Shown: positions 1 through 64,000 of the stretch, in pieces | How positions within the stretch are numbered: the first letter of the stretch is position 1 | Layout: each line of letters starts with the position of its first letter | Assembly: GCA_029959285.1 (NCBI GenBank) | Contig: JASCOE010000007.1 | Location: forward strand, 1 to 64,000 | Reading direction: 5' to 3' | Length of the DNA stretch: 64,000 nucleotides | Source of the DNA: Flavobacteriaceae bacterium PS02337 | Lineage (GTDB): Bacteria > Bacteroidota > Bacteroidia > Flavobacteriales > Flavobacteriaceae | Notes under the pieces: generated by a model | Databases searched by the model: none | What the model was told of the DNA's origin: nothing | What the model saw: only the letters and a program-made list of their open reading frames with translations | Made by a program: the position numbers and the translations under genes

Positions 1-88
1 TAATAGAAAACGTCTGCATTCTTCTTTGGGATATAAAACACCTAAAGAAATGGAACTAGAATTTTATAAAATTAAAAGTGTAGCATAG
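1..88 (+). mobile_element. IS3-family transposase (OrfB), C-terminal end only
   Basis: An open frame runs from base 2 to a TAG at 86-88 and encodes the last 28 residues of a transposase. It contains the signature NRKRLHSSLGYKTPKEME, the conserved tail of IS3-family DDE transposases that follows the catalytic Glu. The rest of the element lies outside the window to the left. The DNA after the stop looks like the element's right end (see 102-120), and it runs straight into the tail of an SDR gene, so this is an insertion sequence sitting in a gene. The family call is confident; the exact IS cannot be named from this fragment. Confidence 0.85.
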
Positions 89-101
89 GTCTTAAAAAAA
101 T

Positions 102-120
102 TGTCCGACTTTTTGTTGCA
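102..120. repeat. Probable right terminal inverted repeat of the IS3-family element
   Basis: Read inward from base 120, the sequence is TGCAACAAAAAGTCGGACA. It begins with the TG dinucleotide expected at IS3-family tips and contains a GTCGGACA block resembling known IS3/IS150-type ends. The left end is outside the window, so the partner repeat and the target duplication cannot be seen. Placing the boundary at 120 is inference. Confidence 0.45.
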
Positions 121-198
121 AGTCCAGACAACGCAAGCTTTATTACTGGAACAGAACTTCTTGTAGATGGCGGATATATAAATTACGCTTTAAAATAA
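121..198 (+). pseudogene. Short-chain dehydrogenase/reductase, C-terminal remnant cut by the IS element
   Basis: The frame from 121 to the TAA at 196-198 encodes SPDNASFITGTELLVDGG and then YINYALK. This is the standard C-terminus of classical SDR enzymes (S-x-x-A-x-[FY]-[IV]-T-G-x-x-[LIV]-x-[VI]-D-G-G). No SDR sequence lies upstream within the window; the frame instead meets the IS end and closes at a stop at 73-75. The gene is therefore broken by insertion, and the N-terminal part would lie beyond the IS element to the left. Confidence 0.75.
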
Positions 199-221
199 AA
201 AAACAGACTTTATAAAAGGAA

Positions 222-251
222 AATGCTAAATCAAATGATTTAGCATTTTTT
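222..251 (+). terminator. Rho-independent terminator
   Basis: Perfect inverted repeat AATGCTAAATCA / TGATTTAGCATT (222-233 and 236-247) followed by a run of T. It lies just after the SDR remnant. It may also end the minus-strand gene at 270-758. Confidence 0.8.
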
Positions 252-269
252 GTATTTACAAGCCAAAAA

Positions 270-758
270 TCACACTGTTTTATTGATTAATTTTTGCTTT
301 CTAAATTGATATACAGAACCAACAATAAACAGTACAAACAAAACTAGAAGTGTATTTGCAATTACAGGATCTTTTATGTCTTTTGCCAGCGGATGTCCAA
401 GCGGAATTCTTGTAAATGTCTCATTAACCGTTGGAACAAGAGATAAAAAGAAACTAAAAGAGAGCCAAAAGTTCTCAAAATAACGTGCTCTTTTACTATT
501 TTTCTTTTTTGCATTTAAAAAATAAGCTGCTAAAACAAGAAAGATTATAAAAATCGAGAAAACATGTCCCGGATTAAATCCGCCATGTTTAGAAATTCCT
601 AATGACGTTAATGAAGTAACTATTGTTCCGTAAAAATATATTTTGCCAGATACCTTGTTCAAATTGATTTTACCGTATTTGATAAAATCCGATAATGCTG
701 CGCCGATTGCGGCAACACCTATAATAGTGTGAAAAATTCCTAAGCTTGATAATCCCAT
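270..758 (-). CDS. Four-helix integral membrane protein of unknown function
   Basis: 162 residues with four hydrophobic stretches: about residues 5-25, 40-58, 64-82 and 135-152. A charged loop KKKNSKRAR lies near residue 84, which suggests a cytoplasmic loop. There is no catalytic motif I recognise. It faintly resembles small DUF2306-like membrane proteins (the GHVFSIFIIFLVLAA segment), but I would not assign it. Its 3' end faces the terminator at 222-251. It reads away from the region that follows the AraC gene at 922 and is probably a single-gene unit. Confidence 0.6.
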   Translation of the reverse strand: MGLSSLGIFHTIIGVAAIGAALSDFIKYGKINLNKVSGKIYFYGTIVTSLTSLGISKHGGFNPGHVFSIFIIFLVLAAYFLNAKKKNSKRARYFENFWLSFSFFLSLVPTVNETFTRIPLGHPLAKDIKDPVIANTLLVLFVLFIVGSVYQFRKQKLINKTV

Positions 759-921
759 TTTTTTATGATTTAGTTTGTTTGATATTACAAAGCAAACTTC
801 CGATAGATCTGCAAAAATGGTTTTGTCAATTAGTCCAATTATTTGGCAATTTAGTTCACAAAAAAAGCATTCCTTAAAATTATAAAGATATTTTTCTATT
901 AATGAAAAAATGCTTTTCTGA

Positions 922-1779
922 TTATTTTTTGTCTTCTAACTTTTGACGGTAATTTGTTGGACTAACATTATATTTACTTGTAAAACTTTTAGTAAAATTT
1001 GCCAAATCATTAAAACCGCAATCAAATGCGATTTCAGTAATACGCTGATTTGAAACTTGGAGTAACTCGGCAGCTTTTTCCAATTTCTTAGTTTTGATAT
1101 AATTGGCTGGTGTATCGTTGTACATTTTTGAAAATTCACGTTTAAATGATGATACGCTCAAATTGTTCTGTTGCGCTAATTCTTCAATTGTTAGCTGCGA
1201 AAATAAATTTGCCTCTATGATTTGTCTAAAAGTGTAAGCTGCAGGCGAAAAAAGTTGTGACAATACCAATTGTATCGATTCTGAATTTTGGGTCTGAGAT
1301 AATAGAAGTATTATTTCTTTTACTTTTAAAACCAAAATATCTTCGTTAATTAAAGACGGATTTTCAAAATAAAACAATAATCCTTCTATGTATTTCTGAA
1401 TTAAAAAATCGTTGTTAATTTTTTCTATCGATTTATTTGATATTAGATTTTCTGGTTTTTTAAGCAATAATGGAAGTCCTCTGTCGTAAATTTTCTTTAA
1501 TATCTCTGGATAGAATGTAACAATGACAATTTCACAATTGCTGTCTGGTTTTGAATTTTCTATTTGCTTTCCAGAATTCATGCAATTTACTAACAATGAA
1601 TAATTTGTAGCAACGTTCAACTTTTCGTCATCTATTAGATAATTAACATCTCCTTCTTTTACATATAAAAAACAAGCTTGTTCCGTAACCGGAAAATCAA
1701 ACTTAAATGGCGGAGTTAATTTAATTTTTTGAATTAATGTCCTTCCGTACAAATCATGTTTTTTATAATCGTTTACCAT
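922..1779 (-). CDS. AraC-family transcriptional regulator
   Basis: 285 residues. The N-terminal ~180 residues form an effector/dimerisation region without a recognisable enzyme motif. The C-terminal ~100 residues form a double helix-turn-helix: first helix region LTIEELAQQNNLSVSSFKREF, second RITEIAFDCGFNDLANFTKSF, ending KYNVSPTNYRQKL, the canonical AraC/XylS tail. It lies downstream of the SnoaL/SDR pair on the same strand, but a terminator at 1863-1901 separates them, so it is probably its own unit. Its target is unknown. Confidence 0.92.
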   Translation of the reverse strand: MVNDYKKHDLYGRTLIQKIKLTPPFKFDFPVTEQACFLYVKEGDVNYLIDDEKLNVATNYSLLVNCMNSGKQIENSKPDSNCEIVIVTFYPEILKKIYDRGLPLLLKKPENLISNKSIEKINNDFLIQKYIEGLLFYFENPSLINEDILVLKVKEIILLLSQTQNSESIQLVLSQLFSPAAYTFRQIIEANLFSQLTIEELAQQNNLSVSSFKREFSKMYNDTPANYIKTKKLEKAAELLQVSNQRITEIAFDCGFNDLANFTKSFTSKYNVSPTNYRQKLEDKK

Positions 1780-1862
1780 ATTTTTTAATTAATCTTCTTT
1801 CTATAAATATTAAAATACTGATTCTAAAATTTCTTATAAAGGTAGCTGTTTTATTTTTTCAC

Positions 1863-1901
1863 AAAAAAAAAGTAACAGCCTCAATGCCATTACTTTTTTT
1901 T
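1863..1901 (-). terminator. Terminator after the SDR/SnoaL operon
   Basis: A-rich arm ending GTAA (1863-1874) and matching TTAC plus T-run (1890-1901) form a stem around a 15-nt loop. U-tracts on both strands would let it work in both directions. Confidence 0.6.
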
Positions 1902-1929
1902 GATTTAGATTAATAGATATTTTACACTT

Positions 1930-2250
1930 TTAATTAATTTCAAGAGATTGAATATGATTTCCTTCAAATTCTAAATGGTAAGTAAGAACGATTGGACTTC
2001 CTGGAAAATTCCCCGAAACTTCGGCTTTTAAACCCGCTTTTCCAGCATTTCCCTCAAAATCAATTGGTTTCATAACGGCATTGTATTCCTTTGAAGCTTT
2101 TTCTATCCAAGCTTTTATTTCATTTTTTCCTGTATAATTTTTTCCTTCATCAAATACTGTTGCAGAACCCGAAAAACAATTGGAAAAAGCTGTACTGTCA
2201 AAATTGTTATGAGCGTTTACTAAATCTTTTATTACTTCTGGTAAGTTCAT
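1930..2250 (-). CDS. SnoaL-like / NTF2-fold small protein
   Basis: 106 residues with the layout of the SnoaL-like cone fold: an N-terminal helix (VIKDLVNAHNNFD), then ATVFDEGKNYTGKNEIKAWIE, then strands ending in the YHLEFEGNHIQSLEI hairpin. The family includes small polyketide-type cyclases, isomerases and many ligand-binding proteins of unknown substrate. The gene follows the SDR (45-nt gap, same strand) and probably shares its transcript, with HxlR control from the divergent gene at 3214. The substrate cannot be inferred. Confidence 0.8.
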   Translation of the reverse strand: MNLPEVIKDLVNAHNNFDSTAFSNCFSGSATVFDEGKNYTGKNEIKAWIEKASKEYNAVMKPIDFEGNAGKAGLKAEVSGNFPGSPIVLTYHLEFEGNHIQSLEIN

Positions 2251-2295
2251 AATGTATATATTTATAGTTAATATTTTTTTTTAAAATTGAATTGA

Positions 2296-3078
2296 TTAAA
2301 TGGTTGGAACTGTTCCGCCATCGATTACAAATTCTGTTCCCGTCAAATAACCCGCTCTAGGAGAAACCAAAAAACCGACAAGTTCAGCAACTTCTTCTGG
2401 TTCAGCAGGTCTGCCGTAAGGAATTCCGCCTAGTGCATCCATAACACCTTGTTGCGCTTGTTCTACAGAAATATTTGAATTTCTCGCAATCTCACCCAAC
2501 CAAGCTGTCGATGCAGATGTATTGATCCAGCCTGGCGAAACAGTCAATACGCGGACACCTTTTGGTGTAACTTCATTTGATAAACTTTTACTGTAATTTC
2601 TAAGTCCAGCTTTTGCAGCGGCATAAGGCAAAGTCGAATCATACAATGGTAATTTACCTTGAATTGATGCAATATGAATAATAACACCACTTTTACGATC
2701 TATCATTTGAGGTAAAAATCCTCTGTCTAATCGTATCGGAGCTAACAAATTTGCCTGTAGGGTTGATTCCCAGTCTTCATCAGATAATACGCTATAACCT
2801 CCAGCGGGTGTCGAAGAAGATCCAAGGTTATTTACAAGAATATCCAATCTACCGTAAACCGATAATACTTCACTTATTACTTTTTGTGTTCCTTCTGCCT
2901 TACTTAAATCTGAAGCAATAAAATGCAGATTGCTGTTTTCTTTTTCGGGTGTGTTTCTTGCAGTTATAATAACCGTTGCGCCAGCTTGAAGAAGTCTTTC
3001 TGCAATAGCTCTCCCCGCTCCTTTTGTTCCTCCTGTTACTAAAGCGATTTTGCCTGATAATTCATTTTGATAATCCAT
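2296..3078 (-). CDS. Short-chain dehydrogenase/reductase (SDR)
   Basis: 260 residues, typical classical SDR length. The nucleotide-binding motif TGGTKGAG is at residues 15-22, NNLG at about 83-86, and the catalytic triad is Ser138, Tyr152 and Lys156 (YAAAK). The C-terminus GYLTGTEFVIDGG is canonical. It would catalyse NAD(P)H-dependent oxidoreduction of an unknown alcohol or carbonyl. It is divergent from the HxlR-type regulator at 3214 and leads a two-gene unit with the SnoaL-like gene. The shared spacer holds a 23-bp palindrome (3157-3179). SDR plus HxlR is a common electrophile-stress or xenobiotic-response pairing. Confidence 0.93.
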   Translation of the reverse strand: MDYQNELSGKIALVTGGTKGAGRAIAERLLQAGATVIITARNTPEKENSNLHFIASDLSKAEGTQKVISEVLSVYGRLDILVNNLGSSSTPAGGYSVLSDEDWESTLQANLLAPIRLDRGFLPQMIDRKSGVIIHIASIQGKLPLYDSTLPYAAAKAGLRNYSKSLSNEVTPKGVRVLTVSPGWINTSASTAWLGEIARNSNISVEQAQQGVMDALGGIPYGRPAEPEEVAELVGFLVSPRAGYLTGTEFVIDGGTVPTI

Positions 3079-3156
3079 CTTATTTTCGTTTTAAAGTTCT
3101 TTTGTACAAATTTCAGAACTATGCAACTATCTCACAAGTACGGAATTACGATTCAG

Positions 3157-3179
3157 ATAGGGATAAATTTTTCCCCTAT
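3157..3179. promoter_or_regulatory. 23-bp palindrome, candidate HxlR operator in the SDR/HxlR divergent promoter
   Basis: Arms ATAGGGATAAA and TTTTCCCCTAT flank a central T; 9 of 11 base pairs match. It lies between the divergent starts at 3078 and 3214. On the plus strand TTG (3179-3181) and TACTTTTA (3202-3209) follow it, 20 nt apart, a plausible -33/-7 pair for the HxlR gene. On the minus strand GAAATTTG (3107-3114) could be the SDR -7 box. HxlR proteins bind palindromes next to their own gene; binding here is inference. Confidence 0.55.
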
Positions 3180-3213
3180 TGCAGAAATCAGAGCATAGTT
3201 TTACTTTTACAAT

Positions 3214-3585
3214 ATGTATGAAAGAAAAACAATACCGAATTTAAACTGCGGACTTGACCTTATTGGTGAAGTTTTATATGGAAAATGGAAAATACGATTG
3301 CTTTGGTTTATTAATGAAGGACATAAAAGACCTAGCGAATTACAGCGTAAAATACCAGATGCTTCGCGTAGAGTTCTAAATATTCAGTTGAATGAATTGG
3401 AAGAACATGAATTAATTACAAGAAAAATATATCCAGTAGTTCCTCCAAAAGTAGAATATAGTCTAACAGAATTTGGAGAAAGTCTGATTCCTGTAATTGG
3501 CGCTTTAGGCAATTGGGGAGATAAAAATCAAGAAAAACTGAGGATGTTAATTATTAAAAAATTTCCAACAGCAGATACAGAATAA
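3214..3585 (+). CDS. HxlR-family winged helix-turn-helix regulator
   Basis: 123 residues, full length for HxlR. Diagnostic features are the N-terminal CGLDLIGEVLYGKWKIRLLW block (CP..-type start with 'GKWK..LLW') and RRVLNIQLNELEEHELITRK, the recognition helix and wing. These are small dimeric regulators that often sense electrophiles or redox state through cysteines; here one Cys is near residue 12. The ATG at 3214 lies only about 5 nt beyond the best -7 candidate, so the message may be nearly leaderless. The likely target is the divergent SDR/SnoaL unit and possibly itself. Confidence 0.9.
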   Translation: MYERKTIPNLNCGLDLIGEVLYGKWKIRLLWFINEGHKRPSELQRKIPDASRRVLNIQLNELEEHELITRKIYPVVPPKVEYSLTEFGESLIPVIGALGNWGDKNQEKLRMLIIKKFPTADTE

Positions 3586-3595
3586 AAATTAAGAA

Positions 3596-4513
3596 ATGAT
3601 AAGTAAATACTTTACGTACACATTTGTATGCCTCTTTTTAGCAACAATAAGTATTCAAGCACAAAAGACTGTTTCAGAAATTAATGAATTGACAGCCCGA
3701 ACTCAGCCTTCTCCAGAAACTATTTTTGAAAAATTTCGCCAAGCAGGTATGAATCCAGTAACGCATCAATTAACAGAAATTGAAAAACAAAAACTAAATA
3801 ATGCATTTTCTACGCTTCCGCCATTGCATCAAAAAATTCTGAAAAAACATCTGCACAGTATTAGTTTTATGGATAATATGCCTAATACTGCACTTACATC
3901 GCCAATTGACACTAAAGATTCTACAAAATTATTTAATATAACTTTTCGGGCGGAAATTCTTAACCAAACAATTTCTGAATGGACAACCTGGAAAGAAAAT
4001 ACCTGTTATGTAAAATCTCCAAACGATGAATATCTGATTAAGATTGATGCCGGAAATTTAGATGCCATTATATATGTTTTACTTCATGAAAGTACACATG
4101 TAGTTGATGCCGTTTTAAATATTAATCCTCATTTAAATGATCAAGATATTTGGGTTGGCTCGAAAGTCTTTACCAAAAATGTTTGGGATGAATTTAATAA
4201 ACCTTCAGCAAACGTGCTTAATCCGTTATTAGAAACTGTGCTTTTTAGAAGCGGAAAACCGATAGCTTCCTCTTATGCACCAGATGTTTATAAAGCAATT
4301 CAAAAAACACCTTTTGTTTCCCTTTACAGCACAGCATCTTGGTTTGAAGATTTGGCAGAAACATTGACTATTTATCATTTAACAGAAAAAATGAATCAAC
4401 CCTACAAAGTAGTCGTTTTTAAAAACGGAATTCAAATTGCAACTTATGAACCTTCTAAGAATAAAAGTGCCCAAAAAAGGCAAAATCAATTAGAAATGTT
4501 TTATAAAAACTAA
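3596..4513 (+). CDS. Exported protein with an HExxH zinc-protease-like motif, function unknown
   Basis: 305 residues. A signal peptide covers about residues 1-22 (hydrophobic TYTFVCLFLATISIQAQ). An HESTH motif at residues 164-168 sits in a hydrophobic helix (YVLLHESTHVVDAVL), the form of an HExxH zinc site. WFEDLAETLTIYHL near residue 246 supplies a downstream Glu and Asp that could be the third ligand (gluzincin-like ExxxE pattern is not clear). I recognise no named family. The gene begins 11 nt after the HxlR stop and is followed at 18 nt by the kinase-like gene, so the three may be co-transcribed. Whether it is an active peptidase is unknown. Confidence 0.7.
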   Translation: MISKYFTYTFVCLFLATISIQAQKTVSEINELTARTQPSPETIFEKFRQAGMNPVTHQLTEIEKQKLNNAFSTLPPLHQKILKKHLHSISFMDNMPNTALTSPIDTKDSTKLFNITFRAEILNQTISEWTTWKENTCYVKSPNDEYLIKIDAGNLDAIIYVLLHESTHVVDAVLNINPHLNDQDIWVGSKVFTKNVWDEFNKPSANVLNPLLETVLFRSGKPIASSYAPDVYKAIQKTPFVSLYSTASWFEDLAETLTIYHLTEKMNQPYKVVVFKNGIQIATYEPSKNKSAQKRQNQLEMFYKN

Positions 4514-4530
4514 ATTTCCAAACAATAAAA

Positions 4531-5088
4531 ATGAAAATCCTAATATTTGGCGCATCAGGCAGCGGCGTTACAACAACTGGAAAAACTTTAGCCGAAAAGC
4601 TGAACTTTGATTATTTTGACAGTGACGATTATTTTTGGAAAAAAACAGTTATACCTTTTCAGGAAAGATTTGATGCAGACGAAAGAAATAGCAACATAAA
4701 AAAAGATCTTCTAAATTCTGAAAATTGGGTTTTAGGCGGTTCTATTTTTGAGTGGGGAGAAAACGTTTTTCCAGATTTTGACCTTGTTATTTTTTTATGG
4801 ATTCCTTCAGATGTGCGAATTAAAAGACTCAAAGACAGAGAATATGAAAGATATGGAAACATTATCTACACGGATCCTGACAGAATTAAAAAGTTTGAAA
4901 ATTTTATTGAATGGGCAGCTGATTATGATAAAAACTCAGGTCTTGCCAATCGAAATATTTATGCGCACCAAAATTGGATGAAATCATTAAAATATCCCAT
5001 TTTGAAAATTGAAGGTGATTTAAAAATCCATGAACGGATTGAGCTTATTTTATTAAAAATTAAATCATTAAAAAAGGCGCCTTTCTAA
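4531..5088 (+). CDS. P-loop nucleotide kinase (shikimate/adenylate kinase-like)
   Basis: 185 residues. Walker A is GASGSGVTTTGK at residues 7-18, unusual in having V-T where GKS/T-type loops carry K-S/T. DYFDSDDYFWKKT follows as the acceptor-binding region, and LVIFLWIPSDVRIKRLKDREYERYG is a lid-like Arg/Lys-rich segment. It probably phosphorylates a small molecule or nucleoside; homologues are often annotated as adenylate kinase-like. The gene's 3' end overlaps the stem of the terminator at 5074-5097. Confidence 0.72.
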   Translation: MKILIFGASGSGVTTTGKTLAEKLNFDYFDSDDYFWKKTVIPFQERFDADERNSNIKKDLLNSENWVLGGSIFEWGENVFPDFDLVIFLWIPSDVRIKRLKDREYERYGNIIYTDPDRIKKFENFIEWAADYDKNSGLANRNIYAHQNWMKSLKYPILKIEGDLKIHERIELILLKIKSLKKAPF

Positions 5089-5097
5089 AAGCGCCTT
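5074..5097 (-). terminator. Terminator for the rraB-like gene
   Basis: Stem AAGGCGC (5074-5080) / GCGCCTT (5091-5097). On the minus strand it is followed by a U-tract, which suits the gene at 5141-5539. The plus-strand kinase gene stops inside the stem. Confidence 0.7.
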
Positions 5098-5140
5098 AAA
5101 TTTATTGATAAAAGTTGATTTATATCAAATAATCAAATTC

Positions 5141-5539
5141 TTATTTCAATTCAGAATCTATGCTCCAACTGTCTAAAATACAGTCGTGTTCATATCCTAA
5201 TTCAGACATTTCTGTAACCCATTTACTTAAGAATTCATGCATCATTTTAATTTTTCCAGTTTTTCCTGAAACTATAAAAAGATTTTTATCATTTAGTGCG
5301 GTTTCAAAGTTCGAGGTAAATCCCTTCTCTATAATTTCTGTTTGTAATGCTTCGGCTTTTTGGCGAGTATCAGCGTAAAAAAAGAAATCTATTCTTAATT
5401 CATCTTCTTCCTCAATTCCGTTATCTCGAAGACCAACAAGAGATTCGGTCGCAAGTCTGTAATGCTTGACTAAATTTGCATTAAAATCATTTTCAGAAAC
5501 TAATCTTTTCTGTTTTTTTGGCTTTAGAAAACTTAACAT
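5141..5539 (-). CDS. RraB-family protein (ribonuclease E inhibitor-like)
   Basis: 132 residues. After a basic N-terminus (FLKPKKQKR) it follows the RraB/DUF695-like plan: an acidic stretch NGIEEEDELRIDFFFYADTRQKAEALQTEIIEKGF, then a short beta-hairpin, and a C-terminal GYEHDCILDSWSI resembling the GYxYDGWG segment of RraB. Enterobacterial RraB binds RNase E and changes its activity; whether a flavobacterial homologue does the same is unknown. It is a single gene, ending at the terminator at 5074-5097. Confidence 0.65.
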   Translation of the reverse strand: MLSFLKPKKQKRLVSENDFNANLVKHYRLATESLVGLRDNGIEEEDELRIDFFFYADTRQKAEALQTEIIEKGFTSNFETALNDKNLFIVSGKTGKIKMMHEFLSKWVTEMSELGYEHDCILDSWSIDSELK

Positions 5540-6164
5540 ATTTATTGTATCAGCTTATTATTAATATTACTTTTTAAAGCAAACATAGATAAATATCATA
5601 TCACAAAATTGTTGGTAATAAAAACTTAACAATGAAACAAATAGCGCTTAAACTAGCTTGATCTTATTCTAACGCTTCTTGCCTATCTTATTTAAAAATT
5701 AAAACTAAATTTTAAGCTCAAAAATCTACAAATCAACACTTTAAAAATACAGCATACTTTTTTATGATTTGTTTTTACACTTTATAATTCAAATCAAATA
5801 TATGATTGAATTGATTTACACTTTAAAAATCAATATTTATTTAAATCCTTTTCAAGTAAATACTCGTAAGTAGAAGCATATTAAACATTTACAATTTTAA
5901 TATTTAACAGCTATTCAAAATAAAATAATATGCAGTGTTAAATTTGCATCATTACGCGTTAAATATGAGTAAAATCAATAACAGGTCAAACAAGTTTTTC
6001 TATTTTTGAAAAGGCTCAACAAGAAACTGGTTTTTGATTTTTTATTTTAAAATTGATGTAAAAAGTTTAAGAATTGGCTAGCTAAATCAAAAAAAATAGC
6101 TACTTTTATATCGATTCGTTTTCAAGATGCCTAAAGAAAACATATTACCTAATAGCCCCAAACT
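5540..6164. other. 625-base AT-rich intergenic region without a supported gene
   Basis: It separates the divergent rraB-like gene and the beta-helix gene at 6165. No open frame longer than about 25 codons has support. A TTTACACTTTA sequence occurs twice (near 5774 and 5816). TATTTTTG at 6001-6008 and TAAATTTG at 5939-5946 match the Bacteroidetes -7 box, but neither has a TTG at the right distance upstream. A promoter for 6165 must lie here; I cannot fix it. Confidence 0.5.
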
Positions 6165-7454
6165 ATGAAAAAAATTACTTTAATGATTTGCTTACTTCTG
6201 ACAGTTGCTGGAGTAAGTGCACAGCAGGAAAAAGGAATTATCGGATACAGCAATTGGCTGGATAATTGGACCGAATTTAAACCTCAAAAATCGGAGTCGA
6301 AAGATGCAAATCAAATTTTAGCAGGAAACATTACCGAAAACACAAAACTGCTGAAAAGAAATGTATACATTCTTCAGGGAAATGTTTATGTAACAAATAA
6401 TGCCGTATTGACTATTGAAGCCGGTACAGTAATTATTGGTGATGCCGTTTCAAAAGGAACGCTTGTTATTACAAAAGGTGCTCAGATTATGGCACTTGGA
6501 CAAGAAACAGATCCTATTGTTTTTACTTCAAACCAAAGCACAAAAAAAGCTGGGGACTGGGGAGGTTTGGTAATTCTTGGTGATGCTCCAATAAACAAAT
6601 TTGGTAACGCTGGTTCTTACAGCATGGATCTTGATGCTGCTCTTACTGTTTATGGAGGAAATAATCCTGCAGCCAATTCGGGAGTTTTAAAATATGTAAG
6701 AATTGAATTTGCTGGTAAAAAAGTAAAAGGATTAGATACTTTTAATGGATTAACAATCGCTGGAGTTGGAAATAAAACTGTTATAGAAAATATTATGGTA
6801 AGTTATTCTGGCGGCGATTCGTTTGCTTTTTATGGCGGAGATGTAAATGCTTCTCAATTAGTTTCATATAAATCAATCAATGACGATTTTAAGTTTACAC
6901 AAGGTATTCAATGTCGTTTATTTAATTCACTTGCTGTAAGATCTTCTTATTTATCAAGTAATAAAGATGGTTCTAGATGTTTGGAAGTTAAAACATACGA
7001 AAAGAAAAACGAAACAGACTTTACCAAAAAAGCAACATTTGTGAGTGCTTCAAACTTGACAATGTTAAATGATAGCGAAAACATCACGGCAGATATTCAG
7101 GCAGGTTTGGTTAAAGAAGCTATTTATGTTGCAGAAAATTCGTCTTTAGAATTAAAAAGAAGTGTAGTTTCTGGTTTTAATCCTGCGGTTCTTATAGATA
7201 GCAAAACTGAAATCAATGATGCTAATTTAAAGAAAATCAAATTGGAAGAGATGTTTTTTAATCAATGCAGCGGGAATATCTTCTCAGAAAGCAAAACTGA
7301 TAATACCGATTTAGAAAACTGGTACGGAAACAGCATTTTCTTTAATGTTTATTCAAAAACAGATAACAAAGAAACTTTTGTTGACATATCTAATGCAAAA
7401 AGACCTGACTACAGACTTCAAATAGGAAAAATAACAGCTTCAAGCGGAAGATAA
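6165..7454 (+). CDS. Exported right-handed beta-helix-like protein
   Basis: 429 residues. The signal peptide is MKKITLMICLLLTVAGVSAQ. The body repeats Gly/Asn/Val-rich strands of the type NVYVTNNAVLTIEAGTVIIGD, GDWGGLVILGDAPINK and GVLKYVRIEFAG, typical of the parallel beta-helix exported proteins common in Bacteroidetes. No lyase or glycosidase residues can be assigned. It lacks an obvious C-terminal T9SS sorting domain. It lies upstream of the PUL with its own terminator (7475-7511), so it is a separate unit. A role in surface binding or polysaccharide processing is conjecture. Confidence 0.75.
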   Translation: MKKITLMICLLLTVAGVSAQQEKGIIGYSNWLDNWTEFKPQKSESKDANQILAGNITENTKLLKRNVYILQGNVYVTNNAVLTIEAGTVIIGDAVSKGTLVITKGAQIMALGQETDPIVFTSNQSTKKAGDWGGLVILGDAPINKFGNAGSYSMDLDAALTVYGGNNPAANSGVLKYVRIEFAGKKVKGLDTFNGLTIAGVGNKTVIENIMVSYSGGDSFAFYGGDVNASQLVSYKSINDDFKFTQGIQCRLFNSLAVRSSYLSSNKDGSRCLEVKTYEKKNETDFTKKATFVSASNLTMLNDSENITADIQAGLVKEAIYVAENSSLELKRSVVSGFNPAVLIDSKTEINDANLKKIKLEEMFFNQCSGNIFSESKTDNTDLENWYGNSIFFNVYSKTDNKETFVDISNAKRPDYRLQIGKITASSGR

Positions 7455-7474
7455 TTTTTTTCTGATCAAAACAT

Positions 7475-7511
7475 AAAAAAGGAAACAGTATTTACTGTTT
7501 CCTTTTTTTTT
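7475..7511 (+). terminator. Strong rho-independent terminator
   Basis: Stem AAAAAAGGAAACAGTA / TACTGTTTCCTTTTTT with a 2-nt loop and a long T-run, 20 nt after the beta-helix gene. Confidence 0.9.
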
Positions 7512-7632
7512 GGATTAAACTTTTAAAAAATAATTCGCTTCAAAAAACCATTACCTCATCTTCATTCCACCAATTTTCCCATCTGTAATATTTGAAAGTT
7601 TTTGATAAGCTCAACAGCGTTAATTCTTAAAC

Positions 7633-7724
7633 TTAAAAATACTAAAAATACTCACACAAGACTTTTGAACCCCAAAAATCGTATTATATTACTCCTTAGA
7701 AGACTCATTATTAATCATTTTTGC
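7633..7724 (+). promoter_or_regulatory. Candidate control region of the SusC gene, sharing blocks with the PL14 gene upstream region
   Basis: The 297-base gap before 7809 contains CTTAAAAATACTAAAAATAC (7633-7652) and TTAGAAGAC (7697-7705). Close copies of both occur, in the same order, before the lyase gene (13298-13362). CATTTTTG at 7717-7724 fits a relaxed -7 box (NAnnTTTG). The rest of the gap shows nothing else. The shared blocks suggest common control of the transporter and the lyase, but their spacing differs by 8 nt between copies. Confidence 0.35.
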
Positions 7725-7808
7725 AACGAATAATCACTTATCCACTTTTACTAAAATCGAAGTGATTTTTCATAACTAACTATTAATAACCAAAAATGAA
7801 AACCAAAA

Positions 7809-10800
7809 ATGACAAATTTTACTAGGATTAAAAAACGTCCTAATTGCAAATCTGGATTTATTTTGCAAAAGAAAATGATGATGCTCTGTGTATTATTTTC
7901 TTTATCTCAGGTTCATGGCTACGCAATTAGTTTAAAGAACACAAAAGACCCAAAAAATGTACTAGTACAAAAAACTATCACCGGACAAGTTAATGACGAA
8001 AATGGTTTACCGCTGCCGGGTGTTACAATTTCTGAAAAAGGAAGCAAAAATGCTACTTTAACAGATTTCGACGGAAAATTTACTTTAAAAGTAGAAAACG
8101 AAAATGCAACATTAGTATTCTCTTTTATAGGTTATACCAATACAGAAGTTGCTGTAAAAGGAAAAGCCAACGTTAATGTAAAAATGCAAAGAACTACTGC
8201 ATCTTTAGATGAAGTTGTGGTAGTTGGATACGGTAAAATGAAGAAAAAGGATTTAACTGGTGCAATTGTTCAGGTTACCCCTGATAAATTAGCGAACCAA
8301 AATCCACAGACGGTTCAAGATGTATTAAGAGGTACTCCTGGCGTAAGAGTTGGTTATGATCCTTCGGCAAAAGGTGGCGGAAGTATACAGGTTCGAGGGC
8401 AAACTTCTGTTTATACTGGAGGAAGTCACAATTCGCCGCTTATTATTTTAGATGGAATGCAGTTTTATGGTGAACTTTCAGAAATAAATCCTGATGATAT
8501 TCAACAACTTGATATTCTAAAAGATGCATCTGCCGCATCTGTATACGGTTCGAGAGCGGCGGCTGGAGTTATTCTTATTTCTACCAAAAAAGGTAAAACG
8601 GGAAAACCTATGATTAGTTTTACGACCAACACAACGATTAGCAATAAAAGTGCTTATCGCGGTGTGTATTCGCCAGAAGGATATTTAAAATATCGTGAAG
8701 ATTGGGAAACTGCTCAAACGTATGGTATTAACAAAACAAGCGGACAATATGAAGCATGGATATCTGGAACAGTTGCACCTAATAAACCAGGATATTTTTC
8801 AAATCCTAACGATTTATCTAAATGGGGAATTACTGAAGCGCAATGGTTAGCGTATCAGCCAGCCTCTCAAACAAATGGAAAAAGTTCTAAAGAAGTTTGG
8901 GGAGCTCGTTTAGGATTGAATTTTGATCCTTCGCTAATGGCTAATTTCTTAGCAGATAAAACACACGATTGGAGCGACAGTTCTTTTAGAACAGGAATTA
9001 ATCATGATAATAATTTGAGTATTTCTGGAGCAAGCGAAAAAGTTAATTATTATATGTCTTTTGGTTATTTGACTTCAGAAGGTGCTATTGTTGGAAATGA
9101 TTATAAATCGGCTCGTTCTAATATGAAAGTTGATGCTAAAATTACAGATTGGCTTGACTTTGGGGCAAACGTTAATTTTCAAGATCGTTCAGATGGAGAT
9201 GTTACGCCATCTTTAGGTACAAACGCTGGAGATAATAATATGATGAGAACCAGTCCGTTTGGAACTTTTATAGATGCTAATGGCAATTATGAAAGACAGC
9301 CAATGGGTAAAAATGTCTCGGGACAAAATTATAACTATTACTACGAACGTCAATTTATTGAAAAAGAAACAGGATATACAACATTGAACACCATTTTCAA
9401 TACAAAAGTTACATTGCCTTTAGGTATCACGTATACATTTAACATTGCTCCTCGTTATCAATTTTTTCACGATCGTTATTTCAGATCAACACAAAATCCA
9501 AACTGGCCTGCAGCTACCACTGGAGTTAATAGAAATAATGCGACAAGATTCGATTATAACTTGAATAATACCATAACTTGGGATTATACAATTGCTCAAA
9601 AACATCACATTGTAGTCACTTTTGTTCAAGAAGCTGAAGAACGTCGTTATTGGTCTGACGGAATGGATGCCTATAATATTCAACCTTCTGATGCATTAGG
9701 ATTTCACCTTGTAAATACTGCAACAATGGCAAATAGTGCCATTAGATCTTACGATTCTCATGAAACGGCAGATGCATTGATGGCTAGACTTTTCTATTCA
9801 TTTGACAATCGTTACATGTTGACAGCGACTGTACGTCGTGATGGATATTCGGCATTTGGAGCTTCAAATCCTTACGCAGTTTTCCCTTCTTTTGGAGTTG
9901 CGTGGAATTTTAAAAATGAAAACTGGTTTAATTGGGATGCAATGAGCACAGGAAAATTACGTTTGTCTTGGGGTAGAAATGGAAACAGATCGCTTGCAGA
10001 TCCGTACATTTCTTTGGCAAACTTGGTAAATACTGGAACAATGGGATATTTAGATGCTTCAGGAAAAGCACTTGAAATAAAATATTTATCTCTTGACCGT
10101 ATGGCAAATCCAAATTTGCAATGGGAAAAAACAACATCAACAAATATTGGTCTTGACTTAGGTTTTTTACATGATAGAATCACCGCTACTTTAGACTTTT
10201 ACAAGACATCTACTCGCGATATGATTATGAGTCAGTCTTTACCTGGTTTCACTGGATTTTCATCTATTGCAACCAATCTTGGAGAAGTTCAAAATCAAGG
10301 TTTTGAGTTGAGTTTAAGTACACTTAATATGAAAAAACCAAACTTGGAGTGGCGCACTACATTTGGAATTTCGTATAACGAAAATAAAATTGTGTCATTG
10401 TATGGCAACATGGTAGATGTTAAAGATGCCAATGGAAATGTTATCGGAAAACAAGAAGGAAATGATTCGGCTAATGGCTGGTTTATTGGAAAACCAATTT
10501 CTCAAATTTGGGATTATAGAGTAACTGGAATTTGGCAAAAAGACGAATGGAAAGAAGCTCAAAGATACGGACAACGTCCTGGAGATCCAAAAGTGGCAAA
10601 CAGCTTTACAGCAGACGATGTTGATGCAGTAGACGCAGATGGCGTTGCGTACAAAAAAGCAGTTTACAATGAAAAAGACAAACAATTTTTAGGAAATTAT
10701 AATTCTCCTGTACAATGGTCGATACGTAACGATTTTAAGATTTATAAAAATTGGGATTTGGCGATTAGCATGTATTCAAATGTTGGAGGAAAATCGCTTA

Positions 10801-11177
10801 ATTCAAATTATATGAATACTTTCAACGATGCTAGTTTATACAAATTCAACTTCAATCCATATGTAAATCCATATTGGACACTTGATAATCCAACAAATGA
10901 CTGGGCACGTCTTGATGCCAAAGGTCCTGCAGGAACTCCAGTAGCGCCAGGAAGATTGTATGATCGTAGTTTTATTCGTCTAGATAATATCTCGTTAGCC
11001 TATACCCTTCCTAGAGATCTTTTAGATCGAGTGCACGTTAAAAATATAAAAATTTATGCTTCAGTTCAAAATGTAGCGACTTGGTCTGCTTCTAAAGAAT
11101 GGAAATATTTTGGAGATCCAGAAACAGGTGGCTTGGCTACTAGACAGTTTAATTTAGGTTTTAATTTCCAACTTTAA
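7809..11177 (+). CDS. SusC/RagA-family TonB-dependent outer-membrane transporter
   Basis: 1122 residues. A signal-like hydrophobic stretch MMMLCVLFSLSQVHGYA lies at residues 23-39, so ATGs at codons 23-25 are alternative starts. A carboxypeptidase-regulatory-like domain follows at about 56-128 (ITGQVNDENGLPLPGVTI), then the TonB-box-like LDEVVVVGYG (133-142), a plug domain to about residue 260 (KDASAASVYGSRAAAGVILI) and a 22-strand barrel ending in NLGFNFQL. It imports oligosaccharides with its SusD partner, 12 nt downstream. The lyase gene at 13432 suggests a uronate-containing glycan such as alginate or glucuronan as substrate (inference). Confidence 0.95.
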   Translation: MTNFTRIKKRPNCKSGFILQKKMMMLCVLFSLSQVHGYAISLKNTKDPKNVLVQKTITGQVNDENGLPLPGVTISEKGSKNATLTDFDGKFTLKVENENATLVFSFIGYTNTEVAVKGKANVNVKMQRTTASLDEVVVVGYGKMKKKDLTGAIVQVTPDKLANQNPQTVQDVLRGTPGVRVGYDPSAKGGGSIQVRGQTSVYTGGSHNSPLIILDGMQFYGELSEINPDDIQQLDILKDASAASVYGSRAAAGVILISTKKGKTGKPMISFTTNTTISNKSAYRGVYSPEGYLKYREDWETAQTYGINKTSGQYEAWISGTVAPNKPGYFSNPNDLSKWGITEAQWLAYQPASQTNGKSSKEVWGARLGLNFDPSLMANFLADKTHDWSDSSFRTGINHDNNLSISGASEKVNYYMSFGYLTSEGAIVGNDYKSARSNMKVDAKITDWLDFGANVNFQDRSDGDVTPSLGTNAGDNNMMRTSPFGTFIDANGNYERQPMGKNVSGQNYNYYYERQFIEKETGYTTLNTIFNTKVTLPLGITYTFNIAPRYQFFHDRYFRSTQNPNWPAATTGVNRNNATRFDYNLNNTITWDYTIAQKHHIVVTFVQEAEERRYWSDGMDAYNIQPSDALGFHLVNTATMANSAIRSYDSHETADALMARLFYSFDNRYMLTATVRRDGYSAFGASNPYAVFPSFGVAWNFKNENWFNWDAMSTGKLRLSWGRNGNRSLADPYISLANLVNTGTMGYLDASGKALEIKYLSLDRMANPNLQWEKTTSTNIGLDLGFLHDRITATLDFYKTSTRDMIMSQSLPGFTGFSSIATNLGEVQNQGFELSLSTLNMKKPNLEWRTTFGISYNENKIVSLYGNMVDVKDANGNVIGKQEGNDSANGWFIGKPISQIWDYRVTGIWQKDEWKEAQRYGQRPGDPKVANSFTADDVDAVDADGVAYKKAVYNEKDKQFLGNYNSPVQWSIRNDFKIYKNWDLAISMYSNVGGKSLNSNYMNTFNDASLYKFNFNPYVNPYWTLDNPTNDWARLDAKGPAGTPVAPGRLYDRSFIRLDNISLAYTLPRDLLDRVHVKNIKIYASVQNVATWSASKEWKYFGDPETGGLATRQFNLGFNFQL

Positions 11178-11189
11178 AATTATTCAACA

Positions 11190-13193
11190 ATGAAAAAATA
11201 TATACAAAATAAAATTTCAAGACTAGTACCTTTTGCACTCTTGGCAGTGCTGTCTAGTTCTTGTTCTAAAGATTTTCTTGAATCAGATCCGCTTTCGTTT
11301 TATGAACCAGAAACTACATTTTCTACAGAAGCAGGACTGCAAGCAACTTTAGCATTGTGCGACAAACAGTTGCGTAATAATTATATTCACTACGGTTATT
11401 CTGGTGTTAGTGTGCCTATTGGTTCAGAGTATCTTTTCTCAGATATGGCACAATATGGAAAAACAGACACAGGAAGTAATATTGCGGATTATGCCAATAC
11501 TATTGTTCCAACAGGAGATTTTAGGAGAGATCCAAGTGGAGAATCGCTATATCTTGGGTTTATGTGGACTGAAGCTTACACAGGAATTAAAAACGCTAAT
11601 ACCGTACTTACGTATATTAGTAATGTGACAACTTTGACAGAAGAAGTTAAAAATAAATATATCGGGCAGGCTTATTTTCACAGAGCGTACCGTTATCTAA
11701 ATTTAGTATATCAATTTGGAGATATACCATTGATTACTAAAATCTTGGCAGTTCCGAAGCAGAGTTACTATTCTACTAAAAAAGAAGCCATCATCGAAAT
11801 GATTACAGCAGATATGGAGAAAGCTGTACAATGGGTTCCAGAACAATCCAAAATTGGATATGTTGGAATGGTTAGTAAAGGTGCTTGCCGTCAGTTATTA
11901 ATTAAATGTTATTTAGCATCTGGAAGATTTGCCGATGCAGAAGCACAAGCTAATCTTTTGATTAATGGTTCAGGATATTCTTTAGTTCAAAATACTTTAG
12001 GAATTTTTGATCCGGGCGGAAATCCAACTGCGTGGCCAATTACCAGAAATGTAATTTGGGATTTGCACAGACCAGAAAACAAAGTAATTGCTGCTAATAC
12101 TGAAGCTATTTTGGTAGCGCCAAATGGTGGAGCACAATCATTTTTAGCATTTTCATCAATGAGAATTTTTGGACCTAACTGGAACGATGCCAACTTGATT
12201 ACACCCGATGGTAAAACAGCAGCGCCGCGTTTTCCATTGACTGATAAAACAAATTACAATGCAAAATACGATTATCAAAGAGCAATTGGGCGTGGTATTG
12301 GGACTATTAGTGGTTCTTACTATTCACAGCATCCAATGTGGGTTGTAAACAAAATTGAAGACAAACAGGATCTTAGACATAACAGCACAGTTGGAAACTG
12401 GGTAAATATGGAAGACCTTAAATATGCTCCCGGAGCTGGTGGAAGCGCTGCATGGGCTGGGCAAAATTTTAGAATGAAAGATGCCGCAGGTAAATTGTTA
12501 GCACAAGATTCTATTCGTGATTGGTTTGATTTTCCTCATTATAAAATCTTTTATCATGATGTTGTAGCCGAAGCGAATCCAGCAGCAAATGATTTTCAGG
12601 GAGCAACTGCGGGATCAAGTGCGCATATGTATATTTATCGTTTAGCCGAAACTTATTTATTACGCGCAGAAGCACGTTTTTATCAAGGTAATACTTCTGG
12701 AGCAGCTCAAGATGTAAATGTCGTAAGAACAAGAGCAAAAGCTTCGCAAATGTACACAACAGTAACTATTGGTGATATTTGCGCAGAAAGAGGAAGAGAA
12801 TTGTATTTGGAAGAATGGAGAAATGTAGAATTAAAACGTATTTCGCACTGCCTTGCCCTTAGCGGAAAACCAGATGAATGGGGTAATACGTACAGTAAAG
12901 ATACTTGGGATAAACAATCTGGAACAGATGCAACAGGCGGAAGTTACTGGTACCAACGTATTGTACATTATACACTTTATAATAAATATCCAGCGGGAAT
13001 TTCTATTAAACCGGGTGTAAAATTTTATACTATGGATAAACGCAACAATTACTGGCCAATACCATTTAGACTTGCTATTGAACCGAATATCAAAGGACAG
13101 CTAAGTCAAAACTTTGGTTATGATGGATATGATCCAGGTGTTAAAGTTTGGGATAAATGGCAAGATGCTGTTGATGATGAAAGTAAAATTTAA
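11190..13193 (+). CDS. SusD/RagB-family surface glycan-binding lipoprotein
   Basis: 667 residues. An SPII signal with lipobox LSSSC (Cys25) is followed by SKDFLESDPLSFY, the standard SusD opening. Internal TPR-like helices carry the SusD signatures AYFHRAYRYLNLVYQFGDIPLI and RLAETYLLRAEARFYQGN, and ICAERGRELYLEEWRNVEL comes near the C-terminus. It caps the SusC transporter and binds the glycan at the cell surface. It forms an operon with the SusC gene (12-nt spacing), terminated at 13246-13279. It is longer than most SusD proteins (about 500-600). Confidence 0.95.
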   Translation: MKKYIQNKISRLVPFALLAVLSSSCSKDFLESDPLSFYEPETTFSTEAGLQATLALCDKQLRNNYIHYGYSGVSVPIGSEYLFSDMAQYGKTDTGSNIADYANTIVPTGDFRRDPSGESLYLGFMWTEAYTGIKNANTVLTYISNVTTLTEEVKNKYIGQAYFHRAYRYLNLVYQFGDIPLITKILAVPKQSYYSTKKEAIIEMITADMEKAVQWVPEQSKIGYVGMVSKGACRQLLIKCYLASGRFADAEAQANLLINGSGYSLVQNTLGIFDPGGNPTAWPITRNVIWDLHRPENKVIAANTEAILVAPNGGAQSFLAFSSMRIFGPNWNDANLITPDGKTAAPRFPLTDKTNYNAKYDYQRAIGRGIGTISGSYYSQHPMWVVNKIEDKQDLRHNSTVGNWVNMEDLKYAPGAGGSAAWAGQNFRMKDAAGKLLAQDSIRDWFDFPHYKIFYHDVVAEANPAANDFQGATAGSSAHMYIYRLAETYLLRAEARFYQGNTSGAAQDVNVVRTRAKASQMYTTVTIGDICAERGRELYLEEWRNVELKRISHCLALSGKPDEWGNTYSKDTWDKQSGTDATGGSYWYQRIVHYTLYNKYPAGISIKPGVKFYTMDKRNNYWPIPFRLAIEPNIKGQLSQNFGYDGYDPGVKVWDKWQDAVDDESKI

Positions 13194-13245
13194 TATCTGT
13201 TTTTAAATTGAATTTAAATATCTAAAGCTTCATAAAAGGCTAATT

Positions 13246-13279
13246 AAAAACGAGTTAATCTATTTAACTCGTTTTTTTT
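13246..13279 (+). terminator. Terminator after the susCD-like pair
   Basis: Stem CGAGTTAA (13251-13258) / TTAACTCG (13264-13271), preceded by an A-run and followed by eight T. Confidence 0.88.
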
Positions 13280-13297
13280 GTTCCATATTTTCATAAC

Positions 13298-13362
13298 CTT
13301 AAAAATATACTAAAAATACATCAACTGGATTATTATGTACGTAAAAACGGACTTTAGAAGAC
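13298..13362 (+). promoter_or_regulatory. Candidate control region of the PL14 gene
   Basis: CTTAAAAATATACTAAAAAT begins at 13298 and TTAGAAGAC is at 13354-13362. Both blocks also precede the SusC gene at 7809. CAACTTTA (13384-13391) is the closest -7-like box. The repetition suggests a shared regulator binding site; none has been assigned. Confidence 0.35.
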
Positions 13363-13431
13363 CTTGTGAATAGTATTATTACCCAACTTTACAATATTAT
13401 TTTACTAATTATTAACCGTAAATTTCAAAAA

Positions 13432-14220
13432 ATGAAAAAACTATTAAAAGTAACTAGTTTGCTGTTTATTACAGTATTAGTGTTCAATTCTTGTGAAAAA
13501 GAACAAGATGTAATTGTGCCAGAAGCGGCTAAAAAAGAGACTTCAGAAATCTCTAATAACGCTCTTACAGCAAAAGCTGCTGCAGAAAACGTTGCTGCAT
13601 TAGCAGCAGGAAGTGCCGGCGCTAGAACAATTTCATTGGCAACCAATACACTTTCGTGTCCAGGTGGTTTATGTACATCTTATGGCGTTTGGTCAACAGG
13701 CGTTTATACTGTTTGGTTTCAAATGAGATTCAATTCTGGGTTCTATTGGAGCAGAGGCGGAAAATGCGGATATGGAATCCTAATCGGAGACCAAAATACG
13801 GGCGGCGATCCAGGATGGGATGGTAATGGCGGAAGTGCCAGATTTATGTGGTATTGTCCAAACGGATCAAATTCAGCTAAAGGAAGCGGCGCTTATCTTC
13901 AGCCTTATGTTTATTACAAAGATCAGCCAGGACAATTTGGTAATGATTTTGGAAAAAAATATTACATACAAGAAAACGTGACTTACAATTGCCAGATTTC
14001 TGTTAAGTTAAACACAGGTTCCAATACAAATGGATATGTGAAATATTATGTAAATGGCACAGAGATTTTAAATCAAACCATTCGCTGGGTAACTAACGAT
14101 TCTAAACGAAATGTAAATGCAGTAAGTCTTCATACATTCCGCGGAGGAAGCCAAGAATATTGGAAAGCGCCTGTAACAAGTTCTATTTATTATCCTAGTG
14201 CAACTTGGGATGCATTGTAG
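13432..14220 (+). CDS. Polysaccharide lyase family 14-like lipoprotein
   Basis: 262 residues from the ATG at 13432. An upstream in-frame GTG at 13366 would add 22 residues ahead of a clean SPII signal (KKLLKVTSLLFITVLVFNSC, lipobox Cys19), so 13432 is preferred. The mature protein has the PL14 jelly-roll pattern: VYTVWFQMRFNSGFYWSRGG, KCGYGILIGD, GNGGSARFMWY, YYKDQPGQFGNDFGKKYY, then VKYYVNGTEIL and AVSLHTFRGGSQEYW near the end. PL14 enzymes cleave alginate or glucuronan by beta-elimination. It is anchored at the membrane, probably on the surface, and supplies oligosaccharides to the adjacent SusC/SusD pair. Ala-rich residues 45-70 look like a linker. Confidence 0.8.
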   Translation: MKKLLKVTSLLFITVLVFNSCEKEQDVIVPEAAKKETSEISNNALTAKAAAENVAALAAGSAGARTISLATNTLSCPGGLCTSYGVWSTGVYTVWFQMRFNSGFYWSRGGKCGYGILIGDQNTGGDPGWDGNGGSARFMWYCPNGSNSAKGSGAYLQPYVYYKDQPGQFGNDFGKKYYIQENVTYNCQISVKLNTGSNTNGYVKYYVNGTEILNQTIRWVTNDSKRNVNAVSLHTFRGGSQEYWKAPVTSSIYYPSATWDAL

Positions 14221-14251
14221 TTCTTTATTAGCTTTTACAATTTAAAGCATA

Positions 14252-14285
14252 AAAAAGCCCTCTAATTTTATTTAGAGGGCTTTTC
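14252..14285. terminator. Bidirectional terminator between PL14 and LLM genes
   Basis: Stem AAAAAGCCCTCTAA / TTAGAGGGCTTTT around a short loop, with A- and T-runs on either side. It serves the convergent genes ending at 14220 and 14302. Confidence 0.88.
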
Positions 14286-14301
14286 AATTCATAAAATAAA
14301 T

Positions 14302-15324
14302 TTATCGCCAACCTAAAGCTGGAGCAATATGTTCTAATATAGAAGATAAAATATGTACATTATAATTTACTCCTAAAGTGTTAGGAATAGTTAAAAGTAT
14401 TGTATCTGCTTCTTGAATGGCTTCGTCTTGCGCTAATTCTGCAATAAGTTTATCAGGTTCAGCAGCATAACTTTTGCCAAAAACCGCTCTTTTATCACGT
14501 TCGATATAACCAAAACTATCAGCACCTTTGCCTTGTCCTCCAAAATAATACTTATCTTGATCGTTGACCAACGCAAAAATGGAACGGCTTACCGAAACTC
14601 TTGCTTCACGTTGATGACCGGCATTTTTCCAAGCTTCTTTGTATAACCTGATTTGCTCTGCTTGCTGTACGTGAAATGGTTTACCGTTTTCATCATACTT
14701 AAGCGTAGAACTTTGCAAATGCATACCATTTTCAGCAGCCCAAACTGCGGTTGCATTAGAGGCTGCTCCCCACCAAATTCTTTCTCTCAATCCTTCAGAA
14801 TGCGGTTCGATACGCAATAATCCAGGCGGATTTGGAAACATCGGATACGGATTTGGTTCTGCAAACCCCTCACCTTTTAATCCTTCTAAAAAATCCAACG
14901 CTTTTTTGCGTCCCATATCGGCATCTGTTTCTCCTGCTGAAGGTTCGTAACCAAAGTAACGCCAGCCATCTATAACCTGTTCTGGTGATCCTCTGCTTAT
15001 TCCTAATTGCAATCGTCCTCCTGATATCAGATCGGCAGCACTGGCATCTTCTAACATGTATAAGGGATTTTCATACCTCATATCAATTACACCAGTTCCT
15101 ATCTCAATCTTACTCGTTTTAGCACCAATTGCCGAAAGCAAAGGAAAAGGCGACGCAAGCTGCTGCGCAAAATGATGCACACGAAAATAGGCGCCGTCTA
15201 CACCTAATTCTTCTGCAGCTACAGCTAAATCAATAGATTGAAGAAGTGTACTTGCTGCCGTGCGAGATTGGTAGGATGGATTATCTGACCAATGTCCAAA
15301 TGATAAAAATCCTATTTTCTTCAT
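14302..15324 (-). CDS. LLM-class (luciferase-like) flavin-dependent oxidoreductase
   Basis: 340 residues, normal for the bacterial luciferase-like fold. Motifs: a start MKKIGFLSFGHW; GVDGAYFRVHHFAQQLASPFPLLSAIGAKT (the substrate/flavin cap with the conserved HHF); IEIGTGVIDMRYENPLYMLEDASAADLISGGRLQLGISRGSPE, the classic LLM core. It would use reduced FMN and O2 on an unknown substrate. It is a single gene, divergent from biotin synthase, with convergent PL14 downstream. There is no evidence that it is light-producing. Confidence 0.9.
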   Translation of the reverse strand: MKKIGFLSFGHWSDNPSYQSRTAASTLLQSIDLAVAAEELGVDGAYFRVHHFAQQLASPFPLLSAIGAKTSKIEIGTGVIDMRYENPLYMLEDASAADLISGGRLQLGISRGSPEQVIDGWRYFGYEPSAGETDADMGRKKALDFLEGLKGEGFAEPNPYPMFPNPPGLLRIEPHSEGLRERIWWGAASNATAVWAAENGMHLQSSTLKYDENGKPFHVQQAEQIRLYKEAWKNAGHQREARVSVSRSIFALVNDQDKYYFGGQGKGADSFGYIERDKRAVFGKSYAAEPDKLIAELAQDEAIQEADTILLTIPNTLGVNYNVHILSSILEHIAPALGWR

Positions 15325-15507
15325 AAATAACTCCTTTTTTTAATATATCAAATATACGGATCATCTAGCAGTGATTGCAATTTTGTATTATAATTCTATG
15401 CTAAAAAATAATTTTAACCGGACTACCCATATTCTAAAAACTGGTACATTTTGCATATTCCGTAAGACTGTACATTTGATTTCATCAAAAAAAAAAAATG
15501 CCTCAAA

Positions 15508-16521
15508 ATGAATAACAATAATTATATAAAAATGAACAAACAAATAAGAAACGACTGGAGCAAAGATGAAATTCAAAACATTTACGATCTGCGATTATTA
15601 GAATTGGTTTATCAGGCCGCAACGATACACCGCGAATGGCATAAATCTTCTGAAATACAAGTATGCACATTGCTTTCTGTAAAAACAGGCGGATGTCCAG
15701 AAGATTGTTCGTATTGCGGACAAGCAGCTCGTTATCATACTGATATTAAAGTGCAAGCACTTTTACCAACAGAAACTGTAATTGAACACGCACAAAAAGC
15801 AAAAGATGCTGGTTCGTCACGTTTTTGTATGGCAGCAGCTTGGCGAGAAGTTCGAAACAATAAAGATTTTGATCGTGTTATTGACATGGTAAAAGGCGTT
15901 AACAATCTTGGTTTAGAAGTTTGCTGTACATTAGGAATGCTAACCGAAGAACAAGCTATTCGTTTGCAAGAAGCTGGTTTACATGCTTATAATCACAATT
16001 TGGATACTTCAGAAAGTTATTACGATGAAATAATCAGTACACGCAAGTTTGATCAACGTCTGGACACTATTCATAATGTGAGAAAAGCTGGAATTACAGT
16101 TTGTTCAGGCGGAATCATCGGTTTAGGTGAAACTCCTGCTGATCGTGTTTCTATGCTTGCCACTTTAGCCACTTTGCCTGTTCATCCTGAATCTGTTCCT
16201 GTAAATGCATTAGCAAGAGTAAAAGGAACGCCTTTAGAAAATAATCCAAAAGTACCGATTTGGGATATGGTTCGAATGATTGCCACAGCACGAATTATTA
16301 TGCCTGCTTCAATTGTTCGTCTGAGCGCTGGACGCATCGAAATGACCGAAGAAGAACAAGCATGGTGTTTTATGGCGGGCGCAAATTCTATTTTTACAGG
16401 AGAACGCGAAACTTTATTGGTAACACCAAATCCTGGAATATCTGAAGACATGCAAATGTTTCAAAATCTTGGACTTCGACCTTTAACGAAAGAAAATAAA
16501 AATGCCTGTTCAGCAATTTAA
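15508..16521 (+). CDS. bioB: Biotin synthase
   Basis: 337 residues. The radical-SAM cluster CPEDCSYC (Cys63, Cys67, Cys70) follows TLLSVKTGG. Downstream come [26 protein letters not shown] (second Fe-S cluster Cys), [15 protein letters not shown] and [16 protein letters not shown], which supplies the Arg ligand of the [2Fe-2S] cluster. It inserts sulfur into dethiobiotin. The start is uncertain: ATG at 15532 gives MNKQIRNDW, a more usual BioB opening. No other bio gene is nearby in the window. It stops one base before the convergent hydrolase stop at 16523. Confidence 0.97.
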
Positions 16522-16522
16522 T

Positions 16523-17581
16523 TTATTTAGCTGTACTCTTATTGTTGGTATGCAATAGAAATTTTATTAAACCTTTCATATATGTATTTTGATCATCATA
16601 CATACTCATATGACTTCCGTTTTCGCAATAAAGATAAGTGCCATTTTTTACTTGAGTTGAAATCCATTTCATATGTTTTGGATCCATAGTATCGTATTTT
16701 GCACCGATTGATAAGGTTGGAACAGTAAGTTTTGGAAGTTCTTTTGTAATGTCCCATTTTTCTAGTTTTCCAGACAAGCCAAATTCACTTGGACCTTGCA
16801 TGGTAACATACAATGACTGATTAATTTTACTAAATGAACGATTCACCGGTTCTGGCCAAAGTTTAGGATCTAAACGTAAAATATGTTTTGAATAAAAATT
16901 AGGGATGAGTAAATCCATATATTCAGCACTTTCAAAATCTTTATTTTTTTCGATTTCTCTAATTCTTGCCAGAACCTTTGGATCCATTTGTTTTGCTAAT
17001 ACTTCATCTGCATATTTATCATAATCGATTGCACTCATCATCATATTTGAAATAATCAATCCTTTAATATTTTGCTGATATTTAAGTGCATATTGTGCAG
17101 CTAATATTCCGCCCCAAGAATGTCCCAATAAATAAAAATTGTCTTTATCTAAATGAAGTGCTTGACGCACCTGCTCTACTTCTTCTACAAAACGAGGTAA
17201 ATCCCAAAGAGCGGGATCATTCGGGTTATCAGAATTTCCAGTTCCTAATTGATCGTAATAAATAAATTCGATGCCTTCTTGCGGTAAAAAACTTTCCATA
17301 CACTCAAAATATTCATGAGTTGCTCCAGGTCCACCATTTAAAAGCAATAATTTTATTTTCGGATTATTACCAATTCTTTTCGTCCAAACATTAAACTTTC
17401 CTTTTGGTGTGTTAATTTGTATCACTTTTACACCGCCAGTTTTTATGCCCGAAGTGGTATCTTTTAAATAAGCTGTCAGATTTACATTTTCCTTTTCTAC
17501 ATTGTTTTTATCATTACACGCTGTTAAAAACAAGGTGCTTAAAGCTACTAAAAAGATTTTTTTACAAATAAACATGAGCAT
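16523..17581 (-). CDS. Proline iminopeptidase-type alpha/beta hydrolase, lipoprotein
   Basis: 352 residues. An SPII signal with lipobox LTAC (Cys22) makes this a membrane-anchored form. The S33-family layout is clear: oxyanion LLLNGGPGATHEYFE, IEFIYYDQLGTGNSDNP, nucleophile elbow GHSWGGILAAQYAL, and acid/His near TLSIGAKYDTMDPKHMKWIS and CENGSHMSMYD. It would release N-terminal Pro or a related residue from small peptides. It converges on bioB with a 1-nt gap and lies 49 nt downstream of the hydrolase at 17631-18488, same strand. Confidence 0.88.
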   Translation of the reverse strand: MLMFICKKIFLVALSTLFLTACNDKNNVEKENVNLTAYLKDTTSGIKTGGVKVIQINTPKGKFNVWTKRIGNNPKIKLLLLNGGPGATHEYFECMESFLPQEGIEFIYYDQLGTGNSDNPNDPALWDLPRFVEEVEQVRQALHLDKDNFYLLGHSWGGILAAQYALKYQQNIKGLIISNMMMSAIDYDKYADEVLAKQMDPKVLARIREIEKNKDFESAEYMDLLIPNFYSKHILRLDPKLWPEPVNRSFSKINQSLYVTMQGPSEFGLSGKLEKWDITKELPKLTVPTLSIGAKYDTMDPKHMKWISTQVKNGTYLYCENGSHMSMYDDQNTYMKGLIKFLLHTNNKSTAK

Positions 17582-17630
17582 TTTATTTAGATTAATACTA
17601 TTTTTTTCCTAGTTCGAATATACTTAAATT

Positions 17631-18488
17631 TTACTTCAAAATAAATTCTTTAATGAGCTGAGCAACTTTTATAAAATGCTCTTCTAGCAGAAAATGTCCG
17701 CCATCTAATTGATGAATTTCAGCATTGCGCAAGTCTTTTTTATAAGCCCATCCGCCAGCTTCTACAAACATTTTATCATTTTTTCCCCATACAACTAATG
17801 CTTTAGGCTGATTTGTTTTCAAATAATTTTGCCATTCTGGATACAACGCAATATTACTTCCGTAATCGCGAAATAAAGCAAGCTGAATAGCATCATTTCC
17901 AGTCCTATCTAAATAAAACTGATCTAAAGCATAACTGTCGGGAGAAATTTTTTCAGGTTCTGAAGCACCGTCAAGATAAGTCCATTTTGTGGCTTCATAT
18001 TTTAAAAATAATCTCGCTCCTTTTTCTGCTTCAGGACTGTCACTTTCAATATAAGCCGCCAAAGGCGCAAGTGCTTCTCCAAGTCCGTCTAAATAAGAAT
18101 TTGCATTTTGTATGATGAAAGATTCTATCAATTCTGATCTTCGTGAAGCGATTCTAAATCCGATTGGACCTCCGTAATCTTGAACATAAAAATTGATATT
18201 TTTAAGCTGTAATTTATCTATAAAAGATTCTATAACTATCGATAAATTATGAAAAGTATATTGAAACTCCTCAACATTTGGCGCGCTGCTTTGCCCAAAA
18301 CCGGGATAATCGGGAGCGATAAGATAAAAAGAATCTGAAAGTTCATCAATAAGATTTCTATACATATGAGAAGAAGACGGAAAACCGTGCAATAACAAAA
18401 TTAAAGGATTCTCTGCCCTGCCCGCCTCACGGTAAAAAATTTTCTGCCCGTTAATTTCTACATTCTTGTAATAAACTTGATTTTTCAT
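17631..18488 (-). CDS. Alpha/beta hydrolase of the haloalkane dehalogenase/epoxide hydrolase type
   Basis: 285 residues, cytoplasmic. LLLHGFPSSSHMYRNLI (oxyanion region) and APDYPGFGQS follow the epoxide-hydrolase plan. The nucleophile elbow is VQDYGGPIGFRIA with Asp104 in place of Ser, the mark of dehalogenase and epoxide-hydrolase enzymes that form an alkyl-enzyme ester. The acid and His are near VVWGKNDKMF and LDGGHFLLEEH. It is a close relative of the proteins at 29353 and 31439. Upstream at 18534-18598 is an operator-like element shared with the 29353 gene. It probably precedes the iminopeptidase gene in one transcript. The substrate is unknown. Confidence 0.85.
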   Translation of the reverse strand: MKNQVYYKNVEINGQKIFYREAGRAENPLILLLHGFPSSSHMYRNLIDELSDSFYLIAPDYPGFGQSSAPNVEEFQYTFHNLSIVIESFIDKLQLKNINFYVQDYGGPIGFRIASRRSELIESFIIQNANSYLDGLGEALAPLAAYIESDSPEAEKGARLFLKYEATKWTYLDGASEPEKISPDSYALDQFYLDRTGNDAIQLALFRDYGSNIALYPEWQNYLKTNQPKALVVWGKNDKMFVEAGGWAYKKDLRNAEIHQLDGGHFLLEEHFIKVAQLIKEFILK

Positions 18489-18533
18489 GCTACAATATTT
18501 TATAAGCTTATAATTATTTTATGTTCAATTTTT

Positions 18534-18598
18534 CAAATTTCTTCATAATTGAAACATACTTGTTAGTCATCTTTTCCCGAATAAGTAGCAATTTTTCC
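18534..18598 (-). promoter_or_regulatory. Hydrolase promoter with two GGAAAA half-sites 21 bp apart (candidate AraC operator)
   Basis: On the minus strand GGAAAA occurs at 18593-18598 and 18572-18577, exactly 21 bp apart, the spacing used by AraC-type dimers. Thirty nt further is GAAATTTG (18534-18541), a relaxed -7 box. The same three elements with the same spacings lie before the paralogous hydrolase at 30219, whose neighbour is an AraC gene. The rest of the 366-base gap 18489-18854 holds the promoter of the 18855 operon; I see no gene in it. Confidence 0.55.
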
Positions 18599-18854
18599 TT
18601 TATTCTTTTTGAATAAAAATTCATTTAGAAAACTATAAATCAAACATTTACAAAACCATATAATTTGTTTTACGTTATATCGGCGATTTGTTTATGAAAC
18701 TCTTTCTATTTCGTCAAATTAAAATCCACTTTAAAATATAAAGCACTGATTTTTAATTAATTAAAACAAAAGGCTTGATAATTGGCTTTTCTAGTTCAGC
18801 ATTACAAAAAATGCTTTTAACGTAACTGAAAAATATAATTCAAAAATTAAAACC

Positions 18855-19646
18855 ATGAAAAATGTATTACAATTTGAAAGGAAGACAGGAATAGTATTAA
18901 AAAAAATGATACTGATTCTGTTCATTACAATGTCAGCGAATATTTCGTCAGCTCAAACACAGGTAAAAAATATTGTCTTGGTGCACGGAGCATTTGCCGA
19001 CGGTTCTGGCTGGGAAGAAGTCTATAAAATTCTAAAAAAGAAAGGATTTAATGTAAGTGTCGTAGCTAATCCAAATACTTCATTTCCAGAAGATGTTGCA
19101 GCAGCAAAACGATCTATAGATCGCATAGACGGACAAATTATTCTCGTTGGCCATTCTTATGGAGGCGCGATTATTACAGAAGCTGGAAACTCAGACAAAG
19201 TTGTCGGTTTAGTTTACATCGCTGCTTTTGTTCCTGATGCGGGAGAAACACTTTTACAATTGGTACAATCAGGACCTCCGACACCAAATTCTGGTATTGA
19301 ACCGCCATCTGCCGACGGTTTTATCTGGTACGGAAAAGCAAAATTTCATTCTGGATTTTGTGCTGATTTAAGTAAAGAAAAAGCCGATTTTCTGTATGAT
19401 TCGCAAGTGCCAATTGCAGCATCAGCTTTTGGAGCAACTGTAAGTAAAGCCGCTTGGAAAACAAAACCATCTTGGTATATCGTTGCCACTAACGATCAAA
19501 CAGTACCAATTGAAGGAGCACGATTTATGGCAAAAAGAGCCAATTCTAAAGTAACCGAAATAAATGCAAGTCATGCTGTTTATGTTTCGCAAGCCAAAGC
19601 TGTAGCCGATGTTATTGTTCGTGCCGCAAATGAAAGTGTAAAATAA
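18855..19646 (+). CDS. Exported alpha/beta hydrolase
   Basis: 263 residues. The export signal is MILILFITMSANISSAQ. Its Met is codon 18, so ATG 18906 is the likelier start and the first 17 residues may not be translated. The catalytic elbow VGHSYGGAIITE has Ser101; IVLVHGAFADGSGW is the oxyanion region; late motifs are VATNDQTVPIEGARFMAKR (acid) and INASHAVYVSQ (His). It belongs to the esterase/salicylate-esterase-like group. It is the first gene of an operon with an isochorismatase-like and an amidohydrolase gene. Confidence 0.88.
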   Translation: MKNVLQFERKTGIVLKKMILILFITMSANISSAQTQVKNIVLVHGAFADGSGWEEVYKILKKKGFNVSVVANPNTSFPEDVAAAKRSIDRIDGQIILVGHSYGGAIITEAGNSDKVVGLVYIAAFVPDAGETLLQLVQSGPPTPNSGIEPPSADGFIWYGKAKFHSGFCADLSKEKADFLYDSQVPIAASAFGATVSKAAWKTKPSWYIVATNDQTVPIEGARFMAKRANSKVTEINASHAVYVSQAKAVADVIVRAANESVK

Positions 19647-19665
19647 TAATCAAATAAAAACCATC

Positions 19666-20355
19666 ATGAAAAAAGTTCTATTAACAGCAGTTTTAGCATT
19701 AACATCAATTGGAATGTTTGCTCAAAAACCAAGTCCAAGTTTATTGAATCCGACAAATCATACTTTAGTTATGATTGATTATCAAAGTCAAATGGCATTT
19801 GCAACAAAAAATATCGATCCTGAATTATTGCGAAATAATGCTGGTTTAATTGCAGGAACAACTAAAATATTTAATGTTCCAACTGTTGTCACTACGGTTG
19901 CAGAAACCACTTTTAGCGGTCCCGTTTTTCCAGAAGTACAAGAATTTTATCCAAAAGCCTCTTCCAATTATATTGATCGTACCACGATGAATTGTTGGGA
20001 AGATGTAAATGCTCAAAAAGCAATTGCAGGAAAAGGCAAAAAAACATTGGTAATGGGCGGTTTATGGACAAGCGTTTGTATTGTCGGACCTGTTTTATCT
20101 GCTATTAATGAAGGTTATACGGTTTATGTTATTACCGATGCAAGTGGCGATGTTTCGAAAGAAGCGCATGAAATGGCAGTAACACGTATGGTACAAGCAG
20201 GCGCACGTCCGATTACGTCTTTACAATATATTTTAGAATTACAGCGTGATTGGGCGAGAAGCGAAACGTATAAAGCCGTAACCGATTTAATCGTTAAATA
20301 TGGCGGTGCTTACGGAATTGGAATTCAGTACGCGCGTGCGGTTATCAAACATTAA
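19666..20355 (+). CDS. Exported isochorismatase-like cysteine hydrolase
   Basis: 229 residues. The signal peptide is about residues 1-19 (KKVLLTAVLALTSIGMFAQ). The isochorismatase/nicotinamidase fold is clear: catalytic Asp in VMIDYQSQMAF (Asp38), a central DRTTMNCWED, and the nucleophile Cys in GGLWTSVCIVGPVLSA, followed by GYTVYVITDASGD. It is most like the YcaC group. It hydrolyses an amide or related bond of an unknown substrate, in the periplasm. It starts 19 nt after the preceding hydrolase. Confidence 0.9.
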   Translation: MKKVLLTAVLALTSIGMFAQKPSPSLLNPTNHTLVMIDYQSQMAFATKNIDPELLRNNAGLIAGTTKIFNVPTVVTTVAETTFSGPVFPEVQEFYPKASSNYIDRTTMNCWEDVNAQKAIAGKGKKTLVMGGLWTSVCIVGPVLSAINEGYTVYVITDASGDVSKEAHEMAVTRMVQAGARPITSLQYILELQRDWARSETYKAVTDLIVKYGGAYGIGIQYARAVIKH

Positions 20356-20368
20356 GTAAAGTTTTAAT

Positions 20369-20396
20369 AACCAGAGGCTATTTGTCTCTGGTTTTA
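20369..20396 (+). terminator. Weak intra-operon terminator or attenuator hairpin
   Basis: Stem AACCAGAG (20369-20376) / CTCTGGTT (20386-20393) followed by only a few T. It lies between the isochorismatase and amidohydrolase genes and could lower downstream expression or protect the upstream mRNA. Confidence 0.5.
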
Positions 20397-20408
20397 ATTG
20401 TAATCAAT

Positions 20409-22190
20409 ATGACAACATTTACTAAGATTCTTATTCTGCTTTCTTTTGTTTTATCACATTCCTTTGCAAATGCTCAGAAAAAAGCTTCTCTAATTATCAT
20501 CAATGCTAAAGTAATTACTTTGAATGATGCCAGCCCGCAAGCTCAGGCGATAGCTGTAAATGGCGATAAAATAACTGCTGTTGGAACTAATAGTGAAATA
20601 TTACGTTTTAAAACAAGCCAATCGATTGTTGTTGATGCAAAAGGAAAAACTGTTATTCCTGGTTTATACGATTCGCATCTTCATGTAATTCGTGGCGGAC
20701 GATTTTATAATACTGAACTACGCTGGGACGGGGTTAAAACTTTAAAAAGAGCGCTTCAATTAGTAAAAGAACAAGCGCAACGAACGCCAAAAGATCAATG
20801 GGTACGCGTTGTTGGCGGTTGGACGGAATATCAATTGGAAGAAAAAAGAAAACCGACTTTAGAGGAAATCAATGAAGCCGCAGGAAATACACCAACATTT
20901 ATTCTCAATCTTTATGGAGAAGCATATGTAAACAAAGCTGGATTACAAAAACTCGGAATTAACGAAGACACTCCAAATCCGTATGGCGGATTAATTCAAA
21001 AAGACCGTTTTGGACAGCCAACAGGATTATTGGTTGCAGAACCTAATGCTTTTATTTTGTATTCTACTTTGGCTAAACTTCCAGAATTAAGTGCTTTAGA
21101 GAAAGTAAATTCGACCAAACTTTTTATGACGGAATTAAATTCTCTTGGCGTTACAAGTGTTATGGATGCTGGCGGAGGTTTTCAAAATTTTCCTGATGAT
21201 TATAAAATTACAGACTCGCTTTCAAAACGTAAAGAACTTACGCTGCGCCTGCCCTATTATTTATTTGCACAAAGACCTGGAAAAGAACTTGAAGATTATC
21301 AAAAATGGATTAACATGGTTGATATTGATACACATATGCACGATGATCAGCCAACAGAATATTATGTACAAGGCGGTGGCGAAAATTTGGTGGCTTCGGG
21401 AGGTGATTTTGAAAACTTTACAAAACCGCGACCAGAATTAGCTCCAATAATGGAAAGCCAATTGAAATTGGTAATTGGAACATTGGTAAAAAATCGTTGG
21501 CCGTTTCGCTTACATGCCACTTATAATGAAAGCATTGTTCGGTTTTTGAATGTTATTGAAGAAGTGAATAAAGAAACTCCGTTAAACGGTTTGGTCTGGT
21601 TTTTCGATCATGCTGAAACAGTTTCAGATGAAAGCCTTTTAAGAATTAAAAAACTTGGTGGCGGAATTGCGATTCAACATCGTATGGCCTATCAGGCGGA
21701 AACTTTTATTTCTCGTTATGGAAAAAAAGCAGCTTTAAACACGCCTCCAATTCGCAAAATGATTGATTTAGAAATTCCTGTCGGCGGCGGAACTGATGGC
21801 ACGCGTGTTGCGAGTTATAATCCGTGGGTTGGCTTGTATTGGTTAGTAACAGGAAAATCAATTGGCGGAACTGAATTTGCTTCACCAGAAAATCAATTAG
21901 ATCGAATCAAAGCATTAAAAATTTATACACAAGGAAGCGCTTCATTAATTCATCAAGACCAAGATAGAGGAACAATTAAAGAAGATTATTTAGCTGATTT
22001 AGCCATACTTTCAGAAGATTATTTAACTATTGATGCAGAAAAAATCAAAGACATTTCTTCTGATTTAACCATTCTAGATGGAAAAATAATTTATGGAAAA
22101 GGGGAATTCTTAAAACTAGCTCCAGCAATTCCAAAAGCTTTACCAAATTGGAGTCCAGTCAATTATTATGGCGGATATCAAAAAAACTAA
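20409..22190 (+). CDS. Exported YtcJ-type amidohydrolase
   Basis: 593 residues from the ATG at 20409. A TTG at 20382 would place the start inside the preceding hairpin. The signal peptide is ILILLSFVLSHSFANAQ. Next comes the small composite beta domain (NAKVITLNDASPQAQAIAVNGDKITAVG), then GLYDSHLHVIRGG with the metal-binding HxH. RLHATYNESIVRF, LVWFFDHAETV and IPVGGGTDGTRVASYNPW carry the remaining His/Asp ligands. It hydrolyses an exocyclic amide or similar bond. Together with the isochorismatase-like and alpha/beta hydrolase genes it would form a periplasmic breakdown route. Confidence 0.9.
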   Translation: MTTFTKILILLSFVLSHSFANAQKKASLIIINAKVITLNDASPQAQAIAVNGDKITAVGTNSEILRFKTSQSIVVDAKGKTVIPGLYDSHLHVIRGGRFYNTELRWDGVKTLKRALQLVKEQAQRTPKDQWVRVVGGWTEYQLEEKRKPTLEEINEAAGNTPTFILNLYGEAYVNKAGLQKLGINEDTPNPYGGLIQKDRFGQPTGLLVAEPNAFILYSTLAKLPELSALEKVNSTKLFMTELNSLGVTSVMDAGGGFQNFPDDYKITDSLSKRKELTLRLPYYLFAQRPGKELEDYQKWINMVDIDTHMHDDQPTEYYVQGGGENLVASGGDFENFTKPRPELAPIMESQLKLVIGTLVKNRWPFRLHATYNESIVRFLNVIEEVNKETPLNGLVWFFDHAETVSDESLLRIKKLGGGIAIQHRMAYQAETFISRYGKKAALNTPPIRKMIDLEIPVGGGTDGTRVASYNPWVGLYWLVTGKSIGGTEFASPENQLDRIKALKIYTQGSASLIHQDQDRGTIKEDYLADLAILSEDYLTIDAEKIKDISSDLTILDGKIIYGKGEFLKLAPAIPKALPNWSPVNYYGGYQKN

Positions 22191-22192
22191 CT

Positions 22193-22612
22193 ATGAAAAA
22201 AAGACTTTTCTTCTTGATGTGTAAAAATGGCATCTTAAGCCATTTTGGTTTATTATTTTTTAGAGTGGCCGTAGCTTTTGAATTATTATTTGTACACGGC
22301 TTAAAAAAAATCGGAATTGGAGTTGCCATTGCAGAAACCGTTCCCAATCCGTTGGGATTGCCAGAGTTTTTTAATCAGGCATTTGCCATTGTAGCCAATA
22401 TCATTATGCCTTTGTTTATTGCGGCGGGATTATTTACCAAATTAGCGACGCTGCCTATTTTAGCCGTTACATTAAGCGGTTTTTTTATTGTTCATTTTCA
22501 TGATCCGATTGCTGTAAGAGATATTCCGTTTATGTATAGTGTTTGTTTTCTCTTTCTAACTATCGTCGGACCTGGAAAATATTCGCTAGATTATTATTTT
22601 TTAAACAAATAA
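22193..22612 (+). CDS. DoxX-family membrane protein
   Basis: 139 residues from the ATG at 22193, two bases after the amidohydrolase stop. Earlier in-frame starts would overlap that gene. Four hydrophobic segments begin with GLLFFRVAVAFELLFVHGLKKIG, the typical DoxX first helix with 'R..F...HG..K', and HDPIAVRDIPFMYSVCFLFL lies near the end. DoxX proteins are poorly understood membrane subunits linked to redox or sulfur chemistry. It is the last gene of the 18855-22612 unit; no clear terminator follows. Confidence 0.9.
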   Translation: MKKRLFFLMCKNGILSHFGLLFFRVAVAFELLFVHGLKKIGIGVAIAETVPNPLGLPEFFNQAFAIVANIIMPLFIAAGLFTKLATLPILAVTLSGFFIVHFHDPIAVRDIPFMYSVCFLFLTIVGPGKYSLDYYFLNK

Positions 22613-22655
22613 AACTCTTTTTTGAAAGTTTAAATTCCGGTTATGGTTAAAACAT

Positions 22656-24608
22656 TTATTGGTTTAAACCGTTTACTCCAAGTTTTTTCATTTTTGAATA
22701 TAAAGTAGAAGCCGGAATATTTAAAATCTCTGCGGCGCCGCCTTTTCCTGAGATTTTTCCTTTACAACGTTTTAAAATATAAGTAATATAATCACGTTCA
22801 TTTTCATGAATAGTCTGCACTAAAAATTCTTGACTTTTTCCTTCGTCAGAAGTTTTAATGCTGGTTGGTAACGGAACTTCTTTTATAGTCGAATCTGAAT
22901 TTAGCAAAATCATTCTTTGTACAATATGTTCCAATTCTCTAATATTTCCTGGCCAATTGTAATTTATCATTTGCTGAATAGCATAATCTGAAATCTGTGG
23001 CGTTTTTATTCCAGACGACTTGCTAAAAGTATCCATAAAATGAGAAACTAAAGCAGGAATATCTTCTCTGCGTTCTCTTAGCGTTGGAACAATTATCGGG
23101 AAAACATGTAATCTGTAATATAAATCAAGTCTAAAACGTCCTGCCGCTATCTCTTCTTCTAGATTACGATTTGTCGCTGCAATTATTCTAACATTGACTT
23201 TGATAGACGAACTTCCTCCTACTCTTTCAAATTCTTTTTCCTGAAGAACACGAAGCAATTTTATCTGCATTTGCATCGGCATTTCGCCAATTTCGTCTAG
23301 AAAAACAGTGCCGCCGTCAGCAGCTTCAAATTTACCAATTCTTCTTTCTAAAGCTCCCGTAAAAGCGCCTTTTTCATGTCCGAAAAACAAGGATTCTGCT
23401 AAGTTATCTGGAACAGCGCCGCAGTTTATAATAACTAAAGGTTTATTTTTTCTTGGTGATAATTGATGAATACTCTGAGCGACTTTTTCTTTACCCGTTC
23501 CGCTTTCACCTAAAATTAAAACCGAAGTTTCAGAATGTGCAACCTTTTGGATGTGATCAAAAACAGTGAGCATTTTTTCGCTATTTCCAATCATAGAAAA
23601 AAATTCAGGAGATTTTTCTTCTAGTTTAATTGGCGTTTTCTTTTTTGCGATGACATTCGATATTTCTTTTTTTGAAGTGTACATTGTGGTAACAAACTTC
23701 GCTAAAGTCAATTCCAATTTTGATAAAATAGAAAGATGTTCTGCATTATAACATTCTGAATTTCTGCTAAAAAAGAAGAAATTAAAAACACCTTCATTTT
23801 CGATTCTGACTGGAAAAGAGGCAAATGATTTCAAACCAAAAGTTTGAGCATGAATTCTTTTAATTGGCGAGTTTTGAAAAATTTCATTGAATGCACTTCC
23901 TTCATAAATTTTCGGAAATTCGAGTTTTGGCGAATTCTCTTTTAAATCTGATAATTCTTGTTTGCTTTTTCCAGAGATTTTAGAAAACTTATCGAAATCA
24001 ATAACTTCATAACTATCAAAATTTTTCCTCAATAAACCAATCGGATTAAAATCGTTTTTAATAAAACCAGTTTGCATATAATCAAAAGGCACATAAGTCT
24101 GAAGTATTTTGGAAATTTCTACTAAAGCTTCATCCCATTTTAAATTGGAAGAAGTAATTTCTTCAATACTTTCTTTTAATAAATTTTCTTGCTGTGAAAG
24201 CGATTCTATAGAATGTTTATGACGATAACTCGCAATTTCCAACGTAATCAAAACATCTTTAGGTCTAAAAGGTTTTACAATAAAACCGTAAGGATGCGTT
24301 TTCTTGGCCTCTTCTAAAATCGATTTATTAGAATTGGCAGATAAATAAATAAAACCAATATGATTTTTATTGAGTTCTTTTGCCAAATCAATTCCTGTTT
24401 CTTTTCCGCGTAAACGAATGTCTAAAAAAACCAAATCAGGTCTTTCTATCTCTATACTTTCTAAAGCCTGAGCTACCGATTTTGCAACTCCTATAACTTG
24501 ATAATCTGCTTTTTGAAGAATAAATCGTAAATCATTTGCTTCAATAAATTGATCTTCAACAATGAGTATTTTCATCTTGTTATTTTCGGCATTTTTTTGA
24601 AATTCCAT
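22656..24608 (-). CDS. Sigma-54-dependent response regulator (REC-GAF-like-AAA+-HTH_8)
   Basis: 650 residues. The receiver domain is at about 12-130 with phospho-acceptor Asp63 (LVFLDIRLRG); an ATG at codon 12 (24575) is an equally good start. A GAF-like region follows at about 160-325. The AAA+ core has Walker A GESGTGKEK, the sigma-54 contact motif GAFTGA and Walker B GGTVFLDEIGE. A C-terminal Fis-type helix-turn-helix (GGAAEILNIPASTLYSKMKKL) ends the protein. It would activate RpoN promoters when phosphorylated by the divergent kinase at 24905. It is a paralogue of 59973-61946. Confidence 0.95.
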   Translation of the reverse strand: MEFQKNAENNKMKILIVEDQFIEANDLRFILQKADYQVIGVAKSVAQALESIEIERPDLVFLDIRLRGKETGIDLAKELNKNHIGFIYLSANSNKSILEEAKKTHPYGFIVKPFRPKDVLITLEIASYRHKHSIESLSQQENLLKESIEEITSSNLKWDEALVEISKILQTYVPFDYMQTGFIKNDFNPIGLLRKNFDSYEVIDFDKFSKISGKSKQELSDLKENSPKLEFPKIYEGSAFNEIFQNSPIKRIHAQTFGLKSFASFPVRIENEGVFNFFFFSRNSECYNAEHLSILSKLELTLAKFVTTMYTSKKEISNVIAKKKTPIKLEEKSPEFFSMIGNSEKMLTVFDHIQKVAHSETSVLILGESGTGKEKVAQSIHQLSPRKNKPLVIINCGAVPDNLAESLFFGHEKGAFTGALERRIGKFEAADGGTVFLDEIGEMPMQMQIKLLRVLQEKEFERVGGSSSIKVNVRIIAATNRNLEEEIAAGRFRLDLYYRLHVFPIIVPTLRERREDIPALVSHFMDTFSKSSGIKTPQISDYAIQQMINYNWPGNIRELEHIVQRMILLNSDSTIKEVPLPTSIKTSDEGKSQEFLVQTIHENERDYITYILKRCKGKISGKGGAAEILNIPASTLYSKMKKLGVNGLNQ

Positions 24609-24904
24609 ACTAAAATTTTTAGAGAGAACAGAGGCGTATTCCGTTATTAAAACTAAGAGCTAAAGTTACTGAGCATTTTGTTAATAATGAAGAAAATTGA
24701 TAAGAAAATAAAGCTTAAATCGATAATATTTTTAAATCTCGATTTGAAATATTTACGTCAAATTAAACTGAAAATCAACACGTTAAATAATTTCCTACTT
24801 AAAAATTAAATTATGTTCGATTTTGAAATGATAATTTTGAAAATGCGCAATTATATCCTATTTTAACAGTTTTATTCTCAAATTCAAATCATCATTTTTT
24901 CTAT

Positions 24905-27340
24905 ATGAAACAACTCTATTTTTTAAGCTTTTTTATACTTATTTCGTTCTCCATTTTTAGCCAGACTAAAGTGCAGAATGACAATTATAATATCAAAAAA
25001 AATAGGTTATTAATTAAATCGACTGCAATGTATTTATCTTCCGTAAGTCAAGGAAGCATTGATATTGACAGTGCAATGGTTTTGGCATGCGCAGCAAATA
25101 AATTTCCCATTTCTTTTTCTTTTGACGAAGGTTTTTATGACGGAAAATCTGTTAGCGGAAGCGAAATGGTTGATCAGAGTGATATAAGTGCAGCTTTGAA
25201 AATACTTCCTTCACTAAAAAATTCAGATCATATCAAATTATTATTGCAATTAGGAAGTCATTATCTTTTTAAACCTGGAGAAAAAAAAGAAGATCTTCAA
25301 AAATCTTTATATTACATCAAGCAAGCTATTGCGCAAAGTAAATTATCGGGGAGTTTAAAATGGAAACATCAAAGCAATATATTATTAGGAAAATATTATA
25401 CACAAGCCAATAATTTTGGCGAAAGTAAAAAGCTATTTTCGACTGTAGTCAACGAAAGCAGAAAATTAAACAACCCAAAATATTTGGCCGATGCATTAAA
25501 TAATGAAGGTTCTTATCTTGCTGTAGATGATCCGGATAAAGAAAAAGCATTGACTGAAGCAATGTCAATTTATAAATCTTTAAACGAAAAAGAATTAGAA
25601 ATTGAAATGCGCATGAAAATTCTAACCATTCATTTTTGGGCAGGAAATATTGATCTTGCAGAGAAAGAATTATTAGAAATTGATGAAATTCAAAAGAAAA
25701 TTGGTTTTAAGCATACACACTACACTACGGCACCTCTTACATTTATTTATACTTTAAAAAATAACTTGAGAAAGGCACTTTTTTATGCAATTGAAAATGT
25801 AAAAACTATGGAAAACACGAATGATTTTCTTTGTGCAGATAATTTTTATTTGCATTTAGGAAGTGTCTATTTTTCTATGGGACACATTGATGAATCGATC
25901 AATTTGTACAAGAAAAGTTTTGACATGCGTACCAAAAGCATTACAAGCGGCGCTTGGTCAAAAAGTTTATACTTGATTATTGAATGTCTTGCTCAGGAAA
26001 AAAGATATAAAGAAGCACTTACTTATATAAAACTGACAGATCTTTATCCTCCGAAAAATGACGTAGATGTTTTTTTTCTAGCGTATTGTAAAGCAGGAAC
26101 ATATGACGTAATGGGAAATCCAGCAGCCGAAAAATCTTATATTGAAATGGATAAAAGTGCCCAAAAAATTATGTCGCCAAAAACTGCTATTATGATATTA
26201 ACGGGTTATTCGAAAATGTCATTGTTTTATGCCAAAAAAGGAAACGCAGCTAAAGCGCAATTTTATGCTGACAAGGTTTTAGATTTAGGAAAAAAAACAA
26301 ATCAGAGTATCAAATTTCAGGATCTCGAACTTTCTTTGTTTAAAATAGATTCACTCAACGGAAAGTTTTATTCTTCGATAAATCATTATCAAAATTTTAC
26401 AAAAATAAATGATTCACTTTATGATATTTCCAACAATAAAAAAATTGAAGAGCTTAAAATTGAATATGAAACTTTGCAAAAAGAAGAAAACATAAAAAAA
26501 TTAGAAGTTCAAAGTAAATTGCAACAGACAAAATTAGATAAGTCTAAACTCTTGATTAATTCTTCTATCGGCATAATTTTACTGCTTTTTATCCTAATCG
26601 GACTTTTTTATAATCATTATCAGTTAAAACAAAAAAGCAGTAGAAAACTAGAACAGAAAGAAAAAGAAATTAGCCTGAAAAATATAAGTCTACAGAATTT
26701 AGTTCTTGAAAAAGAATGGCTTATAAAAGAAATTCACCATCGCGTAAAAAACAATCTGCAAACAGTAATGAGTTTATTAAACTCGCAAACAGAATTTATA
26801 GAAGATCATCTTGCGCTTTCAACCATTAAAAGCAGTCAGCATAGAATTCATGCCATGTCGTTAATTCATCAGAAGCTTTATATGTCTGAAAATATTGCGT
26901 CTATCAATATGCCCGTTTATACCAATGAATTGTTAGAATATTTAAAAGATGCTTTTAACTTAAACCAAAATCCGCGTTTTTTATTAGAAATTGAAGAATT
27001 AGAATTGGAAGTTACGCAAGCCATTCCGTTGGGTTTAATTATAAATGAAGCCGTGACAAATGCGATAAAATATGCATTCCCAAACAATCAAAACGGATTA
27101 ATTACGGTATCGCTTACTTCAACAAATGACACACACTATTTACTCACAATTCAAGACAACGGAATCGGAATTGCGATGGATGCTGACAAAGTCAATACTT
27201 CTTTTGGAATGAGTTTGATAAAAGGTTTAAGTGAAGATTTGGATGGCATTTTTTCTATTGAAAACCAAAACGGAACTTTACTAAAATTGTCTTTTGAAAA
27301 AAATATTTTAGACGTAGAAGAAATGAATTACACAGCGTAG
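24905..27340 (+). CDS. TPR sensor histidine kinase (HisKA_2 type)
   Basis: 811 residues. The signal peptide is about residues 1-19. A periplasmic TPR-like helical array runs to about residue 535. One transmembrane helix follows (LLINSSIGIILLLFILIGLFY), then a coiled coil. The HisKA_2 box EIHHRVKNNLQ contains His611/612, and a HATPase_c domain carries NEAVTNAIKYAF and DNGIGI. It phosphorylates the response regulator encoded divergently at 22656. The 296-base spacer 24609-24904 holds both promoters; I see no other gene in it. It is a paralogue of the partial kinase at 62153. Confidence 0.94.
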   Translation: MKQLYFLSFFILISFSIFSQTKVQNDNYNIKKNRLLIKSTAMYLSSVSQGSIDIDSAMVLACAANKFPISFSFDEGFYDGKSVSGSEMVDQSDISAALKILPSLKNSDHIKLLLQLGSHYLFKPGEKKEDLQKSLYYIKQAIAQSKLSGSLKWKHQSNILLGKYYTQANNFGESKKLFSTVVNESRKLNNPKYLADALNNEGSYLAVDDPDKEKALTEAMSIYKSLNEKELEIEMRMKILTIHFWAGNIDLAEKELLEIDEIQKKIGFKHTHYTTAPLTFIYTLKNNLRKALFYAIENVKTMENTNDFLCADNFYLHLGSVYFSMGHIDESINLYKKSFDMRTKSITSGAWSKSLYLIIECLAQEKRYKEALTYIKLTDLYPPKNDVDVFFLAYCKAGTYDVMGNPAAEKSYIEMDKSAQKIMSPKTAIMILTGYSKMSLFYAKKGNAAKAQFYADKVLDLGKKTNQSIKFQDLELSLFKIDSLNGKFYSSINHYQNFTKINDSLYDISNNKKIEELKIEYETLQKEENIKKLEVQSKLQQTKLDKSKLLINSSIGIILLLFILIGLFYNHYQLKQKSSRKLEQKEKEISLKNISLQNLVLEKEWLIKEIHHRVKNNLQTVMSLLNSQTEFIEDHLALSTIKSSQHRIHAMSLIHQKLYMSENIASINMPVYTNELLEYLKDAFNLNQNPRFLLEIEELELEVTQAIPLGLIINEAVTNAIKYAFPNNQNGLITVSLTSTNDTHYLLTIQDNGIGIAMDADKVNTSFGMSLIKGLSEDLDGIFSIENQNGTLLKLSFEKNILDVEEMNYTA

Positions 27341-27346
27341 TAACAA

Positions 27347-27388
27347 AAGAAAAAGTGCTTAAATAAACCTATTTAAACACTTTTTCTT
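27347..27388. terminator. Bidirectional terminator
   Basis: Arms AAGAAAAAGTG (27347-27357) and CACTTTTTCTT (27378-27388), with inner TTAAATA / TATTTAA pairing. It ends the kinase gene and the convergent gene at 27415. Confidence 0.85.
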
Positions 27389-27414
27389 TTCAATTTATAA
27401 TTAACAATTCACAA

Positions 27415-28038
27415 TTAAAATCCCTGTTTTTTCGCAAGAAGCGCTTCCAAATCTTTAATCTGCTGTTCGAGATCTGATATCCGATTTTTTTGAAGTTCAA
27501 AAACTTCTTTAATTTCTGGCAAAGTATATCGAGGTGTAATATGTTGCGGACAATTCCAATCGTATGCTTTAATTTTAAAAACCATCATTTGTTCGGGTCT
27601 GAATTTATAATCTTCGGGTTTTAGTTTTTCGAATAATTCGCTGTCCGATTCTATCGCTACAATTTTGGCTTCAGCATACAATTTCAAACGTGCGCGTTGC
27701 GGATACGAAACCATAATAATCGAAACATTTGGATTTTTAGCAATATTTCCCGAAGAAATATATTGTCGGTTTCCGGTAAAATCTACAATACCAATGGTTT
27801 CCTTATCGATCACTTTTATAAAACCCGCTGGTCCGCCTCTGTGTTGTATGTACGGAAATTCATTTTCTCCATAAGAAGCCATGTAAAAACTGTCCTGACT
27901 TTCTATAAAACCTATTTCTGATTCTGTCAATCCATCTGTATAAGACATTTTTTCCATTCGGGAATAGTTGCTTCTGCTTCCTTTTTTTTCCTGAATTTCT
28001 TTTATTGCGTCGCTGAAAGCTAATTCTTGATAATTCAT
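27415..28038 (-). CDS. Pyridoxamine 5'-phosphate oxidase-like flavin protein
   Basis: 207 residues. The split-barrel flavin fold is recognisable: DSFYMASYGENEFPYIQHRGGPAGFIKVIDKETIGIVDFTGNRQYISSGNIAKNPNVSIIMV, then RARLKLYAEAKIV. It ends in a short coiled coil (ISDLEQQIKDLEALLAKK). Such proteins bind FMN, F420 or heme and reduce small molecules, with unknown substrate here. It precedes a TSUP-transporter gene's 3' side and converges on the kinase. Confidence 0.88.
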   Translation of the reverse strand: MNYQELAFSDAIKEIQEKKGSRSNYSRMEKMSYTDGLTESEIGFIESQDSFYMASYGENEFPYIQHRGGPAGFIKVIDKETIGIVDFTGNRQYISSGNIAKNPNVSIIMVSYPQRARLKLYAEAKIVAIESDSELFEKLKPEDYKFRPEQMMVFKIKAYDWNCPQHITPRYTLPEIKEVFELQKNRISDLEQQIKDLEALLAKKQGF

Positions 28039-28100
28039 AATAGCTTATTTAATATTTTAAAGTAGTTTTCATTCAAATTATTAACTACAATTCTACTCGT

Positions 28101-28859
28101 TTACACTAAAAAATAAAGTGTGACAGTTGCTCCAATAACAACTGCATTTTTTTTCAGTTTAATAATATTGACTTTTTCTTTTAAAGCATTTCCAACGAAA
28201 CCTCCCAAAATAGAACCTGCCATCATAACGAGAGCAAAAGGCCAAAAAATCAAACCCGAAAAAATAAAAATCAGTATGGCAATTCCATTATTTGCACCAA
28301 CTAAAATCAAGGCTAATCTTTCTAAAGTTTCCGTGTTTTTTATTCCGTAAAAACGGTACAAAGCGAAAATAATCATTCCCATCCCCGCGCCAAAATATCC
28401 TCCATAAACACCTAATATAAAAAGAGTTATTAATTTAGCATGCGAATAATTGAATTCCTTTTGTACCGTAAAGTTAGCATTAATGTAATTCATAATTCTA
28501 CTGTAGAAAGTAAAAAGAATCCAAGAACACAACAATAAATACGGCGCAATGGTTTCAAATACTTTGTGAGAAAACGAGATAAGCAAAACTGCTCCTGCAA
28601 CACCTCCCAAAGTACAAGCTGTGAACATATAAATGAAATTCCATTTCGAAATTTCTTGCGTTTTCTCTTTTACTTTTGAAGAAGATAAAAATCCAGACCA
28701 AAGAATTATGGTTGTGGTCGCAGTTCCTGTTACGGGCTGAATTCCTCTAAAAATCAAACTTGGAAAAACGATAAACCAGCCTCCGCCAATTGCCACATTA
28801 ACAGCTCCTCCTAAAACAGCCATTACAAACAAAAATAAAAGTTCAGAATACGTATTCAT
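28101..28859 (-). CDS. TauE/SafE-type (TSUP) membrane permease
   Basis: 252 residues, about eight hydrophobic segments. It has the family start FLFVMAVLGGAVNVAIGGGWFIVFPSLIF with Gly-rich re-entrant loop, and the internal repeat LGVYGGYFGAGMGMIIFALYRF. TSUP proteins export or import small anions such as sulfite, sulfoacetate or similar organic acids. It follows a SnoaL-like gene on the same strand by 55 nt and precedes the PNPOx-like gene by 62 nt, so the genes from 30219 down to 27415 may be one unit. Confidence 0.9.
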   Translation of the reverse strand: MNTYSELLFLFVMAVLGGAVNVAIGGGWFIVFPSLIFRGIQPVTGTATTTIILWSGFLSSSKVKEKTQEISKWNFIYMFTACTLGGVAGAVLLISFSHKVFETIAPYLLLCSWILFTFYSRIMNYINANFTVQKEFNYSHAKLITLFILGVYGGYFGAGMGMIIFALYRFYGIKNTETLERLALILVGANNGIAILIFIFSGLIFWPFALVMMAGSILGGFVGNALKEKVNIIKLKKNAVVIGATVTLYFLV

Positions 28860-28914
28860 AACTGCTTAAAATTTTATGACGTCTTTTGTTGACTGATTAG
28901 TATCGTTCTCGAAA

Positions 28915-29328
28915 TTATCTCAATTCCCTATCTTTCTCTTCGATTTCTAAATCGTTTATGCTGGCAAATCTTCTTGCCATTAAACCATTTTCGTCAAATT
29001 CCCAGTTTTCGTTTCCGTAAGCTCTAAACCATTTTCCTTCTTGATTTTGATATTCGTACACAAAACGAACCGCAATTCTATTGTCTGTATGCGCCCAATA
29101 TTCTTTTTTAAGTTTATAGTGGAGCTCTCTTTGCCATTTTCCTGTCAAAAAAGCGACAATTTCATCTCGTCCGTTAATGAATTCTGATCTGTTACGCCAC
29201 TCGCTGTCTACGGTGTACGCTTTAGAAACACGTTCAGGATCTTGACTATTCCAAGCATCTTCTGCTAATTGTATTTTTTCTAACGCCGTTTCGAAAGTAA
29301 ACGGCGGTAATGGATGTTTTTGTTCCAT
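28915..29328 (-). CDS. DUF1348 / SnoaL-like nuclear transport factor 2-fold protein
   Basis: 137 residues. It opens [41 protein letters not shown], the DUF1348 signature, and continues [41 protein letters not shown] and [18 protein letters not shown]. The family is structurally NTF2-like with an unassigned substrate. It starts 24 nt after the hydrolase at 29353, same strand, so both are probably co-expressed. Confidence 0.9.
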
Positions 29329-29352
29329 TTTTCTATTTTAATTTTAAAGTTT

Positions 29353-30219
29353 TTATTTGGAAACTTTTCGATCTAAGAAATCCTCAATCAGTTTACCGAT
29401 TTCGACTCCGTAACTTTCAAGAGCAAAATGTCCTGTTTCAAAAAGGTGAAATTCTAAGTTTTTTAAATCTTTCTTAAATGCTTCTGCACCAACGCCCGGA
29501 AAAATATAATCGTCTTTTCCGTAAACAATCAGTGTTTCTGGCTGGTATTTTCTAAAATATTCTTGAAATTTCGGATACAATACGACATTCGTTTGATAAT
29601 CATAAAACATGGCTAATTGAATCTCATTGTTTTCTGGTCGCTCCAAATGTCTTAAATCAATTTCCCAATTGTCTGGAGAAATCAAACTCTGATCGGGTAC
29701 ATTGTGCGTGTATTGCCATTTTAAACCGTCCGGACTATGAAAACCGGCTAAAGTATTCTCTGCTTCTTTATTGTTTATGTCTTTCCAATATACCTTAAAC
29801 GGATCCCAAAAAGTTTCTAAACCTTCTTCGTAAGCGCATCCATTTTGAATAATTAAACTGTCTATTTTTTCTGGATTGGCAGTAGCGATTCTAAAACCAA
29901 TTGGCGCACCGTAATCCATTAAATACAAACTATATTTTTGAATGTCTAATTCTTTTAATAACGAAGTCATTATTGACGCGATATTTTCAAATGTATATTT
30001 AAATTCAGCAATTGGCGGTTGTTCGCTTCGTCCGTAACCTGGATAATCAGGTGCAATTAGATGATATTTATCTGATAAATCTGTTATCAAATTTCTAAAC
30101 ATGTGAGAAGATGTCGGATAACCGTGTAATAACAATAAAGTTGGATTTTTCTTGTCTCCTGATTCTCTGTAAAAAATTTCAACTCCGTCGATTTTTTTTG
30201 TGTGATACGTTGTTTTCAT
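29353..30219 (-). CDS. Alpha/beta hydrolase of the dehalogenase/epoxide hydrolase type
   Basis: 288 residues, cytoplasmic. Nucleophile Asp102 lies in LMDYGAPIGFR; oxyanion region LLLHGYPTSSHMFRNLI; acid and His near IVYGKDDYIFPG and FETGHFALESYG. It is close in sequence to the proteins at 17631 and 31439 throughout. The promoter region carries the same 21-bp-spaced repeats as 17631, and an AraC gene lies 157 nt upstream on the same strand. It heads a likely operon with the DUF1348, TSUP and PNPOx-like genes. Confidence 0.86.
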   Translation of the reverse strand: MKTTYHTKKIDGVEIFYRESGDKKNPTLLLLHGYPTSSHMFRNLITDLSDKYHLIAPDYPGYGRSEQPPIAEFKYTFENIASIMTSLLKELDIQKYSLYLMDYGAPIGFRIATANPEKIDSLIIQNGCAYEEGLETFWDPFKVYWKDINNKEAENTLAGFHSPDGLKWQYTHNVPDQSLISPDNWEIDLRHLERPENNEIQLAMFYDYQTNVVLYPKFQEYFRKYQPETLIVYGKDDYIFPGVGAEAFKKDLKNLEFHLFETGHFALESYGVEIGKLIEDFLDRKVSK

Positions 30220-30263
30220 AAGTTTAAATTTGGTGATTAGTGTAAAAGGTTAATACTACATTA

Positions 30264-30328
30264 CAAATATGATTCAACTGAAATACAATACGTTAAACAC
30301 CTTTTCCCGATGAGTTAACTATTTTTCC
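30264..30328 (-). promoter_or_regulatory. Hydrolase promoter with two GGAAAA half-sites 21 bp apart (candidate AraC operator)
   Basis: On the minus strand GGAAAA is at 30323-30328 and 30302-30307, 21 bp apart, and CATATTTG (30264-30271) lies 30 nt further. The layout matches 18534-18598 base for base in spacing, and the distance to the start codon is 82 versus 83 nt. The AraC gene at 30376-31206 is the natural candidate regulator. Confidence 0.58.
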
Positions 30329-30375
30329 TTATTCTTTTTTAATGGTTTATTTCTTCAGAAAAATCAACAATAACT

Positions 30376-31206
30376 TTATACAAATCTGCTTTTCTCGCGG
30401 TATTGATTGGGAGATAATCCTTCTTTATTTTTAAAAAATCGGCTGAAAGTTTGAATATCTTCATAACCTAAATCGTAAGCAATTTCTTTTATAGATTTTG
30501 TTGTGTGATAAATCTGCCTTCTGGCGTGCACCATAATTCTTTCGTGAATAATATCCATCGGCGTTCTATCGCATAAAGATGAAAATAGGTTCGATAAAGT
30601 TTTGGGTGATTTATTCAATTTTGAAGCATAAAAAGCCACATCGTGATGTTTTGAAAAGTAGTTTTCGACCAAAAATTTAAATTCACGCAAAATGTCTGAT
30701 TCTCTTTTAACCGACGTAATCGCAACTTCTTTAGTTAATTTTCTGGCGCAAAGTATAATGATTCGTTTTAAAATAGATTGCAGCATTTCATATTGCAGAT
30801 TATCCCTAGACTTCATTTCCATGCAAAAAATATCCCAAGAATATTCAAAAGCATCCAATTCGTTTTCTTCAATTGACAATATCGGCGCATTTGTAACATT
30901 AAAAAATAAGGCACCTTTTAAACTTTTTCCCACTTCGTTATCGATATGATTTATGAAAGGCAGATTGAATTTTATCAACCTAATCGATTCGAAAACAACA
31001 TCTTCAATTGTGTGATGATTCGTCAAAATAATAATATCGTTTTCTAATAATTTATAAGATATTTCGTTGACAGCAATTTTCATTGAAGTTCCTCTATTCC
31101 AAACAAAAGTTATATCTGTTGAGGTTGTATCAAAAGATTTTGTATTGGACGTCTTGGTTATCTCTCTAACTTTTAATAATTCTGAAGTATTGTTTTCATA
31201 AATCAT
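30376..31206 (-). CDS. AraC-family transcriptional regulator
   Basis: 276 residues. An N-terminal cupin-like ligand region (TDITFVWNRGTSMKIAVNEISYKLLENDIIILTNHH) precedes a C-terminal DNA-binding domain: VAFYASKLNKSPKTLSNLFSS (first HTH), KSIKEIAYDLGYEDIQTFSRFFKNKEGLSPNQYR (second HTH and signature). It sits between two paralogous hydrolase genes. The direct repeats at 30302-30328 just downstream, and at 18572-18598, fit a binding site for this type of regulator. The effector is unknown. Confidence 0.93.
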   Translation of the reverse strand: MIYENNTSELLKVREITKTSNTKSFDTTSTDITFVWNRGTSMKIAVNEISYKLLENDIIILTNHHTIEDVVFESIRLIKFNLPFINHIDNEVGKSLKGALFFNVTNAPILSIEENELDAFEYSWDIFCMEMKSRDNLQYEMLQSILKRIIILCARKLTKEVAITSVKRESDILREFKFLVENYFSKHHDVAFYASKLNKSPKTLSNLFSSLCDRTPMDIIHERIMVHARRQIYHTTKSIKEIAYDLGYEDIQTFSRFFKNKEGLSPNQYREKSRFV

Positions 31207-31321
31207 GACAAATCTTTTTAAAGTGCTTTATTTCTGAAATGTTTTATAAGAGAAAGCCAAAACACATACCAAAAGAAAAATCCTTTGATTATCAACAATC
31301 TGAAGAATTTAAAAAAAATTG

Positions 31322-31372
31322 AACTCTCGAAATAAGAGAAACTCCAACAAAGCTGTTGATATATCGAGAGTT
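31322..31372. repeat. Long-arm inverted repeat with an inner hairpin in the hydrolase/AraC spacer
   Basis: Outer arms AACTCTCGA (31322-31330) and TCGAGAGTT (31364-31372) enclose a smaller hairpin CAACA-AAGC-TGTTG. In the minus direction a U-rich tract follows. It lies between the terminator of the 31439 gene and the AraC start at 31206, a 232-base spacer. It may be a second terminator, a leader structure of the AraC message, or a small RNA; the sequence does not decide. Confidence 0.5.
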
Positions 31373-31376
31373 TTAA

Positions 31377-31403
31377 AAAATGCCCTGACTCGGAGGGCAT
31401 TTT
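31377..31403 (-). terminator. Terminator after the exported hydrolase gene
   Basis: Stem AAAATGCCCT / AGGGCATTTT around a 7-nt loop, with a U-tract in the minus direction, 36 nt past the stop at 31439. Confidence 0.85.
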
Positions 31404-31438
31404 CTATTTACTCCGAAATTTTCATCAAAAACAAATCA

Positions 31439-32419
31439 TTATTTTGGCAACGTTGCAAGAAACTTCAAAATATCATTTCCTATTTCCTGAACATGAGTTT
31501 CTAGTGCAAAATGTCCTGTATCATAAAATTTTACGGTTGCATCTGGAATATCTTTTTTATAAGCCTCTGCTCCTGGCGGTAAAAAAAACGGGTCTTTATT
31601 GCCCCAAACAGCTAAAAGTTTTGGCTTATAGGTTCTAAAATATTCATGAAACTTTGGATATAATTTTACATTTGTTTTATAATCTTTAATCAAATCAAGC
31701 TGAATTTCAAGAGATTCCGGACGGTCTAGAAAATGCTGATCTAGCGTATAAGATTCAGGCGCAATTAATGAAGTGTCTGAAACTCCAGTAAAATATTGAA
31801 ATTTTGTGCCTTCAATTGTATAAGTGTCTTTAAGCGCATTTCTATTTTCTGGCGTATCATTTTGCCAATATTTTTGAATTGGATCCCAAATAGAACTTAA
31901 TCCTTCTTCGTAAGCATTTCCGTTTTGCGAAATAATTCCAGTAATCTTTTCTGGATTTGCAACAGCCAAACGAAATCCTACTGGCGCGCCATAATCAAAA
32001 ACATAAACAGCAAATCTTTTTAGTCCGATTTGATCGATAAACGTTTGCATCGTTTTAGCCAAATTGTCAAAAGTGTAAGCGTATTTACTTCTATCTGGAG
32101 CATCGCTGTAACCAAATCCAGGCAAATCTGGCGCGATAACATTATATTTACTGCTTAACATTGGAATAAGGTTACGAAACATATGTGACGATGTTGGATA
32201 ACCGTGTAATAATAAAATTGTTGGCGCATTTTTCTCACCTGCTTCTCTATAAAAAATAGTCTGACCATCGATTTTGACTTGTCGATAGTGAATGTTTGCG
32301 ACAGATATATTTTCTGTGTTTTTTGAATTTGAATTTGATTGTCCCATAATTGTAGTATTTACTAGTAAAACAGACACTATGATAATGACTGCTAATTTTG
32401 TTTGTTTAATTTGATTCAT
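31439..32419 (-). CDS. Exported alpha/beta hydrolase of the dehalogenase/epoxide hydrolase type
   Basis: 326 residues: the same enzyme type as 29353 with a 40-residue N-terminal extension that contains a signal peptide (AVIIIVSVLLVNTTIMGQ). Nucleophile Asp142 is in VFDYGAPVGFR; oxyanion region LLLHGYPTSSHMFRNLI; acid and His near AVWGNKDPFFLPPG and DTGHFALETH. It is thus a periplasmic version of a protein otherwise cytoplasmic in this window. It is divergent from the LysR gene at 32505 (85-nt spacer), which probably regulates it. TACTTTTG (32435-32442, minus strand) is a -7 box match. Confidence 0.87.
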   Translation of the reverse strand: MNQIKQTKLAVIIIVSVLLVNTTIMGQSNSNSKNTENISVANIHYRQVKIDGQTIFYREAGEKNAPTILLLHGYPTSSHMFRNLIPMLSSKYNVIAPDLPGFGYSDAPDRSKYAYTFDNLAKTMQTFIDQIGLKRFAVYVFDYGAPVGFRLAVANPEKITGIISQNGNAYEEGLSSIWDPIQKYWQNDTPENRNALKDTYTIEGTKFQYFTGVSDTSLIAPESYTLDQHFLDRPESLEIQLDLIKDYKTNVKLYPKFHEYFRTYKPKLLAVWGNKDPFFLPPGAEAYKKDIPDATVKFYDTGHFALETHVQEIGNDILKFLATLPK

Positions 32420-32504
32420 TTTCTATTTTTTTATCAAAAGTAAATCCTATATTTGATTATTAAAAACGATTTATAATGATGTTATATATCACAAATTATG
32501 ATTT

Positions 32505-33380
32505 ATGAATACCAATGATTTGAAATTGTTTGAAGCTGTAGCACATCACGGCAGTTTTACCAAAGCCGCAGAAGTCATGTTTACCGTTCAATCTAATGTA
32601 ACCGCACGTATAAAAAATCTGGAAGAAGAATTTGGAGCTGTATTATTTACGCGTTCCAATCGAAAAGTAGAATTGACGCCGGCTGGAGAAACTTTAATGC
32701 TTTATAGTAAGAAACTCAATCATTTAATTGAAGAAGCAAAACGTTCTATTGGTAAAAATGATGAAGTGAGAGGACAAATAAAAATTGGCTCACTAGAAAC
32801 AATGATGACTATAAAAGGACCAGAACTGATTAATTATCTGGCACTCAAATTTCCGTACGTCGATTTAGAATTGAAATCGGACATTCGCACAGGTCTTATA
32901 AACGATGTAATGAATTATAAACTAGATGCAGCCTTTGTTCCCGCACCTTTAGATGTTCCCGAATTAAGTCAAATTAAAATAAAAGATGAGCAAATCGTAA
33001 TTGTTGCGCCTTCGAGTTTTGAAACCTTGGATGATCTTCTGAAAAAAACACCTCAGAAAGCTATCGTATTTGATCAAGGCTGCGTTTTTAGAGCAAGATT
33101 AGATTCATGGCTCGTAAGCGAAGGCATATCGCAATACCATAAAACGGTAATGAACTCGATTGAAGGAGTGGTAAATTTCATCGAATCTGGTATCGGATTT
33201 AGCGTTTTACCTCAAGATATTATTTCTAAGTTTTACAGTAACAGAGATATTAAAACATTCCCGCTTCCGCCAGAATTGGCTTTAATGACGACAATTTTAA
33301 TTTTTAGAAAAGACGTTCCGCCATCTCCAGCGTTAGAAGCTTTTATAAACTTGTGCGAAAACCAAGTAGATCAGTTTTAA
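32505..33380 (+). CDS. LysR-family transcriptional regulator
   Basis: 291 residues. The N-terminal winged HTH (LFEAVAHHGSFTKAAEVMFTVQSNVTARIKNLEEEFGAVLFTR) and linker helix are canonical. A two-lobed effector-binding domain follows (GQIKIGSLETMMTIKGPELINYLALKFPYVDLEL). The usual LysR arrangement, divergent from its target, points to the exported hydrolase gene at 31439. Effector unknown. Confidence 0.94.
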   Translation: MNTNDLKLFEAVAHHGSFTKAAEVMFTVQSNVTARIKNLEEEFGAVLFTRSNRKVELTPAGETLMLYSKKLNHLIEEAKRSIGKNDEVRGQIKIGSLETMMTIKGPELINYLALKFPYVDLELKSDIRTGLINDVMNYKLDAAFVPAPLDVPELSQIKIKDEQIVIVAPSSFETLDDLLKKTPQKAIVFDQGCVFRARLDSWLVSEGISQYHKTVMNSIEGVVNFIESGIGFSVLPQDIISKFYSNRDIKTFPLPPELALMTTILIFRKDVPPSPALEAFINLCENQVDQF

Positions 33381-33471
33381 TATTTCATTATACAAAATCT
33401 AAATGTTATTGTGTAACGAAAGATCTTCATAAGAAAGTAAATTTGAAATACTTTACTAAAAATATATCCTT

Positions 33472-33930
33472 ATGAGAAACTTTCTAATGCTTTCGATATC
33501 CATTTTCTTTTTTTCATGTCAACAAAAAGAAATTAAAAATAAATCTGTTCAAACGACAGAACCTATTCCTGCAAAGGAAATTAAGGAAGAAAACAAGCAA
33601 ATAAACGACACAATCTTTATGAATTTTAAAGATGAAAAAGGTTTATTTATGGCCGAAGGTGCAATAGATTCTATTCATCCTCGAGTATATGTCAAATTTA
33701 AAAATGATGCTGCTGGAGAACTAAATGGAAAAATTATTACCGCAACAAATAATGGAAACATTCGTTTCAACCAAATTATTTTCCCAGACCAAACATCAGA
33801 CGGACCTTTTGGAAAAGATTTAAAAACCGAAATCAAACAAAAAGGCGATTACGTTTTAGTAATTGGACATTCGCAAATGGCTGATAATCCGTATTGGGGA
33901 AAATTTAAAGTTGAAATTGAGAATAAATAA
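33472..33930 (+). CDS. Small lipoprotein of unknown function
   Basis: 152 residues. The SPII signal is MRNFLMLSISIFFFSCQQKE with lipobox Cys16. A Lys/Glu/Thr-rich linker of about 40 residues follows. The folded part carries NDTIFMNFKDEKGLFMAEGAIDSIHPRVYVKFKND and ends in a beta strand pair (GDYVLVIGHSQMADNPYWGKFKVEIE), like a small beta-sandwich. No family recognised. It is independently terminated at 33946-33990. Confidence 0.7.
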   Translation: MRNFLMLSISIFFFSCQQKEIKNKSVQTTEPIPAKEIKEENKQINDTIFMNFKDEKGLFMAEGAIDSIHPRVYVKFKNDAAGELNGKIITATNNGNIRFNQIIFPDQTSDGPFGKDLKTEIKQKGDYVLVIGHSQMADNPYWGKFKVEIENK

Positions 33931-33945
33931 AGATGATAATTTAAA

Positions 33946-33990
33946 ACTAAAAAGCCTGAGAATTTATATTTCAGGCTTTTTAGTTTTTTA
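33946..33990. terminator. Bidirectional terminator
   Basis: Perfect stem ACTAAAAAGCCTGA / TCAGGCTTTTTAGT around an 11-nt loop, followed by T-runs. It serves the lipoprotein gene and the convergent oxidoreductase gene ending at 34018. Confidence 0.9.
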
Positions 33991-34017
33991 TATTAAAGCA
34001 TTTATTTTCTTCTGTTT

Positions 34018-35106
34018 TTACAAAGAACCAGCCTTTACAAAAGTTTGCCAACCACGCATCGTTTCTATAAAACGTTCGCTCAATCCTCCTTGTCGCAAAT
34101 AATCAGCCATTACAGGTAGCTGTGGACTATCATAAAATGGATTTGTTTTTACTTGAAGCGGAAAATCTCGCTGTAAAATAGCGGCACGTGCAATCAATAC
34201 AAAATCGCAACCTTCATCGAGAAGTTCTCCCGCACGTTGCGCACTCATAATTTTTCCCGCCGCACCCAAACGAACTCCTTTTCGCGGCAATTCTGTAAAA
34301 ACACTCAACATGGTTTTTCCTTTAAAAGTTCCTTCACGAACAATTTGCGCAGAATCCCACAACGCTAAATCTAAATAATCGATTAATTCACGATCAAAAA
34401 TATCGGCGGTTACTTCTCGTAATTCTTCCAAAAGCAATCCGTAACGTTCAATTGACAATCGCCAGCCAATTTGGAAATCAGGACCGCAAGCTTTTCGAAT
34501 TCCTTCGATAACTTCAATCGTAAAACGCGCACGGTTTTCTAGACTTCCTCCGTATTTATCTGTTCTGTCGTTCAAATTTGGAGACATGAATTCTGAAAGA
34601 ATCCATCCGAAAGCACCATGAACAGAGATTCCATCAAAACCTGCCAATTGCGCTCTTTTTGCGGCTGAGATAAAACTGTCACGAATTCTTTCGACTTCTT
34701 CGGTTGTAATCGCTTTTATTCCTTCTAAAGTTTTGCTTGAAGCTGGAGCTGGAATTCCTCCTATTGAAGGTTTAGCGCGATGCCCAGCGTGATGCAGCTG
34801 CACGGCAGACAAAGCACCGCCATCTCGAATTGCCGATGCCATTTTAGTCAATCCACCTAAATGATTATCGCTGTGAATGCCTAGTTGTCTTTCAAAAGCG
34901 ATTCCGCCCGCTTCTACCGTAGAAGCGCTCGTTTGAATAAGTCCATAACCACTTTGAGCCAATTGTTCCATCCAATATTGATCAAATTCAGATGCTGTAC
35001 CATCAAATTCGCTTTGCTGACTGGTTAATGGTGCGAGCATAAAACGATTTCTCATTTCTGGCCCATGCAGGAACGTAAGCGGTTTAAATAAATCGGAAAC
35101 TGCCAT
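34018..35106 (-). CDS. Old yellow enzyme-family NADH:flavin oxidoreductase
   Basis: 362 residues. It starts LFKPLTFLHGPEMRNRFMLAPLTSQQSE, the OYE FMN-binding opening, with later VQLHHAGHRAKPS (the catalytic His pair motif H-x-x-H) and GFDGISVHGAFGWILSEFMSPNLNDRTDKYGGSLENRARF, diagnostic of the family. It reduces activated C=C bonds using FMN. It is divergent from the DsrE gene; the shared spacer has a mirror-symmetric operator (35149-35305). A second OYE family member in the window is at 45134. Confidence 0.93.
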   Translation of the reverse strand: MAVSDLFKPLTFLHGPEMRNRFMLAPLTSQQSEFDGTASEFDQYWMEQLAQSGYGLIQTSASTVEAGGIAFERQLGIHSDNHLGGLTKMASAIRDGGALSAVQLHHAGHRAKPSIGGIPAPASSKTLEGIKAITTEEVERIRDSFISAAKRAQLAGFDGISVHGAFGWILSEFMSPNLNDRTDKYGGSLENRARFTIEVIEGIRKACGPDFQIGWRLSIERYGLLLEELREVTADIFDRELIDYLDLALWDSAQIVREGTFKGKTMLSVFTELPRKGVRLGAAGKIMSAQRAGELLDEGCDFVLIARAAILQRDFPLQVKTNPFYDSPQLPVMADYLRQGGLSERFIETMRGWQTFVKAGSL

Positions 35107-35148
35107 ATGTTTATTTTTTTAAAGTTCTACTTATGTGAATATTGAATG

Positions 35149-35305
35149 CAAAGTTGCCGAGATAATCAATGGATGAAAATGGATGATTTTTACTTTATAA
35201 TGGATGTTTTAAACCTAACCTTTTAAAGAATTTATATCCGAAAAAATTCTCCATCATAAAGTAAATTTTCTCCATTCTTTAGCAGGCATTGTCGTTAGAT
35301 CTTTG
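35149..35305. promoter_or_regulatory. Symmetric divergent promoter/operator between OYE and DsrE genes
   Basis: Near-perfect inverted repeats at 35178-35206 and 35249-35277. Each arm carries two TCCAT half-sites exactly 21 bp apart, and an extra copy of the half-site lies at 35169-35173. Outward from each arm, after exactly 22 nt, is a relaxed -7 box: CAACTTTG (minus, 35149-35156) and GATCTTTG (plus, 35298-35305). Both predicted transcripts would start about 20-40 nt before their genes. This looks like coordinate control of both genes by one AraC-type activator, perhaps the one at 36306. Confidence 0.62.
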
Positions 35306-35329
35306 CCCTGTTAATAAAATTTATTCAAA

Positions 35330-35695
35330 ATGAAAAAAACAGCAATTATTATTCTTTCTGATCCAAAATCAGGTTCAGATGAAGCTTTAGGACGTGTATT
35401 CAATGCTTTAGCATCTGCATATGAATTCAAACACGAAGGTGAAGATGTAAAAATTATTTTTCAAGGTACAGGTATAAGATGGCCTCAAGAACTTGAAAAA
35501 CCTGAAAATCCAGTTCATGGACTTTACAACGAAGTAAAAGATCACGTTCACGGTCTTTCTAAAGGTTGTGTGGCGGTATTTGGAACTGAAATATCTGGTT
35601 ACGATTTATTAAATGACAATGAAGTACCAGGAACTCCAGGTTTACCAAGTTTTGTTAACCTTAGAAAAGAAGGTTATGAAATTTTGATTTTCTAA
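35330..35695 (+). CDS. DsrE-family protein
   Basis: 121 residues. The Rossmann-like opening KKTAIIILSDPKSGSDEALGRVFNALASAYEFKHEGEDVKIIFQGTG is typical of DsrE/YchN-like proteins. The conserved cysteine used for sulfur relay in DsrE is not obvious; a Cys occurs in LSKGCVAVFG. The role is therefore unclear; many such proteins are uncharacterised. It is divergent from the OYE gene with a shared symmetric operator. Confidence 0.82.
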   Translation: MKKTAIIILSDPKSGSDEALGRVFNALASAYEFKHEGEDVKIIFQGTGIRWPQELEKPENPVHGLYNEVKDHVHGLSKGCVAVFGTEISGYDLLNDNEVPGTPGLPSFVNLRKEGYEILIF

Positions 35696-35705
35696 AATAT
35701 TTAAT

Positions 35706-35735
35706 AAACTGCTCTCTGATTAGAGGGCAGTTTTC
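35706..35735 (+). terminator. Terminator after the DsrE gene
   Basis: Stem AACTGCTCTCT / AGAGGGCAGTT (with one G-U pair) followed by T. It separates the DsrE gene from the deaminase gene. Confidence 0.75.
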
Positions 35736-35831
35736 ACATTTCACATTTCACAAATAAATAAAATGGTTGTTTTTTAAGTAATTTAGCGTAAGCCAAAATA
35801 CATTTCTAAATCAAAAATTAAGTTATAAATT

Positions 35832-36299
35832 ATGCAAGAGGATTTTCAAAAATATATGCATCAATGTTTACATCTTGCTAAAACTGCTTTGGCAAATGGA
35901 AATCCGCCAGTTGGCGCTGTTATTGTATTAAATGGAGAAATAATTGGTACTGGAATTGAATCTGGAAAATCAACTGGAGATATTACCAATCATGCCGAAA
36001 TTATGGCAATTAGATCGGCTATAAAAAACGGTTATTCAGATAAATTGCAAATTGCATCCATGTATACGACGCACGAACCTTGTATTATGTGTTCGTATAT
36101 GATTCGCCATCATAAAATTGCTGAAATTGTTTACGGTACTTCAGTTCCTTACATTGGCGGACAAACCTCTCAATTTAGCATACTTTCTACAGAAGATGTT
36201 CCGAAATGGGGAAATAAACCAAAAGTAATCGGAGATGTTTGTGTTGAAGAATGCGATGCACTTAATGCTCAATTTTTAGAATTATTAAGCAAAAAATAA
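35832..36299 (+). CDS. Nucleoside deaminase (zinc-dependent, guanine/tRNA-type)
   Basis: 155 residues. Zinc site: His54 with catalytic Glu56 (NHAEIMAIRSA) and Cys84/Cys87 in HEPCIMCSYMIRHHKIAEIVYG, the cytidine deaminase-like fold. PPVGAVIVLNGEIIG is the N-terminal strand. The substrate (guanine, cytosine or another base) cannot be told from sequence. It is followed after 6 nt by the AraC gene, so they are co-transcribed. Confidence 0.9.
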   Translation: MQEDFQKYMHQCLHLAKTALANGNPPVGAVIVLNGEIIGTGIESGKSTGDITNHAEIMAIRSAIKNGYSDKLQIASMYTTHEPCIMCSYMIRHHKIAEIVYGTSVPYIGGQTSQFSILSTEDVPKWGNKPKVIGDVCVEECDALNAQFLELLSKK

Positions 36300-36305
36300 A
36301 ACAAC

Positions 36306-37184
36306 ATGCTTTCACAGTCGGTACATACGCTTGTTAACCAGCAAAATGGAAATTTATCATTCAAAGTATTTGAGTTCGATAACAGCAGTTATTTTGATCA
36401 TATTCAGCGAAATAATTATTTTACAATCATAATTATTACTTCTGGAGAAGGATTAGCAAAAGTTGATCTTTGCGAATACGCTTTTCAAGAAAACACATTA
36501 TTTGCTTTTTATCCTTATCAGCCTTTTATGTTGGCTTCTGAAGGAACTTTAACGGGAATTTCTATTCAGTTTCATCATGATTTTTTCTGTATTTACAGGC
36601 ATCATAAAGAGATTGCAGCAAACGGAATTTTATTCAACAATATTTATCAGCAGCCTTTTATTCTTCTGGATCAAAATAACAAACAAACTTTGATGAATAT
36701 CGTGAGAGAAATTGTCAATGAATTGAAAGTAGATGCTTTAAGAAAAGACGAGGTTTTGGTTTCTTATTTAAAAATATTTTTAGTGCTGGCAACTAGAATA
36801 AAACTCGAACAGCAATCTATTGAGCATATAAATGGCAATGAAAAACAAACGCTCATTATTCAGAATTTGAGAAATGCGATTGAAGATAATTTTAGAACCA
36901 AACATTCTGCAAGCGATTACGCTGATATGCTTCATGTAACACCAATTGTTTTGGCACGAACTGCAAAAAATCATTTCAACATGACACTTTCCGATTTGAT
37001 TACAGAACGAATTATAGTTGAGGCAAAAAGAGAATTATATCTCACCAACAAAACCGTCAAAGAGATTGCTTACGAATTGGGTTACGACGATGAATATTAT
37101 TTCAGCCGAGTTTTTAAAGGCAAAACCGATATCTCTCCGCAAATTTATAGAGATACAATTGGCTTTAACAGAGGTTCTTCCTAA
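36306..37184 (+). CDS. AraC-family transcriptional regulator
   Basis: 292 residues. N-terminal cupin-type sensor (YFTIIIITSGEGLAKVDLCEYAFQENTLFAFYPYQPFML) and C-terminal DNA-binding domain ending KTVKEIAYELGYDDEYYFSRVFKGKTDISPQIYR. It lies in the same transcript as the deaminase gene. It is the closest AraC gene to the 21-bp-spaced repeats in the OYE/DsrE promoter, so it is a candidate regulator of them. Confidence 0.93.
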   Translation: MLSQSVHTLVNQQNGNLSFKVFEFDNSSYFDHIQRNNYFTIIIITSGEGLAKVDLCEYAFQENTLFAFYPYQPFMLASEGTLTGISIQFHHDFFCIYRHHKEIAANGILFNNIYQQPFILLDQNNKQTLMNIVREIVNELKVDALRKDEVLVSYLKIFLVLATRIKLEQQSIEHINGNEKQTLIIQNLRNAIEDNFRTKHSASDYADMLHVTPIVLARTAKNHFNMTLSDLITERIIVEAKRELYLTNKTVKEIAYELGYDDEYYFSRVFKGKTDISPQIYRDTIGFNRGSS

Positions 37185-37210
37185 AAAAAAATCATTAAAA
37201 ACTAGTTCGT

Positions 37211-37396
37211 TTAGTCTTTATTATTATTTATCATTTCCCAAACAAGGTCAAGAGTCATAAGCGTTTTTAAACGAGTTCCGCAACTTAAATAGATCCACGT
37301 TCCCGAAGATTCTTCGGCGGTAAACATACAGGTAATTTGAGAAATATTTACGGTATATTGCGTTAGATCGTCGGTTCTAAATTGAATAGTTTTCAT
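37211..37396 (-). CDS. Small conserved-type protein of unknown function
   Basis: 61 residues from the ATG at 37394-37396. A longer reading from 37468 adds 24 residues with no support. The sequence MKTIQFRTDDLTQYTVNISQITCMFTAE then alternates strand-like stretches (GTWIYLSCGTRLKTLMTLDLVWEMI), giving a small beta/alpha domain, a little like a LytTR half. No known family assigned. It converges on the AraC gene with a 26-nt spacer. Confidence 0.55.
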   Translation of the reverse strand: MKTIQFRTDDLTQYTVNISQITCMFTAEESSGTWIYLSCGTRLKTLMTLDLVWEMINNNKD

Positions 37397-37578
37397 ATAA
37401 ATAAGATATTTGGGGCTGAAATATAAAAGAAACATAACGTTTCTTCCTATTCTATCAAATTTATACAATGAATCTCGTTTGTCTTTTAAATTCTATTTAA
37501 AATAATATTATTATAAAAACAGAATATTCTAGAACTATAAGAAAAAACCACGCTTTTCAGACTAGTACTATCTCATCA

Positions 37579-39624
37579 TTAAGAAGATGTAAAATCAATT
37601 CCATTTTCAGAATTATTTACCGCTTCAATCCAATCATAAATCTCAGTCTGCGCGCATCTTGGAATAGTAATATTTTGCGTATCCAATTCGTTTTTTCCTT
37701 CGCTATTTATGGTTCTTCTTTTTGTATTGTCTTCTAATTGAAGCTGAATGATTTTATTAATTTCAGCCACATTTTTTTCGTCAGAAATTGGAAAAGCAAC
37801 TTCTATTCTTCTGTTTAAATTTCTGCTCAACATATCTGCAGACGATAAATAGATTTTTTCTTTACCGTCGTTTGCAAATTTGTAAATCCTAGAATGTTCT
37901 AAAAACATCCCGACGATGCGATAAATTTTTATGTTTTCTGATACATTTTTTATTCCTGGTAATAATGTGCAGATTCCGCGTACAATCATCGTTACTTCTA
38001 CTCCTGCTTTGCTTGCTTCAACAAGTTTATCAATAATATCTTTTTCATCCACTCCATTTACTTTCAAAAATATAGAAGCTTCTTTTCCCGCTTTTTTATT
38101 CTTAATTTCTTTATCAATATACTCGATTAATTTGTCTTTCATATTAAAACCTGCCGCCAGAATTTCTTTTGGCATTCCGGTTTTTTTCTTGGTTTTCAAA
38201 AATGTAAAAACTTTTTTCAGATCCTCTGTATATTTTTTTTCTGATGTGAAGAAACCAAAATCAGAATATACATTTGCTGTAGTTTCATTAAAATTTCCTG
38301 TAGACAAATAACTGTAATTCTTCTTATTTCCGTATTTATCTTTCATCGTAACCATTGCAATTTTAGCATGAACTTTTAAATTCGGCATGCTTTGAATGAT
38401 TTTTATTCCTGCATTTTTCATTTCGCGCGACCAGAATAAATTGTTGTATTCGTCGAATCTTGCTTTTACTTCGACAAAAACGGTTACTTTTTTTCCGTTT
38501 TTGGCGGCGCTAATTAAGGCATTTGCAATTAAAGATTGCGATGAAATTCGATATAAAGTAATTTTAATTTCGAGAACATTTCGATTTATTGCCGCCTGAT
38601 TAAAGAACTGAAGCACATAATAATACGACTGATACGGAAAATGCAGCAATTGGTTTTGTTTGTCTATAATCTCAAAAATAGATTTGCTGCTTTCAAAAGG
38701 TAAATGCTTGAGATTCGGATAATTTGAGCCTTGAAGTTTTGGTTTAATCGGATTCGGAAAACTAAATAAATCATACAAATTGTGATGACTTCCGCCTTTT
38801 ATCATTTCATTGTTTTTGAGGCGAAAAGCATTTTTACAAACTAAAATTGTGTCAGAATCCATATTAAAATCATACAAAAATCTTGTCGATGAACCTCGTT
38901 TTCGCTGTGCTACTTTTTCTTCAATTTTTGCTATTAAATCTCCCGAATTTTCATCTTCAATAAGATAATTTTCATCGCGATTTAATTTAATCGCATAACA
39001 AGAAACCACTTTTCCAGAAGTAAATATAAACGGCAGACATTTCTTTATTATGGTATCAATTGAAATAATATAATGCGTATCTCCTTGACTTTGCAACTTT
39101 TTGTATCGTTCTAATTTATCCGAAGGAATATTCAGATACGCGTAATTATAATTTCCAGAATTGTCTTTTAATTTTACTAATAAATAAAGGCTTCTATTAT
39201 TTAAAAAGTAGGTTTTGGGCTGATTTACAGAAATATAAATTACTTGAATGTAAGACAAAATAATACTTTTAAAATAGTATTCAATTTCATTTAAATGTTC
39301 TTGTAAAAGTTCCTGATTTTCATAATAAACAATATTATTTTCTCTTAATTCGGTCAATATTGAAGTATTCCAAATCGTTCCGAATCTATTTTGCTGGAGA
39401 TTTACTTCGTTTAAAATCTTGGCTAATAAATCTTTATTTTTTTTAGAATGTTTTACCATCAGTTTTTTGACTTTCACCCTAAAAAATTCGTCCAAATTGG
39501 AAGAATGAATGGCTAAAAATTTAATTCTTTCGTATAATGAATTATTTAAGTCTTCCGCTTCATCCAAAATAGTACTATTGAAAGAAAGCCACGAGATTTC
39601 TGAAGGAATAAGATAGTTTTGCAC
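37579..39624 (-). CDS. ppk1: Polyphosphate kinase 1
   Basis: 681 residues, full length. N-terminal domain LIPSEISWLSFNSTILDEAEDLNNSLYERIKFLAIHSSNLDEFFRVKV is diagnostic. The catalytic His lies in SMPNLKVHAKIAMV and the second His in FLEHSRIYKFAN; GNFNETTANVYSDFGFFT and SSADMLSRNLNRRIEVAFPI complete the PLD-like core. It makes and reverses polyphosphate synthesis from ATP, helping stress survival. A single gene flanked by unrelated ones. Confidence 0.97.
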   Translation of the reverse strand: MQNYLIPSEISWLSFNSTILDEAEDLNNSLYERIKFLAIHSSNLDEFFRVKVKKLMVKHSKKNKDLLAKILNEVNLQQNRFGTIWNTSILTELRENNIVYYENQELLQEHLNEIEYYFKSIILSYIQVIYISVNQPKTYFLNNRSLYLLVKLKDNSGNYNYAYLNIPSDKLERYKKLQSQGDTHYIISIDTIIKKCLPFIFTSGKVVSCYAIKLNRDENYLIEDENSGDLIAKIEEKVAQRKRGSSTRFLYDFNMDSDTILVCKNAFRLKNNEMIKGGSHHNLYDLFSFPNPIKPKLQGSNYPNLKHLPFESSKSIFEIIDKQNQLLHFPYQSYYYVLQFFNQAAINRNVLEIKITLYRISSQSLIANALISAAKNGKKVTVFVEVKARFDEYNNLFWSREMKNAGIKIIQSMPNLKVHAKIAMVTMKDKYGNKKNYSYLSTGNFNETTANVYSDFGFFTSEKKYTEDLKKVFTFLKTKKKTGMPKEILAAGFNMKDKLIEYIDKEIKNKKAGKEASIFLKVNGVDEKDIIDKLVEASKAGVEVTMIVRGICTLLPGIKNVSENIKIYRIVGMFLEHSRIYKFANDGKEKIYLSSADMLSRNLNRRIEVAFPISDEKNVAEINKIIQLQLEDNTKRRTINSEGKNELDTQNITIPRCAQTEIYDWIEAVNNSENGIDFTSS

Positions 39625-39808
39625 GTTTAGTTAGCTAGTTTTTGAGAGAACAAATGGTTTATTGTCTATTTACATATTTGTAAATTAAGCAATAAATTAT
39701 TGTAAAATGTAAACGCAAAGAACCAGTTAACCATAATTTAATTTATAGATAACATTATTGTTTCGTTTTAAATTCTGTAGAATCTATTTTTATAAGTTTA
39801 GAAAATAA

Positions 39809-40774
39809 CTATGCCGACTTACAAGATTCAAAAAAGTCAAAAGCTCTTTTTTCTGCATAAGAATACGTCGAATCTTTAAGCGGAAAAGCGCAATGTCCGC
39901 CATATTTTGGAGTTTCCAGATAGACATAATTGCTTTCTTGAGCAATCGCTCTCGGATAACATCTTTCGCCTAAAAAAGGATCGTCAAGCGAATTAATAAT
40001 TAAAACTGGAGTCGTAATATTTTTAAGTGAAAATTCTGGAGAAACACGTTCGTAATAATCATCTCGACTCGCAAAACCGTGCAATGGTGCTGTAAAATAC
40101 TGATCAACTTCATCAAAAGAAGTGATTTTATCGATTTGATCACTATTTATAAAATCGGGAAATTGAGCCGCTTTGTATTTTAGTTTTCTTTTAATGTCAA
40201 TTGTGAAATTCTTTAAATAAACTCGATTAAATCCTTGTTTTAGTACAGCAGCGCTTGTCGCAATATGAGTTGGAACCGAAATCGAAACGGCGGCTTTTAT
40301 ACGGTTATCAATTGCTGTCCATCCTAAATAATTCAACAGCTGAACGCCGCCCATTGAATAACCAATTAAATAAACATCTGTAAAGCCTTTTCGTAAAACA
40401 AATTGCACCACTTCGTCTAAATCATCTACTGCGCCGTGGTGATAAAGTCTTGGCAAACGATTCATTTCTCCTCCACAAGTACGATTATTCCATGCGAAAA
40501 CCGAAAAACCTTTCTGCTGAAAATAAGCCGCACAACTATTATTATAAGTTCTTCTAGAATCGCCTTCTAAACCATGACATAAAATAACTGCTTTTTTAGG
40601 ATCATTTAGAATGAAATCAATATTGATAAAATCTCCATCGTTTAATTCCTGTTTTTCTCTGGTATAGCCAGGAACTTCAAACTTTTTAAACAAAGCCGCA
40701 TAAATAGTAGAAACGTGCCTATTACGATGAATAATAGGAGGAAAATTATATTCTGATCGTTCAATTATTGGCAT
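39809..40774 (-). CDS. YheT-type alpha/beta hydrolase
   Basis: 321 residues. The family opening NFPPIIHRNRHVSTIYAALFKK (YheT 'NGH..TI' form) is followed by KKAVILCHGLEGDSRRTY (oxyanion), FAWNNRTCGGEMNRLPRLYHHGAVDDLDEVV and nucleophile elbow LIGYSMGGVQLLNYLGW. His is near YGGHCAFPL. The E. coli homologue is of unknown substrate and is annotated as a putative esterase. A single gene; its start is preceded by a 128-base spacer to the gene at 40903. Confidence 0.9.
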   Translation of the reverse strand: MPIIERSEYNFPPIIHRNRHVSTIYAALFKKFEVPGYTREKQELNDGDFINIDFILNDPKKAVILCHGLEGDSRRTYNNSCAAYFQQKGFSVFAWNNRTCGGEMNRLPRLYHHGAVDDLDEVVQFVLRKGFTDVYLIGYSMGGVQLLNYLGWTAIDNRIKAAVSISVPTHIATSAAVLKQGFNRVYLKNFTIDIKRKLKYKAAQFPDFINSDQIDKITSFDEVDQYFTAPLHGFASRDDYYERVSPEFSLKNITTPVLIINSLDDPFLGERCYPRAIAQESNYVYLETPKYGGHCAFPLKDSTYSYAEKRAFDFFESCKSA

Positions 40775-40845
40775 CTTGAAAAAAAGGTTTTTGTGTGAAT
40801 TTACACAAATTTAATAAATATTATAAAGCGATGTATGAAATAAAT

Positions 40846-40873
40846 AAAGCCAGAAAAATGTTTTTCTGGCTTT
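40846..40873 (-). terminator. Terminator after the VOC/SnoaL fusion gene
   Basis: Perfect 13-bp stem AAAGCCAGAAAAA / TTTTTCTGGCTTT with a 2-nt loop. Confidence 0.8.
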
Positions 40874-40902
40874 AAAATTAGTTGACAAAAAATTAGCTTT
40901 TA

Positions 40903-41898
40903 TTATTTTTCAACAAAAACATATAGTTTCTGTACTTTTCCATTTTCAATTACAAACAAATCCATTCCGCTTACAACAGCTGGTTTTGCTTTTGAACCAA
41001 ACTGCCAGTACAATCGCACGATATTATGATTGGTTTCTACTGATTTGGAAGTAAATTTAAAATCAGGATTTTTGGTTTGAAGTTTTACAATAAATTTACT
41101 GATATCGTCGATTCCGTTTGCAATAAAATGACGATCAACCATTTCTATATCAGATGCGTAAATTTGATTTAAAAGTGATTTACGTTTTGATTCTTCTTTT
41201 TCATTCCAAATTTTAAGATGCGTTTCTACTATTGCAGTATTCTTTTTAGCATCAAAATCATCTGCAGCAACTTTTTTTACTTCGGCATTTTTTGGCGACC
41301 ATAACACGGTTTTTGGATGTGATTTTTCATATCCTTTTCCATTTGGATAAGAAACCAATTCCATTTTAGAACCCCACGGAGTTTCAAAATAAACCCAAGA
41401 TTCTCCAGCTGTATCTCCAGAAGGCGTTGTAAAAGATTCTCCAATTATTTTGACACCTTTACTTTTTAAATATTGTACAGCGGCACTAATATCTTTTACA
41501 TAAAATGCAATATGCGAAGCTCCGATATCATCTGTATTAGGATGCGTTAAACTTCCTTTATTGTCTGCATATTCGAAAACTTCAATACTGGCTCCGCTTC
41601 CTGCATTTATCATTTTTATGGTAACGGCGCCTGTTTTAGGATTGATATGATTTAATTCTTTCCAAGCTGCATCGAGCGGAATTGGACCTAATTGTGTTAC
41701 GGGCGTAAAACCAAGAACATCGTGAAAAAATAGTACTGCTTTATTAAGATCCGGAACATTAATTCCAACGTGATCGATTCCGACAATTCCGGCATTATTT
41801 TGAGCAGTTGTTTTTTCTGAAGCAGAAAAAAGTATTAGTAAGTTAAGCATTGCTGCTGCTGAGTTTTGTATTTTTTTATTTGTTTTCATGATTATCAA
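40903..41898 (-). CDS. Exported VOC (glyoxalase-type) domain fused to a SnoaL-like domain
   Basis: 331 residues. Signal-like segment (AAAMLNLLILFSASEKTTAQ) at the N-terminus; an alternative ATG at codon 4. VOC domain at about 38-168: GIVGIDHVGINVPDLNKAVLFFHDVLGFTPV, GASHIAFYVKDISAAVQYLKSKGVKI and WVYFETPWGSKMELVSYP. SnoaL-like domain at about 215-331 (VETHLKIWNEKEESKRKSLLNQIYASDIEMVDRHFIANGIDDISKFI). VOC domains bind metals or small molecules through His/Glu. The two-domain order in one exported chain is unusual. Probably downstream of the SDR at 41929, 30-nt gap. Confidence 0.85.
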   Translation of the reverse strand: MIIMKTNKKIQNSAAAMLNLLILFSASEKTTAQNNAGIVGIDHVGINVPDLNKAVLFFHDVLGFTPVTQLGPIPLDAAWKELNHINPKTGAVTIKMINAGSGASIEVFEYADNKGSLTHPNTDDIGASHIAFYVKDISAAVQYLKSKGVKIIGESFTTPSGDTAGESWVYFETPWGSKMELVSYPNGKGYEKSHPKTVLWSPKNAEVKKVAADDFDAKKNTAIVETHLKIWNEKEESKRKSLLNQIYASDIEMVDRHFIANGIDDISKFIVKLQTKNPDFKFTSKSVETNHNIVRLYWQFGSKAKPAVVSGMDLFVIENGKVQKLYVFVEK

Positions 41899-41928
41899 AT
41901 GTTGTATTAGTATTGATTTTTTTTAAAA

Positions 41929-42786
41929 TTAATTAGTGTAAGCTGCTAGCCATTTTGCTTTAATATTGGCGCGAGCTTCAATAAATTCTTTGTCAGTTCC
42001 CTGCGCAATGGCATCAAGCGGAAAACGAAGCGGTCTCTCTCCTTTTTTCATACTTACCAATTCTAAAATACCATCGGCAATAGTTTGCGGATTCATATCG
42101 AATTGTGCCATTTTACCAAATAAAGCGCTTCCTATTGCATTGAATTTTTCTGTCGCGGCTTCTCCGTATTCTTCTATAATTTCAGTTTTATCTGCGTGAA
42201 TACCAGCTTTAGAACCGTTATTCATTTCTGTTGGATAAACTCCTGGCTGAATGCTTACATTTTCAATTCCGTACGCTTCAAGTTCGTCTTGTAATCCTTC
42301 TGTAAAACTTTCTACCACAAGTTTTGATGCGATATACGGAATCATAAAAGGAAGTGTATGTCCGCTTGCTCCAGTTGTAATGTTGATGACAAGTCCGTTT
42401 TTTTCTTTTCTCATAGAAGGAAGTACTGCTTGATACATACGCAAAACACTGTAAACGTTTACATCGAACATTCTGCGAACCTGATCGATAGAATATCCTT
42501 CAAGCAAACCAAAACCACTTACTGCTGCATTGTTAATCAAGACATCAATTTTACCGTATTTGATAATTACTTTTTCGATAGCTTGTGTAACAGATACATC
42601 GTCTGTAACATCGATATCCACAACTTCAATGTTTTCTATTGCTCCCAATTCTTGTGCTGCAGCAGCATTTTTATCTTTTGTGTTGCGCATTCCTGCAATT
42701 ACCGAATGACCTGCATTAGCCAATGTTACTGCTGTAAGTTTTCCAAAACCTGTACTTGTTCCTGTAATAAAAATTGTTTTTGACAT
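41929..42786 (-). CDS. Short-chain dehydrogenase/reductase (SDR)
   Basis: 285 residues. TGTSTGFG (residues 8-15), NNAAVSGFG after LIN, catalytic Tyr151/Lys155 (YIASK), with Ser near NITTGASG. The extended C-terminus (AQGTDKEFIEARANIKAKWLAAY) is as in NAD(P)-dependent SDRs that modify alcohols or ketones. The promoter has an exact FNR-type box (TTGAT-N4-ATCAA at 42888-42901). It starts a unit with the VOC fusion gene. A Crp/Fnr gene lies just upstream. Confidence 0.92.
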   Translation of the reverse strand: MSKTIFITGTSTGFGKLTAVTLANAGHSVIAGMRNTKDKNAAAAQELGAIENIEVVDIDVTDDVSVTQAIEKVIIKYGKIDVLINNAAVSGFGLLEGYSIDQVRRMFDVNVYSVLRMYQAVLPSMRKEKNGLVINITTGASGHTLPFMIPYIASKLVVESFTEGLQDELEAYGIENVSIQPGVYPTEMNNGSKAGIHADKTEIIEEYGEAATEKFNAIGSALFGKMAQFDMNPQTIADGILELVSMKKGERPLRFPLDAIAQGTDKEFIEARANIKAKWLAAYTN

Positions 42787-42835
42787 GATTTCTAATATTA
42801 AATTGTTTTATAATGTTTGTTTCTTTTGAACATTA

Positions 42836-42901
42836 CAAAGTTGCGTCTAATGCAAAACCTGCACATTGATTAGAAATAAGTAAAAACTTGATTTAGATCA
42901 A
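42836..42901 (-). promoter_or_regulatory. SDR promoter with an exact FNR/Crp-type operator
   Basis: CTTGAT-TTAG-ATCAAG (42887-42902) is an exact copy of the FNR consensus TTGAT-N4-ATCAA. On the minus strand CAACTTTG (42836-42843) is a relaxed -7 box. The operator centre lies about 64 bp upstream of the likely transcription start, close to the class-I position (-61.5). The Crp/Fnr gene at 42951 is the likely regulator. Confidence 0.65.
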
Positions 42902-42917
42902 GAGTTTGGAAAAGACA

Positions 42918-42942
42918 TAAAAAAAGGAGCTCTAAAGCTCCT
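42918..42942 (-). terminator. Terminator after the Crp/Fnr-type gene
   Basis: Stem AGGAGCT / AGCTCCT with a 4-nt loop and a U-tract in the minus direction. Confidence 0.82.
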
Positions 42943-42950
42943 GATGTTAT

Positions 42951-43529
42951 CTATTTTTTTGCCGTTTGTTTTCGAATACGACTTAATGTTTCTGGTGTCA
43001 TTCCTAAATAGGAAGCAATCATAGTCTGCGGAATTCGAGAAGCAAAGCCTGGATATTTGTTTATAAAGTTTAAATACTTTTCTTCGGCTGTTAAAGTCAG
43101 TGAAGCTTGAATTCGATTTTGTGCGGCAATAAAGCTTCTTTGTAAAATAGCATTAACCATATTGTTAAACGCTGGTATTTCTTTGCAAAGCAATTCGAAA
43201 TTTTCGTGGGTAAAAAGTACGAGCTCTGTATCTTCAATTGCATCAATATTAAACCGAGACGGCTGTTGCATTATTAAACTCTCGCGGTCGCCTGTCCACC
43301 AATTTTCAATACTAAAACTATTTACGTGTTCACTTCCTTTTTCATCGACTGTATATGTTCTTACGCAGCCTTGCGTAATAAAAGCATCGTATTTCCAGAC
43401 ATCTCCTTCTTGCAATAAATATTGTCTTTTTCGGAGTTTTTTTACAATAGCAAACGATTGAATCCGTTCCGATTCTGCAGGAGACAGTTCAGATTTTTCT
43501 TCAAGGTATTTTTGGAATATTTCGTACAT
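42951..43529 (-). CDS. Crp/Fnr-family regulator
   Basis: 192 residues from the ATG at 43529 (a longer frame starts at 43580 but adds an unlikely N-terminus). A cyclic nucleotide-binding-like domain fills the first ~140 residues (KKLRKRQYLLQEGDVWKYDAFITQGCVRTYTVDEKGSEHVNSF). The C-terminal HTH carries ASYLGMTPETLSRIRKQ; ETLSR matches the Glu, Ser and Arg of the E. coli FNR recognition helix (ETISR). No N-terminal Cys cluster is present, so no Fe-S sensing is expected. The matching FNR-type box lies just downstream at 42888-42901. It is divergent from the esterase gene at 43657. Confidence 0.9.
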   Translation of the reverse strand: MYEIFQKYLEEKSELSPAESERIQSFAIVKKLRKRQYLLQEGDVWKYDAFITQGCVRTYTVDEKGSEHVNSFSIENWWTGDRESLIMQQPSRFNIDAIEDTELVLFTHENFELLCKEIPAFNNMVNAILQRSFIAAQNRIQASLTLTAEEKYLNFINKYPGFASRIPQTMIASYLGMTPETLSRIRKQTAKK

Positions 43530-43656
43530 AGCACGTAAAATTATGTAAAAAGCAGCTGACGTACAAAAATTAAATCTCAAAAAAAAACTTCAGGATACAA
43601 CAGGACAGGTACAGCACATTATTTCTTTACTTTTGAAAGTAATCAAAAAGAAAAAA

Positions 43657-45117
43657 ATGCATTCCAATAAATTGAGTTTCCCTTTTTTAATTGTTTTTCT
43701 TGTATTTAGCTTAAACCTATTTAGCCAAATTACACTTCCAAAAATTTTGGGACATAATATGGTTTTACAGCAAAAGAAAGAAGTAGCCATTTGGGGAACT
43801 GCAAGTCCAGATGAAAAAATTTCTGTTGAATTTGCTGGTCAAAACAAAAAAACGATTGCTGATAAATCTGGAAAATGGTCTGTAAAGCTCAAACCGATGA
43901 AAGCGTCGTTTACCCCGCGTGAAATGACCATAAAAGGTAGCAATACAATAGTTCTTAAAAATATATTGGTTGGTGAAGTTTGGCTTTGTTCTGGACAATC
44001 AAATATGGAATACGCAATGAGAAAATACAGTAAATTTGAAACAGCGACAAAAGGATACAAACCACCAGAAGATGATTTAAACAAAGCAAGCAACACGAAT
44101 ATTCGCATTTTTCTAGATCGCAGAAAATATATGGATCCAAGTCCAGAACATTTGGGTTGGGACGCTGCAATGGGAAAACCTTTGGTTGATTTTTCTGCTG
44201 TGGGATATTATTTTGCGAAAGATTTGTATGCTAAATTACACGTTCCAATCGGAATGATTTCGGCAGCAGTTCCAGGCAGCAGAATAGAACCGTGGATTCA
44301 ATCTTCAAAAATGGAAATCGCTCCGAAAATGAAAAACGGAAAAACGTTGGAAAAATTGAGCGCAGACGGCGGCGAATCGGGTAAGTTTTACGATACTATG
44401 ATTCAACCCTTAATTCCGTACACTTTAAAAGGATTTCTTTGGTATCAAGGAGAATCGAATTGTTTTCTTAATGAAAATATTCGTTATGCTTATAAATTTA
44501 AAACATTAATAGAAAGCTGGAGAAACGATTGGAACGATCCAAAAATGCCTTTTTACTTTGTCCAGCTTGCTCCTTACGCCTATTCAACTACCAAAGACGA
44601 ACGTTCGCACACTGCTGAACAGCTTCCTGAATTTTGGGAAGCACAAAAACTTGCGCTTCATTTAAAAAATACCAATACCATTGCGATTACCGATTTGGTT
44701 GATAGTATCGCAGATTTGCATCCGGGATATAAATGGGAAATTGGGCGTCGTTTGAGCCTTTTAGCTTCCAATAAAACCTACGGACAAAAAAATATTGTTT
44801 GGTCTGGACCCGTTTATAAAAAAATGAAAACCGTTGGCAATACCATCGAAATCACGTACTCTTATACTGGAAGCGGTTTAAAAAGCCGTGACGGAAAACC
44901 GCTAACTTGGTTTACGATTGCGGGAGAAGACGGAAAATTTGTAAAAGCAAATGCCGAAATAAAAGGCGATAAAATCATTCTTTCTTCACCTGAAATTATG
45001 CATCCCGTTTTTGCTCGTTTTGGTTGGAATGAAGGCGCGCAATCTAATTTTATTAATAATGAAGGATTACCAGCCGTTCCTTTCCGAACCGATAATCCTT
45101 GGGATAACCTATTTTAA
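43657..45117 (+). CDS. Sialate O-acetylesterase-type SGNH esterase, exported
   Basis: 486 residues from the ATG at 43657. An earlier TTG at 43633 falls inside TACTTTTG (43628-43635), a perfect -7 box, so it is rejected as the start. Signal peptide MHSNKLSFPFLIVFLVFSLNLFSQ. A beta-rich N-terminal part, then EVWLCSGQSNMEYAM (SGNH block I with the catalytic Ser), LWYQGESNC and the DLHPGYKWEIGRR block with Asp/His. It deacetylates sialic acid or other O-acetylated glycans. It is a single gene; divergent from the Crp/Fnr gene. Confidence 0.92.
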   Translation: MHSNKLSFPFLIVFLVFSLNLFSQITLPKILGHNMVLQQKKEVAIWGTASPDEKISVEFAGQNKKTIADKSGKWSVKLKPMKASFTPREMTIKGSNTIVLKNILVGEVWLCSGQSNMEYAMRKYSKFETATKGYKPPEDDLNKASNTNIRIFLDRRKYMDPSPEHLGWDAAMGKPLVDFSAVGYYFAKDLYAKLHVPIGMISAAVPGSRIEPWIQSSKMEIAPKMKNGKTLEKLSADGGESGKFYDTMIQPLIPYTLKGFLWYQGESNCFLNENIRYAYKFKTLIESWRNDWNDPKMPFYFVQLAPYAYSTTKDERSHTAEQLPEFWEAQKLALHLKNTNTIAITDLVDSIADLHPGYKWEIGRRLSLLASNKTYGQKNIVWSGPVYKKMKTVGNTIEITYSYTGSGLKSRDGKPLTWFTIAGEDGKFVKANAEIKGDKIILSSPEIMHPVFARFGWNEGAQSNFINNEGLPAVPFRTDNPWDNLF

Positions 45118-45133
45118 TAAAGTAAATAAAATT

Positions 45134-46240
45134 TTATCTCAAAAAAGGATAATCGGTATAATCTCTCGCCGTTCCTCCTCCAAACAAAGTATGATTATCT
45201 GAAATTTCGTTTAAAGAAGCGTTTTGTTTTACCCTTTCTGGATAATCTGGATTGGTTAAAAAGTTTCTTCCGTAGCCAATTAAATCTACCATATTATTTT
45301 CTATCAATTCTTCGCCTTCATTTGGCGTTTTATTTCCTGTTGCAATAATGGTATTTTTAAAAGCAGATCGAAGCGCAACTCTAAAATCGTTTGGAATTTG
45401 CGGTGCATCGTCCCAATCTGCTTCACAAAGATGAATGTAGGCAATATCAAGTTTATCTAGCTCTTTTGCGGCTAACATTATGGTTTCTAATATTTCAGGA
45501 TCATTCATATCTTTAAAACTAATAAAAGGAGAAAGTCTTACTCCCGTTTTTTCTTTTCTAACAGCATCGGCAACTGCTTTGGTAATTTCAATCAAAAATC
45601 GAATTCTATTTTCTTTTGTACCACCATATTCGTCTGTTCTTTTGTTGCTGTTGCTTCGCAAAAACTGATCGATTAAATAACCGTTTGCACCGTGAATTTC
45701 AACTCCATCAAAACCTGCTTCAAGCGCATTTTTAGCTCCCTGAACAAATTCTTCAATCACATTTTGAATATCGGATTGACTCATTTCTCTGGGTTCATCA
45801 ACGGCTACAAAAGTCGCGTCTCCATTTATTGCGCCATCAAAAATATAAACACTCGTATTTTGTGCTATTAATGCCGAAGGTGCAATGGGTTGTAATCCGT
45901 TTACTTTGGCACTGCTTACTCTGCCCACATGCCACAATTGCAGAAATATTTTGCTGTCTTTTTTATGTACTGCATCTGTAATTAATTTCCAGCCTTCAAT
46001 TTGTTCTTTATTGTAAATTCCGGGAGTTTTTGCATAACCCATTCCTTGCAAAGAAACTTGAGTTGCTTCTGTAATGATAATTCCAGCCGTACTTCGCTGT
46101 TCATAATATTCTGCCATTAAAGCATTTGGAATATCTCCGGGCTGTGAAGCTCTAGAACGAGTCATCGGCGCCATTAAAAATCGGTTTTTCAATTGATTAC
46201 CGCTTAAATTATAGTTTTGAAATAGTTTCTGATAATTCAT
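45134..46240 (-). CDS. Old yellow enzyme-type alkene reductase
   Basis: 368 residues. FLMAPMTRSRASQPGDIPNALMAEYYEQRSTAGIIITEATQVS opens the protein (N-ethylmaleimide reductase type), with LQLWHVGRVSS and GFDGVEIHGANGYLIDQFLRSNSNKRTDEYGGTKENRIRFLIEI (FMN and His/Asn). It reduces electrophilic alkenes using FMN and NAD(P)H. It follows a SnoaL-like gene after a 35-nt gap on the same strand and is convergent with the sialate esterase. Confidence 0.95.
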   Translation of the reverse strand: MNYQKLFQNYNLSGNQLKNRFLMAPMTRSRASQPGDIPNALMAEYYEQRSTAGIIITEATQVSLQGMGYAKTPGIYNKEQIEGWKLITDAVHKKDSKIFLQLWHVGRVSSAKVNGLQPIAPSALIAQNTSVYIFDGAINGDATFVAVDEPREMSQSDIQNVIEEFVQGAKNALEAGFDGVEIHGANGYLIDQFLRSNSNKRTDEYGGTKENRIRFLIEITKAVADAVRKEKTGVRLSPFISFKDMNDPEILETIMLAAKELDKLDIAYIHLCEADWDDAPQIPNDFRVALRSAFKNTIIATGNKTPNEGEELIENNMVDLIGYGRNFLTNPDYPERVKQNASLNEISDNHTLFGGGTARDYTDYPFLR

Positions 46241-46275
46241 TTTAATTGGTTTTTAGTTCATACAATTTTGATTGT

Positions 46276-46779
46276 TTATTTCTGGAAAGCTTTTTCAATA
46301 ATCAGCGTTTCTTCATAAATAGTAAATTTACTGACCAAATTATTTTCGACTTTAAGATGTATTGCCAAAGGCATTTTAAAGTGTTTGCCCGTTTTTTTAA
46401 CTGTTCTTTCTATAGTTCCAAAAACCGCTACTTCATTTCCTTGCAATAAAAAAGATTTCACTTCCAGCTTTTCACTTCCATCAATAAAATAACTGAATAA
46501 GGTTTTAAATAATGTTGCCACTTCTTCTCTTTTACTTCTGTGTCCCGTCCAAGGCATGTATTTAGATTCGAAAATATACCAGTCCACATTTTCTGAAACC
46601 ATGGAAGCTATTTTCTCTGGATCTTTGGCCGTGATATATCCAAAAAATTGATCTGCAGTTTGTTTGGTATTTATTTCTTCTTTAGAATATTCTTGCGATT
46701 GCATTGAAAAGGTAATCAGCACCATAAATCCAAGTAACAGTATACTTTTCATTTTTGATTGTTTTGTACTTTGTTTCAT
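46276..46779 (-). CDS. Exported SnoaL-like protein
   Basis: 167 residues; an ATG at codon 10 (46752) gives a cleaner signal peptide (MKSILLLGFMVLITFSMQSQ), so it is the more likely start. The SnoaL/NTF2 fold follows: TKQTADQFFGYITAKDPEKIASMVSENVDWYIFESKYMPWTGHRSKREEVATLFKTLFSYF, then paired strands (GNEVAVFGTIERTVKKTGKHFKMPLAIHLKVENNLVSKFTIYEE). Upstream of the OYE gene in one unit. Substrate unknown. Confidence 0.82.
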   Translation of the reverse strand: MKQSTKQSKMKSILLLGFMVLITFSMQSQEYSKEEINTKQTADQFFGYITAKDPEKIASMVSENVDWYIFESKYMPWTGHRSKREEVATLFKTLFSYFIDGSEKLEVKSFLLQGNEVAVFGTIERTVKKTGKHFKMPLAIHLKVENNLVSKFTIYEETLIIEKAFQK

Positions 46780-46942
46780 AATGATTCTTTTTAATTTATT
46801 TTGTTTGAAATTGCGAAGACTTTCTCAACTTAAATCTTCGAAAAAGCTGCTTGTCTTTCAAAATAATCAAAAACCGAACATTAAATTCAAATAATTAAAA
46901 ATCAATACATTACAATAAAATTAAATAATTTAAGCGACTTTA

Positions 46943-46980
46943 TTTCGTTGCAAGACGAAAAATTAGAACGAAATTTCGTT
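46943..46980. repeat. Two TTTCGT-based palindromes before the GNAT gene
   Basis: TTTCGT-6 nt-ACGAAA (46943-46960) and the perfect 14-bp palindrome AACGAAATTTCGTT (46967-46980). They lie between the divergent SnoaL-like gene (46752) and the GNAT gene, and look like paired operator sites. Confidence 0.45.
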
Positions 46981-47009
46981 TTAGAAAACTAAGCCGTAAA
47001 AACTCTGAT

Positions 47010-47597
47010 TTGAAAACGGTGTTGGTATTTTTTATAAATATTCGCTTATTTTTGTTCAACTTCAATTCATTAAAAAACATCAACTTGATCACTTTTAAAA
47101 AATGCGAGGAAATCGATCTCGATTTACTGCACGAAATTGCGATACAATCTTATAATGATACGTATAAGTATCTTTGGAAAGACGAAGGAAAATCATATCT
47201 CGAAAGATTCTATAAGAAAGAAACTTTTAAAGAAGAACTTTCTGCTTCGGATATTTTTTATTTTCTAGTTTATAATGATGAAGAACCTATTGGTTTTGTG
47301 AAACTTAAAGAAAGCGCCATTGATTCGTATTCTAAATCAGAATCGATAGAATTGGATAAACTTTACCTTTTAGGAAAATATACAGGAAAAGGAATCGGGA
47401 AAATGATAATGAACTTTGTAATTTCTTTTTCAAAGGAGAAAAAGTGTTCTGTAATTTGGTTAAAAGTTATGGAAACCAGTCCAGCAAAATTTGTTTACGA
47501 AAAATCTGGTTTTGTAGAAATTGATAAATACAATTTAGATTATCCGCAAATTGTTGAAGAACACGCTTCTATTTTAACTATGGTTTGCAAAATTTAA
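47010..47597 (+). CDS. GNAT-family N-acetyltransferase
   Basis: 195 residues from the TTG at 47010, but the first 25 look non-coding. A TTG at 47085 starts at ITFKKCEEIDLDLLHEIA, a usual GNAT opening, and TATTTTTG at 47047-47054 with TTG at 47022-47024 would be its promoter. The acetyl-CoA motif is LGKYTGKGIGKMIMNFV (R/Q-x-x-G-x-G/A), with later VIWLKVMETSPAKFVYEKSGFVE. It acetylates an unknown amine. Terminated at 47649-47676. Confidence 0.82.
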   Translation: MKTVLVFFINIRLFLFNFNSLKNINLITFKKCEEIDLDLLHEIAIQSYNDTYKYLWKDEGKSYLERFYKKETFKEELSASDIFYFLVYNDEEPIGFVKLKESAIDSYSKSESIELDKLYLLGKYTGKGIGKMIMNFVISFSKEKKCSVIWLKVMETSPAKFVYEKSGFVEIDKYNLDYPQIVEEHASILTMVCKI

Positions 47598-47648
47598 ACC
47601 CGTATAATTTTAATGTTATACGATTAAAAACTAAACCTTTATAAAAAC

Positions 47649-47676
47649 AAAAAAGAGCCGTAAAGCTCTTTTTTTT
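47649..47676. terminator. Bidirectional terminator
   Basis: Stem AAAAAAGAGC / GCTCTTTTTT with 6-nt loop and long T-run; between convergent genes. Confidence 0.88.
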
Positions 47677-47693
47677 ATCTTTTTTTCGAAATT

Positions 47694-48344
47694 TTAATAA
47701 TAAACCGAAAGCATTATTTTTGAATTTGAGCCTTCAATAATTTTATCCAATCTTTTGAAAAACTCTTCGCTTACCATTGGGCAACCGTGACTGTTAATGA
47801 TGTAATATCCTTGCTCATCTGTTGGAACTTCTTTGTATTTGTGTAATACAATTGATCTTTTCATTGCATTACTATTTGTTTCGTCCATTCCTGCAAGTCT
47901 GAAAGCTTTTCCGAATACTCCGTTATATGATTTTTCAACAGAATATCTTCCTAAAGAAGTGCAATTAGAATTTGGAGTATTGCTAAATTGAAGAATATCT
48001 CCTTTTATTCCTGTTTCAGAACCAGATCCATGTGCTACTAATCCTTGATCAATAATTTGATTGGTTTCTAGATCGTAAACAAAAAAGCGATTTTTTCCTG
48101 ATTTGATTTTCATATCAACAAGAAAAGCAATTTTATTACTAAACTTGTGATTAGACTTTGTAAACTCTTTTATTTCGTTTACGTGCTCGTTAAGTCTTGC
48201 GAACTCAATTTCATTTAATATTTCTTTTTTATTCGTTACGTTGTAGGTAGTAAACGAAGTCAAAGAAAAAAGCAGTGCCATAAAAAATATTCTCATATAA
48301 AGGCGATAATTTGAAGTTAAAAAAAGATTTGGGTGTCTATTCAT
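47694..48344 (-). CDS. Murein L,D-transpeptidase catalytic domain (YkuD_2-type) protein, exported
   Basis: 216 residues; a shorter start at codon 17 (48296) gives the signal peptide MRIFFMALLFSLTSFTTYN more directly. The catalytic part runs NRFFVYDLETNQIIDQGLVAHGSGSETG... through GVFGKAFRLAGMDE, ending in IINSHGCPMVSEEFF with the catalytic His and Cys (SHGC). It would cross-link or hydrolyse peptidoglycan or lipoprotein attachments. Single gene. Confidence 0.9.
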   Translation of the reverse strand: MNRHPNLFLTSNYRLYMRIFFMALLFSLTSFTTYNVTNKKEILNEIEFARLNEHVNEIKEFTKSNHKFSNKIAFLVDMKIKSGKNRFFVYDLETNQIIDQGLVAHGSGSETGIKGDILQFSNTPNSNCTSLGRYSVEKSYNGVFGKAFRLAGMDETNSNAMKRSIVLHKYKEVPTDEQGYYIINSHGCPMVSEEFFKRLDKIIEGSNSKIMLSVYY

Positions 48345-48489
48345 ACTTTATTGCTGCAAAATTATACGGAAAGTTTATACAATTCCCATATTCGAATGTT
48401 AAAGATATGATAAATATCTGAAAATACGCCGTTTAACTGTTAAATTTTTCTTTAACAAAATAAAATTTTCACTTTTTGAGCATGTTATA

Positions 48490-48524
48490 CAAAAAAAATC
48501 CTGCACCAAATTAATGGTGCAGGA
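48490..48524 (-). terminator. Terminator after the second susCD-like pair
   Basis: Perfect stem TCCTGCACCA / TGGTGCAGGA with 6-nt loop; an A-run to its left gives a U-tract for the minus-strand transcript. Confidence 0.92.
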
Positions 48525-48561
48525 CTATATCAATTACGTTTTTTGTTGAAATTAAATCAAC

Positions 48562-49986
48562 CTATTTAACATCAAACCAAAGTTTAGTAGTCAACAAATC
48601 TTTTCCTTGTACAGCAATTGCAGCTTGGTAACTTGTTCCGTTTAATGACTGTTCAGTTCCTGGGTAGAAGAAACGAGAAGGTAATTTTCCGTCTAAAACT
48701 GTAGCTGGACCGGCTGTCAATACAGGATAATCAAGTCTTCTCCATTCTGTAAAAGCGTCTAAACCTTGTCCGTAAAATGCAATCCACTTTTGTGTACCAA
48801 TAGATTTAGCATAATTTGCAGCATCATATTTTACATCTGTTCTATTTAGATAAGTAGCAATAACTGCTGCATCTGTTATACCAAATTGGTTAAAAGATGC
48901 TGTAATTGCATTTTTATAAAGCTGTTCTGCATCTCCAGCAATAAAACCACGAGCAGCTGCTTCTGCAAGATTGAATAATACTTCAGAATACGAATAAATT
49001 ACAGCTGGCGAAGTCGATGTCAAGAAATATGTTCCCGGTTTTGATGTTTTAGCAAAACCTTGGCTGTTCGCATCACTGTTAGATAATCCATTTCCTCCTC
49101 CAACATATTTACCAACAGTTGCATCAGACGGCAATTGCGCATAAACTGGCAAACGCGGATCAGACAATGCTGTTAATTTATCTACTAATGTTTTTGAAAT
49201 ACGGAAATCATCACGAGTTTCAAACCAAGCAGAAGCTGGATTTTGCTGAGGTGAACTGATATATGTAAATTTGAAAGTATCTGCATTACTGCTTAAAACT
49301 CCTGCAGCATCACTTGTTGCATCAATGGCAGCTTGTTTTGCTAAAGCAGGTTCTCTATCTGAGATTCTCAACGCAATTCTTAGACGAAGGGAGTTTACAT
49401 ATTTTTTCCATTTTGCAATATCTCCTTTGTAAACTAAATCACCTGTTACAGCACCATTTGTAGTATTTAATAAAGATTGAGCTTGTTTTAAATCTTCTAA
49501 TAATCCTGTGTAAACGTCTTTTTGTGTATCGTAAGCTGGCGTTAAACTTTTCCCTGCTTCTTTATACGGAATACTTCCGTAAGCATCTGTCAACAATAAA
49601 AATGTCCATGAACGAAGCGTTAAAGCAATTCCTTTATAATTTGAATTTGCCTGCGCATCTGGAAAATTAATAATCGTATTCAAATCTGTAATCAAAGTTG
49701 CATAACCCGTATTCCACAAAGAAGTGAAAGAAGTATTAGAAACATCGTATCTATCTGGTTCTGTGTACTGAATTTTAGCCCAGTGCTGTACAAATAACAA
49801 AGACGAGTTAAAGTTATTAGCATCTCCCCAATATAAATCAGCTCCTTGTTTTAATGTTCCTGTTAACAAGTAAGGTGCCAATGGAGTTTCAGTCGCATTT
49901 GGATTTTTATTAATATCATCCAAAGTATCACTGCACGAGGTCAGTGTCAATCCAAATAAGATTATATATGATAGCTTTTTTAGCAT
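48562..49986 (-). CDS. SusD-like lipoprotein (SusD-like_2 type)
   Basis: 474 residues. SPII signal ending LTLTSC (Cys18) followed by SDTLDDINKNPNATETPLAPYLLTGTLKQGADLYWGD, the SusD-like_2 opening. Internal SSLLFVQHWAKIQYTEPDRYDV, TWTFLLLTDAYGSIPYKEAGK-like stretch (LRSWTFLLLTDAYGSIPYKEAGK begins at residue about 120) and VIYSYSEVLFNLAEAAARGFIAGDAEQLYKNAI follow. This subtype is often next to non-glycan or peptide-type SusC transporters. It forms an operon with the SusC gene (12-nt gap). Confidence 0.93.
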   Translation of the reverse strand: MLKKLSYIILFGLTLTSCSDTLDDINKNPNATETPLAPYLLTGTLKQGADLYWGDANNFNSSLLFVQHWAKIQYTEPDRYDVSNTSFTSLWNTGYATLITDLNTIINFPDAQANSNYKGIALTLRSWTFLLLTDAYGSIPYKEAGKSLTPAYDTQKDVYTGLLEDLKQAQSLLNTTNGAVTGDLVYKGDIAKWKKYVNSLRLRIALRISDREPALAKQAAIDATSDAAGVLSSNADTFKFTYISSPQQNPASAWFETRDDFRISKTLVDKLTALSDPRLPVYAQLPSDATVGKYVGGGNGLSNSDANSQGFAKTSKPGTYFLTSTSPAVIYSYSEVLFNLAEAAARGFIAGDAEQLYKNAITASFNQFGITDAAVIATYLNRTDVKYDAANYAKSIGTQKWIAFYGQGLDAFTEWRRLDYPVLTAGPATVLDGKLPSRFFYPGTEQSLNGTSYQAAIAVQGKDLLTTKLWFDVK

Positions 49987-49998
49987 GATTTCGTGTTT

Positions 49999-52900
49999 TT
50001 AAAATTTAAGATTAACATTAAGACTGAAATTTCTTGTAGTTGGCAAAGCTAAACTCTCCAAGCCTTGTGCGTTTCCAGTATTGAAAGCCGTTTCTGGATC
50101 GATATTCGGTGCATCTTTGTAAATAAAGAAAAGGTTACGACCAACAGCAGTAATACTTGCGCCTTCTAATCCAAGTCTTCTAGCAAATGCTTTAGTGAAA
50201 TTGTAAGACAGTTTTATTTCTCTCATTTTTACAAAAGTTGAGCTATAAATATAAGCTTCACTAATGTTGTATGATGCTTTGTAATATTCTTGTGCACTAA
50301 GAACTGTAGTGTTTGGACTTCCATTTTCGTATACTCCGTTAAAAATCATACCGTCATCGTATACAGTTGCTCCAGTTGGTGCAGTTCCGTTTACTAACGT
50401 TTTTGTTGTACCGTTTAAGTAGTAATTTAAACCACCATTTGCAGCATCACGTCCTGGAAGTGTATTTGCTAATACTCCTGTGTATGTACCCGTTCTGTTT
50501 GTTCCTGAGAAAATTTCTCCACCTACGCTTGCATCAACAAGGAATGATAATTCAAGATTTTTGTAAGTCAATGTATTCGTTACACCAGCTAAATAATCTG
50601 GAGTATAATGTCCTAAAACTCTTTTCGTCGGATCTGCTTTTGGCAATCCGTTTGCTCCTACTACGATATTTCCGCTAGCATCACGTAAATAAGCAGTTCC
50701 ATAAAGTGCTCCGTAAGCTTGTCCAACAGATGCTAATACATCAACACCTCCAGAAGTACCAATTGTATAGTTTTGAATTTGTTTTGCATAATCCAAAATC
50801 TCTACTTTACTTTTATTTCTAGAATAATTTGCTCCAATATTCCATTTGAAGTTTTCTGTTTGAATAGGGCTTCCATCCAATTGAACTTCAATACCATTGT
50901 TGTTTATTTTTCCAGCATTGATTAACTGTGAATTATAACCACTAGAAGCCGTTGTTTTAATTTCCAAAATCTGATCGAAACTATTTGTGTTGTAATAAGC
51001 AACATCAAAATGCAATCTGTTTTTCCAGAAAGAAGCTTCTAAACCAACTTCTGTTGAACGTGTAGTTTCTGGTTTCAAATTCTCATTCAATTTCTTTTGT
51101 GAAGAAGTTTGAATTGGATTTCCATCAAATGCAGTTTGGAAATTATAAACTGTAGACAATTGATATGGATCTGCATCATTTCCAACTTCAGACCAACCTC
51201 CTCTTAATTTTAAGAAATCAAGTGTATTGCTTTTTAGTTTTAAAGCTTCAGATAAAATTAAACTTCCGTTGATAGAAGGATAAAAATAAGAACGATTGCT
51301 GCTTGGTAAAGTTGATGACCAGTCATTACGAGCTGTAAGATTCAAATATGCATAGTTTTTATATCCGAATTGTGCCGAAGCATAAGCACTATAAACTCTC
51401 AATCTAGACAATGAATTTGATGATGTTAACGGATCTCTAGAGTTTGTTAGTGTATACAAATCTGGAACCGCCAAACGTGGTGCTTTTTGATAATTGTTTG
51501 CATCGCTATGGTTACGAATATTAAAACCAGCAAGAGCGTCTACAGTAAAATCATCGTTTAATTTTTTAGTATAAGTAAAAATACCTTCTGTATTTTGTTC
51601 GTTTACAGTGTAAGCGTCTTCAGCATACGATCCGAATGGAGTTCCGTTTGTACCATATTTAATCGTGTACTTTCTTCTATCATTATAATAATCAACTCCT
51701 GTACGGAATTTAAAATTAAGTCCTTCAGCTAATTTTGCATCCAAATGCACATCACCAATTATACGGTTACGTTGCTGACTTGTTGTATTGTAATACGCAT
51801 TCCAGTATGGATTACTATAGTAACTGTTGTTCCAGTTAACATTTCTGTTGTTTTCAAGTTCGTTGATATCAACTTGACGTCCGAACCATAAAAACTGAAG
51901 CATTACACCCGCAGCACGGTTTCCTGACGGACCACCTGGTAAAGCTGGAGCATTAGTTGTAATATAATTAGCCGTTACTCCTACTTTAATACTTTTAGAA
52001 ATCTGGTAATTTGTATTAATAGTAAAGTTTGTTTTATTTACTTCACTATTAGGAACTGTTCCTAATTGTTTCTGATTGTTTACTCCTAAACGGAAATCTG
52101 ATTTATCGTCAGATCTGGCAACAGAAATACTATTATCATAAGTGATTCCAGTATTAAAGAAGTCTTTTACGTTATTCGGATGTGCAACGAAAGGAACTGC
52201 TTGTCCGTTTGAGAAGAATTGCGGAATAAGACGACCGTCCATTTTTGGTCCCCAGCTTTCGTCAACACCATCATTAACTCCGCCTCCTTTTCCGTCTACG
52301 AAACTAAATCTTCCGTTTGAACCTTGTCCAAATGTATTTTGAAAACTTGGCAAAGTTGCCACTTGAGAAATCGTGATACCAGAATTTAAAGTAATTCCCA
52401 ATCCTTTTTGACTTTTTCCAGATTTTGTTGTAATCAACACAACTCCATGCGCCGCACGCGATCCGTAAAGTGCCGCAGCATTTGGTCCTTTTAAAACTGT
52501 CAATGTTTCAATATCATTCGGATTCAAATCTGCAATTGCATTTTTAAAGTCACGAGTAGCTCCTCCAACACTTCCTAATTGTGAGTTATCTACAGGAACA
52601 CCATCTACCACAAATAACGGTTGGTTGTTACCTGCAATAGAAGTTTCTCCACGAATAATAATACGAGAAGAACCCATGTCACCTTGAGAATTCGTGATAC
52701 GAACACCCGCTAATTTACCGCTAAGACTGTTTAAGAAGTTCGTTTCTTTTGTTTCAGCAATTTCTTTGTTTTTAAGCGCTTGAGTAGTATATCCTAAAGA
52801 TTTTTTTTCTTTAGAAATACCCAAAGCAGTTACAACAACTTCAGATAATTGATTTTGTTCTTCCGTAAGTTCAATAACTACAGCATTTTTATCGACTACT

Positions 52901-53175
52901 ACTTCTGCTTTTTTATATCCAAGAAAACTTACTAATAAAGTGTAAGGAAATTTTTGTCCGGTTTGGAAATAAAATTTTCCGTCGAAATCTGTTTGAACTC
53001 CGTGTGTAGTTCCTTTTATATTAATTGAAGCTCCAATAACTGGTTCCTTTGTAACGGCATCAATTACTGTTCCTTCCAATTTTGACTGAATTAGCGGTTT
53101 TGTTTCTTGCGCATTAACTCCTATGGAAATCAACAAAATACATAACCACGTATATCTTTCTAATTTTTTTTTCAT
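49999..53175 (-). CDS. SusC/RagA-family TonB-dependent outer-membrane transporter
   Basis: 1058 residues. Signal peptide about 1-23 (TWLCILLISIGVNAQ). Carboxypeptidase-regulatory-like domain at about 33-108 (LEGTVIDAVTKEPVIGASI), TonB-box-like SEVVVTALGI (111-120), plug with NDIETLTVLKGPNAAALYGSRAAHGVVLITTKSG, then the barrel ending NFSLNVNLKF. It works with the SusD-like_2 protein. No carbohydrate-active enzyme is adjacent, so the substrate may not be a glycan. The leader upstream is long and carries a small ORF and a hairpin. Confidence 0.96.
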   Translation of the reverse strand: MKKKLERYTWLCILLISIGVNAQETKPLIQSKLEGTVIDAVTKEPVIGASINIKGTTHGVQTDFDGKFYFQTGQKFPYTLLVSFLGYKKAEVVVDKNAVVIELTEEQNQLSEVVVTALGISKEKKSLGYTTQALKNKEIAETKETNFLNSLSGKLAGVRITNSQGDMGSSRIIIRGETSIAGNNQPLFVVDGVPVDNSQLGSVGGATRDFKNAIADLNPNDIETLTVLKGPNAAALYGSRAAHGVVLITTKSGKSQKGLGITLNSGITISQVATLPSFQNTFGQGSNGRFSFVDGKGGGVNDGVDESWGPKMDGRLIPQFFSNGQAVPFVAHPNNVKDFFNTGITYDNSISVARSDDKSDFRLGVNNQKQLGTVPNSEVNKTNFTINTNYQISKSIKVGVTANYITTNAPALPGGPSGNRAAGVMLQFLWFGRQVDINELENNRNVNWNNSYYSNPYWNAYYNTTSQQRNRIIGDVHLDAKLAEGLNFKFRTGVDYYNDRRKYTIKYGTNGTPFGSYAEDAYTVNEQNTEGIFTYTKKLNDDFTVDALAGFNIRNHSDANNYQKAPRLAVPDLYTLTNSRDPLTSSNSLSRLRVYSAYASAQFGYKNYAYLNLTARNDWSSTLPSSNRSYFYPSINGSLILSEALKLKSNTLDFLKLRGGWSEVGNDADPYQLSTVYNFQTAFDGNPIQTSSQKKLNENLKPETTRSTEVGLEASFWKNRLHFDVAYYNTNSFDQILEIKTTASSGYNSQLINAGKINNNGIEVQLDGSPIQTENFKWNIGANYSRNKSKVEILDYAKQIQNYTIGTSGGVDVLASVGQAYGALYGTAYLRDASGNIVVGANGLPKADPTKRVLGHYTPDYLAGVTNTLTYKNLELSFLVDASVGGEIFSGTNRTGTYTGVLANTLPGRDAANGGLNYYLNGTTKTLVNGTAPTGATVYDDGMIFNGVYENGSPNTTVLSAQEYYKASYNISEAYIYSSTFVKMREIKLSYNFTKAFARRLGLEGASITAVGRNLFFIYKDAPNIDPETAFNTGNAQGLESLALPTTRNFSLNVNLKF

Positions 53176-53266
53176 TACTTTGTTTTAGTTTAAAATAAGG
53201 CAAGCAAAAAACAGATTTAATCGATTTTTACTTTCCTCTAGAGATGTACAATTTCTTTAAGCTCTG

Positions 53267-53290
53267 CCATTTCTGTTCCCGCAGAAATGG
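53267..53290 (-). repeat. 9-bp perfect hairpin in the SusC leader
   Basis: CCATTTCTG (53267-53275), loop TTCCCG, CAGAAATGG (53282-53290). It lies about 90 nt before the SusC start codon, after the leader ORF. It may influence transcription or translation of SusC; there is no U-tract for termination. Confidence 0.6.
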
Positions 53291-53431
53291 TTCTCTTTTT
53301 TATCTACACATTCGTTTTTTCATTTTTATTTTTTTTTTTGATTACTATTAGTTTTACTGGCATTTATGCATGGTTTTCCCTTTGAGGGTTATTCTTAATT
53401 GGAAAATTTGAGGAATTTTTAGTGAAGAATT

Positions 53432-53518
53432 TTAATAGCGAATACACATTCGGCAAGGCACGCCAAAAGTTATTGCTTGAAAAGTGAAGTCGGTAATTGA
53501 TAATCTTAAAGTGCTCAT
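53432..53518 (-). CDS. Predicted 28-residue leader peptide of the second SusC/SusD operon
   Basis: ATG at 53516-53518, TAA at 53432-53434. The peptide begins MSTLRLSITDFTF and ends FGVPCRMCIRY, with two Cys, two Met and three Arg. It starts about 22 nt after the predicted transcription start of a near-consensus promoter (53546-53573) and about 255 nt before the SusC start. A short ORF in this position is typical of a translation-coupled regulatory leader. I do not recognise a family and cannot exclude chance. Confidence 0.5.
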   Translation of the reverse strand: MSTLRLSITDFTFQAITFGVPCRMCIRY

Positions 53519-53545
53519 TTTTTAAATTCTACTAATTCGATAGAA

Positions 53546-53573
53546 CAAAGGTAAATTAAAAATTTAAAATCAA
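53546..53573 (-). promoter_or_regulatory. Near-consensus Bacteroidetes promoter of the second SusC/SusD operon
   Basis: On the minus strand TTG (53571-53573) and TACCTTTG (53546-53553, exact TAnnTTTG) are separated by 17 nt, matching the Bacteroidetes primary-sigma promoter. The transcription start would be near 53540, giving a leader of about 365 nt before SusC. The rest of the gap, 53574-53874, is AT-rich and holds no feature I can support. Confidence 0.75.
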
Positions 53574-53874
53574 AAATTTTAACGGAACTTTTTGAAAAAA
53601 AAATGTTAATTGATTTCAATAAAAAAATTATTCACCTAATAAATAAGCACTTAGCAGAAAATTTATTTTTGAAACGATGTAAGATTTTTTTTAAAACAGA
53701 TAAGGATAAAACTTAAAAAATCATCAATTATGAAGATTATTTAATTAAAAAAGCAATCAAAAAAGAGGAAAAAAAAGGATTTTGCAGAGAATTATTGAAG
53801 GATTTAGAAGTTTAAAATATCCTTCACAAAACAACTTTCAAGTAGAAATATAATGTTAAGTTGAAATAATATTG

Positions 53875-53913
53875 CATAAAAAAACCTCCAAAATCAAATG
53901 ACTTTGGAGGTTT
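53875..53913 (-). terminator. Terminator after the 53934 gene
   Basis: Stem AAACCTCCAAA / TTTGGAGGTTT with a U-tract in the minus direction. Confidence 0.85.
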
Positions 53914-53933
53914 ATATTTTAAATAAAATCAGA

Positions 53934-54377
53934 TTACAATTCGTTAAACTCGTGTAAAGATTTTAATGTTGTTTCGTAAAACAAGATTGCAGCGATAAGA
54001 TTTCCTTTATCAGAATAAGGCATCATTTTTCTTTGAAACTCAACTGTAGTATCTAAGAAAGTAGTTGTTCCAGCTGCCTGACCATCTAAGATCTTTTTGT
54101 TTTCGTTATCGTCTGGAATTCCTAAATCTGCCATTGTAACACCTGGTTTAGTAACCAAAGCGATGTAAGGAAGTGTTTTTACTAAAACTTTAATACGTTC
54201 GATATATAATTCTAATAATTCTCCTTTTTGCATACCACTTAATTCTTTTTGATCGTGATATTTGCGGATTAAGGCTGTTGTACTAATAATACTTCTTGGA
54301 GCATTTTTTGCCTGAGCCGAAACAGCTGCAGTTGTCAAGAAGAAAAAGAAACTTAATAAAATAATTTTGCTCTTCAT
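53934..54377 (-). CDS. Small exported protein of unknown function
   Basis: 147 residues. Signal peptide KSKIILLSFFFFLTTAAVSAQ. The mature part is mostly helical (ALIRKYHDQKELSGMQKGELLELYIERIKVLVKTLPYIALVT, then DTTVEFQRKMMPYSDKGNLIAAILFYETTLKSLHEF). No cysteines and no catalytic motif. A single-gene unit with its own terminator. No family recognised. Confidence 0.7.
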   Translation of the reverse strand: MKSKIILLSFFFFLTTAAVSAQAKNAPRSIISTTALIRKYHDQKELSGMQKGELLELYIERIKVLVKTLPYIALVTKPGVTMADLGIPDDNENKKILDGQAAGTTTFLDTTVEFQRKMMPYSDKGNLIAAILFYETTLKSLHEFNEL

Positions 54378-54515
54378 TTTCTAAGTAGATTTGGTTAAAT
54401 TGGATGACGGCAAAAATATATAAATTTAGTTAAAATGCAACTTTATTAATTTATTTTTTTTGCTATATTATAGCATTTAATCAGCTATATAGGTAAAATA
54501 GTACAACTGTTTTTG

Positions 54516-55151
54516 CTATGATTTAATAATTCTGAAACGACCTGGGTATTTGATATAAATGCTTTTTCTGTTACCGTAGTAATCCATAAAATCTTCACAA
54601 ACAAAAACCGCGTGCGCTGTTGACCAAGCTACAACTCCGCAATATTCGCTTCCAGATTCTCGTTTTAACTTTTCTACCTGTTTACCAATTTTAAAACCTA
54701 AATATTTATAGATTGTTGGTGTATAAACAGAACCATCTTCTAGATCTTCTAATGCGCTATCAAAAGTATCTTCTTTGTCTATAATTTGTTTGTATTTTGC
54801 CATAACTGCGTACGTCAAAACAGCATATTCAACAATTTTTTCGCTATCTAAATTGTCTTTTATGTACACAAAATCGGCAGATCTTTTCGCTTTATTCAAT
54901 TCCTCATTATTCAAATTAAACGAAGCATTATTTTTTAGGGTTATCTTTTGTAAATTGTCATTTAATTTTTCGTATTCAAAAAGATTATCTAATCCGTAAA
55001 CATTCAAAGCGGCTTTAATGAAAGCAATTGATGAACAATTGGTACGTTCTCCTTGTTTGAAACTTTCAAAAATTTTATCTGAACTCAATTGAGAATAAGA
55101 ATTTGAGCAAACAAGCAGTAAAAATAAAAATAGTGACGTAACAGATTTCAT
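54516..55151 (-). CDS. Exported protein of unknown function
   Basis: 211 residues from the ATG at 55149-55151 (MKSVTSLFLFLLLVCSNSYSQ signal peptide); a longer frame from 55178 adds nine residues. The mature part contains QGERTNCSSIAFIKAALNVYG, an NCSSIA form reminiscent of a Cys-protease-like first helix, and later GSEYCGVVAWSTAHAVFVCEDFMDYYGNRKS with a His/Asp spacing that could complete a papain-like triad. That is speculative; I would call it hypothetical with possible peptidase-like organisation. Confidence 0.6.
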   Translation of the reverse strand: MKSVTSLFLFLLLVCSNSYSQLSSDKIFESFKQGERTNCSSIAFIKAALNVYGLDNLFEYEKLNDNLQKITLKNNASFNLNNEELNKAKRSADFVYIKDNLDSEKIVEYAVLTYAVMAKYKQIIDKEDTFDSALEDLEDGSVYTPTIYKYLGFKIGKQVEKLKRESGSEYCGVVAWSTAHAVFVCEDFMDYYGNRKSIYIKYPGRFRIIKS

Positions 55152-55318
55152 GCCTTCAAATTTATAATTGTATCCCAAGTATACTTTTGGGAGATTTTAC
55201 AAATCTATAAAAATCAAGTTATAATTTTTTTCTCTTTTCAATTTTTATGAAAAAATCTAAATTTTAAAACAAAGCAAAAAAAAAGCCCCAAATAAAAATT
55301 TGAGACTTTTTAGAGATA

Positions 55319-55513
55319 TTATTTTTTTTCTTCATTATTTAATTTGTCATCGAAATCAGGTTCTTTACCTTTAAACTTCTTGCTGTCAACATCGTAGTTT
55401 TCGTCGTTTGTCAAAACTTCATCGTGATCTTTGTATTGGTGTTTTTGTGTATCACTTCGATTGTTAGAATCACTTTTATTATTGCTGTTCGGAGTTTGAT
55501 TATTCGTCTTCAT
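55319..55513 (-). CDS. Short hydrophilic protein of unknown function
   Basis: 64 residues, rich in Asn, Asp, Lys and Ser, without a signal peptide or hydrophobic core (MKTNNQTPNSNNKSDSNNRS and KKFKGKEPDFDDKLNNEEKK). It is probably disordered. Small proteins like this are common in flavobacteria, but I do not recognise the family. A degenerate hairpin near 55271-55316 may terminate it. Confidence 0.5.
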   Translation of the reverse strand: MKTNNQTPNSNNKSDSNNRSDTQKHQYKDHDEVLTNDENYDVDSKKFKGKEPDFDDKLNNEEKK

Positions 55514-55680
55514 AACTTTACGTTTTAAAATGTTTATTAAAATTACTCCAAATCCACTGCTTATGACTTATACAATCATTTCAAAAAATTATAAAATAAC
55601 ACTCTAATTCAAGTTCTTTCGGCTCGCAAAACTTCTTCTAAAAAATAATTCTAATTTTGCATCATTAAAAAAACACCAAT

Positions 55681-57105
55681 ATGTGGACAATTTGCTCTGA
55701 ATGTCAAGGACTCGGTAAAAAAAGCCAAAGACTTAGTAAAAAAGTAAGGCTTCAATACCAAATGGCATTAGACCAATTTGAAAAAAATAATAGCCAAGGT
55801 ACAGTTCCAGTTCGTCCGAAAGCACATAAAATTATTTGTTTAAAATGCTCTGGATCAGGTTTAATTGAATCTGAAAATCAACTTATTCCAAGTCAAGAAA
55901 CGTATCCTCACGTTGCCATTATTGGTGCCGGAATTGGCGGCGTTGCATTAGCTGTAGCTTGTCTGCATCGCGAAATTCCGTTTACAATTTACGAACGCGA
56001 TGAAAACTTCGAATCTCGTTCTCAAGGTTACGGACTTACTTTACAACAAGCCAGCAAAGCAATTGAAGGTTTAGGAATTTTTTCATTAGACGGTGTAGTT
56101 TCCACAAGACATTTGGTTCACACTGTTGAAGGCAAAGTAATTGGAGAATGGGGAATTCGAAAATGGCTTGAAACAGAAGATAAAAAAGCCACAAAACGAA
56201 CCAATATGCATATTGCACGTCAAGCGTTGCGATTGGCTTTATTGGAGCAATTGGGCGGTCATGATAAAATTCAATGGAAACATCAATTAATCAATTTTAC
56301 AGCATCTGAAAATGAAGCTGTCGATTTGATTTTTCAGGTAAACGGAGAAATAAAAACAGCAAAAGCAGACCTTGTAGTCGGCGCAGATGGTATTCGAAGT
56401 TCAGTTCGAAGATTGCTAATTGGTGACGAAAATACTCCTTTACGCTATTTAGACTGCATCGTAATCTTAGGAATTTGTCCGCTAAATATTTTAGAAAATT
56501 TAAATAGTCCTCTACTCGATTCTGCAACGGTTTTTCAGACTGCAAATGGACATGAACGAATCTACATTATGCCTTACGACGCAGATTCTGTAATGTGGCA
56601 GCTTAGTTTTCCGATGTTAGAAGAAGAGGCAAAAGAATTAAGTTCGAAAGGTCCAAAAGCTTTAAAACAAGAAGCTATTCGAAGAACGCAATGGCACAAT
56701 CCGATTCCACAGATTATAATGGCAACCGAAGAAAATAAAATCTCTGGTTATCCTGTTTATGATCGAGAATTATTGAGTTCAGAACTACTTTCAAAAGGAA
56801 AACAAATTACTTTAATTGGTGATGCCGCGCACCCGATGAGTCCGTTTAAAGGGCAAGGCGCAAATCAAGCTTTATTGGATGCACTTTCTTTGGCGCGCAA
56901 AATTTTTAAAGGCTGTAAATCGGCAGAGCATTGGAAAAAAGCTGGAATTAGAGAAAGTGTTTTAAACGAATTTGAAACTGAAATGCTCAAACGAAGCGCT
57001 GTAAAAGTGAAAGATTCGGCAGCAGCAGCAGAATTTCTTCATTCTGAAATTGTGCTTTATGAAGGAAATGAACCTCGAGGACGTTGCCTCAATAAAAAAA
57101 AATAA
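55681..57105 (+). CDS. FAD-dependent monooxygenase with an N-terminal CxxC-CxxC zinc-finger-like domain
   Basis: 474 residues. Residues 5-8 (CSEC) and 53-56 (CLKC), each followed by G-x-G as in DnaJ-type CxxCxGxG repeats, form a zinc ribbon around a basic helix. From residue 77 a para-hydroxybenzoate hydroxylase-type flavoprotein follows: GAGIGGVALAVACLHREIPFTIYERDENFESRSQGYGLTLQ (FAD), DLVVGADGIRSSVRRLL (DG motif) and LIGDAAHPMSPFKGQGANQALLDA (GD motif). It would hydroxylate an aromatic or similar compound using NAD(P)H and O2. The zinc-finger-like part is not normal for this enzyme class. Confidence 0.9.
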   Translation: MWTICSECQGLGKKSQRLSKKVRLQYQMALDQFEKNNSQGTVPVRPKAHKIICLKCSGSGLIESENQLIPSQETYPHVAIIGAGIGGVALAVACLHREIPFTIYERDENFESRSQGYGLTLQQASKAIEGLGIFSLDGVVSTRHLVHTVEGKVIGEWGIRKWLETEDKKATKRTNMHIARQALRLALLEQLGGHDKIQWKHQLINFTASENEAVDLIFQVNGEIKTAKADLVVGADGIRSSVRRLLIGDENTPLRYLDCIVILGICPLNILENLNSPLLDSATVFQTANGHERIYIMPYDADSVMWQLSFPMLEEEAKELSSKGPKALKQEAIRRTQWHNPIPQIIMATEENKISGYPVYDRELLSSELLSKGKQITLIGDAAHPMSPFKGQGANQALLDALSLARKIFKGCKSAEHWKKAGIRESVLNEFETEMLKRSAVKVKDSAAAAEFLHSEIVLYEGNEPRGRCLNKKK

Positions 57106-57144
57106 AAGTAATTTATATTCTCACGTTTTAGAATATAAATCTAG

Positions 57145-57160
57145 TGGCATATTTCTTGAA
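57145..57160 (+). promoter_or_regulatory. Candidate sigma-54 promoter of the metallo-hydrolase gene
   Basis: TGGCATATTTCTTGAA matches the -24/-12 pattern TGGCA-N6-TTG(C), with correct GG-to-TTG spacing and one mismatch at the -12 C. Two sigma-54-type response regulators are encoded in the window. It lies 38 nt before the start at 57199. Confidence 0.35.
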
Positions 57161-57198
57161 AAATAATACTAATTATGAACTAATTAAAACTTATAATC

Positions 57199-57879
57199 AT
57201 GAAAGTTACTTACTACGGACATTCTTGTTTTTCTGTTTTTACCAATGGAAAACACATTCTTTTTGATCCTTTTATTACGCCAAATGAATTAGCAAAAGAA
57301 GTTGATGTTGATGCTATAAAAGCAGATTATATTTTTATTTCTCATGCACATTACGATCACATTTTGGATGTAGAAAGAATTGCAAAAAACACGGGCGCAA
57401 AAGTGCTCGGAAATTTTGAAATCTACAATTGGTTACTAAAACAAGGCATTGAAAATGCGCATCCAATCAACCCAGGCGGAAAATTTGATTTTGATTTCGG
57501 AACTGTAAAATGTGTGATTGCACAACACTCAAGCAGTTTTATGGATGGCTCATACGGCGGAATTGCCTGCGGTTTTGTATTAACGACTCCAGAAGGGAAT
57601 TTTTATTACAGCGGAGATACAGCACTAACTTTAGACATGCAGATTATCCTAAAATTTACCAAATTAGATTTTGCAGTTTTCCCAATTGGCGACGGACTTA
57701 CGATGGGAATTGAAGAAGCAATCGAAGCTTCAAAATTAGTTGGCGTTCATAAAATTTTAGGCGTTCATTACGATACTTTTGGCTTCATTGTAATGGATCA
57801 TCAAAAAGCTTTAGATGAATTTAAAAAGGCAAATCTGGAACTTTTTTTACCCGAAATAAACACCACAATCGACTTATAG
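57199..57879 (+). CDS. UPF0173-type metal-dependent hydrolase (metallo-beta-lactamase fold)
   Basis: 226 residues. MKVTYYGHSCFSVFTNGKHILFDPF is the standard opening; the metal site HAHYDH (residues 49-54) and later GDTALTLDMQIILKF (Asp), LGVHYDTFGF (His) follow. The family's physiological substrate is unknown; homologues hydrolyse phosphoester or lactone-like compounds in vitro. Single gene; a perfect hairpin follows at 57900-57933. Confidence 0.93.
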   Translation: MKVTYYGHSCFSVFTNGKHILFDPFITPNELAKEVDVDAIKADYIFISHAHYDHILDVERIAKNTGAKVLGNFEIYNWLLKQGIENAHPINPGGKFDFDFGTVKCVIAQHSSSFMDGSYGGIACGFVLTTPEGNFYYSGDTALTLDMQIILKFTKLDFAVFPIGDGLTMGIEEAIEASKLVGVHKILGVHYDTFGFIVMDHQKALDEFKKANLELFLPEINTTIDL

Positions 57880-57899
57880 TTTAGAATATTTTCATTGTT

Positions 57900-57933
57900 A
57901 TATTTCGCTAAAAAAACTCTTTTAGCGAAATAT
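57900..57933. repeat. Perfect 14-bp hairpin without a U-tract
   Basis: ATATTTCGCTAAAA (57900-57913) / TTTTAGCGAAATAT (57920-57933) with a 6-nt loop, 20 nt after the metallo-hydrolase stop. A terminator of this gene is the simplest reading, although the run of T is weak. Confidence 0.55.
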
Positions 57934-57974
57934 CAACAGGCGCAAAATGGAAATGAAAATTCATAAAATAAAAA

Positions 57975-58012
57975 TCATAAAAAAAGGAATAGCTGCTGAC
58001 ACTATCCCTTTT
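57975..58012 (-). terminator. Terminator after the 58068 hydrolase gene
   Basis: Stem formed by AAAAAGGAATAG (57981-57992) and CTATCCCTTTT (58002-58012, with one G-U pair) and a U-tract in the minus direction. Confidence 0.75.
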
Positions 58013-58067
58013 AACACATAATATTTCTTTTAGAAAATTACTATGCGCGATGAAATTCCATATTCTA

Positions 58068-58904
58068 TTATGTGTACTTTACAAAATTGATAATATGTTT
58101 TGCCGTCAATTCTGGAAATTGATGTTGTGGTGCATGTCCAGTTCCTGTATAAACCACCATTTGTGCATTAGTCATTTGATTGAAAAAAGAATACCAATTT
58201 TCGACAGCAAAACTAATATCGTGATCTCCAGAAATAATTAAAATTGGTGTTTTGGTCTTTTTAATCTGTTCTCTAAAATTTAATACGTCTTCTCTAAAAC
58301 CATCTCCTCCACCAAAATACAATTGAAAAACATCCATTGTTGAAGGAATTTTTTCAACTTCAATTCTTTTATGAATTCTATCGTGCGAAGCTTTTGCAGC
58401 CAATTTGCTAGATTCTGATTTTGGTTCGAAAAACAAAACAATTTCATCTTCAAAATCGTTTAATGGTTTCAAAGCGGCATCAAAAAATGCTTGCTCAATC
58501 GGAATCTCATTTTTTCCCGGCGGATTTGTTCCAACCAAAACGGCATGTGTCACAAGATTCGGATATAATAAAGTCGCCGCCTGTGCCACCAATCCACCAT
58601 AAGACCAGCCTAAAACCGCAATCGAATCTATTTTTAAAACATCGGCAAGATCTTTAATATCTTTAGCAACAACAGTTAAATCTGGCGTTAAACTTCCTGT
58701 AGAAGAGCCAATTCCAGAATAATCAAATACGATAACATTGAACTTTTTTGCCATCAATGCTATAAATAAAGGGTCCCAAGTATCGAGAGTTCCTCTAAAA
58801 CGGTTCACAAAAAATACCGCTTTTCCTTTCCCGTAAGAACGATAAGCAATTTTACGATCGCCTGCATCGGCAAAACGTGTCTCTGCATCATAAATTTTTT
58901 TCAT
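58068..58904 (-). CDS. Alpha/beta hydrolase (Ser type)
   Basis: 278 residues, cytoplasmic. Nucleophile Ser101 in LGWSYGGLVAQAA; oxyanion region FFVNRFRGTLDTWDP (HG replaced by NR, a variant), DYSGIGSSTG; late acid/His ILIISGDHDISFAVENW and YTGTGHAPQHQFPEL. Substrate unknown. Divergent from the frameshifted hydrolase at 59192; the 287-base spacer holds both promoters. Confidence 0.88.
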   Translation of the reverse strand: MKKIYDAETRFADAGDRKIAYRSYGKGKAVFFVNRFRGTLDTWDPLFIALMAKKFNVIVFDYSGIGSSTGSLTPDLTVVAKDIKDLADVLKIDSIAVLGWSYGGLVAQAATLLYPNLVTHAVLVGTNPPGKNEIPIEQAFFDAALKPLNDFEDEIVLFFEPKSESSKLAAKASHDRIHKRIEVEKIPSTMDVFQLYFGGGDGFREDVLNFREQIKKTKTPILIISGDHDISFAVENWYSFFNQMTNAQMVVYTGTGHAPQHQFPELTAKHIINFVKYT

Positions 58905-59191
58905 AATTATAATTTAAAGGTTGGAGTCAAAATTATTCTTGCAATGAAATTGGCAAAGATTAAACCAAAACCCAAAATAGCTAGAAACAAGGCATTTATC
59001 ATCCATTATACCATTTCTAATTATGATATTTCAATAATTAAAACCTCTTTTTAACGATATATAATAATTGTAAAATCGTAAACTATAAGAATGCTTTTAT
59101 AATCAATACGTTACAAAAAAGGCATTCAATTTGTTTTTATTTTTTAGACCACTTCCGCTTTTCTGAAAAATAATCTTAAAGATGAAATAGT

Positions 59192-59976
59192 ATGTATTTA
59201 TCTAATAGAAAAACGATTATGTTTATTACAGGGGCATTTATGAGTCATTCTTGCTGGGAAGAATGGATTGTTTTTTTTGAAAATAAAGGTTATAAAACCG
59301 TCGCTCCTCCTTGGCCTCACAAAAACGAAACCGCAGAAAAATTAAGAAAAACTAATTCTTCTAAAATTGCTACTATTCGTCTCAACGATTTACTAGATTA
59401 TTACACAGAAATCATCGAAAAACTTCCCGAAAAACCTATTCTTATTGGACATTCTTACGGAGGTCTTTTGACACAATTATTACTTCAAAAAGATTTGGGT
59501 GCAGCTGGAATTTGTTTACATTCTATTCCGCCGAGTAATTTAATTCGTTTCAATTTTTCTTTTTATAGAAAGATCTGGAGTGTTTTTAATTTCTTTCATT
59601 CTAGAAAAAAAAAAACTATTTGTTGTCTTTTAATAAATGGCAATATTTTTTCACCAATGAAATGTGTTTTGACGAACAAAAAACAACTTATGAAAAACTG
59701 GTAATTCCAGAATCAAAAAACATTTTATGCGATATTTTTTCTAATGCTGCTAAAATCGACTTTAAGAAAAAACACGCTCCAATTTTATTTTTATCGGGTT
59801 CAGAAGATCATTTTGTTGCGGCTTCCATTCAATATGCTAACTTCAAAAAATATAAAAACATTCATTCAATTACATGTTATAAAGAGTTTAAAGACAATCA
59901 GCATTTGGTTTTAAAACAGCAAAATTGGGATTGCATTGCCGAATTTATTGCAAACTGTTTAGAGAAACTTTCTTAA
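59192..59976 (+). pseudogene. Alpha/beta hydrolase split by a frameshift in an A11 tract
   Basis: Frame 1 (59192-59704) carries MFITGAFMSHSCWEEWIVFFE, PPWPHKNET and elbow ILIGHSYGGLLTQLLL, then loses homology after RKIWSVFNFFHSRKKK. Frame 2 (from about 59616 to 59976) continues the enzyme: LLSFNKWQYFFTNEMCFDEQ, then the acid ILFLSGSEDHFVAASI and His region FKDNQHLVL. The switch is at eleven A (59605-59615); twelve would restore one frame. It could be a true inactivation, a sequencing error, slippage-based expression, or phase variation. Its stop overlaps the next gene's stop. Confidence 0.8.
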
Positions 59977-61946
59977 CTGATTTCTCTTTTTATTTCTAGT
60001 TTTTTAATATTAGAATTTAATGTCGACGGATGAATATCTAAAATTTCGGCTGCACCGCCCGCGCCTGAAATTTTGCCGTTACATTTTTTTAGAATGTACA
60101 AGATATAATCTCTTTCGTTTTCTAAAATTGTTTTGATTGAAAAAGGTTCAGCAGTTTGTTCTGGATGCATTTTGGAAGACATCGAAAGTTCAATTTCTTT
60201 AATCGTATTTCCATCTGTCAGCAAAATAGCACGCTGCATAACGTGTTCGAGTTCTCGTATATTTCCTGGCCAATTGTAATTCATAATTTGCTGTAGTGCA
60301 AAATCTGAAAGAATTGGTACTTTTCTGCCCATTTTTTCACTGTACACTTTAATAAAATGATTCGCTAAATCTGGAATATCTTCTTTTCGTTTTTTTAATG
60401 AAGGAACCAAAATTGGAAAAACGTGCAAACGATAATATAGGTCCATTCTAAATCTTCCTGCGGCAACTTCTTCTTCGAGATTTTTGTTGGTCGCGGCAAT
60501 AATTCTAACATCAATTTTTAAAGACGACATTCCGCCAACGCGTTCAATTTCTCTTTCTTGCAAAACACGCAACAGTTTTACTTGCAGTTCTAAAGACATC
60601 TCTCCTATTTCATCTAAAAAAATAGTTCCGCCATCTGCCAATTCAAATTTGCCGATTCTTCTTTCCATTGCGCCCGTAAAAGCGCCTTTTTCGTGACCAA
60701 AAAGCAACGATTCTGCCAGATTTTCTGGAATTGCGCCACAGTTAATTATAACCAAAGGCTTGTCTTTTCTTGGAGATAACGCATGAATGCTTTGGGCGAT
60801 TTTTTCTTTTCCAGTTCCGCTTTCGCCTAAAACCAAAACAGAAGTATCTGAAGGCGCAACTTTTCGTATATAATTAAAAACCGAAATCATTTGCGAACTA
60901 TTGCCAATAATTCCTTCAAAACCTTCTGAAACATTTACAGCTTTTTGGTTTTTAGTTTCTGTTTTTTCTGAAGTTAAATCAACGTCTGTTTTCGAATAAA
61001 TTTTATTGATAAATTGAGAAAAAACAGTTTCGATAGAACTTAGCAATTTTAGATTTTCTTGACTATAAATATTCAGATTTCGACTGTAAAAAGTCAAATG
61101 ATAGCTCTGAATCGTTGCCATTTGAATAGGAAAAACCAAATATGACTTTATTCCAAAATTATGAACAATTAAAGCTTTTATGGGTGAATCTTGAAAATTA
61201 TTGATTAAAGATTCTTCGCTATAAATAATCGGTTCTTTATCAACCTTAGATTTTTTGTAGGTTTCATTAAGCTCTTTTTCAGAAACTTCCGAAATCTGAG
61301 AAAGCTTTTTCGAATCAATAATTTGATATAAATCTAAGTTTTTGCGAATAATTCCGATTTGATCGTAATGTGTAGAATTCACAAAACCCGTTTCTAGATA
61401 ATCAAACGGAATATAAGTTTGAATAACTTTTGCAAAAGCCAACAGCGGGTCTTCTTTTTTTAGGTTAAAATTTACGATTTCTGTAATTTCTTTCTGCAAC
61501 TGAAATTGTTGCATTAACTGCGATTCTAAACTATATTGCTGACGGTAAAATGCTATTTCTAAAGTAGTTAAAACATCTTGTTCGCGAAAAGGTTTCACAA
61601 TAAATCCGTACGGTTGCGTAGTTTTTGCCTGATCTAAAATACTTTTGCTCGAATTGGCAGAAATAAATATAAAACCAATATATTTTTCTTTAAGATAATG
61701 AGCCAATTCGATTCCATTTCTACTTCCTCTTAGCATAATATCTAAGAAAACAAGATCGGGTTTTTCAATTTCAATTTGTTCTAAAGCCTGCTCAACCGAA
61801 CGTGCAATTCCTGTCACTTCATAGTTTGCTTTTTCGAGAATTAACTGTAAATCGTGCGCTTCAATAAATTGATCTTCTACAATTAAAATTCGTTTTTTCA
61901 AAACTGAAGAAACCGCTTCATATCCGTTATCGTCAGACTTTTTCAT
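59973..61946 (-). CDS. Sigma-54-dependent response regulator (REC-GAF-like-AAA+-HTH_8), paralogue of 22656
   Basis: 657 residues. REC with phospho-Asp69 (LVFLDIMLRG), GAF-like middle, AAA+ with Walker A GESGTGKEK, GAFTGA and Walker B GGTIFLDEIGE, and a C-terminal Fis-type HTH (GGAAEILDIHPSTLNSNIKKL). It is similar along its whole length to the protein at 22656-24608 and has the same divergent kinase partner. The HTH recognition segment differs (HPSTLNSNI versus PASTLYSKM), so the two would bind different sites. Confidence 0.95.
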   Translation of the reverse strand: MKKSDDNGYEAVSSVLKKRILIVEDQFIEAHDLQLILEKANYEVTGIARSVEQALEQIEIEKPDLVFLDIMLRGSRNGIELAHYLKEKYIGFIFISANSSKSILDQAKTTQPYGFIVKPFREQDVLTTLEIAFYRQQYSLESQLMQQFQLQKEITEIVNFNLKKEDPLLAFAKVIQTYIPFDYLETGFVNSTHYDQIGIIRKNLDLYQIIDSKKLSQISEVSEKELNETYKKSKVDKEPIIYSEESLINNFQDSPIKALIVHNFGIKSYLVFPIQMATIQSYHLTFYSRNLNIYSQENLKLLSSIETVFSQFINKIYSKTDVDLTSEKTETKNQKAVNVSEGFEGIIGNSSQMISVFNYIRKVAPSDTSVLVLGESGTGKEKIAQSIHALSPRKDKPLVIINCGAIPENLAESLLFGHEKGAFTGAMERRIGKFELADGGTIFLDEIGEMSLELQVKLLRVLQEREIERVGGMSSLKIDVRIIAATNKNLEEEVAAGRFRMDLYYRLHVFPILVPSLKKRKEDIPDLANHFIKVYSEKMGRKVPILSDFALQQIMNYNWPGNIRELEHVMQRAILLTDGNTIKEIELSMSSKMHPEQTAEPFSIKTILENERDYILYILKKCNGKISGAGGAAEILDIHPSTLNSNIKKLEIKREIS

Positions 61947-62152
61947 AAGTGAATATTTTTTATATTATCTTGCACTTAATTTATTGATACAAAAATAGTT
62001 AATTATCATAATTAAAATAAATCATTTTCAAAAATAGATAAATTATAATCACATTTAATATTAATTTTCATATTAATTTCTCAACTAATTAAAGTTGATT
62101 GTGTATATATTTGTGAATTAAAAACTTACTAAAAATATAATTTAAATATACT

Positions 62153-64000
62153 ATGAAGTTATTTTATTCTTTTTGTTTTATTTTTTTTATTGCAGGAAGT
62201 CAAGCGCAAAATCATCCTGCTACAGTAAATTATGATCTAAAAAAGAAGCGTTTGTTAATACAAACTTGTTCCGCTTATTTATATAATTCTAATCAAGGAT
62301 CAATTGATGCCGACAGTTCGGTAGTTTTAACTTGCAAGGCGTATAAACTTCCCGTTTTATTAGCTTATGATGAAGGTTATAATGATGGAACTTTTCTTAT
62401 TGGAAGTGATTTAATTGAAAAAGGAAATCTCGAAGCGGCAAAACAACTTTTTGCTAAATCGAAAGGCGAAAACAAATTAAAATTAGCTTTTCAATTAGGA
62501 AACTTCTACTTATTTAAATCTTTTGCAAAACCTGACGATTTAAAAAATGCAAATTTTTATATCTCTGAAGCTATGAAAATAAGCAAGGAATTGAAAATTA
62601 AAAAGTGGCAAGACGAAAGCACAATGCTTTTAGGCAAGTTTTATTTCCAAATTAATAATTATCCCGAAAGTAAAAAGTGTTTTCAACAAATTGTCGCACA
62701 ATGCAGAAAACAAGGTGACAAAGCTGCTTTAGCTTATGCTTTGCTCAATCAGGCAAGTTACCAATACGATTTAGATCCTGAAAAAGAAAAAATTCTAAAA
62801 GAAGCCCAAAGTTTATACGAAGCTTTAGGCATTCCAGAAAAAGTGATTGAAGCTAAAATGAAGATTTGCACCATCTATTTCTGGCATGGAAAAATTAACG
62901 ATGCTAAAAAAATTCTGTACCAAAATATTGCTGCGATGCGAAAAATCGGTTTTAGACAGCAGCAATTTGGAGAAACTACTATTTCGTACATCGAAGGTGT
63001 TCAGTTTAATATGAAAAGTGCTTTTTATTATGCTTTAAAAAGTGTAGAAACTATGGAAAATACCAAAGACTACACCTTTGCCGATATTTTCTACATGAGA
63101 TTAGGATTGATTTATTTAAATATGGGGCATTATGATGAAGCTTCAAAAATGGCTGAAAAAAGTATTCAATATGGGCAAAATGTCTACAACAGCGGTAGTT
63201 GGTATAAAAGCTTTGTAACAGCGGCGGCTTCTCTTTCTATGAAAGGAAAAAATAAAGAGGCAATTGAATACATGAATACGGTAACCAACAAATTTTCGCC
63301 TCCAAATAACTTTGACAAAATGCTGGTAAATTTTGCATACGCGAATTGTTACGCAAGAATTAAAAATTACGGTATAGCCGAAAATTATTTTGAAAAAACT
63401 GCTGCGGCTGCAGATGCTTTAGAATCTCCTCAAACTCACCGCGATGTTTGTAACAGTTATTCTTCTATTGCAATATTTTATGCTAATCGAGCTGATTATA
63501 AAAAGACAAAACTTTATGTCGATAAAATAGAAGCTTTATCCAAAAAATACAATAAAAAATATGCTTCCGAAGCTCTTTATATGTCAATCTATAAACTCGA
63601 TTCTGTAAATGGCGATTTTAAATCTGCTTTAGTGAGTCATAAAATTTATAAGAAATTTAGCGATTCGCTTTTAGATTATGCTAAAAATAAACAGATTGAA
63701 GAGCTGAGAATTCAATATGAAACCGAAAATAAAGAACAAAAAATCAAACTCTTAAATCAAGAATCTAATCTTAAAGAAACGGCATTAAAAAAATCAAAAT
63801 TATTAAACACGCTTTCTATTTGGAGTTTGGTTTTATTGGTTTTAATAATTGGATTATTATATAATAGATATCGTTTAAAACAGAAAAACAATGCCGAATT
63901 AGAACTTAAAGAAAAAGAAATCAATCAGAAAAACATAAATCTAAGACATTTGCTAGATGAAAAAGAATGGCTTTTGAAGGAAATTCATCATCGTGTAAAA
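62153..64000 (+). CDS. TPR sensor histidine kinase (HisKA_2 type), partial at the window edge, paralogue of 24905
   Basis: 616 codons remain open from the ATG at 62153 to the window end. Signal peptide MKLFYSFCFIFFIAGSQAQ; periplasmic TPR-like array to about residue 545; transmembrane helix LNTLSIWSLVLLVLIIGLLYN; coiled coil; then EKEWLLKEIHHRVK, the HisKA_2 box with His612/613, where the window stops. The ATPase domain lies beyond. It matches the kinase at 24905 throughout. It is divergent from the regulator at 59973 with a 206-base spacer; TATATTTG at 62106-62113 is a -7 box match. Confidence 0.94.
   Translation, partial: MKLFYSFCFIFFIAGSQAQNHPATVNYDLKKKRLLIQTCSAYLYNSNQGSIDADSSVVLTCKAYKLPVLLAYDEGYNDGTFLIGSDLIEKGNLEAAKQLFAKSKGENKLKLAFQLGNFYLFKSFAKPDDLKNANFYISEAMKISKELKIKKWQDESTMLLGKFYFQINNYPESKKCFQQIVAQCRKQGDKAALAYALLNQASYQYDLDPEKEKILKEAQSLYEALGIPEKVIEAKMKICTIYFWHGKINDAKKILYQNIAAMRKIGFRQQQFGETTISYIEGVQFNMKSAFYYALKSVETMENTKDYTFADIFYMRLGLIYLNMGHYDEASKMAEKSIQYGQNVYNSGSWYKSFVTAAASLSMKGKNKEAIEYMNTVTNKFSPPNNFDKMLVNFAYANCYARIKNYGIAENYFEKTAAAADALESPQTHRDVCNSYSSIAIFYANRADYKKTKLYVDKIEALSKKYNKKYASEALYMSIYKLDSVNGDFKSALVSHKIYKKFSDSLLDYAKNKQIEELRIQYETENKEQKIKLLNQESNLKETALKKSKLLNTLSIWSLVLLVLIIGLLYNRYRLKQKNNAELELKEKEINQKNINLRHLLDEKEWLLKEIHHRVK

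Follow-up and report, generated by a model that had tools for sequence, protein, structure and literature searches.

To understand which cue controls a SusC/SusD importer whose susC gene (49999–53175) is preceded by a leader of ~365 nt on the minus strand, we analysed the window (the whole stretch of DNA, 64,000 nucleotides) together with related leaders from other genomes. Pairs of this type are generally interpreted as importers of glycans under the control of sugar sensors. We consider it moderately probable that this leader is a two-layer sulfur-responsive control region, in which an Rrf2-type dyad is combined with ORFs containing Cys codons. The features discussed below are as follows.

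48562–49986, minus strand: SusD-like lipoprotein (PF12771)
49999–53175, minus strand: SusC/RagA-family TonB-dependent importer (TIGR04056, E = 1.4e-187; nearest solved structure BT_2264)
53197–53238, minus strand: SL2, second stem-loop of the RNA element (covariation and fold)
53267–53290, minus strand: SL1, the hairpin of an earlier note on this DNA, part of the conserved RNA element (sequence; model match at 53291–53196)
53300–53323, minus strand: ORF2, MKKRMCR then stop, the in-frame counterpart of MKKRMCCR then stop in relatives (sequence and orthologues)
53362–53431, minus strand: C-rich, G-poor stretch behind ORF1 (C 0.21, G 0.07), a candidate Rho entry site (base composition)
53432–53518, minus strand: ORF1, 28 codons, MSTLRLSITDFTFQAITFGVPCRMCIRY then stop, weakened member of a Cys-ended leader-peptide family (sequence, orthologues and profile)
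53528–53544, minus strand: operator-like dyad TCTATCGAATTAGTAGA, 17 nt, over the inferred start site (four exact TCTAYNNNATTAGTAGA copies; orthologues)
53546–53573, minus strand: promoter TTG-N17-TACCTTTG (read from the sequence)

The promoter, which we take to match the primary-sigma type consensus of Bacteroidota, is present where the earlier note had put it. The sequence also agrees with its statement that the first ATG of the leader, at 53518, opens a 28-codon ORF, and the perfect 9-bp hairpin CCATTTCTG/CAGAAATGG with a 6-nt loop was confirmed at 53290–53267. The dyad, ORF2 and SL2 were absent from that note. Taken singly, the promoter, ORF1 and the hairpin are each only mildly unusual: when the 370-nt leader was shuffled 1000 times with its dinucleotides preserved, 12.6% of the shuffles had at least 28 codons in the ORF opened by the first ATG, 0.3% had such an ORF with two Cys among its last eight residues, and 4.7% had a perfect 9-bp hairpin (loop of 3–10 nt). 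Their significance comes from comparison. The best 80 of 173 SusC loci were compared, and six of the 80, from outside Flavobacterium-like genomes and with neither dyad nor SL1, were set aside, leaving 74 orthologues (71 named Flavobacterium, two Flavobacteriaceae bacterium and one [Flexibacter]). The conserved parts among these 74 from the best 80 of 173 are the operator-like site (71/74), an SL1-like hairpin with at most four mismatches (72/74) and the ORF2 frame (72/74). Judged by the criterion set in the earlier note, ORF1 keeps its start, stop and length in Flavobacterium notoginsengisoli and Flavobacterium chungbukense but not beyond these two, and only nine of the 74 have any Cys-rich ORF1 at all, one of them (L200) perhaps by chance. 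Four orthologues outside Flavobacterium (L256, L261, L264 and L265) have the same SusC/SusD pair, with SusC 69–75% identical; in place of the leader, AhpC-TSA/redoxin-domain or PBP-like genes are found in the vicinity.

When the window was searched in six frames with a profile of 17 family peptides that included no MST... type, ORF1 came top among 4227 segments (E = 0.003), and we therefore regard ORF1 as significant; its score stems from the tail (CxMC). The family itself accompanies paralogous operator sites of the TTTGTCTAT type, of which 51 were listed in 150 Flavobacterium genomes. All were inspected and counted by hand, and all 51 were followed within ~40 nt by an ORF of 27–29 codons with at least two Cys in the last eight residues, typically MKTTESIS.YILPKKYTYNTFCYMCFCC. 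When 40 of those leaders were used for controls, such a Cys-ended ORF was found once in the rest of the leader (1/40) and never on the antisense strand (0/40). The genes behind these leaders encode SusC proteins of several kinds, a sulfatase or a cysE-like protein. The ORF was exactly 28 codons long in 39 of 40 leaders and 29 in the other, and it started with TTG in 30, GTG in ten and ATG in none, though the frame is otherwise strongly kept; these weak starts may have been selected for. Across 34 distinct 28-codon sequences (two RMCCCC-type sequences were set aside), the last two Cys were invariant with changes between TGT and TGC, the stop was kept in all 34, and pN/pS was 0.43, so that the comparison of synonymous and nonsynonymous changes proposed in the earlier note came out as purifying selection.

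How far does the window ORF1 still belong to this family? F. notoginsengisoli (MSTSRLPIIDYTSQKTAFGMSCRMRWCC) and F. chungbukense (MSTLRLHSIDYTSQKTTLSMSCYMCWCS) have the same 28 codons, and the SusC proteins of both are 97% identical with that of the window; the third-closest orthologue, L192 (SusC 96%), is without an ORF1-like ORF. Relative to these two sisters, ORF1 of the window seems to have lost its last Cys codons. Since the sisters keep the 28 codons and few orthologues have a Cys-rich version, we read the ORF1 peptide as real in the source species but apparently decaying. A profile that included the window peptide matched three of 249 genomes of the bacterial family, one of them marginally in another genus (G165, E = 0.008). 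As in attenuators of the trp/his type, a short ORF lies near the 5' end of a long leader; the cluster of regulated codons is found across the family but is weak in the window, where ORF1 has two Cys codons and ORF2 one.

ORF2, the second short frame, reads MKKRMCCR in 26 of the 74 orthologues (from the best 80 of 173). Of its 72 copies in that set, 61 contain Cys, 32 of them as CC and a further 29 as only one Cys or as non-adjacent Cys, and 11 have none; in paralogous SusC leaders the peptide is mostly MK.MQ.CCCK. Because the ORF2 stop lies 9 nt 5' of SL1, a terminating ribosome would interfere with SL1 more strongly than would a ribosome paused at a Cys codon; this should be taken as geometry and not as evidence. 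Pairing of the SL1 loop with the ORF2 Cys codons, which was evaluated for the window leader type only, was rejected: 4.70 of six pairs were formed in 69 leaders compared with 4.64 after shuffling, and 111 of 500 shuffles scored as high. Also discarded was a third ORF (in the window, MAELKEIVHL) that would begin within the 3' arm of SL1, as its ATG is absent in leaders such as L123 and its sequence is not kept.

The operator-like dyad is associated with sulfur genes. Besides the window leader, exact TCTAYNNNATTAGTAGA copies in the source genome stand 5' of a cysE-like gene and 5' of a SusC–SusD cluster with three sulfatases, a rhodanese and a YeiH-like gene; the fourth, C4, has no evident sulfur gene or Cys leader. 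A copy with one mismatch precedes metY (TIGR01326, above its cut-off), behind which lie homoserine-dehydrogenase-like and metX-like genes. One dyad copy is located 3' of an Rrf2 gene and immediately 5' of a TonB receptor. The inspected one-mismatch copies C9, C33 and C53 were without evident sulfur gene or Cys leader, so the putative regulon is read with the caveat that some dyad copies are not at sulfur genes. With a relaxed pattern, two related boxes were detected in the interval that separates a cysH-cysD-cysN-sulfite-reductase operon from a divergent gene, TauE-like by eye; no Cys leader was found 5' of this operon in the source genome. The boxes are ~1 kb from an Rrf2 gene within a sulfate-assimilation/methionine cluster, and the second NCBIfam match of that gene is CymR (6.1e-22). 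In its Rrf2 gene and its sulfate-assimilation/methionine cluster with dyad boxes, the arrangement resembles the CymR/IscR-type Rrf2 cysteine regulators, but the candidate scores 78 bits against a CymR cut-off of 195 and its binding to the dyad is putative. Since the genome has five Rrf2 genes, naming the cognate regulator is a guess. With at most two mismatches, a longer dyad pattern matched in 38 of 150 Flavobacterium genomes, compared with four hits for the reversed control pattern. Outside the genus, 15 exact sites were found in 147 genomes and no such leader ORF appeared in the script listing for them; one site lies 5' of a sulfite-reductase-like gene with a PAPS reductase (PF01507) adjoining, and another 5' of an S-adenosylmethionine synthetase (by eye). 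A dyad shared by sulfur genes, together with a regulator gene inside the set, is what characterizes an Rrf2/CymR-type sulfur regulon, and we propose one here.

These results raise the question of whether a repressor of the Rrf2 type at the dyad does all of the regulation, with ORF1 and ORF2 as relics of an ancestral Cys attenuator. Among the 74 orthologues from the best 80 of 173, the dyad indeed outnumbers the Cys-rich ORF1 (71 against nine), and 11 of 72 ORF2 copies have no Cys. However, the ORF2 frame is kept in 72 of these orthologues and SL1/SL2 covary (see below), neither of which a repressor site alone needs, and a bare repressor has no need of a 365-nt leader. Control by transcription initiation only therefore strikes us as rather unlikely.

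SL1 and SL2 together are a covarying RNA element with no Rfam counterpart. In a MAFFT alignment (A1), SL2 was misaligned between leader types, and we therefore built a model (R1) on 13 paralogous leaders (A2) and then used it to align the rest. In A2, SL1 was invariant, and SL2 showed 17 cells changed on both sides of the stem compared with 6.0 after shuffling and at most four in slid controls. R1, trained without the window type, found the window element at 53291–53196 (40.9 bits, E = 3e-4), and its sole other match in the source genome was a training sequence. In the alignment of 47 leaders (A4), 124 cells were changed on both sides compared with 36.8 after shuffling and at most 22 in slid controls, although A4, unlike A2, was fitted to the R1 structure and is thus biased towards it. 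From 62 matches, A4 left out 11 short ones on the opposite strand, which echo the palindromic SL1, and four in the sense orientation (L101, L127, L134 and L032). The covariation lies in SL2 and the outer pairs of SL1, whereas the SL1 core and the linker are near-invariant, and a 111-nt stretch of the SL2 region folds at z = -2.0 relative to shuffles. The element stands 20–45 nt from the susC start codon. Under the stricter filters used for family and phylum genomes, at which weak matches are lost, model R2 matched three of 249 family genomes (one marginally, in another genus) and nine of 247 phylum genomes, all Flavobacterium. For the match in another genus (G170, E = 0.0026), inspection of its 3-kb stretch by eye revealed no sulfur gene, and it was taken as chance. 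In paralogues, the 5' arm of SL1 could be paired by eye with the susC start, but this pairing is not kept in the window type and was dismissed. A hairpin inside ORF1 (TATAAC/GTTATA) also appeared in paralogue folds, its changes being mostly mismatches or G-U by eye.

Could SL1/SL2 be an independent sensor or a protein-binding element, riboswitch-like or controlling translation near the susC start? Its covarying stems, near-invariant core and closeness to the start codon would suit such a role, as would its presence where ORF1 is gone. The element is, however, preceded by an ORF2-like frame in 72 of the 74 orthologues (from the best 80 of 173). The earlier note had found no match to S-box, cobalamin or TPP riboswitch cores, and no Rfam family reached its gathering score in the window, nor did any in four related loci. 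Most metabolite riboswitches are not known to be restricted to one genus, whereas this element is in these scans. Thus we regard an RNA sensor acting by itself as improbable.

The earlier note had placed the hairpin in a plan of attenuation, but a role of the hairpin as the terminator is not supported. The T-rich tail that follows SL1, and with it a strong terminator-like match, is on the plus strand, and on the sense strand a scan for intrinsic terminators of the window leader gave just a weak match inside ORF1 (53467–53449). An intrinsic terminator with a competing antiterminator, as in trp/his-type attenuation, was found for metY leaders (see below) but not in the window. SL2 was rejected as an intrinsic terminator, as its tail is T-rich but without a T-run and the terminator scan did not report it. 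What the leader does have is the arrangement of tna-like, Rho-dependent attenuation, with the critical codons at the stop and a C-rich, G-poor stretch behind them: in the ORF1 family, the C/G ratio in the 70 nt behind the stop is 2.26, compared with 1.21 in the rest of the leader. Cis-antisense RNAs have been reported for Bacteroides PULs, and SL1 with its plus-strand T-rich tail (an A-run of at least five precedes SL1 in 97 of 103 leaders) might terminate one opposite the susC leader, but this seems improbable, as a full antisense promoter (TTG-N16-20-TAnnTTTG) was found in none of the 103 leaders, a lone TAnnTTTG in 16 compared with five in the reversed control, and both the ORF2 frame next to SL1 and the covariation in SL2 point to an RNA of the sense strand.

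We return to the two-layer control region, a reading built on what was observed, namely the features of the sequence, purifying selection on the family of ORF1, covariation in the RNA and the association with sulfur genes. Because of the ORF1 family, the dyad at sulfur genes, ORF2 and the covarying element, the cue is probably cysteine or sulfur, sensed through translation of the leader, and import is probably turned up when cysteine is short. In the first layer, a CymR-like regulator of the Rrf2 family would occupy the dyad over the start site and keep transcription low when cysteine is plentiful. The second layer would be the transcript itself, whose short frames have Cys codons near their ends. 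With charged Cys-tRNA available, ribosomes would complete ORF1 and leave, exposing the C-rich, G-poor stretch, at which Rho may end transcription; with cysteine short, a ribosome waiting on the Cys codons near the stop would shield this stretch and allow transcription into susC–susD. SL1/SL2 may then act as a second checkpoint before susC, with a ribosome at the ORF2 stop disturbing SL1 and one waiting on a Cys codon disturbing it less. The source species itself has a weakened ORF1, with two Cys codons, and a single Cys codon in ORF2. The comparative data (pN/pS, the dyad at sulfur genes and a SusC nearest to BT_2264) fit the idea of the earlier note that a leader peptide controls the importer in response to an amino acid or sulfur compound, but neither the hairpin as terminator nor the cited ORF as conserved part is supported. 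More tentatively, it is possible that sulfur acquisition in Flavobacterium, importers included, uses serial Cys-codon checkpoints under one Rrf2 operator, a 28-codon peptide being followed by one of 7–10 codons before an SL1/SL2 that is opened or closed by ribosome position.

Other leaders of the genus have Cys ORFs. The metY start was found within the stretch in 16 of 21 loci examined, and all 16 leaders carried a Cys-rich, Met-rich ORF (e.g. MKTIAKRNMMCCKMMQMCIPHCCCQK) and a hairpin with a T-run, so by its sequence the metY leader looks like textbook attenuation. Five of these leaders, all from other Flavobacterium genomes (L150, L151, L153, L155 and L156), have two tandem Cys/Met-rich ORFs 5' of metY with a T-run hairpin behind each. 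At nine of 11 loci, a TonB-dependent receptor leader has an ORF of 28–37 codons ending in MCMC, MCMCW or similar (L118:5420–5606, which is C44 of the source genome, L089, L094–L097, L099, L100 and L108); in C44, an Rrf2 gene lies immediately 5' of the receptor. As metY and TonB receptor leaders also carry Cys ORFs, Cys-codon leaders look like a general device of Flavobacterium.

Such leaders are known from other bacteria, and what is new is their presence on a SusC/SusD importer, where they are confined to Flavobacterium in these scans apart from two marginal matches. In mycobacteria, poly-Cys leader peptides were reportedly described by Canestrari in 2020. The accessible text on actinobacterial cys and cbs operons describes poly-Cys leader peptides and suggests Rho (PMC1262725); like our leaders, they have several Cys codons in a row close to the stop and precede sulfur genes, they lack a conserved terminator hairpin, and Rho has been proposed for them. 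The leaders described here differ in lying 5' of SusC/SusD and sulfatase genes in Bacteroidota, in an ORF1 that is not leaderless, in the added second Cys ORF, RNA element and dyad operator, and in sequence. The uORFC-8-2 motif of Rhodobacterales, a Cys-codon upstream ORF 5' of cysS, is similar in its short ORF with tandem Cys codons, but according to the accessible text it includes an intrinsic terminator and forms two stems, the first of which contains the Cys codons (PMC8632094), and the metY leader of the source genome is closer to it than is the window leader. Signs of leader-peptide attenuation 5' of amino-acid operons were reported in the same genus, in Flavobacterium psychrophilum, but cysteine, SusC or an Rrf2 operator is not named in the accessible text (PMC9723704), and leader-like small ORFs were reported in Bacteroides thetaiotaomicron, likewise from accessible text (PMC7366714). 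Within the literature within reach, which excluded most subscription papers, we found no description of Cys leaders before SusC/SusD and no Rrf2 sulfur regulon in Flavobacterium.

The importer itself is consistent with a sulfur-related cue. Among solved structures, BT_2264 of PDB 5fq6, which we take to import peptides, has the sequence closest to that of the window SusC (9.4e-136; next SusC 9.5e-47). As judged from this similarity, the SusC/SusD pair is probably a peptide importer for the supply of sulfur amino acids, and the absence of a nearby glycosidase also fits. Cysteine control of SusC/SusD, if true, would give a cue and probably a peptide or sulfur substrate to importers lacking one; the signature of dyad, 28-codon Cys leader, MK..MCC-type ORF and SL1/SL2 marks sulfur importer and sulfatase loci genus-wide and makes ribosome-sensed control in Bacteroidota directly testable. 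Elsewhere in the window, 55681–57105 encodes an FAD-dependent monooxygenase with an N-terminal CxxC...CxxC extension (by eye), and two overlapping ORFs at 59192–59976, together like one alpha/beta hydrolase (by eye), are possibly a frameshifted gene.
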